IMG/VR virus record: IMGVR_UViG_3300020169_000090
Coordinates: 1 to 27,090 of that record
DNA: 27,090 nucleotides
Source: a virus
Direction: 5' to 3' (one strand)
Shown piece by piece: positions 1-27,090 of this stretch; position 1 is the stretch's first letter, and every line of letters begins with the position of its first letter. The position numbers were made by a program, and so were the translations under genes. Below the pieces are notes generated by a model, which was not told where the DNA came from, searched no databases, and saw only the letters and a list, made by a program, of their open reading frames with translations.

Positions 1-244
1 AAGGACCAACTTTCGTGCCTTCCCAAAGAGGGTCTTCTGATATTCGGTCTGTATCAAGCTTTAAGATTAACGTCTGGGTAAACAAGGCTCTGCCGGTGTA
101 GTCTTCGCAGAAAATCCTGACAGCCTTGATAAAGCTTGTGAGCAATGCGTCTTCAGAACTACCGCTAACCCTAAGATAGTCTTTTACGTCAGATAGCGTC
201 AAAGGCTCACTTGTTGGAGCGGTATCAACTACTAGGCCAGCCAT
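1..244 (-). CDS. Head-tail connector protein (gp6-like), 3' end outside window
   Basis: The minus-strand reading frame opens with ATG at 244-242 after a good Shine-Dalgarno (TGAGG) and stays open to the window edge, giving 81 residues of N-terminus. The translation includes LTLSDVKDYLRVSG and a following FIKAVRIFCEDYTGRALFTQ segment. This is the usual start of the phage gp6-like/phiE125 gp8-like head-tail connector (head completion) family, which forms a ring under the portal. Its position downstream of portal, protease and capsid genes on the same strand fits that role. The C-terminal part is missing, so length cannot be compared with the family. Confidence 0.75.
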   Translation of the reverse strand, partial: MAGLVVDTAPTSEPLTLSDVKDYLRVSGSSEDALLTSFIKAVRIFCEDYTGRALFTQTLILKLDTDRISEDPLWEGTKVGP

Positions 245-294
245 ATCAACCTCAATTCTTCCGATGATTTATAATTAAGCTTCCTGAGCAATTT

Positions 295-489
295 TTACTT
301 AATCAGGTTTGGCAAGACTGCCGAGGTTATCATTAATATGTAGACACCCCAGATCATGTTCTCAAGTCTTCCGAACTTTTTGTCCCCAGACTCCATTCTC
401 TCTTCTATTCTCTTATACCTTTCAGCGCAAACTTGCTCATGCGTGTCTATTTTGGCTGCGACCAAATCCACCGTATTGCTGTCGCTCAT
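295..489 (-). CDS. Small XhlA-like membrane-anchored protein
   Basis: A 64-residue protein with a charged, probably coiled-coil N-terminal part (residues 1-42, including RYKRIEERMESGDKKFGRLE) and one C-terminal hydrophobic segment (about 45-62, MIWGVYILMITSAVLP). This arrangement resembles hemolysin XhlA-type phage proteins, which are membrane-associated accessory lysis proteins, but the match is by architecture only. It lies in the structural module, 50 bp upstream of the connector gene, with an AGGGCGAG ribosome site before ATG at 489. A minor structural or membrane protein is the alternative. Confidence 0.55.
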   Translation of the reverse strand: MSDSNTVDLVAAKIDTHEQVCAERYKRIEERMESGDKKFGRLENMIWGVYILMITSAVLPNLIK

Positions 490-498
490 GGTCTCGCC

Positions 499-771
499 CT
501 AAAGAGTCTTTTTTGCTGCTTTTTTCCGTGGAGACGGCTTTTTTGCATTTAGACTATCGGTTTCTTTTTCAGCCTTTGCTTTAGGTGCAGGCTTAGTGAC
601 TTCAGGCTCAACCGTTTTTACTTCAATAGCCCAGCCGTTAGCAACAAATCCGTCCAAGGTGGACGATTCCGTGTCTTCATTAGTAGAGATGATAGAGTCA
701 GCCTCTAATAACTGAAGATTACCATCCTTGCTTTGCCAAGGCTTAGGAACGATTATTTTGTATGCCTTCAT
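499..771 (-). CDS. Small structural-module protein with Lys/Ala/Pro-rich tail
   Basis: A 90-residue protein starting at the ATG at 771, preceded by GGAG at the correct distance; an upstream in-frame TTG at 783 overlaps that ribosome site and is unlikely. The N-terminal 55 residues look like a small folded domain. Residues from about 57 onward are rich in K, A, P and E and end in a basic run (KKPSPRKKAAKK), a histone-H1-like disordered tail that could bind DNA or a polyanion. It follows the capsid genes across a terminator, suggesting lower expression than capsid. I do not recognise the family; many phages have a similar small gene between capsid and connector. Confidence 0.6.
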   Translation of the reverse strand: MKAYKIIVPKPWQSKDGNLQLLEADSIISTNEDTESSTLDGFVANGWAIEVKTVEPEVTKPAPKAKAEKETDSLNAKKPSPRKKAAKKTL

Positions 772-781
772 AAAATACTCC

Positions 782-812
782 AAAAAAATTAAAGGGGTCT
801 TGCGACCCCCTT
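782..812 (-). terminator. Intrinsic terminator after capsid and decoration genes
   Basis: On the minus strand a GC-rich hairpin (AAGGGGGTC, loop GCAA, GACCCCTT; arms at plus positions 804-812 and 792-799) is followed by a T-rich run (complement of 782-793). It lies just after the stop of the gene ending at 823 and before the gene starting at 771. This would end or attenuate transcripts carrying capsid and decoration genes, giving them higher expression than the genes downstream. Confidence 0.8.
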
Positions 813-822
813 AACTCACTTT

Positions 823-1272
823 TTACACAGCCGACAAAGTGTCAGCGTCAGTGCTGTGTCGGGCAGAGCCTTTCACAATTGAGACAGCGTAAGGAGTACC
901 ATTGGTGTGAGTGCCTGTGAAATCAGCCACTACCCGCAGGTATCGCTTTCCGCCCACATAACCGATAGAGGTTACTTGTGGAGTCTCAGCGTTATCATCC
1001 AGAGTCAAAAAGATTCCGTTTGAATCTACTGTGCCGTCCGTAACATGCAACGCAGAAGTTACCGCGCTGTAAGTAGAGTCGTCATCAGAGTCTTCAAGTT
1101 TGAAATCAATCTTAACGCTTGAGCTTAAAGTATCGCCCTCAACGCCTGTGTCCACTACTGCCATAGCAGACTCAAAGCCTTGAAGATCAACACCAGTACC
1201 ATTAGCGTCAGCCGTTCCGACCACTGGAGCGATAGACTGAATGACCTTGACGTTATTAGCTAAGTCTTTCAT
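823..1272 (-). CDS. Putative head decoration/minor structural protein
   Basis: A 149-residue beta-rich, acidic protein directly downstream of the major capsid gene (10 bp gap, AAGGAG ribosome site). It contains the pattern VDLQGFESAMAVVDTG, a following KLEDSDDDSTYSAV segment, and YLRVVADFTGT near residues 107-120. This resembles a widespread family of phage structural proteins encoded just after HK97-type capsids and often assumed to decorate or stabilise the head. The function is inferred from position and general resemblance; no decoration activity is shown by the sequence. It is followed by a terminator, making it the last gene of the highly expressed capsid pair. Confidence 0.65.
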   Translation of the reverse strand: MKDLANNVKVIQSIAPVVGTADANGTGVDLQGFESAMAVVDTGVEGDTLSSSVKIDFKLEDSDDDSTYSAVTSALHVTDGTVDSNGIFLTLDDNAETPQVTSIGYVGGKRYLRVVADFTGTHTNGTPYAVSIVKGSARHSTDADTLSAV

Positions 1273-1282
1273 TTATATCTCC

Positions 1283-2494
1283 TTATGCAGAAATCTTCTG
1301 CTTAACAATTGCTTCAGCCAGAATTACCTGACCACCTACTCTGCGGCGAGCAATGTAGCGCACGTTGCCAGTTGTAGCTTGAGTGAACGGATCGCGTAAT
1401 ACGGCTAGCGCAACACGGTCAACGATCATATAGCCTCTCTGGAAATCACCAAACGCTACAGGGTAGTTACCAGCGCCGACATTCGGCATATCTGCCGCTT
1501 CAACGTATGAGTAGCCCAAGATAGTGTTGGGTGAACCGCTCTCTAAGCTCATGCCAGCTTGGAAGACGTATTGACCAGCAGTGTCCTTGAGCTTGCGGAT
1601 AGCAGCCAAAGTAGTCCGGTTAAATACGAAAGTAGCATTACGGCCATAATCAGACTTAATGCTATGCACCAAGGTGATTAAGCCATCGCCAGTCAGTAAT
1701 GCGCCAGCGCCAGAGTTGACTTCAGCTACATCAGAGTTAGTCATAAAGCCTTCAGGCTTGCCTACAGCGTTTCCACTGACGAAAGCTGCGCCTTCTGCTT
1801 TAGCCATCTGCTCAGTGAACTCAGACTGCATTTCTGCTTCAAGGTCAAAGACTGAATCTTCAAGATCCTGCTCTGAGATATCTACCAAGGCATACTGTTC
1901 GTGAGCCGGAATTTCTTCCAAGCCTACTTGATAGCCGGTAGTCTCTGCGCGAGTGCCACTTTCAGCAACCCAAGCTGCTGCGAATTGACCAGTACGCTTA
2001 GGAACTTGAATAGATCGCTGTGCAGTTGAGCGTGTTCGCGCAATGCTTCGGATCGGAGAGATCTCAGTGATGCCTTTGATTAACTCTCGGACATACTCTG
2101 GGGGCGCTAAGTAGCCACCAGTGCTGTCGTTGCTAACCGTTAAAGCTTTGCGCTCTTCTGGAGAGATCCCTTCAATACCTTTACGGCAAAAAGAGTCCCA
2201 TGCTTCCAAAGCTTGATCGCGCTGCTTAGATTCTGCACCAGAGGCAGGACGGCGTAACATGGTTTCCATGCGATCCATCTGGTCTTTGATGTTTTCGTTT
2301 TGCTGCTTTTGGAGAGTGATTTGCTGGTTCACTTCTTCAAGAGAGTCAAGCTTAGATTCAATCTTGCCGATTTTCTCATCCAGAAGTGGATCATTCACAC
2401 CCTTAGCAACATTTTCCAACTTTTGGTCGTAGCTTTTTTTGAATTCATCAAAAGCTTGGCCCATGTCGGAGATGGCGTTTTTAATGTCGTCCAT
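1283..2494 (-). CDS. HK97-family major capsid protein
   Basis: A 403-residue protein of usual HK97-fold length. Residues 1-80 are highly charged and helical (coiled coil), matching the delta/scaffold domain that is normally removed by the prohead protease. The folded region begins around residue 117 (ALTVSNDSTGGYLAPPEY), the typical start of Phage_capsid family domains, and continues with TRSTAQRSIQVPKRTG, the E-loop/P-domain region and a C-terminal A-domain with FGDFQRGYMIVDR. The start ATG has GGAGCG upstream. The protease gene lies immediately upstream (11 bp). Cleavage probably falls between about residues 85 and 118, but the exact site cannot be read. Confidence 0.95.
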   Translation of the reverse strand: MDDIKNAISDMGQAFDEFKKSYDQKLENVAKGVNDPLLDEKIGKIESKLDSLEEVNQQITLQKQQNENIKDQMDRMETMLRRPASGAESKQRDQALEAWDSFCRKGIEGISPEERKALTVSNDSTGGYLAPPEYVRELIKGITEISPIRSIARTRSTAQRSIQVPKRTGQFAAAWVAESGTRAETTGYQVGLEEIPAHEQYALVDISEQDLEDSVFDLEAEMQSEFTEQMAKAEGAAFVSGNAVGKPEGFMTNSDVAEVNSGAGALLTGDGLITLVHSIKSDYGRNATFVFNRTTLAAIRKLKDTAGQYVFQAGMSLESGSPNTILGYSYVEAADMPNVGAGNYPVAFGDFQRGYMIVDRVALAVLRDPFTQATTGNVRYIARRRVGGQVILAEAIVKQKISA

Positions 2495-2505
2495 CGTTTC
2501 GCTCC

Positions 2506-3378
2506 TTAAAAGGTTTTTAGTGTTTGAGTTAGGGTTTTTACGGCTTGCGCCAAATCAGCAGGACTTTCAGCATCGCGCTGAATGAATGCTTCATGAACGG
2601 CCTTAGCCGCTACTTTCGCTTCTGAACGAGAAAGATGAAAAACATCGCGCAGTTCATTTTCCCATTCTCTAATTGAAATCTCATCAGCCTTTACAGAACG
2701 AACCTTGGCCTTCGGGTTCATTGGGAAAGTTACCAGTGAGATCTCCATTAATTCTACTTCCTTGATTAACCGCCTTTTGGTCTTAGCGTCATAGCTCTGA
2801 CCTTTGGGGCTAACTCGGAATCCAATAGACAGCCCGTCAAGAGCGCCCATCTTCATTAGTTCGTATGCTTCTTGCCCTGCTTGGGTCTTCATTGCCAATC
2901 GACCACGGACTTTAAGCCCCTTGCCGTCTTCTTCAATCTCCTCAAAGATTCCAATAGGCATATCAGTTTTGTGTTGGTATAAGAGCTTCACCCCTTTAGG
3001 GCCGGTTTTCTTTATGCTTTTCAGGAATGCTCCTTCCAGAACCACATCATTTCCTAGGTCTGTGTTGTTAAAGATAGACCCGTAGCCCTCAAAGACTCCG
3101 TAATTCTCGCTGTCTTCGTCGTATGCCTTTATCTCAGACTTAAACTCAATATACTCTTCGCTGCCTTTCTCTGAGATTACTTCGTCGTCAGACTCTTCGG
3201 CTTCTTCGGCCTCATCTAAGTCTTTTTCAAACTCTACGATATATGAGTCTTCAGTCTCGGTTACTGAACGAACGTGCTTTTCTTCTGCTTTGTGCGCTTC
3301 ATTTGATAAAGCATCTAGGCAATCTGAAAACCTCTGTCCTGCATCCGTATATTCTTCAAGCATAGTTTCATCTTCCAT
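2506..3378 (-). CDS. HK97-family prohead protease
   Basis: A serine protease of the phage prohead-protease family (herpesvirus assemblin-like fold) that trims the capsid delta domain and itself during head maturation. The core runs from about residue 95 (VFEGYGSIFNNTDLGND) to 225. H136 in LLYQHKTDMPIG and S184 in DGLSIGF line up with the catalytic His and Ser; the conserved VELMEISLVTFPMNPKA closes the domain. Unusually, about 90 acidic residues precede the core (for example EEAEESDD), and a C-terminal helical tail of about 60 residues follows. The ATG at 3378 lacks a clear ribosome site; ATG at 3363 (residue 6) with GGAAGA upstream is a plausible alternative start. Confidence 0.9.
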   Translation of the reverse strand: MEDETMLEEYTDAGQRFSDCLDALSNEAHKAEEKHVRSVTETEDSYIVEFEKDLDEAEEAEESDDEVISEKGSEEYIEFKSEIKAYDEDSENYGVFEGYGSIFNNTDLGNDVVLEGAFLKSIKKTGPKGVKLLYQHKTDMPIGIFEEIEEDGKGLKVRGRLAMKTQAGQEAYELMKMGALDGLSIGFRVSPKGQSYDAKTKRRLIKEVELMEISLVTFPMNPKAKVRSVKADEISIREWENELRDVFHLSRSEAKVAAKAVHEAFIQRDAESPADLAQAVKTLTQTLKTF

Positions 3379-3519
3379 AGAACATTAATGAACTCATCTC
3401 TGCTTTCACTTGATAGCGGAATAGGCATGGAAATCTATTGATTCCATAGAGATTTAACACATCATATCGCAAAGGAAAAGATTCTTAAACAAAAAAACTA
3501 AAATAATGTACGAAATGGG

Positions 3520-3568
3520 TTGACAAACCTCCCTAATAGGTTATTATAACAAACATTGAGCAACGCAA
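3520..3568 (+). promoter_or_regulatory. Early-type promoter P1 with leader box
   Basis: -35 TTGACA (3520-3525), 16 bp spacer, -10 TATTAT (3542-3547), and box CAACGCAA (3561-3568) in the predicted transcript leader. GGG precedes the -35. A near-palindrome GGTTATTATAACAAAC (3539-3554) overlaps the -10. It drives the plus-strand cassette 3591-4418. The surrounding 212-bp gap (3379-3590) also holds an inverted repeat ATGGAA/TTCCAT (3427-3432 and 3442-3447). I see no clear minus-strand promoter for the protease gene there. Confidence 0.75.
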
Positions 3569-3590
3569 TTAACAAACAGAGGGTTACAAC

Positions 3591-3764
3591 ATGGAAAACA
3601 GAGACACATTTGCTAGAGCTGAGTTGGCCAACACTACCCAAGTTTTGGAAATGTTGTTGAGGGCTTTGGAAGAAGGTAATGAGGCCACAACTAGCACTTT
3701 TGTTGATTTGGCTGAACGTACCTTGATAAAGAATCAAAAATTCTTCAAAGCATACAAAGATTAA
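3591..3764 (+). CDS. Small hypothetical early protein (57 aa)
   Basis: ATG at 3591 with GAGGG upstream, TAA at 3762-3764. It is the first gene after promoter P1. The 57-residue product begins MENRDTFARAELANTTQVLE and looks fully helical, with no cysteines or membrane segment. It resembles no family I can name. Its reality rests on the promoter, the ribosome site and the tight chain with the next three genes. The longer open frames on the opposite strand here lack such signals. Confidence 0.6.
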   Translation: MENRDTFARAELANTTQVLEMLLRALEEGNEATTSTFVDLAERTLIKNQKFFKAYKD

Positions 3765-3775
3765 GGAGAGATTGC

Positions 3776-3940
3776 ATGAACCTAGAGTTAACCAAAAACG
3801 AATTGACCCAGCTTAAACTGGCCTTGCTACAAAGAGAGACGCACATTAAAAAGAAAAACTTAGGCGAGAATATGCGAAGAGACGCTGAGAGCGCCTTGTT
3901 TAAGATTGTGCGAGCTTGTGCTAGCGAAGGGGCGGCGTAA
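3776..3940 (+). CDS. Small helical hypothetical protein (54 aa)
   Basis: ATG at 3776 preceded by AAGGAGAG; TAA at 3938-3940 overlaps the start of the next gene (TAATG). The product, beginning MNLELTKNELTQLKLALLQR, is a basic, leucine-rich, probably coiled-coil peptide. This pattern is common in small phage early proteins of unknown role. No specific function can be assigned. Confidence 0.6.
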   Translation: MNLELTKNELTQLKLALLQRETHIKKKNLGENMRRDAESALFKIVRACASEGAA

Positions 3941-4107
3941 TGAGCGTTGATAACTACCCAGCAGGGGCTTGGACAGACCCTAGAGCGCCTTGGAATGAGA
4001 AATGCTGCCCAATGTGCCTTGGAGCAATAGAAGAGACTGAGCATTTTGTTTGGGGCCGCAGTGCCGAGTGTTTAGATTGCGATTGGACTTATGAGGAGGA
4101 TGTATGA
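3940..4107 (+). CDS. Small CxxC zinc-ribbon-like protein (55 aa)
   Basis: ATG 3940-3942 shares its A with the preceding stop; TGA ends at 4107 inside an ATGA overlap with the next gene. Two cysteine pairs, CCPMC around residue 22-26 and CLDC near residues 44-47, are about 20 residues apart, the geometry of a small zinc ribbon. This resembles phage-encoded proteins similar to restriction-alleviation Lar-type zinc ribbons, but homology is not established. Translationally coupled to both neighbours. Confidence 0.6.
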   Translation: MSVDNYPAGAWTDPRAPWNEKCCPMCLGAIEETEHFVWGRSAECLDCDWTYEEDV

Positions 4108-4418
4108 GGTTTACAGGTTGGGATAGCAGGTCTTACGTTATTACTCCAAGAATGAAAGAGCGAATGGGTTATGACTCTGACCGATACCCGCCCCTTTACC
4201 CTTGGAAGACTGCCGTATGGTTTGCCCATCATCAAACTTCTGAGGTTGTTGCTGACTTTATTGGTGACAATCCAAGTGTTTTGCGATCTAGTGACGTTGC
4301 TAGGGATTGCAGTAGACCGCCATTCTCCTTGAGACTTAAAAGACCGTTTAGAAGCCCTGAGACGGTAGCGTTTAGAAAAGAAATTGCCAGAAGGTTGTGG
4401 GAGAAAAGATCTAGCTAA
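4104..4418 (+). CDS. Hypothetical basic protein (104 aa)
   Basis: Last gene of the plus-strand cassette; ATG at 4104 in an ATGA overlap, with GAGGAGG upstream. The protein is basic and aromatic-rich near the N-terminus (residues 1-45) and Arg-rich at the C-terminus (PFRSPETVAFRKEIARRLWE). No family is recognised. Its 3' end overlaps the 3' end of the minus-strand gene 4411-4602 by 8 bp, so the two transcripts are complementary there. No terminator is visible after it. Confidence 0.6.
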   Translation: MRFTGWDSRSYVITPRMKERMGYDSDRYPPLYPWKTAVWFAHHQTSEVVADFIGDNPSVLRSSDVARDCSRPPFSLRLKRPFRSPETVAFRKEIARRLWEKRSS

Positions 4419-4602
4419 CTTGGTTGGTTGGATCCATTCTAGCCAGCTCTACAACTTCAGCTAACCCCCGCCAAGCTGACTCCTCTTCTGCAACCTCTAC
4501 CATGTCCTCAATAATTCTGTCCAACTCTACGAAATCCGCTTGCGTTAGAACGTCTTTATCTAAGATATTTAAAGCCTCGTCATAAAGTGAAAACTCATCC
4601 AT
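4411..4602 (-). CDS. Very acidic small protein overlapping the MuF gene; candidate immunity/antitoxin
   Basis: A 63-residue protein with about 18 Asp/Glu and only 4 Lys/Arg, probably all helical (MDEFSLYDEALNILDKDVL at the start). Its ATG lies inside the last codons of the MuF-metallopeptidase gene (8-bp overlap), so it is translationally coupled to it. Small acidic proteins encoded directly downstream of toxin-domain genes are often immunity proteins, and MuF proteins carry polymorphic toxin domains in some phages; this assignment is inference from position and charge only. It could instead be a minor head-assembly protein. Confidence 0.6.
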   Translation of the reverse strand: MDEFSLYDEALNILDKDVLTQADFVELDRIIEDMVEVAEEESAWRGLAEVVELARMDPTNQVS

Positions 4603-6229
4603 CGTTCAATATATCCTCTATCAACTTCAAAAATTCAGGATCTACAAGTTCTTTTCGTCTCATGGCCCAAACTGAGAAGTTTTCAGCAAACCACTCCACA
4701 GACTTTGTATCTCCGTATTTAGTTGGGGATTTTCTGTTCCTGTGAGGCGCTAATCTTAGAACCTCTTTCTCCCATTTGCCCATTATATACTGTTCAGCTT
4801 TTTCTATCCCCTTTATTTGGTGGACATGATGGCCAAATTCGTGATACATAATGCTTCTTATTCTATCGCTACCTTCTGACCAATACTCCTCTGATCCATT
4901 AGGCTTTTTTAGATTTCCGTCTCCTTGCTTCCAAGTTGACGCTGGCTTGCTATTTTTGTGTATCAAGTTATTTTTAAAGTATTCGGTATTGATACCCATA
5001 ACCCCGTCACCCATATCCGCGCCTGATCGACTGCCCTTTCTTATCTTTGTGTAGCCTCTTATTGGAGGGATTTTGAAAAGATTTGCGAGAATGGAAAGCT
5101 CTCTGTCTACCTGCTCCATGACAATAAAAGCGCCTTCTACATCTTTGAAGTGTTTGCTTACGGTTTCCGAGGTGTACTGAGTGATTTTTCTCCCGTTGTA
5201 CCTTGACTTTAGCTGTGCAACGCCATAGGCGTCAGTATTTGATGTCCTTAGCCGATCACTCATACCTTTTCTGGCATTTTTAAAGCTAAGTTTTCCTGCT
5301 ACCATTTGAGCACGAATCTCTGAGTCATTTAATCCTATAGGCAAGCCGTCTGGCCCCGCCCTAACTTCCCTCTCTAAGATAGGATCATCGCCCCTGCTTG
5401 GGGCTTCGGTATCTTCTATGTCGTCTTCTTGGTCAACATAGAGGATTACGCATCTACAATTGATAACGTTCTTAGCCCCGCCCTTTGGATCTCCCGAATA
5501 AGCCATCCTAGAGCCGTCCGGCATAAAGAAGTCTTCGTCCATTTGCGCCGTCTCACCATTCATGGCGCTGTGGGTTGATCTGGTGCGGCTGTCAGCCGTT
5601 GATACCCACTGCTTAACCATTTGCACCCCAAAAGAGTCTGAAACCCTCCTGTGGTACTCGTCATTGGCAAAAGACTGTGCGCTATGGGTCTCAGTTCTTG
5701 CTATAACCGCTGCTCTTTTGCGGTTTATAGGTGAGAAGGTTTTTGTCAGTGACCTAGCTATCTGGTCAAGGGTTTGGTCTTCTCCACGAAGGAATGACAC
5801 CTCTGACAGAATAGACTCTCCGTAAGATCTGGATATTCCAGCAAACATGGGTTGCCTGCCCTTAAAGTAGATATTAACAGACCTTTCAAACTCATCGCTT
5901 CTGCCAAAGCTAAAGCCCTCGCTCTTTTGAGCTAGCTTGGAGTACCTGTCGTTGTTGTAGGCGTAAACTGAGTCAAAGGTTCTACGAACCTGCGCCTTTA
6001 GTACAGCGTCTAGCTCTTCGCTTATCATGCGAGTTATTGAGCTGTAACTGGGATCTTCGCCTTGCCTTACTTGGCTAGCTACAACGCGGACAGCTTTATT
6101 GAATACACCGTCAACCTTCTTCTGGAACCCTTTATCCAAGCGGTTCCTTAGCTTTGTTTGGTCTCTAGCGTACCGCCTAGCTGATACTTTTCCTTGCCGG
6201 AATTGGTATATCTGCTTTAGAGCTAGCAT
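4595..6229 (-). CDS. MuF/SPP1 gp7-like head morphogenesis protein fused to a zinc metallopeptidase domain
   Basis: A 544-residue two-part protein. Residues about 15-265 are a minor head (Phage_Mu_F) region, with the conserved IARTETHSAQ (177-185), WVSTADSRTRSTHSAMNGE (208-226) and NCRCVI (257-262). Such proteins sit in the head near the portal and may be ejected with DNA. After a linker (270-290), the C-terminal part contains HEFGHH (463-468), a zincin HExxH motif, with WFAENFS (513-519) downstream; E516 could be the third ligand, as in gluzincins. MuF fusions to toxin-like enzymatic domains are known from temperate phages, so this may be an injected effector. A role in head maturation is the alternative. 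It starts 2 bp after the portal stop. Confidence 0.88.
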   Translation of the reverse strand: MLALKQIYQFRQGKVSARRYARDQTKLRNRLDKGFQKKVDGVFNKAVRVVASQVRQGEDPSYSSITRMISEELDAVLKAQVRRTFDSVYAYNNDRYSKLAQKSEGFSFGRSDEFERSVNIYFKGRQPMFAGISRSYGESILSEVSFLRGEDQTLDQIARSLTKTFSPINRKRAAVIARTETHSAQSFANDEYHRRVSDSFGVQMVKQWVSTADSRTRSTHSAMNGETAQMDEDFFMPDGSRMAYSGDPKGGAKNVINCRCVILYVDQEDDIEDTEAPSRGDDPILEREVRAGPDGLPIGLNDSEIRAQMVAGKLSFKNARKGMSDRLRTSNTDAYGVAQLKSRYNGRKITQYTSETVSKHFKDVEGAFIVMEQVDRELSILANLFKIPPIRGYTKIRKGSRSGADMGDGVMGINTEYFKNNLIHKNSKPASTWKQGDGNLKKPNGSEEYWSEGSDRIRSIMYHEFGHHVHQIKGIEKAEQYIMGKWEKEVLRLAPHRNRKSPTKYGDTKSVEWFAENFSVWAMRRKELVDPEFLKLIEDILNDG

Positions 6230-6231
6230 TG

Positions 6232-8241
6232 TTAGCTTTTAGAGGATAAAGGGTGACCTTCAGGGAGTAGATCAGTGTCGTGCTTACCGCTTCTGAACCT
6301 TCCATTCCTTAAAGCAAAAAGAAGGCTGTTTACCCGAGCGTAAGCCCACTGATCCGGCCCTGTCACGTTTGGTCTGACGCTTTGTGGGTTAGTTCTATAA
6401 GCCCCAACCCCGCGATTAAAAGACGCTGACAGCATTCTTAAAGTGGCCCTCTTTGCCGGATTGTCTCCCACCTTGTCATTGTGGTCATCCACTTTGCTTC
6501 GTAGAGCCTCTTTAACTTTATCCGATACTTCTAAAGTTAAAGAGGCTCTAGCTTTTGAGTCAGGTACGGCTATATGCTCGTCTAATATAGAAAGGTCTTC
6601 AGACTTGTCGCCTTCTTCCTTTGCTATCTCTGCCCTTTTCCTGCCTGCCCATGAACGGCCAGCATCTCCACCCCACAGCTTGTGAGCTATTAATCCTGCG
6701 CTTGGGTATCCTTCTTCTCCGCGCCGCCAGCCTTGGGCTTCCTCGTCCACTGCATGACGGGCAAAAAAGCTATACATTCGCTTAACGGTTGAGACGCTCA
6801 TGGATCTGCCGTTTATTATATCTCTAGCCCTAGCAACCCCTACTGATGTACCACCTCTATTAAACTCTTTCCGCAAATCAAGCCCTTGTTGAGCTTGCTC
6901 TCTCATGCTTGCCGTTGGCAGTAGATCGATATCCGATAAAGCCTTCTCGTCTTCATCGTCAAAGAAATCCAAGTCCTCCTCATCTTCCACGTTTGCCGTA
7001 TCGTCCGGAGATCCTTCGTTAATAGGGAAAAGGTTGGCAGGAACCAATAGGTCGTCAGCGCCTTGCATTGGACTAAGGCCAATCATCTCTCTGGCTTCGT
7101 TTCTGGTCATTATGCCTTGTGAAACAGCACCGAGAACATTCTCGTAGATCCTTCTTCTTCGTTCTGATAAAGCAGGAATGCTATCAACATCGTATTCAAC
7201 ATAAACACCTTCACCAAACTGAGGGATGAGCCATTCATTTAAATCTGACTCCATTTTTCTCAGGTAAGGTATGATCGTTTCTTCATACAGGGCTAGCCTA
7301 GCCTCTGCTACATTGCTGTAAGTTTGGGAATCAGGAACCCCTACCAGTTGAGAAGGAACCCCGAAACACATGGCGATATCTGTTGCGCTCATGTGTTTTA
7401 GGTTAATAAAGTCCATGTCTTTAGGGCTCAGGCCCATTTCTTTCCAGTCAAAATCTCCCTCAAGGAGCATTGGCCTTCCAGCGTTGTTAGACCCAGCAAA
7501 ACGGCTATTCAAATCCGTCATAAGCTGCTGGCGTTGAGAATCGCTAAGTTGTACCGCGTAGCCTGCGTCATCCTTCGGCTTGAATACTACCGCGCCGGAA
7601 GGTCTGGCTCCGTTCTGCAAGAGACTAATGTTGTGCTTTGTTACTGCGTTGTGTTGATCAACTTCCATTGCTGCGGCTGATAACGGGCTGCAACCATAGT
7701 AGTCATTTAACGGATGCCATAGCTTTACTTGCTTTAGCTCACTGAATCCCGTCTCTTGATCTACGATGTAGCTCTCTTTGAGCCTGCCTTCAACCCTGTA
7801 GTCATAAGCGTAAGGCAATACGCCTGAACCGGTCTTGATCTCAATTCTATCAGGTCGTAGAAGGTGCAATTCTCTTGGGGTAGCTCCCCCAACTCTTAGA
7901 ATATAAGAATTTCCGCCTAACAGCAGATAACCAAATGCTGCATTAAAAAACTCTGAGTAGCTTTGTAGTGGATTCGGTCTATTCAAGAGCTCCATTATAG
8001 GATGAGACTCTATTACCTCGTCCCCAGACTTTAATCTTAGTGGAACCGCTGACGCGCCCTTTGCTATCTCGTTGACGCATCTGTACACGATTGCGTTCTT
8101 TAAGTAGCCTTCTGTAGCGAGGTCGGCATAGCCCATGCTCCTGCCACGGTAAGAGTCCACGCCAAAATAACCTACCACTCCGCTTTGCTGCTTGATTGCT
8201 GTAGGCTTGTTTCTGCCTAATAATCCGTCAAATATACCCAT
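6232..8241 (-). CDS. HK97-family portal protein with long C-terminal extension
   Basis: The portal ring forms the DNA entry vertex and docks the terminase. Residues 1 to about 420 are a Phage_portal domain (LKNAIVYRCVNEIAKGASAVP, NRPNPLQSYSEFF, FGVPSQLVGVPDSQTYSN). An acidic linker (EDEEDLDFFDDEDE) leads to about 230 extra residues with two recognisable segments, GGTSVGVARARDIINGRSMS and, near the end, VTGPDQWAYARVNSLLFAL with DLLPEGHPLS. I remember similar segments in other environmental-phage structural proteins, function unknown to me. The start is ATG at 8241, overlapping the TerL stop (TGATG) with GGAG upstream; an open TTG at 8298 is less likely. At 669 residues it is well above the usual 400-500. 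Confidence 0.9.
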   Translation of the reverse strand: MGIFDGLLGRNKPTAIKQQSGVVGYFGVDSYRGRSMGYADLATEGYLKNAIVYRCVNEIAKGASAVPLRLKSGDEVIESHPIMELLNRPNPLQSYSEFFNAAFGYLLLGGNSYILRVGGATPRELHLLRPDRIEIKTGSGVLPYAYDYRVEGRLKESYIVDQETGFSELKQVKLWHPLNDYYGCSPLSAAAMEVDQHNAVTKHNISLLQNGARPSGAVVFKPKDDAGYAVQLSDSQRQQLMTDLNSRFAGSNNAGRPMLLEGDFDWKEMGLSPKDMDFINLKHMSATDIAMCFGVPSQLVGVPDSQTYSNVAEARLALYEETIIPYLRKMESDLNEWLIPQFGEGVYVEYDVDSIPALSERRRRIYENVLGAVSQGIMTRNEAREMIGLSPMQGADDLLVPANLFPINEGSPDDTANVEDEEDLDFFDDEDEKALSDIDLLPTASMREQAQQGLDLRKEFNRGGTSVGVARARDIINGRSMSVSTVKRMYSFFARHAVDEEAQGWRRGEEGYPSAGLIAHKLWGGDAGRSWAGRKRAEIAKEEGDKSEDLSILDEHIAVPDSKARASLTLEVSDKVKEALRSKVDDHNDKVGDNPAKRATLRMLSASFNRGVGAYRTNPQSVRPNVTGPDQWAYARVNSLLFALRNGRFRSGKHDTDLLPEGHPLSSKS

Positions 8242-9536
8242 CAGGTGATTCTCCATGCGACTTCGCCGCGAGATTTGCTCAATTCTGACAATCCCCAAAC
8301 CATAGCATCCAGTCTATCTGGAGATGGCTTTGGTCTTTCACCTGTGTATGTACACATTTGAGTCTCTAATTCTGGGAAAACTCCCCGATGGTGAACCTTG
8401 CCTTGTTCATACAGCGCCGCGACAGGTTCAGCTCTTACCATCTTGCCTCTACTGGCATGGACTGACTTATATCGCACATTTGGGTCTATAGTCCTGATAA
8501 GACGCTCCACTAAATCGCCGCCGTTGTTTACTTCCGCAACAATTCTATCAGCATCCCACTGATGGAATAAATCAATAGCAACATTGCCCCATTGGTCAGG
8601 GCTATACTTGCCAGACTTGTCCTCTAGCACATAATACTCATTATTTGTATCTTTTCCTACCACTACGATGCCTGTTTCGTCAGCGTCATCTCCGCTAGTC
8701 ACCGCTGGGTCAACCGCAACAATGATATTCTTCATTTCCGGTATTTCAGATACCCGCTTCGGCTCTATCATGGACAAAGACCATAACGCCCCTTCCATCT
8801 GATCAATTACTTCCGCGTAAAGCTCTTGTCGGCCTAGAGCCGTACCGTCATATCTTTCTTTGAGCATTGCGAGAGTTGAAGCTGCTAAGTTTGCTTCGTT
8901 CTCAAAAGTGCTACCTCTTGTGATAATGGTGTCATTGCGAGCCATTAGCATTCTAATCAGCGGGGTAGGCTTTGGGGTGGTCGTAATTATGCACTGAGGC
9001 TTCTCGCCCAAACGCAGGGCGAACATTAGCTGGTCAAAAGCATCCGGATAACGCCAAGCTGCTAGCTCGTCGCACCAAGCTCTATGAAACTGCGGACCCC
9101 TTAGCCGATCCGGCTCCGTTGCGCTGAAGCCCATAATGATTGAGCCGTTGTAAAGCCTTATCTCAGATGCTGAAGAGTTGTATCCTTGACCCCTGCCGTT
9201 TAAGAGGCACTCTTTTGGCATGGTTTTAAGTATCCCAGATACGCCCTCAAAGGCCACCCTCCGAAGATCTCCAAAGGTAGGCGTTACTACCGCGACCCTT
9301 ACTTCAGGGTTTCTCAAGGCGTACAGCATTGCGTCAGCGGCACCTGTTCTAGTCTTGCCCCAGCCTCGCCCCGCCAAGATTAGCCAGATATGCCAGTCAC
9401 CTAAAGGGGTTATTTGATTTGGTCTAGCTGTGCTCAGCCAGTCAGTGTATAGAGCTGTCGAACTTTTGTGCCCTTGTTGCCGCAAGTTCGTCCAGTTGCT
9501 CCATAATTGCGTGGAAGGCTTCGGGATTGCTGACAT
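8241..9536 (-). CDS. terL: Terminase large subunit
   Basis: DNA-packaging motor ATPase and headful/cos nuclease. The Walker A-type motif AGRGWGKT is at residues 55-62, a Walker B-like AWCDELAAW near 149-157, and the RNase-H-like nuclease begins with VAVDPAVTSGDDADETG followed by VNNGGDLVERLIR and a terminal PDRLDAMVWGLSEL carrying the last acidic residue. A length of 431 residues is typical. It overlaps the TerS gene by 95 bp, an unusually long overlap; the ATG at 9536 has a weak AAAGG upstream, and a later start would remove N-terminal residues before the ATPase domain. Its stop overlaps the portal start. Confidence 0.95.
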   Translation of the reverse strand: MSAIPKPSTQLWSNWTNLRQQGHKSSTALYTDWLSTARPNQITPLGDWHIWLILAGRGWGKTRTGAADAMLYALRNPEVRVAVVTPTFGDLRRVAFEGVSGILKTMPKECLLNGRGQGYNSSASEIRLYNGSIIMGFSATEPDRLRGPQFHRAWCDELAAWRYPDAFDQLMFALRLGEKPQCIITTTPKPTPLIRMLMARNDTIITRGSTFENEANLAASTLAMLKERYDGTALGRQELYAEVIDQMEGALWSLSMIEPKRVSEIPEMKNIIVAVDPAVTSGDDADETGIVVVGKDTNNEYYVLEDKSGKYSPDQWGNVAIDLFHQWDADRIVAEVNNGGDLVERLIRTIDPNVRYKSVHASRGKMVRAEPVAALYEQGKVHHRGVFPELETQMCTYTGERPKPSPDRLDAMVWGLSELSKSRGEVAWRIT

Positions 9537-9993
9537 CGGCTGCTACCTTTGAGATTTCTTGTGCTTGGCCTAGGGCTAACTTGCCTATCTTTTGGGCATT
9601 GGCTGTTACCTGCGACAACTGCCCTAGCTCCCCAGAGTCCATTCCAAACAAATTAGGGTTTGATCGTTCTAGCTCTATTGCCTTTTGAAGCTTTCTTCCA
9701 ACCGTTCCGAGCATTGCTTGGGCTATCTGAATGCAGCTATCGTCAAGCCTTTTGGCTTCAGATACCATTTTGTCCATTCTTTCTGCGTCAATACGCTGCT
9801 GCAACTCTGTTTGGTATCGGTTTTTCTGTTCTTGCCAACCCTCAGACGAGGAGTAGTTATACAGGGTTGATTTAGCTAAGTCATGTCGTTTCGCCAACGC
9901 CTCAAGGGTAGGGAATACTCGTGTACCTTCCTCATTAACATACCCATGAACAAATTCGTCCCTTACTTTCAGCTTTACTTCATCCGCTAACAT
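9442..9993 (-). CDS. terS: Terminase small subunit
   Basis: A 183-residue DNA-recognition subunit of the packaging complex. The N-terminus has a helix-turn-helix (PTLEALAKRHDLAKSTLYNY, about residues 28-47) followed by WQEQKNRYQTELQQRID and a helical oligomerisation region. This layout is typical of phage small terminases and the gene sits immediately before terL. It starts at ATG 9993, preceded by GGAGAGG, overlapping the upstream ParB-like gene by 14 bp, which ties packaging to the auxiliary operon. The packaging site it recognises cannot be read from the sequence. Confidence 0.88.
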   Translation of the reverse strand: MLADEVKLKVRDEFVHGYVNEEGTRVFPTLEALAKRHDLAKSTLYNYSSSEGWQEQKNRYQTELQQRIDAERMDKMVSEAKRLDDSCIQIAQAMLGTVGRKLQKAIELERSNPNLFGMDSGELGQLSQVTANAQKIGKLALGQAQEISKVAADVSNPEAFHAIMEQLDELAATRAQKFDSSIH

Positions 9994-10684
9994 TAGCCTC
10001 TCCGCTAGTCGTATTTCCAGAATTCTCTACATCTTGAGCCTTTTTTAAGGCTATCTGATGCTTTGTTGTCCATGCTTGACTGTACTCTGCATCGCTAAAT
10101 AGCTTAGAGAAGCCGGTTATATGTTTCAATCTCAATAACTCGTCAGGCTCCATTCCTAGATGCTGGCAGACTTGTGCGTCACTCCATCCGTTATCAAGCA
10201 TAGAGAAAACCATACTAGACATCCCGTCAACCGAGTGCTTACCCCTAGCTCTATTGTGCCTAACTGTAGCCGCCATACGTTCGTTTATACTCTTCTGTAT
10301 CACAACGATAGGCAACCTCCCGTGGTTTCGGTCTTTTATGTCCTGATTGTTCTTGCAAGTAAAATACCTGTGGAACCCGTCAACTATGACGTACTTGTTT
10401 ATATCCTCATCCCAGATAGTCACAACGGGCTGAGTATAGCCGTCATGCAGTATTGATGTGTAAAGGAGGGACATTTCCTGCCCCGCCACTGAGTTAGGGT
10501 TGTAATCATTAGCTTGGACCATGTTTATATCAACCCAATGTATCCTGTCAACAGGCTGGCTGTTCAAGGGGCTTAACTCAAAAGTTGCTTGCCTTAAATC
10601 TTCAATGAACTCTATAAAGTCATCTTCGCTCATTTCCTCTTTGGCAGAGAGGAGCAATTCCTTCGCAGTTTCAATGCCTGTCAT
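9980..10684 (-). CDS. IbrB-like ParB-nuclease-fold protein
   Basis: A 234-residue protein with a ParB/Srx N-terminal domain: NMVQANDYNPNSVAG (54-68), SILHDGYTQPVVTI (77-90) and IVDGFHRY (100-107), where ParB proteins have a GEHR/GFHR motif that binds nucleotide. The next part includes NERMAATVRHNRARGKH and a helical domain (SDAQVCQHLGMEPDELLRL) resembling a ParB helix-turn-helix. Next to the PAPS-reductase-like gene it reproduces the IbrA-IbrB pairing known from E. coli prophage-linked loci regulating immunoglobulin-binding proteins. The molecular reaction of such pairs is not settled to my knowledge; regulation or DNA modification are possibilities. ATGA overlap with the upstream gene. Confidence 0.82.
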   Translation of the reverse strand: MTGIETAKELLLSAKEEMSEDDFIEFIEDLRQATFELSPLNSQPVDRIHWVDINMVQANDYNPNSVAGQEMSLLYTSILHDGYTQPVVTIWDEDINKYVIVDGFHRYFTCKNNQDIKDRNHGRLPIVVIQKSINERMAATVRHNRARGKHSVDGMSSMVFSMLDNGWSDAQVCQHLGMEPDELLRLKHITGFSKLFSDAEYSQAWTTKHQIALKKAQDVENSGNTTSGEANVSG

Positions 10685-11856
10685 AAGTATTCCTCTTTAA
10701 TGAACTTGAGAGTATTTGGGTCTCTAGATCTAGCGTTGAGTTTGCCTTTCTTCCACTCCCTATAAGTTATCAATGGGGCGCTGTTCAGAAAGTTGGCTAT
10801 CTTGACGAAATCAACGTCATTAACCAGTATGGATTTAATCTGCGCCCTATGAACTACAGAAGGATCTCTCATGTCCTTGTACAGCTCATCCATTTTTCGC
10901 CATTCTTTGTGGAACTTGTCTCGCCATTCCTGCTTGCTGATTAGGTTGTTTGTTAAATAATCCCTGTACTCTTGCCAATCTGTGAACATATACGGCAGAT
11001 TGGTAACCGTCATCAACTCGTTCTTTTTTATATGGCTGGTTTGATTTATCCCTTTAAGCCGCTTTGATAGCGCCTCCCATGTCTCTCTCTCTATTTCTTG
11101 CAGGAAGAACAGGCTGTGGACCGCTGTTTCGTGCATTAAGCTTGAAACCCTCATTCTTAGAGGCGGAATACCGTACCTATAGAGCTCATCATAAATCTTG
11201 CTATACGCCCATCCGTGAGAATGTATAGATTTCCATACGTCCTTTAAGTTCCAATCCCATATAGGGTAGAAAGTGTAGTGTCCTTTCGGCTCGTCAAGCT
11301 TCTTCCCCCATGTGATCTCTTTGTAAGTCTGCCCCGTAGTCAGTCCGGCAAGTCTTGTAGGGCTTTCTTCTGCTCTAACGCCTGAAACATAGCAAGCGGG
11401 ACTATCTGGGTAGTGGTATTTTAAGAACGCCTTGAATATAGAATTGCCTCCAGAAGTCCAAACATCCACCCCGTAGACGTTATCTTTTTTGCTTATAGCC
11501 TCTTGCGGGCGCATCCATTCCTCGCCATCTCCCCAAGCGTTCAGAAAGGGTTGGTCCATAGATAATGAATTTGGCATTCTCATCGGCACCTGAAGCCAGT
11601 AAGGATCTACCCTTGGATCCGCCATGAGCTTCCTCATGTAATCAATGACCAAAGAATACTCTGCCTCTTGATCAACAAACATTACAGGGATCGGAGTAAG
11701 CCCCCTTTTTTCCGCGATCATCAAAGTCAATTCCAGCACGACCGTACTGTCTTTGCCCCCAGACGTTGAGACGACAACATTCTCAAATTCATCAAATAGT
11801 CGGTTTATCCGTTGGATAGCAAGATCAAAGACGTTATCTTTTAAAAAAATCTTCAC
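10681..11856 (-). CDS. IbrA-like PAPS reductase/ATP-pyrophosphatase family protein
   Basis: A 391-residue protein with the ATP PP-loop VVVSTSGGKDSTVVLEL (28-44), the signature of the PAPS-reductase/N-type ATP pyrophosphatase superfamily, which adenylates a substrate or handles sulfate/sulfur chemistry. The middle has CYVSGVRAEESPTRLAGL and FYPIWDWNLKDVWKSI, both typical of this family. The C-terminal half (SSLMHETAVHSLFFLQEIE onward) fits the DUF3440-type region of IbrA. DndC of DNA phosphorothioation belongs to the same superfamily, but no DndA/B/D/E partners are here. It starts with GTG overlapping the SET-gene stop (GTGA) and is coupled to the IbrB-like gene. Confidence 0.85.
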   Translation of the reverse strand: MKIFLKDNVFDLAIQRINRLFDEFENVVVSTSGGKDSTVVLELTLMIAEKRGLTPIPVMFVDQEAEYSLVIDYMRKLMADPRVDPYWLQVPMRMPNSLSMDQPFLNAWGDGEEWMRPQEAISKKDNVYGVDVWTSGGNSIFKAFLKYHYPDSPACYVSGVRAEESPTRLAGLTTGQTYKEITWGKKLDEPKGHYTFYPIWDWNLKDVWKSIHSHGWAYSKIYDELYRYGIPPLRMRVSSLMHETAVHSLFFLQEIERETWEALSKRLKGINQTSHIKKNELMTVTNLPYMFTDWQEYRDYLTNNLISKQEWRDKFHKEWRKMDELYKDMRDPSVVHRAQIKSILVNDVDFVKIANFLNSAPLITYREWKKGKLNARSRDPNTLKFIKEEYL

Positions 11857-12563
11857 TTTATTGAAGCTTTGTTTATAAGGATCTGATCACTTGCTGGCTT
11901 GTCTCGCTCCATGACCCAGTACTTCCATTCCCCTAGATACAGGTAATTAAATTCATAGCCCCCAGTTTCTTTGAAAGTCCCTTTTGTTGAATTGGTTTGT
12001 ATGTACTCGCAGCACCACACGAAGTCCTCTGATGACGGCCATTCCCTTCCGCGTGTATAGAAATGAGGTATATGCTTTAAGGTCTTGGCAAATCGCCAGT
12101 TTGAGCTTAATAGCAGTCTTGATATTCGTTGTTCGTTAGTTTCTGATGCGTAAGATCCTTCAATCAAAGCGTTTTCACAGCTCCCGCATGTGCAGATAAA
12201 GGATTTGTATAAAACTGACTCAGTTTCATTGTAGTCCATTGTCAAAGCATCGCCAGACTGGATGTCTCTTGTGGCGATAAAAGACCGCTCGCTCATGTTT
12301 ACCGTCAAATTAGGGCGGCATGAATGTAGCAGGAAGCCCATAACCCAAGGGTCGTGGATATGATGGCCGTATCCATGCTCAAGAGAGTGCTGAGTCACTT
12401 TTGGCAAAGATACGCCAGAGCAAATGAATAAAAGCTCACCTTTGCTGAATGCTCTTTTTGCGTACAAGCCTCTCCCTTTATCCAAGGAATCTAACACCTC
12501 AAAATCGTCAGATGTTGGCTCCATCCAGTAAGGAGGTATGAAGTCTGGGTAGATTCTTTTCAC
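11853..12563 (-). CDS. SET-domain methyltransferase with post-SET cysteine motif
   Basis: A 236-residue protein carrying the main SET signatures in order: KGRGLYAKRAFSKGELL (29-45), LLHSCRPNLTVN (78-89; the NHSCxPN motif), GDALTMDYNETE (104-115; GEELTxDY) and a post-SET zinc cluster FICTCGSCE (C124, C126, C129). SET enzymes transfer methyl groups from AdoMet to protein lysines. The retained catalytic and zinc residues suggest an active enzyme. Residues 140-236 match nothing I know. It starts with GTG in a GTGA overlap with the SpeD-like gene. Target unknown; phage coat, host chromatin-like or translation proteins are all speculation. Confidence 0.85.
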   Translation of the reverse strand: MKRIYPDFIPPYWMEPTSDDFEVLDSLDKGRGLYAKRAFSKGELLFICSGVSLPKVTQHSLEHGYGHHIHDPWVMGFLLHSCRPNLTVNMSERSFIATRDIQSGDALTMDYNETESVLYKSFICTCGSCENALIEGSYASETNEQRISRLLLSSNWRFAKTLKHIPHFYTRGREWPSSEDFVWCCEYIQTNSTKGTFKETGGYEFNYLYLGEWKYWVMERDKPASDQILINKASIK

Positions 12564-12943
12564 TCTCGGTATACCACGCTTATGTCAATTAAGGTTCCTC
12601 TTCCGCCAAGGTGATCAAGCAGGCACTCTGTAGCGGCATTTTCGTCGTAGTCTTTGCAGGAGAATATATCCGCGTAAAGGTCTTTGGCCCCGTCATTCGT
12701 ATGAAAAACAATTGCGCTAGTTTCTATTAGCTGAACCGCTGAAATTCCGATCTCTATACCGTCACCGAACCTCTCTACCATAGGATCTCCAAACCTAACC
12801 ATCTCAATGCAGTCGCAAAGCGCAATAATGCAACTTTTTATTGCCTCCTTATCCTTCACCAAGATGCTGCAATTTTGCATTCTTATCATTGAATGCTTGC
12901 CGTAATGAGGTCTTCCCTCATGGATCACTCTTTTGTAAGTCAT
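12560..12943 (-). CDS. speD: AdoMet decarboxylase (SpeD) family protein
   Basis: A 127-residue homologue of the prokaryotic pyruvoyl-dependent AdoMet decarboxylases, close to the usual 110-130. The match covers HYGKHSMIRMQNC (13-25), GISAVQLIETSAIVFHT (66-82) and ADIFSCKDYD (91-100). Aligned to known SpeD proteins, S76 is the residue converted to pyruvoyl after self-cleavage, H81 the processing histidine and C96 the catalytic cysteine; their spacing (5 and 15 residues) is exact. The residue before S76 is Thr rather than Glu. No spermidine synthase is present. Some phage-borne SpeD relatives are reported to decarboxylate other amino acids, so the substrate is uncertain. Starts 1 bp after the ParB-like stop. 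Confidence 0.85.
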   Translation of the reverse strand: MTYKRVIHEGRPHYGKHSMIRMQNCSILVKDKEAIKSCIIALCDCIEMVRFGDPMVERFGDGIEIGISAVQLIETSAIVFHTNDGAKDLYADIFSCKDYDENAATECLLDHLGGRGTLIDISVVYRE

Positions 12944-12944
12944 T

Positions 12945-13544
12945 TTAATGGCCTGTTACAACAAATGACTCATAACAGTTGGGGCATAGAACTTCAGTGC
13001 CTCCATCTGATTTTTCTTTAGATAACCCATTTATCTGACCGTCTAGCTTTGCTTGCGCGTTTCCTACGTCAATATCCGTAAAATTTCCGGAATTATAAGT
13101 TGGGTTGACGTTAGGCTCAAAATCGTCAAACGAGAAATTGTCGTCCATCCCCAGCAAAGATAAGTCATAACCCGAGTCAGACAGGTTTCTTAGCTCTGAG
13201 AAGTAAAGGCTATCGTCCCACTGACTGCCCTCTCCCAGCTTGTTATCAGCTATTACATAAGCCTTTTTCTGCTCTTCTGTCCAACCTGATACCGATATAC
13301 AAGGAACCTCTTCCATCTCAAGCCTTTGAGCGGCGTACAATCGACCATGGCCAGCTATAACCATTCCGTTCTCATCTATAAGGATAGGCATAGTCCACCC
13401 CCATTGACGAATACTATTTGCTAGCTGCTCTATTTGAGATTCTGGGTGAGTGTTAGGGTTTCTGTCATAAGGAATAAGCTCTGAAACCTTTTTTTTCTCT
13501 AAGCCAGAATCCTGCTTTCCTGTAAGCGATGAAATAAAAGACAA
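12945..13544 (-). CDS. ParB-like nuclease-domain protein with C-terminal CxxC
   Basis: A 199-residue protein opening the auxiliary operon. The ParB/Srx-fold domain (17-105) has SELIPYDRNPNTHPESQIEQ, SIRQWGWTMPILIDENG and VIAGHGRLYAAQRL (62-75). In many phages this domain precedes a DNA methyltransferase in one protein; here the methylase part is absent and an acidic tail ends in LCPNCYESF (C187, C190), a half zinc-ribbon. The start is TTG at 13544, supported by GGGAG six bases upstream; no ATG fits. It may cleave or sense DNA or hydrolyse nucleotide. A minus-strand promoter probably lies in 13545-13650, but I cannot place it securely. Confidence 0.82.
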   Translation of the reverse strand: MSFISSLTGKQDSGLEKKKVSELIPYDRNPNTHPESQIEQLANSIRQWGWTMPILIDENGMVIAGHGRLYAAQRLEMEEVPCISVSGWTEEQKKAYVIADNKLGEGSQWDDSLYFSELRNLSDSGYDLSLLGMDDNFSFDDFEPNVNPTYNSGNFTDIDVGNAQAKLDGQINGLSKEKSDGGTEVLCPNCYESFVVTGH

Positions 13545-13649
13545 TCTGCTCTCCCGTGTAATCTAAATGTTCATGCTTCTAATTTTGGCAAAAATGACCC
13601 AAGAAGGCAATTATTTTGCACAATAAGGGTATTATTTTTAATATAAGGG

Positions 13650-13697
13650 TTGTAATTACAAACAAGCTCTGTATAATAACATGCAACAACAACGCAA
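13650..13697 (+). promoter_or_regulatory. Early-type promoter P2 with leader box and -35 palindrome
   Basis: TTGTAA (13650-13655), 16 bp, TATAAT (13672-13677), then CAACGCAA (13690-13697). GGG precedes the -35. A perfect 12-bp palindrome TTGTAATTACAA (13650-13661) coincides with the -35 and may be an operator. Transcription would begin near 13684, which excludes the upstream in-frame start at 13616 for the amidoligase and supports the ATG at 13712. Confidence 0.75.
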
Positions 13698-13711
13698 AAG
13701 GTACTGTAAAA

Positions 13712-14722
13712 ATGACAAACCCAGTATACACAAACCGAAAATTTGGAATTGAAGTTGAGTTCGTTGGGGCCAATTTGGGCCTAGTAGCTGAAGCAATTAA
13801 TAACGCCGGAGTGCCTTGCCAGTTTGAGCGTTACAACCACTTCACGCGGGACTACTGGAAAATAACCACTGACGCTAGCCTTGCAAGTGCTGGTGGCTAT
13901 GCTGGTGAGTTGGTTAGCCCGATTTTAGAAGGGGCTGAAGGGGTGGCTGAGTTAGAAAAGGTTTTGCAGGCTTTGAACGCGATAGACGGCGTAACCATAA
14001 ACAGAAGCTGCGGATTGCATGTACACCTAGATAGCCGTGACATGAGCATGAGAGAGATTGCCAGAGTTTTTACAAGATACTCTAAATACGAAGAACAAAT
14101 TGACCTTTGTATGCCAAGAAGCCGACGAGGTGAACCTAGATGGTGCAGAAGCATTACTGCTAGCAACATAGTAGAGACTGTGACCAACGCATCCACTAAG
14201 CAGCAGGGCGGCAGAGCACTGGGCCGATACCACAAAGTGAACCTCTCCAACATTAACGACCGAGGCAGCATTGAGTTTAGGCACCACAGCGGCACTACAG
14301 AGTTCCACAAAATATCAAACTGGTTGAGCTTTTTGATGCAATTTGTAGAGACCAGCATTCAATTGGCCAACGCAGTTGAGCCTAGGACTGCCAACAGATG
14401 GTTCTCTAAGCCTAGGGCTTTAATTGAGGCAAACGGGTACGAGATCCGGCACATTAGATTTAGCGAGAACTGGAAAATTACCTTTGAGGGAAGAGAGGTA
14501 ATGAGGCTTTCAAATGAAGATTTTGAGAACCTGTACCCAGAAGGATCAAGCCAAAAGAATGGAGAATTTAATGCTTGGTCCTTAATAAGAGCCTTTGAAA
14601 CCCAAGATTTGGACCTAGATGAATTTCCTACTGCTACCACTACAACTGACACAGGCTGGCTGATGGGAATTTGCCAGACGGTAGCGAATTACTTGGCAGA
14701 ACGAACACTGGAGTTAAATTAA
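13712..14722 (+). CDS. Amidoligase-family enzyme (glutamine-synthetase-like COOH-NH2 ligase)
   Basis: A 336-residue putative amidoligase (Amidoligase_2 family), an ATP-dependent enzyme forming amide or peptide bonds on an unknown substrate. The hallmarks are FGIEVEF (11-17), WKITTDASL (49-57) followed by GELVSPIL (65-72), SCGLHVHLD (99-107) and GSIEFRHH (185-192). These give the acidic metal and ATP ligands of the glutamine-synthetase-like fold (E14, E16, H103, H105, E188, R190). The ATG at 13712 is chosen because the frame upstream contains the promoter. It is followed after 1 bp by a GGCT-like gene, a pairing previously noted for amidoligases. The C-terminal third (200-336) is not assigned. 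Confidence 0.85.
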   Translation: MTNPVYTNRKFGIEVEFVGANLGLVAEAINNAGVPCQFERYNHFTRDYWKITTDASLASAGGYAGELVSPILEGAEGVAELEKVLQALNAIDGVTINRSCGLHVHLDSRDMSMREIARVFTRYSKYEEQIDLCMPRSRRGEPRWCRSITASNIVETVTNASTKQQGGRALGRYHKVNLSNINDRGSIEFRHHSGTTEFHKISNWLSFLMQFVETSIQLANAVEPRTANRWFSKPRALIEANGYEIRHIRFSENWKITFEGREVMRLSNEDFENLYPEGSSQKNGEFNAWSLIRAFETQDLDLDEFPTATTTTDTGWLMGICQTVANYLAERTLELN

Positions 14723-14723
14723 G

Positions 14724-15146
14724 ATGATAGAGCAATACTTGTACGGAGCCTACGGGTCAAACTTGAGCCTAAGCCAGATGGCGCGTAGATGCCCCGATGC
14801 ACAGCCAGTAGGAAATTTGATTTTAAGCGGCTTCTCGTTGGTTTTCAGGGGTGTTGCTGACATAGAACCCAACGACCAAGGTAAGCTGGCGATCGGGCTG
14901 TGGCGCATTACTGAAGGCTGCGAGGAAGCCCTTGATATGTACGAAGGCTTCCCCAACCTTTACAGCAAGATTTACGAAAGGACTACTGAGGGTTGCGTCA
15001 TGATGTATAAGATGAACAGCCATTTAGTTAGACCCCCTTCTTACGGGTACTTAGCTGGAATATCTGGAGGCTATGAAGACTTTGACCTACCCCGCACGCT
15101 CTTGACTGACGCGGTGCAACATAGCTGGGCTAACGAAGGATCTTGA
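14724..15146 (+). CDS. Gamma-glutamylcyclotransferase-like (AIG2/GGCT fold) protein
   Basis: A 140-residue protein with the GGCT signature YGAYGSNLSLSQM (7-19) near the N-terminus, CPDAQPVG (23-30), ADIEPN and the acidic catalytic position E74 in DMYEGFPNLYSK. GGCT-fold enzymes release 5-oxoproline from gamma-glutamyl amines or peptides. Directly downstream of the amidoligase, it would edit, cleave or recycle the amide formed by that enzyme; the specific product is unknown. Translation is probably coupled (1-bp gap). The gene ends 109 bp before a convergent minus-strand gene, with a structured element between them. Confidence 0.85.
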   Translation: MIEQYLYGAYGSNLSLSQMARRCPDAQPVGNLILSGFSLVFRGVADIEPNDQGKLAIGLWRITEGCEEALDMYEGFPNLYSKIYERTTEGCVMMYKMNSHLVRPPSYGYLAGISGGYEDFDLPRTLLTDAVQHSWANEGS

Positions 15147-15152
15147 GCGCCC

Positions 15153-15226
15153 CGTTGTGTCTACCGGTGGGGCTGACCGGCAAAGGGAGGAGCACAACGA
15201 TCTAGGTATGAGATCCTATGGAGGAT
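15153..15226. other. Structured intergenic element of nested hairpins
   Basis: The 108-bp gap between convergent genes contains a 7-bp inverted repeat CGTTGTG (15153-15159) and CACAACG (15193-15199), enclosing a second hairpin CCGGT/ACCGG (15164-15168 and 15176-15180, loop GGGGCTG). A third hairpin ATCCT/AGGAT (15213-15217 and 15222-15226) follows. No T-run follows on either strand, so it is not an ordinary intrinsic terminator. It matches no tRNA or ribozyme I know. A structured RNA, a Rho-assisted terminator or a protein site are possible. Confidence 0.5.
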
Positions 15227-15254
15227 AGGACTTCGCTGCGCTAATCAGACCTTG

Positions 15255-15599
15255 CTATCTTACATTCCTTAAAGAAACTTGCCTAGATCTTTCAGTCTCC
15301 CACTTGGCTTCCGCTAGACGTAGGATTCTTTTTTTGGTCTCAGCAGTGATACCCATTTTTTGAACCTCTAGATACCTTGGCTGCCAGTCAGGGTGAGCTT
15401 TTACTTTAGCGTCCGCCATGACCGCTGACATCTTTGCGCCCATCATTGCAGTCTTTGTCGCTGACTCCCAAGATTTGAGAAAAGACTCTTTCTCCGCGTA
15501 GAGTAGAGACGCTTTTTGCCATTCCTCAATAGCTCTCTCCCAATTGTTTATACATTCGTCTAACTCGTCCCTGTGATAAGGGACACTAACTTCACTCAT
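15255..15599 (-). CDS. Helical hypothetical protein at end of replication operon (114 aa)
   Basis: A 114-residue, probably all-helical protein rich in Glu, Lys, Ala and Trp (NNWERAIEEWQKASLLYAEK). The C-terminus, EAKWETERSRQVSLRNVR, resembles tails I remember from environmental-phage hypothetical proteins. Encoded last in the cro-replication operon, it overlaps the nuclease gene by 8 bp, suggesting a partner or replication-associated role. No catalytic motif is visible. Confidence 0.65.
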   Translation of the reverse strand: MSEVSVPYHRDELDECINNWERAIEEWQKASLLYAEKESFLKSWESATKTAMMGAKMSAVMADAKVKAHPDWQPRYLEVQKMGITAETKKRILRLAEAKWETERSRQVSLRNVR

Positions 15600-15915
15600 T
15601 GATCAACTCCTTAATTTGGTCAATTGCGTTGCCGTTTATCTGCGCGGTTGTATATCTAAGGACTTTCCAGCCCATGAGTACCGCTGTGTTGTATTTTATT
15701 AAGTCGTTGGTGTAACCGCCGCCCCTAGTGTGCCGTCCTCCTGAGAAGACGCCTCCTTCAACCTCAATAGCGATTTTCTTTAGGGGCATAGCCACGATGA
15801 AATCAAACCGCCATCTTCTGACTGGGTGAAATCTATATTCCTTGGAGAACGGGATCTTGGCCTCTGTCAATAAGGCTTCCAAAAGCATCTCACCTTGGCT
15901 TCTCTTAGCGGCCAT
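15592..15915 (-). CDS. Small PD-(D/E)xK-type endonuclease
   Basis: A 107-residue protein starting at ATG 15915 after CAGGA, overlapping the helicase 3' end by 11 bp; the longer open frame to 16146 lies entirely inside the helicase gene and is rejected. The core is E26-x-R28-FHPVRRWRFDFIVA (to 42) then IAIEVEGG (48-55), matching compact phage nucleases of the VSR/DUF559-like group. D38 and E51/E53 are the likely metal ligands. GGRHTRGGGYTNDLIKYN and a final WKVLRYT are also typical. Such nucleases near replication genes are often proposed to resolve branched DNA or act as RusA/Endo VII substitutes; the role here is inference. Confidence 0.8.
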   Translation of the reverse strand: MAAKRSQGEMLLEALLTEAKIPFSKEYRFHPVRRWRFDFIVAMPLKKIAIEVEGGVFSGGRHTRGGGYTNDLIKYNTAVLMGWKVLRYTTAQINGNAIDQIKELINE

Positions 15916-17596
15916 TATTAATCCTGCTTGCTTGAATGGTGGGCGGCTCAAACCTTCTTGTGCTTGGGTTAAACCAGAATGTCGCTTCGCCAATCTGGCC
16001 ATACAGACCTTGCTCTCTGATCTTTCTGGTAATAACTCTGATGGTGTTGTTCTGGAAGTCTCTGTGTACCGTGATAACTGCATCGGCTTGGTTGTGCCAG
16101 TGAGCTGCGCCGGATATATCATAGGCTGTCGGTGGGGCGTATCCACCCCCGTCTTGCTTCTGCATCTTGGTTGGGTGAGCTACCACCCATATCGCTATAT
16201 CGTGCATCTTTGCGAACCTCTTGCACTGACTAATAAAATCTCTAATAGCCTCATCTTCCCTCTGTCCTCCTCTGCGGCTCCCATCTATCTCGTTGTATGG
16301 GTCAATCACCAGTCCATTACAACCAAACTTCTGTATGCTGCCCTTTGCTATGTCTAAGATTCTTTGGCTGTTCGGGATATGCTCCCGCGTCTCAATAAAG
16401 TAAAAATGCTGGTGTATCCAATTTATCGCAGACTTTAACTCGGCTTCTGTCATCCTGCCGTTAAGGCCGACATCAAACGGCTTGCCAGTCACCATCACCG
16501 CCAGACGCCGCAAGTGCATCTTGGTAGAGTGCTCTGGAGAAAACATAGCAAATTTCCATCCGTGGTTCCTCGCTAGCTGTATCAGGCATTGATCCAAAAA
16601 AGTTGATTTGCCGTGGTTTGGGATTCCCGTCCAGACATGGAAGGTGCCTTTCTGTACTTTGTAGATCTTATCTAGATCCTCATACCCAATGGATATGGGC
16701 TTGTCATAATTGCCGTGGTAAAGATCTAGTACGTCATCGGCGTACTTAGCTGCCGTATAAAGTCCGTCAACCGGATAAGGCTTTGCTGTCCCTATAAGCT
16801 CTTTTAGCGCCAAGCTGCCATGCTTCATTAGAACATCGTTCGCGTCTTTGCAATCTTCTGGCGGCTTAACGTACCAGCAGATATCTTTCCCGTACCTATG
16901 GACAAGCTCTTTTCTTAGGTTGTCCCCAGCGCCATCCGCATCGCAAAATAAAATCAGCCGCTTACATCTCAGTGGGTGGGTCTGTAGGCAGGAAAATCTT
17001 TTATCGTCTTCTTTGAAGGCCGTCTTTGGCGGCGCTCCGTCTGGTATCGTGGTGACATGCTTTATGCCAGCTTCGTATATTGCAAGGCAATCCATCTCCC
17101 CTTCTACAAAAACAACCTCATCTGAATCCTTCACTTCATCGTAATTGTAAAGAGACTTCTTTCCGTTCTTGGTTTGCCTAAATTCTTTGTCAGCCGTCCT
17201 GTGTTTTATGTTGTCGCACTTTCCGTTATGCCCGTTATAAGGGAATGAGATCCAAGTGTTGTCTTCAGTAAAGATATTAAACGCTTCGTAGGTTGGTCTA
17301 GATATGCCTCTGCCCGCAAAGTAATCGTCTAAAAATTTGTTTGGGGCTGAAAGGTAAGCCACTGGCTCCGGCGTCTTTCTTCTGGTCGGCTTAAATCCAC
17401 TATCAACCACCCCGCCTGAAAACCCGCAATGATGGCAGTTAAAAAGTATGGTCCCAACCTCTACGGTTACGGACAAAGGATTGTCTCTCATGTTGTGCGC
17501 TGGCTGGCACTGTGGGCATTTTGTTTTCTGACCCCCTAGCTCTTGGTTTTTAATTCTTATGGCATAATCGTTGAACAATTTATCCTGCAAGGTCAT
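15905..17596 (-). CDS. Bifunctional primase-helicase (T7 gp4-like)
   Basis: A 563-residue replicative enzyme. N-terminal zinc-binding module: CPQC (27-30) and CHHC (54-57). TOPRIM primase: VFVEGEMDCLAI (162-172) and LFCDADGAGD (216-225). DnaB-like RecA-fold helicase: GTFHVWTGIPNHGKSTFLDQ (Walker A GIPNHGKS, 324-331), GLVIDPYNE (428-436) as Walker B, and VVAHPTKM as the sensor. Order and length match T7 gp4 and related phage proteins, so the phage brings its own fork helicase and primase. It starts at ATG 17596 with GGAGG and overlaps the initiator-like gene by 17 bp. Confidence 0.95.
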   Translation of the reverse strand: MTLQDKLFNDYAIRIKNQELGGQKTKCPQCQPAHNMRDNPLSVTVEVGTILFNCHHCGFSGGVVDSGFKPTRRKTPEPVAYLSAPNKFLDDYFAGRGISRPTYEAFNIFTEDNTWISFPYNGHNGKCDNIKHRTADKEFRQTKNGKKSLYNYDEVKDSDEVVFVEGEMDCLAIYEAGIKHVTTIPDGAPPKTAFKEDDKRFSCLQTHPLRCKRLILFCDADGAGDNLRKELVHRYGKDICWYVKPPEDCKDANDVLMKHGSLALKELIGTAKPYPVDGLYTAAKYADDVLDLYHGNYDKPISIGYEDLDKIYKVQKGTFHVWTGIPNHGKSTFLDQCLIQLARNHGWKFAMFSPEHSTKMHLRRLAVMVTGKPFDVGLNGRMTEAELKSAINWIHQHFYFIETREHIPNSQRILDIAKGSIQKFGCNGLVIDPYNEIDGSRRGGQREDEAIRDFISQCKRFAKMHDIAIWVVAHPTKMQKQDGGGYAPPTAYDISGAAHWHNQADAVITVHRDFQNNTIRVITRKIREQGLYGQIGEATFWFNPSTRRFEPPTIQASRINNGR

Positions 17597-17951
17597 TAAG
17601 GTTATCCTCCGTATTATTGTTTAGTATCTCTTTAGTATAGGCGGCCACTGGTGGCCTAACGGTATGGACGCTGGTGTCCACCCCCCTGCGGACGCTGGTG
17701 TCCACACTCAAAAAGTACCTATTGCTGGTTCCGGCCCTTTGCCGAATGGTCAGCAAGCTGTACTCGCTAAGTAATGCAAGATTGCGCCTAACGGATCTGT
17801 CAGATATTCCGCAAATTTTGGCTAAATGCTTTTCTGATGGGTAACAAGAGTGTCGCTCATCCGCGTAATTAGATAAGACAAATAAGATTAATTTACTGGT
17901 GGGGTTCGGGCAAGGCTGGTTTTTACACCAATTTAGGGCTTCTATACTCAT
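17580..17951 (-). CDS. Replication-initiator-like HTH protein containing iterons in its gene
   Basis: A 123-residue protein with an N-terminal winged-helix region (about 18-80) containing YPSEKHLAKICGISDRSVRRN (37-57), like the DNA-binding domain of lambda-O/HTH_36 replication proteins. The C-terminal third is short and has a doubled VDTSV peptide produced by the direct repeats 17666-17703. Unlike lambda O it lacks a long C-terminal partner domain, perhaps because the next gene already supplies the helicase. It follows the Cro-like gene (26 bp) and precedes the primase-helicase (17-bp overlap), the classic order for an origin-binding protein. A transcription regulator is the alternative. Confidence 0.75.
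   Translation of the reverse strand: MSIEALNWCKNQPCPNPTSKLILFVLSNYADERHSCYPSEKHLAKICGISDRSVRRNLALLSEYSLLTIRQRAGTSNRYFLSVDTSVRRGVDTSVHTVRPPVAAYTKEILNNNTEDNLNDLAG
17643..17703. repeat. Three palindromic iterons; candidate replication origin
   Basis: Three 14-bp inverted repeats with consensus GGMCRCTGGTGKCC lie at 17643-17656 (GGCCACTGGTGGCC, perfect arms around TG), 17666-17679 and 17690-17703 (both GGACGCTGGTGTCC). Start-to-start spacing is 23 and 24 bp, about two helical turns. An A/T-rich stretch (about 17590-17640) lies on the side toward the helicase gene. Iterons inside the initiator gene followed by an A/T-rich unwinding region is the layout of lambda ori. Confidence 0.7.
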
Positions 17952-17977
17952 TCGCCCATATTGGGCTATAACTTAAA

Positions 17978-18184
17978 TTATTGCAAGCCATAAAAGTCAT
18001 TCGGTGTAACATCTCCGCCTGTCACTTTGTAGATTGCCGTCATTTCTGGGCCTCGGGGTATTCTTCTGCCGCTGCACCACTTGACCACCGCGTGAATAGA
18101 GAAGTCATACCCTAGCGCATTAGACTCCTCTAAGAATTTTTGCTGGGTCATCTGATTCTGCTTTAACCAAGTTGCTAATTTCAT
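17978..18184 (-). CDS. Cro-like HTH repressor
   Basis: A 68-residue helix-turn-helix protein of Cro size. MTQQKFLEESNALGYDFSIH is followed by AVVKWCSGRRIPRGPEM, an HTH similar to YdaS/Cro-type phage regulators (recognition helix near 30-40), and the tail VTGGDVTPNDFYGL is typical of this family. It is transcribed divergently from the recombination operon; its own promoter contains a dyad centred on the -10, so autorepression is likely. No CI-type partner with a protease domain occurs in the window. AGGAG lies upstream of ATG 18184. Confidence 0.82.
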   Translation of the reverse strand: MKLATWLKQNQMTQQKFLEESNALGYDFSIHAVVKWCSGRRIPRGPEMTAIYKVTGGDVTPNDFYGLQ

Positions 18185-18198
18185 GGTAGCTCCTAAAT

Positions 18199-18218
18199 TT
18201 TGTGCATCGTATCACAAA
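18199..18218. promoter_or_regulatory. Operator-like dyad in cro promoter
   Basis: A 20-bp inverted repeat, TTTGTG (18199-18204) and CACAAA (18213-18218) around CATCGTAT. It covers the -10 of the minus-strand cro promoter and ends 6 bp from the plus-strand -35. Spacing fits a dimeric HTH repressor; the Cro-like protein is the obvious candidate. Confidence 0.6.
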
Positions 18219-18234
18219 GAACACTTGACCACAA
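18206..18234 (-). promoter_or_regulatory. Promoter of the cro/replication operon
   Basis: Read on the minus strand: -35 TTGTGG (complement of 18229-18234, preceded by GGG), 17 bp, -10 TACGAT (complement of 18206-18211). Its -35 overlaps the -35 of the divergent promoter P3 (18225-18230), so the two promoters probably compete. Confidence 0.6.
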
Positions 18235-18252
18235 CCCAAACTGTACTATAAT
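18225..18252 (+). promoter_or_regulatory. Promoter P3 of the recombination operon
   Basis: TTGACC (18225-18230), 16 bp, TATAAT (18247-18252); the gene starts at 18284 after GGGAGGG. This is the strongest -10 in the window. A diverged form of the leader box, AACGTAA (18261-18267), follows. Confidence 0.75.
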
Positions 18253-18283
18253 AAGCCCATAACGTAAAAGGGAGGGCCAGCCT

Positions 18284-19057
18284 ATGAATGACCCATTTGC
18301 TGCACATAATGTTACCCACTTGAGCGCAAGCTCTATTAACGAATATATTGCATGTCCTGCAAGATGGCTGCTCCATGTATCCGGCTACCGAGATAAAATA
18401 GGTATACCGGCAATGTGGAGAGGCAAAGCTGTAGACAAGGCCATTACTAAATTTCTGCTAGAACCTGATACACCTCAAGCTGAGATCCTTAGCTACGCTA
18501 TGCGCGAATACAACCTTGACGCAGAAGCTGCCCAATACGAAGGTTTGCCATTCTCAGCTCAGAAAGCGCAAGACGAGAGGGAAAACGTCCAAAGGTATGT
18601 CCATATTGCGTTACCGCACTTTGCGTCCTTGGGTGCGCCCATAGCTGCCCAAAAGAAGATAAAGCTGGAGTATGAGGAGTTGCCTATACCCATAATCGGG
18701 TATTTAGACTTGCAGTATGACGGGGTAGTTAGAGACATAAAAACGGTCGGCAGGATGCCTAGCAAGATTCCTACCTCCACTTGCAGGCAGCTCGCAATCT
18801 ATGCCGAAGCAGAAGGCAATTACCCAATCGTTGATTATATTCATGTTACCAAGTCAAAAGCCCAAGTTGTTGTGATGAACGTGCCTGACGTTGAATACCA
18901 CCTCAACGTGGTAAGAAAAGCGGCTAGTAACATGATGAGACTTCTTGCCTACTCGCCAGATATAGGTGAAGTGGCTAGATTGCTAATGCCAGACTTTGAT
19001 GACTGGCGTTGGTCGGAGGGTGAACGTAACGCAGCAAAGGAACTATGGAGGTTATAA
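18284..19057 (+). CDS. PD-(D/E)xK (Cas4/RecB-like) exonuclease
   Basis: A 257-residue nuclease. LSASSINEYIACPARWLLH (13-31) is the N-terminal RecB/Cas4-family entry motif, GKAVDKAITKFL (47-58) follows, and the catalytic core is IIGYLDLQYDGVVRDIKT (137-154) with D142 and D151-x-K153, then RQLAIYA (168-174). It sits directly before an ERF annealing gene, the usual exonuclease-recombinase pairing for phage homologous recombination, where the nuclease makes single strands from DNA ends. Cysteine ligands of an iron-sulfur cluster are not evident beyond C24, so a lambda-exonuclease-like role is preferred over true Cas4. Strong ribosome site GGGAGGG. Confidence 0.88.
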   Translation: MNDPFAAHNVTHLSASSINEYIACPARWLLHVSGYRDKIGIPAMWRGKAVDKAITKFLLEPDTPQAEILSYAMREYNLDAEAAQYEGLPFSAQKAQDERENVQRYVHIALPHFASLGAPIAAQKKIKLEYEELPIPIIGYLDLQYDGVVRDIKTVGRMPSKIPTSTCRQLAIYAEAEGNYPIVDYIHVTKSKAQVVVMNVPDVEYHLNVVRKAASNMMRLLAYSPDIGEVARLLMPDFDDWRWSEGERNAAKELWRL

Positions 19058-19058
19058 A

Positions 19059-19748
19059 ATGAGTAACGAGAAATTAATATCCGCGCTAATGAACGCGCAA
19101 TTGGACATGCAGCACGCAAAAGCGGATGGCAGAAATCCGATGTTTAAGAATGAATACGCCACTTATGAGCAAGTCGTTGATACGGTAAAACCGATACTCC
19201 TAGATAACAGTATTTATTTCCAGCAAAAAAGCCATCTAAACGATAGAGGCGCTTGTGTAGAGACTGTATTCTACGGTCACGGCGGAATGCTAGAAACTGG
19301 CCCTGTGCTAGTCGTGGCAGATAAAGTGACCCCTCAAGGCTTTGGAAGCGCAATGACGTACGCAAAACGGTACTCATTGAGCATGGCTTGCGCGGTAGGT
19401 TGCGAACCTGATGATGATGCCGAAAAAGCTGAAGCGTCATACAGGGCGAAAAAGCCAGATCTTAGACCGGTAAAGCCTAGTCAGGATGTAAAAGCGGCCC
19501 CATTTCACAGTGAATCAATGAAGTACCAGTTGCTCAAGGGTTCCAAGATGCTAGTCGGAAAGAATGACCCAGAAGGGTTTTTAAAGGCTTGCAGGGATTT
19601 GTTAGCAGACCCGTCAAGCAAGCAATGCCAAGAGATATATAATTCAAGTAAACAAGAGATAGCGAGCGCATTGAGCGCGTCTTCAGGAAAGACGGAAGAT
19701 TCTTTTAAGCTTTTGATAGGGCTTTATGGGGGTAACAATGCATCATAA
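19059..19748 (+). CDS. erf: ERF-family single-strand annealing protein
   Basis: A 229-residue recombinase of the ERF family. NAQLDMQHAKADGRNPMFKN (12-31), YATYEQVVDTVKPIL (33-47) and GFGSAMTYAKRYSLSMACAVG (94-114) are the diagnostic segments; residues after 120 are a variable linker and C-terminal domain. These proteins anneal complementary single strands and support recombination and genome circularisation. It starts at ATG 19059 after GGAGG, 1 bp after the exonuclease stop. An upstream in-frame ATG at 18996 lies inside the exonuclease gene and is rejected. Confidence 0.9.
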   Translation: MSNEKLISALMNAQLDMQHAKADGRNPMFKNEYATYEQVVDTVKPILLDNSIYFQQKSHLNDRGACVETVFYGHGGMLETGPVLVVADKVTPQGFGSAMTYAKRYSLSMACAVGCEPDDDAEKAEASYRAKKPDLRPVKPSQDVKAAPFHSESMKYQLLKGSKMLVGKNDPEGFLKACRDLLADPSSKQCQEIYNSSKQEIASALSASSGKTEDSFKLLIGLYGGNNAS

Positions 19749-20037
19749 ATCTATGGAAGGTATGATTTTTGAGCTTATGTCTAATTTTTCTTGGTGGACT
19801 TACTGGGACCTACAAGATGGTATATCCAAGAAGTTTGGCAAGTTCTACGGAGAGCCAAGCATCTCTGCGGGCATAAGGAATCTAAGGAAGGTTGATTACA
19901 GGTTGAAGTTTGGGCTTCCGCTTGAGGTTGAGGTAATTGACAAAGAAAGAATCCCAGAAGGGAAAGGGTATAGGTTCTGCCTATCGCACACTGTAATTAA
20001 TCATTGGAAAACGAGGAATATTGAAAATGGCTTATGA
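19738..20037 (+). CDS. Winged-helix small protein
   Basis: A 99-residue protein (start ATG 19738 after GGGGG; ATG 19726 is possible). MEGMIFELMSNFSWWTYWDL is followed by EPSISAGIRNLRK and VEVIDKERIPEGKGYRFCL. This is the layout of phage winged-helix proteins with an HTH, a recognition helix around ISAGIRNLR and a beta wing ending in a G-Y-R-F strand. Similar genes accompany recombination operons and may regulate them or bind DNA. It overlaps the ERF stop by 11 bp and the next gene by 11 bp. Confidence 0.7.
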   Translation: MHHKSMEGMIFELMSNFSWWTYWDLQDGISKKFGKFYGEPSISAGIRNLRKVDYRLKFGLPLEVEVIDKERIPEGKGYRFCLSHTVINHWKTRNIENGL

Positions 20038-20368
20038 AGACAAAGATTTGGAAGGGGCTTTGTTCTCAGACAATTCCGCTGAGATAATTGGCAAAGGAGC
20101 TATTCCGATAAACGGTCAAAAAAACTACTGCTCAGTAGTAAGGACCAAAGACAGGAATGGAGGAGATATTTATGAGCTTATGATCTCCGCTGGCAGGATT
20201 TACTATAATACGCCAGAATCCAAGACCAGCGAGAAAGGCCCAGACTTAGGTGGCAAGGTGAATATCAAAGGCACCGACTACAAGTTTGCGGCATGGAATA
20301 ACGTATCAAGCGGCGGAACAAGCTATGTTAAAACAAAGCTCACTAGGTCAGAAGAAACGCCGTTTTAA
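20027..20368 (+). CDS. Small beta-rich protein, possibly ssDNA-associated (113 aa)
   Basis: Starts at ATG 20027 after GAGGA, overlapping the preceding gene by 11 bp (a TTG at 20021 is less likely). The sequence alternates short strands: INGQKNYCSVVRTKDRNG, then GKVNIKGTDYKFAAW and SSGGTSYVKTKLTRSEE at the end. The last part is like DUF736-type and other small phage beta proteins encoded near annealing proteins. A single-strand-binding or auxiliary recombination role is suggested by position only. Confidence 0.65.
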   Translation: MAYEDKDLEGALFSDNSAEIIGKGAIPINGQKNYCSVVRTKDRNGGDIYELMISAGRIYYNTPESKTSEKGPDLGGKVNIKGTDYKFAAWNNVSSGGTSYVKTKLTRSEETPF

Positions 20369-20672
20369 GAGCGCCAAGCACTTAGCGTGGGTCAGGAGCC
20401 TTTCCTGCTCCGCGCTATCCTTGACCTGTAACGGCCCGATACAAGCGCATCACTTGCTGCGGCCTTGGGTTGGGGGCAGGGGAATGGGCATGAAAGCCGA
20501 CGACAGAAATGCAATCCCGCTGTGCGCCTACCATCATAGTGTTTTACACACTCAGCATGGATCAGAATCTAAGTTTTTCCATGACCACGGAAGACTCCCA
20601 GAATACGCGATGCAGTTGGCAGAAGAAATTTTCAATGAATCTGCCAAAGAAAACTCTCTAAAAATAAATTAA
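20325..20672 (+). CDS. DUF968-like HNH nuclease
   Basis: A 115-residue protein (from ATG 20325, overlapping the previous gene by 44 bp; an upstream TTG at 20286 is the alternative). Metal-binding layout: C28 and C35, AHH at 41-43, GGRGMGMKADDRNAIPLC (50-67) and HH at 70-71 with H75. This matches DUF968/HNH-type phage nucleases, which are linked to recombination in lambdoid phages. The four preceding genes are in the same operon. The first half is basic, likely contacting DNA. Confidence 0.8.
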   Translation: MLKQSSLGQKKRRFKSAKHLAWVRSLSCSALSLTCNGPIQAHHLLRPWVGGRGMGMKADDRNAIPLCAYHHSVLHTQHGSESKFFHDHGRLPEYAMQLAEEIFNESAKENSLKIN

Positions 20673-20691
20673 AAAAATAACCCAAAAAGGG

Positions 20692-20739
20692 TTGACTTTA
20701 CGTCTCAATTGTTTATTATAACAAACATACACAACGCAA
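20692..20739 (+). promoter_or_regulatory. Early-type promoter P4 with leader box
   Basis: TTGACT (20692-20697), 16 bp, TATTAT (20714-20719), CAACGCAA (20732-20739). A near-palindrome GTTTATTATAACAAAC (20711-20726) covers the -10. AACCC/GGGTT (20679-20683 and 20689-20693) forms a small inverted repeat at the -35. The sequence closely matches P1 from the -10 to the leader box. Confidence 0.78.
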
Positions 20740-20752
20740 ACAGGGGAACGAA

Positions 20753-21103
20753 ATGAGCAATATAGACGTAGCAAAAACAATAATTCAGCAGATAGAAGAT
20801 GGCACTGATATCCACGGCAATAGCGGCAGGGTTCTTTTGATGTGCTGGGGTGCTGACAGATTTACTGGGATTCCACAGTCAGAGGATGATAGAGGAAAGT
20901 TGAGTTTTTCAGTAAAAGCTAGAAAGTTCAAAGGCCATGTCCAAATTACCTTAACTTGGATGGATACTTACACCGTCAAGTTCTTTAAGAAAAAGAAAGG
21001 CTGCTTGACCGTTGTTCATGAGATTAATGACGTTTACTTTATGGAGCTTGCCTCCGTAATTGACAGCTATGTTGAGTCTAACCAAGAATCTATAAGAGCA
21101 TAG
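20753..21103 (+). CDS. Conserved phage hypothetical protein (116 aa)
   Basis: First gene after promoter P4 with GGGGAACG upstream of ATG 20753. It contains VAKTIIQQIEDG near the N-terminus, GKLSFSVKARKFKGHVQITL in the middle and WMDTYTVKFFKKKKG after it. I recognise this general pattern from small proteins of phages and plasmids (a short helix, then a beta sheet, then a C-terminal helix), without a known function. It is basic in the middle. Confidence 0.65.
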   Translation: MSNIDVAKTIIQQIEDGTDIHGNSGRVLLMCWGADRFTGIPQSEDDRGKLSFSVKARKFKGHVQITLTWMDTYTVKFFKKKKGCLTVVHEINDVYFMELASVIDSYVESNQESIRA

Positions 21104-21109
21104 GGGGAT

Positions 21110-21583
21110 ATGATGCAAGGTAGCAAAGGCCCAAGATTGAAGTTCGTTAGAGATCTTATACAGAAAAAAGAATCAGCTATAAAGGCTAGCGATGAGCTGC
21201 ATGATATTGTGCGGATAGAGAATAACGTCAGCCCTAGGCTGAGGACTCAATTGAAGCTTCTTAAAAAACAGGAGAAACGTATTTTGGAAAAAGAAATTGA
21301 GAGATCAAAGAAGGCTAAAATCTTAGACCCTGAAACAAAAGTGTTATCAGAAAAGCCGCCAACCCTGAAAGAAGCGCAAGATTTTGTCGGAGGATATGTG
21401 CAAATGATAAGTTTAGGGAAAGGCCGCCAAATGATAGTTAATGAAGAAGCTTATATTCTACCTGTTGAATTAAAGCACAACCCAGAGGCGACTGAGATTG
21501 CCAAAAGAGGCAGCGCCGTTATAGGGTCAAGAGGGATTCTGGGTAATGCCTTGGTATTAACCGGAGCCGCGTTGTGGAAATAG
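21110..21583 (+). CDS. Hypothetical protein with DUF3846-like C-terminal domain (157 aa)
   Basis: The N-terminal 80 residues are very basic, helical and coiled-coil-like (KLLKKQEKRILEKEIERSKK). From residue 88 a small domain has DFVGGYVQMISLGKGRQMIV, VNEEAYILPVELKHNPEATE and GILGNALVLTG, resembling DUF3846-type phage proteins (GGY...NEE...NP...GNA.V). The N-terminal basic part is not typical of that group. ATG at 21110 or 21113, GGGGG upstream. No enzyme role is indicated. Confidence 0.65.
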   Translation: MMQGSKGPRLKFVRDLIQKKESAIKASDELHDIVRIENNVSPRLRTQLKLLKKQEKRILEKEIERSKKAKILDPETKVLSEKPPTLKEAQDFVGGYVQMISLGKGRQMIVNEEAYILPVELKHNPEATEIAKRGSAVIGSRGILGNALVLTGAALWK

Positions 21584-21786
21584 GATTTATAGGGCCAAGG
21601 CATCCTCAATCTACAAGAATAAAAAAAAATGGGAGGCCAAAAACAACCGGACCCTTTAAGACCCGCGATCGTCTAGTGGAAGCTGTGCTAGAGCGTAGCG
21701 CCAAAGGTAAGAGTGCACAACATATCGCAAGGATTCTAGGCGTTAGTCAGCCGACTATAACGAAAATTATTAAGGAAAAGAAATGA
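21574..21786 (+). CDS. Small HTH protein (resolvase-type HTH, 70 aa)
   Basis: A basic protein with a C-terminal HTH, AKGKSAQHIARILGVSQPTI followed by TKIIKEKK, similar to the HTH that ends Hin-type recombinases. GRPKT before it resembles an AT-hook-like minor-groove arm. No catalytic recombinase domain is present, so it is a DNA-binding regulator candidate. The only in-frame start is GTG at 21574, overlapping the preceding stop by 10 bp; the last codons overlap the next gene as ATGA. Confidence 0.65.
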   Translation: MEIGFIGPRHPQSTRIKKNGRPKTTGPFKTRDRLVEAVLERSAKGKSAQHIARILGVSQPTITKIIKEKK

Positions 21787-21887
21787 TCAAGAAACAACTT
21801 GATAAACTAATGGTGCCACGCTTCACGGGCGGGGCGATGATCGTGGTTTTTCTATTCGGCTATGTTATTGGAGCAATCCTGCTGTAA
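21783..21887 (+). CDS. 34-aa single-span membrane miniprotein
   Basis: ATG 21783-21785 overlaps the HTH stop (ATGA) and TAA ends at 21887, 1 bp before the convergent gene. The product has a basic N-terminus (MIKKQLDKLMVPR) and a hydrophobic segment (GGAMIVVFLFGYVIGAILL), so it is likely one inner-membrane span with the N-terminus in the cytoplasm. Possible roles are a superinfection or membrane-stress peptide or holin-like factor, undecided. Confidence 0.55.
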   Translation: MIKKQLDKLMVPRFTGGAMIVVFLFGYVIGAILL

Positions 21888-21888
21888 T

Positions 21889-22137
21889 TTACCAAGACGG
21901 CTTTTTAGGATCATCCTTTGAGGCCGTTTTTTTCTCTAACTCACGCTCTATCAAAATCTGAGTGTAATGAATCACCTTCCGCAAGTCATCGACTCCACCC
22001 TTATATTGCCATCGGCTGATATACTTCACAACATTGGCTTCACACCATCCCAAATTATTGGCTAGTATGTATTCAGTTGGTTGGAGCATCATTAACTTAT
22101 AATGGTTGCCCCCTATTTGCTCGTCAAATGCGCTCAC
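21889..22137 (-). CDS. DUF3310 protein
   Basis: An 82-residue protein with the DUF3310 pattern: IGGNHYKLMMLQPTEYI (8-24), WCEANVVKYISRWQYKGG (31-48) and DDLRKVIHYTQILIERE. Relatives include T7 gp1.7-like nucleotide-metabolism proteins. GTG start at 22137 overlaps the stop of the metallophosphoesterase gene (GTGA). A plus-strand terminator lies inside its 3' coding end. Confidence 0.85.
   Translation of the reverse strand: MSAFDEQIGGNHYKLMMLQPTEYILANNLGWCEANVVKYISRWQYKGGVDDLRKVIHYTQILIERELEKKTASKDDPKKPSW
21897..21933 (+). terminator. Intrinsic terminator embedded in the DUF3310 gene
   Basis: Nested plus-strand hairpin: ACGGC (21897-21901) with GCCGT (21923-21927) and inside it AGGAT (21907-21911) with ATCCT (21913-21917), followed by seven T (21927-21933). 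It terminates the P4 operon within the 3' end of the convergent gene. Confidence 0.75.
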
Positions 22138-23312
22138 TTTATTCGCTCCACGTTCACCTTTAATCTCCCTTCTTCTCCGAAATCCTTGTGCATGATTACG
22201 CAGCTCATGCTCCTAGAGCTACTGTAGCCTGAGCCTGAATGCCAACTATCAGCAGGGGCCAAGATATTCCAAGACTCAAAAGTTGCCCCTGAATACTCTT
22301 CTTCCTTCTGCTTGTGATGTATATGACCCGTCCAGACAAAAACGTGATCTGATTCGCCCCATTCTTTTCTCAGGTTAGAGACAATTGACCCGTGAAGATT
22401 AGACATTTTAATCCTGTCTCCGTGATGGGTCACAATTAGATTCTTGCCCCACTGCCACCAAATGAACTTAGACGCGTTATCGAAAACGCGAACACGCGGA
22501 TCTTCCTCAAAATACAGTCTCATAACCTCATTGAGCCATAAAGCTGCATCTGGATCGTGGTTCCCGCGAACATTCACAAGCCAAACCTCAGAATGCTTCT
22601 CAAGCATACGAAGGACAGTGCCCTTTATTACATTGCTCGCCGCCCTTATCGTCTTGGAGTAACGGCCATCGCTGTCCAGTAGGTTCTTACTGTTAGGAGT
22701 TGAACTTGTGGAGTCATTGACGTGCATGAAGTCGCCAAGGTTCACGAGCACTCCAACCTTAGCTGCTGGCGCTACACTTACCAGTCGATCAACTGCGCTT
22801 TCTAGGAGACGTTGCGAAATCTTGACATCATAGTCATCGCCCATTGTCTCAGTGTGGTGAGCAAGCATCCCAAGATGATGATCCCCAATAATATAAGCAA
22901 CCATGTAATCGTCATCAATGCCTGTGGGCGAGACAGTGGGAGTGTGTATTCCTGTGAGCTCATCTTTAAACCCCTCCACAAACTGAGCGATTAATTCTTC
23001 TATTTTTTGGCGTTCTGGCTCTTGGATGTGCCACTGTAAGACAATATCACCATCCGTGTTGTACGCCGTTGATATTCTTTTTGTTGTGAAACTCGGGGCC
23101 GTCTGCCTGTTGACGTTGTAGGCTGGCGCTACACCTTGCAGTGCTGCTTTCCTGTGGATATTGGATACTAAGGAGTGGATTCTTTTGGAGTTCTTGTCAA
23201 GGTCTTTAGCTATATCTGTTTGGCTCATCCCATCAAGGGTCATCTGGATAACCGTTCTCTGAAGATCAGTATCGCAGAAATCTAAATGCTCTTTCGTTGT
23301 CCTATATTTCAT
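22134..23312 (-). CDS. Calcineurin-like metallophosphoesterase with N-terminal HTH
   Basis: A 392-residue protein. The N-terminus (12-55) contains an HTH (LDGMSQTDIAKDLDKNSKRI). The metal-dependent phosphoesterase domain has IIGDHHLG (141-148), LVNLGDFMH (189-197), VRGNHDPD (248-255), THHGDRIKM and WTGHIHHKQ, the full five-motif dinuclear metal set. It may hydrolyse nucleotides, nucleic acid or a protein phosphate. Similar HTH-fused phosphoesterases are widespread in phages, often near replication genes. Start is ATG 23312 (a TTG at 23321 is only marginal), overlapping the previous gene by 11 bp. Confidence 0.88.
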   Translation of the reverse strand: MKYRTTKEHLDFCDTDLQRTVIQMTLDGMSQTDIAKDLDKNSKRIHSLVSNIHRKAALQGVAPAYNVNRQTAPSFTTKRISTAYNTDGDIVLQWHIQEPERQKIEELIAQFVEGFKDELTGIHTPTVSPTGIDDDYMVAYIIGDHHLGMLAHHTETMGDDYDVKISQRLLESAVDRLVSVAPAAKVGVLVNLGDFMHVNDSTSSTPNSKNLLDSDGRYSKTIRAASNVIKGTVLRMLEKHSEVWLVNVRGNHDPDAALWLNEVMRLYFEEDPRVRVFDNASKFIWWQWGKNLIVTHHGDRIKMSNLHGSIVSNLRKEWGESDHVFVWTGHIHHKQKEEEYSGATFESWNILAPADSWHSGSGYSSSRSMSCVIMHKDFGEEGRLKVNVERIK

Positions 23313-23550
23313 CTTCTTCAAACATCATGTTGAAAAAAACATTTGAGCTAATTTGAAGCCGCCCCATGATGGCTGCAATTGAGTCAGGGTCTACGGAGAA
23401 GGTTCCGTCAATATCTAAACCAAATCCATCATGCTTTTCAGTTATGATTATCGCCCCTGATAACCTGCCCTCTTTGCAGTCAACAAGAAGCCTTTCTAGG
23501 GTTTCTAAGACCTCTTTTAGATTCTTATCCAATGTTACGACAGACCCCAT
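23302..23550 (-). CDS. Hypothetical protein (82 aa)
   Basis: The first gene of the minus-strand phosphoesterase operon. It has a helical N-terminus (LDKNLKEVLETLERLLVDC), a beta hairpin (AIIITEKHDGFGLDIDG), and an acidic end (MMFEEDEI). I do not recognise the family. It overlaps the phosphoesterase start by 11 bp and has GGAGCG upstream of ATG 23550. Confidence 0.6.
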   Translation of the reverse strand: MGSVVTLDKNLKEVLETLERLLVDCKEGRLSGAIIITEKHDGFGLDIDGTFSVDPDSIAAIMGRLQISSNVFFNMMFEEDEI

Positions 23551-23576
23551 GAGATAAACGCTCCATTAACCTGACA

Positions 23577-23604
23577 ATCTTACCAATAAGATCAATCTAT
23601 TCAA
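23577..23604 (-). promoter_or_regulatory. Candidate promoter of the phosphoesterase operon
   Basis: Minus strand: TTGAAT (complement of 23599-23604), 16 bp, TAAGAT (complement of 23577-23582). Its spacing equals that of the phage's plus-strand promoters. The parS-like dyad lies immediately upstream. Confidence 0.5.
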
Positions 23605-23606
23605 TG

Positions 23607-23622
23607 CGTTTCATGTGAAACA
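23607..23622. promoter_or_regulatory. parS-like palindrome between divergent promoters
   Basis: The sequence CGTTTCATGTGAAACA has arms GTTTCA/TGAAAC around TG. It matches the bacterial ParB site consensus TGTTTCACGTGAAACA at 14 of 16 positions. It lies between the minus-strand -35 (23599-23604) and plus-strand -35 (23637-23642), where a shared operator would act. Confidence 0.5.
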
Positions 23623-23636
23623 TTGCACGAAATGGG

Positions 23637-23669
23637 TTGTATTCTGGATAATTGTTTGTTATGCTAACC
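23637..23669 (+). promoter_or_regulatory. Promoter P5 of the right early operon
   Basis: TTGTAT (23637-23642, preceded by GGG), 17 bp, TATGCT (23660-23665). GTTTGTTATGCTAACC (23654-23669) retains the left half of the -10-overlapping palindrome seen at P1 and P4. No CAACGCAA box follows. The first gene starts at 23692 after AAAGGG. Confidence 0.6.
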
Positions 23670-23691
23670 TGACATTAAAAAAGGAAAGGGT

Positions 23692-23916
23692 ATGAGCGCA
23701 AAAATTATTTTTTTAAACGCCGAGACTGGGGATAGCAACCCCCTTGTAAGTGTTTTGATGTTGTCAAGCATGAAGGCTAACTATCCAGAGCTAGTTGAGG
23801 AGCGAGGATTTGATGGTGCAGATATCGCAATGGCCAACCTGTACGGAGACCAATGGGATAGCTGCAAAGAGGTTATTTGGCAGTGGTATGACAAGGAGGC
23901 CATTGATGTTAATTAA
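23692..23916 (+). CDS. Hypothetical protein (74 aa)
   Basis: First gene of the right early operon. It begins MSAKIIFLNAETGDSNPLVS and has YPELVEERGFDGADIAMANL in the middle, predicted mixed alpha/beta. No family is recognised. The stop overlaps the next gene by 11 bp, and AAAGGG lies upstream of the start. Confidence 0.6.
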   Translation: MSAKIIFLNAETGDSNPLVSVLMLSSMKANYPELVEERGFDGADIAMANLYGDQWDSCKEVIWQWYDKEAIDVN

Positions 23917-24415
23917 TGAAAAAAGTTGCGGAAAAGACTTTTTGTTCCAAAAGGTTGAGATGCCAAACCAAGAGTGGAAAGACTTCTTGGGGGAAAAGAA
24001 GGAATGGTTCCCTAATATAAAAGAAGGGTTAGCCAGAGATCTATTTGAAGAAATGAATCTTTGGGCTGGGTTTTCTTCTGACAAATACCACGTTCAAGCA
24101 AGAGAGCTTTTGCCTAGCGAGCATGGATTCCCAGATGACAAGCCGCCTATCTGGTTGAGCATAAAGCGGCATGACAAAGAGGCTTTCCATGATTGGCGCG
24201 TGTTCCAAAGAATAAAGAATGCAATACTAGGAGAGGAGTGGGAGGGGGTTGAGATATACCCAGCAGAAAGCAGACTTGTAGATACCTGCAACCAGTATCA
24301 CCTATTTTGTTGGAGCGATACGTTCCCCATATATGTCTTCAATAGCAGAGCGTTGTGCAACGGAGAAGAATCAAAAACCAGAAACACAAAACAGAGAGAA
24401 TTAAATGACTATTAA
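23906..24415 (+). CDS. Conserved phage hypothetical protein, DUF7694-like (169 aa)
   Basis: Starts at ATG 23906 after AAGGAGG; the longer frame to 23795 is rejected because it lies inside the upstream gene. The middle part has WLSIKRHDKEAFHDWRVFQR (about 88-107) followed by IKNAILGEEWEGVEIYPAES, RLVDTCNQYHLFCWSDTFPI. This block resembles DUF7694-type proteins that are common in phages and of unknown role. The N-terminal 85 residues are extra and acidic/aromatic. Confidence 0.7.
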   Translation: MLINEKSCGKDFLFQKVEMPNQEWKDFLGEKKEWFPNIKEGLARDLFEEMNLWAGFSSDKYHVQARELLPSEHGFPDDKPPIWLSIKRHDKEAFHDWRVFQRIKNAILGEEWEGVEIYPAESRLVDTCNQYHLFCWSDTFPIYVFNSRALCNGEESKTRNTKQRELNDY

Positions 24416-24572
24416 AAAAGGCGGAATGGCGGATCTAATTGAGTTAGTTGACGAGCTTTCAGATAGGTACGATCAAAACTTTATGGGGCAGACTGTATCT
24501 CAAATGATGCAATGTTTAACAGAAGAAGATCAAGCAAGAGTTAAAAAGCTGATAAAAGGGAGCAGATCATGA
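24405..24572 (+). CDS. Small hypothetical protein (55 aa)
   Basis: ATG 24405, overlapping the previous stop by 11 bp, and TGA at 24570-24572 overlapping the next start (ATGA). The product MTIKKGGMADLIELVDELSD continues with a helical tail. It has no cysteines or membrane segment. Reality is supported by the overlaps and the ribosome site AGAGAG. Confidence 0.5.
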   Translation: MTIKKGGMADLIELVDELSDRYDQNFMGQTVSQMMQCLTEEDQARVKKLIKGSRS

Positions 24573-24799
24573 GCGAGAAAGATTTCGCAATCTTTTTAAC
24601 AAAAAACGAAGCGATGGTTTTAATTGAAGCGTTAAGCCACCCATCTCTAACTTCGGCGCTCCCTGAAGCGTTCAAAGGAAATATTGACGAATTGAAAATA
24701 AAAGCGAAACAAACGCTCAAGCTTCATTTGCTTGACGATGAAATTGAAAAAACAAGATTAAAGTATGATTTATTTAAGGAGGATTTGAATGAGCCGTGA
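24569..24799 (+). CDS. Small helical hypothetical protein (76 aa)
   Basis: An acidic, helical protein (LTKNEAMVLIEALSHPSLTS, then EIEKTRLKYDLFKEDL). It is in an unbroken chain of overlaps with neighbours (4 bp before, 11 bp after). No recognised domain. Confidence 0.6.
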   Translation: MSEKDFAIFLTKNEAMVLIEALSHPSLTSALPEAFKGNIDELKIKAKQTLKLHLLDDEIEKTRLKYDLFKEDLNEP

Positions 24800-24986
24800 A
24801 CTGGAATACCACTTCTGCGAAAGAGATGAAGGGTGGGCAGAATATGATAACAGAGGGATTTATCTTACGTTTGTCTGCGATGTATGCGTGGAAGCCAAGC
24901 TATCCAAATACAGGAAAGACGTTCTCTGCGATGCGTTGAATGCAGTAAAATATTGGGCAGATGAGCCTATTGAGGAAGAATTATGA
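24789..24986 (+). CDS. CxxC-containing phage protein (65 aa)
   Basis: Starts at ATG 24789 after AAGGAGG. It contains YDNRGIYLTFVCDVCVEAKL and SKYRKDVL, a pattern I know from environmental-phage hypothetical proteins with one CxxC pair (here C30/C33-type spacing), probably a metal site. Its stop overlaps the next start by 4 bp. Confidence 0.7.
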   Translation: MSRELEYHFCERDEGWAEYDNRGIYLTFVCDVCVEAKLSKYRKDVLCDALNAVKYWADEPIEEEL

Positions 24987-25231
24987 AAGGGTCTGATTTA
25001 AAAAGTTTACGGACAAGGCTCGGATTGAGTCAAGCTGAAGTTGCAAGAATGCTTGGCTACTTCTCTGCGGGAGAGCCTAATCGTTCTCAAATCTCTAGAT
25101 ACGAGAATAACTACCAAAAAATTAATGGCAGACTAAAAGATGCCATTATTGCCAACTTTAGCTGGGAGGCAGAGAAAAGGCTCCCTGATCCAGATGAAAT
25201 GAAAAATGATCTCAAGTCCTTTAAGTTGTGA
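24983..25231 (+). CDS. XRE-family HTH protein (82 aa)
   Basis: An HTH of the Cro/CI XRE type: LKSLRTRLGLSQAEVARMLG (6-25) with a second half NRSQISRYENNYQKI (33-47). An insert FSAGEPN is present between the helices. The C-terminal tail is charged, with no protease domain. It is a candidate for binding the repeated promoter palindromes. Encoded late in the P5 operon. Confidence 0.75.
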   Translation: MKGSDLKSLRTRLGLSQAEVARMLGYFSAGEPNRSQISRYENNYQKINGRLKDAIIANFSWEAEKRLPDPDEMKNDLKSFKL

Positions 25232-25392
25232 TTGTTGGCGAGAAAATGCCGAGGCATTACGCTGATGAGATTGTTCTAATGAAGACCAAAGAAGAAAGAA
25301 TCGCTGCGCTAGAAAAAGTCCCTGATGAATGGAAATCTTTAGTCAAAAAGAATGTTGAGATAGCTTTTGCTATACGGAAAGGAAGGTCTTAA
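25228..25392 (+). CDS. Small phage protein starting MPRHYADEI (54 or 48 aa)
   Basis: GTG at 25228 overlaps the XRE stop (GTGA); ATG at 25246 is the alternative start, giving MPRHYADEIVLMKTKEERIA. The RHYxxEI...R..ALExVP pattern matches a common small phage protein family known to me only as hypothetical. It is the last gene before the terminator. Confidence 0.65.
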   Translation: MIVGEKMPRHYADEIVLMKTKEERIAALEKVPDEWKSLVKKNVEIAFAIRKGRS

Positions 25393-25416
25393 GGCCGCAA
25401 CCGGACTGATCCACCG

Positions 25417-25443
25417 AAACGGATCAACCCATTCCGTTTTTTT
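25417..25443 (+). terminator. Intrinsic terminator of the right early operon
   Basis: AAACGGA (25417-25423) pairs with TCCGTTT (25433-25439), loop TCAACCCAT, followed by seven T (25437-25443). It lies inside the 3' end of the convergent lysis-side gene. Confidence 0.8.
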
Positions 25444-25654
25444 CTGATAAATACTGGATGTTTAAACCGGCTAGAGTGCATAGCCTGTTTTTCTCGTTCA
25501 AGCCTTTATCTGTCAAGATTATGTTGCCGTTGTATAAGCGCGAAATAAGCCCCTCAGCGATAGCTTCTGATAGGTAGGGTTCTGGTATTGGGGCGCTACT
25601 CATAGCGGCTAGAATCGTGCCTAATCGCGCTGACTGCCTATTACTAAGCGCCAT
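25424..25654 (-). CDS. Hypothetical protein in lysis region (76 aa)
   Basis: MALSNRQSARLGTILAAMSS followed by PIPEPYLSEAIAEGLISRLY and NIILTDKGLNEKNRL, a compact helix-plus-wing arrangement without signal peptide or membrane span. It follows the lysozyme with an 11-bp overlap. A lysis inhibitor or winged-helix protein is possible, but no function is supported. Confidence 0.55.
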   Translation of the reverse strand: MALSNRQSARLGTILAAMSSAPIPEPYLSEAIAEGLISRLYNGNIILTDKGLNEKNRLCTLAGLNIQYLSEKNGMG

Positions 25655-26066
25655 ACTTGCCGGTTCTAATCATTTCGCAGATTGTAACCGCTCTATCCCC
25701 AACCTGCTTGGCCCATCTAGAGTCATAGAACTCATCAGCCGCTTCATCCCATTGGCTATTCGCCATCGCGGCGAGCGCGTTCTTAAACTTTAAAAGTCTT
25801 GTTATGCCTAGATTGAAGCATATATCAATAATCGCGTGTTCTCTTGCTTCGTTGAGGTTGCTAAACCAAGGAAAATTAGAATTAAGCTCTTTGATGCACC
25901 TAATTATGTCGTTGTCTAAAAGATAGTCAATTTCATCGTCTGCCAACCCGAGCCCAGATTTAGATATATTCCTGCCTACTCCTATAGTCTCGTAACCCGC
26001 AGAACAGAGATATACTTTATCCTTGACCCCCTCGTGCTTTCTCAGCATGTCCCTTAACTTCTGCAT
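25644..26066 (-). CDS. GH24 (T4-type) endolysin with Glu-Cys-Thr catalytic triad
   Basis: A 140-residue lysozyme cleaving peptidoglycan glycan strands. The catalytic segment is HEGVKDKVYLCSAGYETIGV: E12, C21 and T27 stand in the E-8-(D/C)-5-T arrangement of this family, C21 replacing the Asp of T4 lysozyme, a known tolerated variant. FNLGITRLLKFKNALAAM and WAKQVGDRA are further family motifs. There is no N-terminal signal or SAR segment, so it needs the neighbouring holin for export. ATG 26066 has AGGGAT upstream (GTG 26069 is the alternative), overlapping the holin stop. Confidence 0.92.
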   Translation of the reverse strand: MQKLRDMLRKHEGVKDKVYLCSAGYETIGVGRNISKSGLGLADDEIDYLLDNDIIRCIKELNSNFPWFSNLNEAREHAIIDICFNLGITRLLKFKNALAAMANSQWDEAADEFYDSRWAKQVGDRAVTICEMIRTGKYGA

Positions 26067-26464
26067 CACTTATCCCTGTGTACGCCTTTGTGCTTTTCAT
26101 ACGTCCTAAGCCCGCCAAGCCCCAGCATCCCTAAAAGAACGGGCATCATAGTGTCCAGAGGAATAAGAGGCACCACTATATCGACCTCCGATATAGCCAA
26201 AACAAAATTGGTGAACGGTATAACCATGAAGTTCCCAGCTAAAGCAAAAACGCAGCACCATCCGGTGGCGGGCCGCCAGCCGGACACGAACAGCGACTTG
26301 TGGGCCGCCTCGACCTGATTGATAGCCATCTGACCTTTAGCAATTTCTTGCGCGTATTTCTGCGACATCGTTGCAATTTCATGCGCCAAGACGTTCTTCT
26401 GGTCTTTGTCCTCTATGAACTTGTCTAATAGTCCCGTAATGGGACCAATGAGTTTTTCAATCAT
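26066..26464 (-). CDS. Holin of the GTA/3TM type
   Basis: A 132-residue membrane protein. An amphipathic N-terminal helix (residues 1-50) leads to SLFVSGWRPATGWCC (57-71), the signature of the Holin_3TM/GTA-holin family, and hydrophobic spans at about 68-91 and 95-118. It makes the inner-membrane lesion that releases the lysozyme encoded next. Starts at ATG 26464, overlapping the downstream-of-operon small membrane gene by 4 bp. Confidence 0.82.
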   Translation of the reverse strand: MIEKLIGPITGLLDKFIEDKDQKNVLAHEIATMSQKYAQEIAKGQMAINQVEAAHKSLFVSGWRPATGWCCVFALAGNFMVIPFTNFVLAISEVDIVVPLIPLDTMMPVLLGMLGLGGLRTYEKHKGVHRDK

Positions 26465-26613
26465 TCTTTAGCTTTGCCGATGTTGAACGCAAAAAGCTCC
26501 AGTACCTTATAGACTTTGGCGATAATAGCATCGTCTTTTGGCGTAGGGGTTAATGCACAGATTGCGCTACAGAATGCCACCAGTGCTGTTGCTAGGTTCA
26601 GATATTCCATCAT
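26461..26613 (-). CDS. Small membrane protein of the lysis cassette (50 aa)
   Basis: Starts at ATG 26613 after AAGGAG; the open frame to 26694 overlaps the neighbour and lacks a ribosome site. A hydrophobic segment (LNLATALVAFCSAICAL) is followed by TPTPKDDAIIAKVYKVLEL and ends GKAKE. I remember the TPTPKDD...GKAKE form from phage lysis cassettes. Probably a holin-associated or antiholin peptide, unproven. Confidence 0.65.
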   Translation of the reverse strand: MMEYLNLATALVAFCSAICALTPTPKDDAIIAKVYKVLELFAFNIGKAKE

Positions 26614-26630
26614 TTTATTCTCCTTGTTGG

Positions 26631-27065
26631 TTATTGGACAATCGCAGAAATAATCGTGAAGCAAGCATACAAGCCGACACAAATTAGACCACACGCAACC
26701 ACGAGTCCTGCAAAGTGCATCCTTCTGTTTATTTTCTGAATGTGCGCGTTCTTGGCTTCTAGTCTGGCCTTGCGAGCCTTAGCCTGAAAGATTATAAAGT
26801 CATCCCACAATCCAGCCCGTCCGTAGTAGACCATGAAGTCTTTTAATTCTTCCTCTGCCTTTGCGATCTGTTCTAAAGCCATGAATTCTTCTGCGTCACT
26901 TGCAAACAAAGACTTCTTGTTCTTCTGCTGCCTAGCCTTTATGTCTTCCTTGCAGTTGACCATCTGACCGATCTGGCCAAAGCAATCGCTTAGGTCTTTG
27001 CCGTTCCCGATGAATTCTTTGACAACTCCAAATGCGGCATTAAAGGCAACAAGTTCAGCAATCAT
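26631..27065 (-). CDS. Conserved phage protein with C-terminal membrane anchor
   Basis: A 144-residue protein; residues 1-35 (MIAELVAFNAAFGVVKEFIG) are hydrophobic-helical, the middle contains EEFMALEQIAKAEEELKDFM then YYGRAGLWDDFIIFQ, and a membrane span occupies about 118-142. This pattern is known to me from genes flanking holins and tail genes in T7-like and marine phages; role unknown. AAGGAAG precedes ATG 27065. The window ends 25 bp upstream of it, and the preceding gene is not visible. Confidence 0.7.
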   Translation of the reverse strand: MIAELVAFNAAFGVVKEFIGNGKDLSDCFGQIGQMVNCKEDIKARQQKNKKSLFASDAEEFMALEQIAKAEEELKDFMVYYGRAGLWDDFIIFQAKARKARLEAKNAHIQKINRRMHFAGLVVACGLICVGLYACFTIISAIVQ

Positions 27066-27090
27066 TTGCTACTTCCTTATCAGTTCGTTG

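Follow-up and report, generated by a model that had tools for sequence, protein, structure and literature searches.

What phage amidoligases make has been an open question since these enzymes were predicted, and the literature that we surveyed gives no substrate for any phage protein of the Amidoligase_2 family. A locus in a marine phage narrows this problem to two co-expressible enzymes, both with predicted models, encoded by adjacent genes in an IMG/VR virus record, the entire 27,090-base stretch of which is referred to below as the window. An earlier sequence-only reading had proposed that the two, an ATP-dependent COOH-NH2 ligase and a gamma-glutamyl-cyclotransferase-fold protein, form a make-and-edit pair under a dedicated early promoter. 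We favor, with a probability of roughly 0.4, a reading in which a gamma-glutamyl-type ligase, constant in its catalytic core but variable in the acceptors it recognizes, would be coupled to an editing or removing cyclotransferase, the two being encoded as a portable two-gene transcription unit.

Genomic setting of the gene pair

The window has a tailed-phage gene set, with the large terminase, portal, prohead-protease and capsid-like genes on the minus strand in its left part, a primase-helicase gene at 15905-17596 (minus strand) and a plus-strand right arm from 18284. Between these lie the plus-strand genes for the amidoligase (13712-14722; ATG at 13712, TAA at 14722; 336 aa) and the gamma-glutamylcyclotransferase, GGCT (14724-15146; ATG at 14724, TGA at 15146; 140 aa). 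Both open reading frames are genuine, and their boundaries and the intergenic spacer of 1 nt, a single G, are as had been proposed. The pair is flanked on both sides by minus-strand genes, which include a ParB-like gene (12945-13544) upstream and a small gene (15255-15599) downstream of the GGCT gene. No terminator or structured RNA was detected immediately 3' of the pair (z 0.65). A known anti-phage defence system was rejected, as neither protein matched any defence model in PADLOC, and lysogenic conversion was rejected as a role because no tyrosine integrase was found in 22 records, which are possibly incomplete. Close to the pair, a phage AdoMet decarboxylase gene recognized by Pfam (12560-12943, minus strand) is shared by the window with L002 and L040/L042 alone, for which reason it was discarded as an associated supplier of polyamines. 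In other relatives, the same variable stretch holds methyltransferase, glucosyltransferase-like or cupin genes in its place.

The amidoligase has a predicted GS/GCS-type fold

Profile searches bore out both proposed enzyme families. The first protein belongs to Amidoligase_2 (PF12224, 116.3 bits against a curated cut-off of 22; PHROG amidoligase, E 4e-42), and the PHROG match of the second is gamma-glutamyl cyclotransferase (E 5e-22). The amidoligase comprises a catalytic core (residues 1-217), an internal module considered below and a C-terminal helix (about 322-335). Its AlphaFold2 model, built from 66 aligned sequences, has a mean pLDDT of 94.5 and matches glutamine synthetases (GS) with a VIA Z of 13.2 and an rmsd of 3.4 A over 205 residues; the top match in Foldseek is YbdK. 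Judged from this model, the protein is predicted to adopt a GS/GCS-type fold with acidic metal/ATP-site residues, a histidine and an E-x-R pattern. It shares with YbdK and GS the fold, the paired acidic residues, the histidine and E-x-R, but differs in its inserted module and in having no detectable sequence relation to them, a sequence search of the PDB having retrieved no relatives. The GIEVEF, GLHVHLD and IEFRH motifs resemble the GS pattern, an equivalence drawn by motif rather than by superposition. Loss of catalytic residues in relatives had been put forward as a sign against the pair; none is lost, and E14, E16, E66, H103, H105, N177, E188, R190 and K200 are invariant across 66 diverse amidoligase sequences. 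By the Nei-Gojobori measure, the gene has a dN/dS of 0.05 between the window and L002 and of 0.05-0.50 in other pairs, the high end being reached where the internal module differs. The predicted activity is ATP-dependent amide-bond formation.

The second protein is a canonical GGCT

For the second protein the earlier description as GGCT-like held at the level of the fold, and its type can now be specified as canonical GGCT (human C7orf24 type) rather than AIG2/GGACT, because both fold comparison and profile searches favor human GGCT over GGACT. The AlphaFold2 model (52 aligned sequences; mean pLDDT 96.1) matches human GGCT with a VIA Z of 17.6 (rmsd 2.4, 134 residues), against 10.9 for ChaC2 and 9.5 for GGACT. 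In profile searches, human GGCT is recovered at E 4e-19, as opposed to E 0.05-0.45 for GGACT chains, and the AIG2/GGACT model PF06094 scores only 15.9 bits, below its cut-off of 22.8. Besides the fold, it shares with the human enzyme the YGSN motif (residues 10-13) and the segment around the catalytic glutamate, predicted to be E74, which aligns with the human LDEQEG segment; it differs in being a viral protein paired with an amidoligase and in showing about 27% identity. Y10, G11, N13, E74, G75 and Y80 are invariant and S12 is nearly so in the 52 GGCT sequences, and the dN/dS is about 0-0.14 among the compared pairs (Nei-Gojobori). The enzyme is predicted to release 5-oxoproline from gamma-glutamyl amino acids.

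Canonical GGCTs prefer small gamma-glutamyl amino acids, a preference with which a small-molecule product agrees no less well than a macromolecular one. On this account, the pair would run a short gamma-glutamyl cycle that makes and destroys a gamma-glutamyl amino acid or amine serving as a signal, redox buffer or nutrient, or would handle a temporary protecting group. YbdK-like ligases are fold neighbors of the amidoligase, and the AdoMet decarboxylase encoded nearby would also suit such a cycle. We nevertheless regard it as unlikely, because a single small substrate would need no exchangeable domain and because the decarboxylase gene is near the pair in few relatives. A partial parallel comes from butirosin synthesis, where the ligase BtrJ reportedly adds a gamma-glutamate as a temporary protecting group that the cyclotransferase-fold enzyme BtrG is said to remove. 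BtrJ is an ATP-grasp enzyme rather than a GS-fold one and operates in an antibiotic pathway; any resemblance would therefore be one of logic only.

The amidoligase contains an exchangeable internal module

The main reading draws its variable component from the part of the amidoligase that follows the core and precedes the C-terminal helix (residues about 218-322; 14363-14677, plus strand), where identity drops sharply in relatives. The segment that joins core and helix spans 99-130 aa in the close clade, as against 14-43 aa in many other relatives. Three pairs of loci that differ in this module (L004/L008, L012/L009 and L116/L108) show DNA identities of about 82-100% over most of the core, the C-terminal helix and the GGCT gene, and of only 30-57% across nucleotides ~660-960 of the amidoligase gene. 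The corresponding protein identities are 95-99% for the core (N-domain), 32-37% for the module and 96-98% for GGCT. L004/L009 present the reciprocal case, with a module about 92% identical and a core about 79% identical at the nucleotide level. Since the same module types recur in contigs of different metagenomes, chimeric assembly is unlikely to account for this pattern. The module of the window matches no Pfam family and is predicted by AlphaFold2 to consist, in order, of a helix, three strands and further helices.

The exchange of this segment between phages, while the core and GGCT stay constant, suggests that it is the target-recognition domain of the ligase, that is, the part that recognizes the acceptor. 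If so, the target would be variable and is probably macromolecular, such as a protein, a peptide or an envelope component. Alternatively, the variation may have nothing to do with substrate choice and stem instead from escape from recognition by the host or from relaxed constraint. On the main reading, the target should be set by residues 218-322, and the natural modules of the three pairs of loci named above allow a direct comparison of what is modified.

Some other amidoligases carry a winged-helix-like DUF3489 or HTH segment at the same position, the DUF3489 matches (E 9e-7 to 1e-5) falling just below the curated cut-off. Amidoligases with a winged-helix-like insert of the DUF3489 type, in the place of the marine clade's own module, occur in L154, L157, L158, L136 and L071. 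These sub-cut-off matches, along with the ParB-like, methyltransferase and glucosyltransferase-like neighbors, would be in keeping with a nucleic-acid-linked or DNA-guided protein modification, in which the module is a nucleic-acid-binding domain and the ligase acts on DNA-associated targets. We consider this quite improbable: the window's own module lacks a Pfam match, cargo genes of these kinds are often clustered in phages, and the neighboring PAPS-reductase-like gene is missing from most amidoligase phages beyond this lineage, being found in just 5 of 41 such records. The last count also led us to reject PAPS-reductase (IbrA-like), ParB or DNA-modification genes as obligatory partners.

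Linkage, relocation and exchange of partners

The pairing is an old one. A single-sequence search yielded fifteen close viral relatives, and larger sets were assembled via alignments. Of the distinct close relatives, 26 extend 600 nt or more downstream, and in every one of these a GGCT gene lies within 150 nt of the amidoligase gene. When distinct viral loci were picked by GGCT alone, an amidoligase was present within 400 nt in 45 of 59 and within 1.1 kb in 52 of 59, the ligase gene coming first in 38 loci and the GGCT gene in 18. The pair also moves as a whole. In group I, which includes the window, it sits between the ParB-like gene and N17, and in group II it directly adjoins the small terminase gene; the two groups are otherwise syntenic, and in both the pair is on the strand opposite to that of its neighbors. 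Yet another context is seen in L024/L026. The pair is thus a portable unit, which relocates with its promoter and dyad (see below).

A contrasting interpretation would see in this linkage the co-inheritance of cargo, two useful genes gained at once but not belonging to one pathway. Distances among the amidoligases track the phage backbone (Spearman 0.87 with TerL) as well as they track GGCT (0.81), and many amidoligase relatives lack GGCT, both of which would be expected of cargo. The joint relocation of the pair, the occurrence of both gene orders in different phages and the repeated re-pairing on the ligase-core tree described next make this very improbable. The correlation of tree distances was itself set aside as evidence of coupling, being uninformative in that the amidoligase tracks TerL and the primase at least as well as it tracks GGCT.

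Frequent separation of the two genes had been named as telling against a functional pairing. Separation was never seen in the 26 close relatives but is common in the wider Amidoligase_2 family: GGCT is not adjacent in relatives that come from Bacteroidota genomes or from Porphyromonas phages, and it is present in 4 of 23 amidoligase records. Where GGCT is lacking, its place beside the amidoligase is often taken by a class-II glutamine amidotransferase; this enzyme occurs in 12 of a set of 22 amidoligase records, the majority without GGCT, and within 2 kb at 17 loci lacking an adjacent GGCT. In a tree of the ligase core with 103 rows, loci labeled GGCT, amidotransferase or neither group in clusters, and the strongly supported branches require at least seven changes of the GGCT label. 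The count of the label neither is an upper bound, as shown by Geobacillus phage GR1, annotated with an adjacent GGCT that the model used here missed. The make-and-edit interpretation thus fits the close clade but is not general, given the Bacteroidota, Porphyromonas phage and amidotransferase loci. Because GGCT and the amidotransferase both break gamma-glutamyl amide bonds, their alternation offers one reason for favoring a gamma-glutamyl product. As a separate observation, L061 and L068 encode TET-associated glycosyltransferases directly 5' of a run of amidoligase, class-II amidotransferase and GGCT genes near the large terminase.

A promoter with an overlapping dyad precedes the pair

Upstream of the amidoligase gene is a promoter-like element, TTGTAA-16-TATAAT (13650-13677, plus strand), which agrees with the consensus at 10 of 12 positions. 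Taken alone it is weak evidence, as 10 promoter-like sites were observed in 4 kb against 5.8 expected. Its -35 hexamer is overlapped by an operator-like 18-bp dyad, GGGTTGTAATTACAAACA (13647-13664, plus strand), the inner part of which, TTGTAATTACAA, is a perfect palindrome. Comparable promoter hexamers with an overlapping dyad are found upstream of the pair in many relatives, and this recurrence supports the dedicated promoter that had been postulated. The best copy of the dyad is TGTTTACATTTGTAAACA. Copies that match 9 or more of the 10 outer positions and lie no more than 120 nt upstream of the pair occur in 25 of the 42 representatives of the lineage, the other 17 falling below that threshold, as compared with 11 of 600 shuffled intergenic windows. 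It accompanies the pair to both genomic positions, reaching the same threshold in 15 of 17 members of group II and 6 of 12 of group I. The copy in the window is among the weaker ones (8 of 10 outer positions); its weight-matrix score is 14.7 bits, at which about 0.05 hits are expected per 27 kb.

A dyad overlapping the -35 hexamer is a putative operator of the kind bound by repressors, and the pair would then be under repression. Because the element is a palindrome within a divergent region, it could just as well act on the neighboring gene. Further copies, some of them in tandem, precede right-arm genes at 20710-20727 in the window, at 18977 in L003, at 18738 and 19785 in L088 and at 19337 and 19355 in L094. 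The distribution of these sites suggests that they likely constitute a phage regulon, and strong copies before right-arm genes, such as that at 20710 in the window, imply that one regulator may act on both these genes and the pair. HTH genes of the phage, candidates for encoding such a regulator, lie at 17978-18184, 21574-21786 and 24983-25231. The early expression claimed for the pair is at most suggested by its strand and by the matching dyad before the right-arm gene at 20710.

Comparison with known amidoligase loci

Phages that encode amidoligases, GGCT, amidotransferases and ATP-grasp enzymes have been proposed to modify the cell wall and thereby block superinfection (PMC5498523, PMC10580990), and amidoligase-GGCT neighbors have been reported in clostridial and Terrisporobacter prophages (PMC11318856, PMC11253131). 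The cassette of phiEco32, LUZ24 and RIO-1 (Iyer et al. 2009, as relayed in PMC5498523 and PMC11253131) resembles the window in having a GS-fold amidoligase and GGCT close together in a phage. It comprises several genes, including those for a class-II amidotransferase, an ATP-grasp enzyme and a second COOH-NH2 ligase, whereas the window has two genes only, with a putative operator-promoter of their own and an exchangeable ligase module. Neither the class-II glutamine amidotransferase (PF13522) nor the second COOH-NH2 ligase (PF14395) was found in the window record and 17 lineage relatives, which are possibly fragments; PF14395 was detected in two podovirus/Zobellviridae controls, in one of them below the cut-off. 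No Pfam match to ATP-grasp was obtained among the ten window proteins around the pair. The clostridial and Terrisporobacter prophages (Heliusvirales record PV036415) likewise have a PHROG 2443 amidoligase followed by a PHROG 2520 GGCT, but their loci often contain two amidoligases, and the ligase is shorter and lacks the ~100-aa module. The gaps in the gut-phage amidoligase/GGCT loci compared are 120-250 nt, as opposed to 1 nt in the window. Since neighboring phage amidoligase and GGCT genes were already reported, the pair is not a new kind of locus; the dyad promoter and the module exchange are added features, and no published description of a two-gene unit with a dyad promoter, or of module exchange, was found in the open-access literature searched.

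Applied to the window, the published proposal would have the ligase put an unusual linkage on peptidoglycan peptides or precursors and GGCT trim gamma-glutamyl bonds, the altered surface then barring other phages. This role has been advanced in print for the phiEco32-type cassette, in phages that encode GGCT and an ATP-grasp enzyme besides the amidoligase and the amidotransferase (PMC5498523, PMC10580990, PMC11318856, PMC11253131), and a variable acceptor domain would suit variable surface peptides. We hold it to be doubtful for this lineage: as published, the role is no more than predicted, the class-II amidotransferase and phiEco32-type second COOH-NH2 ligase were absent from the records surveyed above (many of them fragments), and neither N terminus of the pair resembles a signal peptide by eye, so that any action on the wall would fall on cytoplasmic precursors.

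A possible mechanism for the pair

Returning to the coupling of a gamma-glutamyl-type ligase with an editing cyclotransferase, we envisage that the GS-fold amidoligase would spend ATP on converting a carboxylate, in all likelihood that at the gamma position of glutamate, into an activated acyl-phosphate, and would join it to the amine of an acceptor that the module selects. Glutamate is not proven as the donor, because GS-fold ligases use several acids and amines. GGCT would take gamma-glutamyl groups off again as 5-oxoproline, and might in this way trim or reset the modification or destroy wrongly charged small amines. Both enzymes would be expressed from their own promoter, the -35 hexamer of which overlaps the putative repressor operator. 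A more specific and rather tentative extension is modular tagging, whereby the constant glutamyl-transferring core would be redirected by swapped recognition domains, so that a removable gamma-glutamyl tag could be placed on various targets of the host or of rival phages; GGCT would act as the eraser, and the unit would be controlled by a repressor of the phage.

Other genes in the neighborhood

A PAPS-reductase/DUF3440 (IbrA-like) gene (9980-11856, minus strand) lies next to a ParB-like (IbrB-like) gene and is kept throughout the lineage; it shows a weak similarity to DndC in PADLOC. The window encodes a SET-domain protein (PF00856; 11853-12563, minus strand), the final ~90 aa of which match the N13 family of stand-alone proteins of ~100 aa that occupies the same place in relatives. 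Finally, a MuF-like head protein of 544 aa (4595-6229, minus strand) contains in its C-terminal half a YHEFGHH motif of the zincin-like HExxH type, most relatives having the N-terminal part of ~275 aa only.
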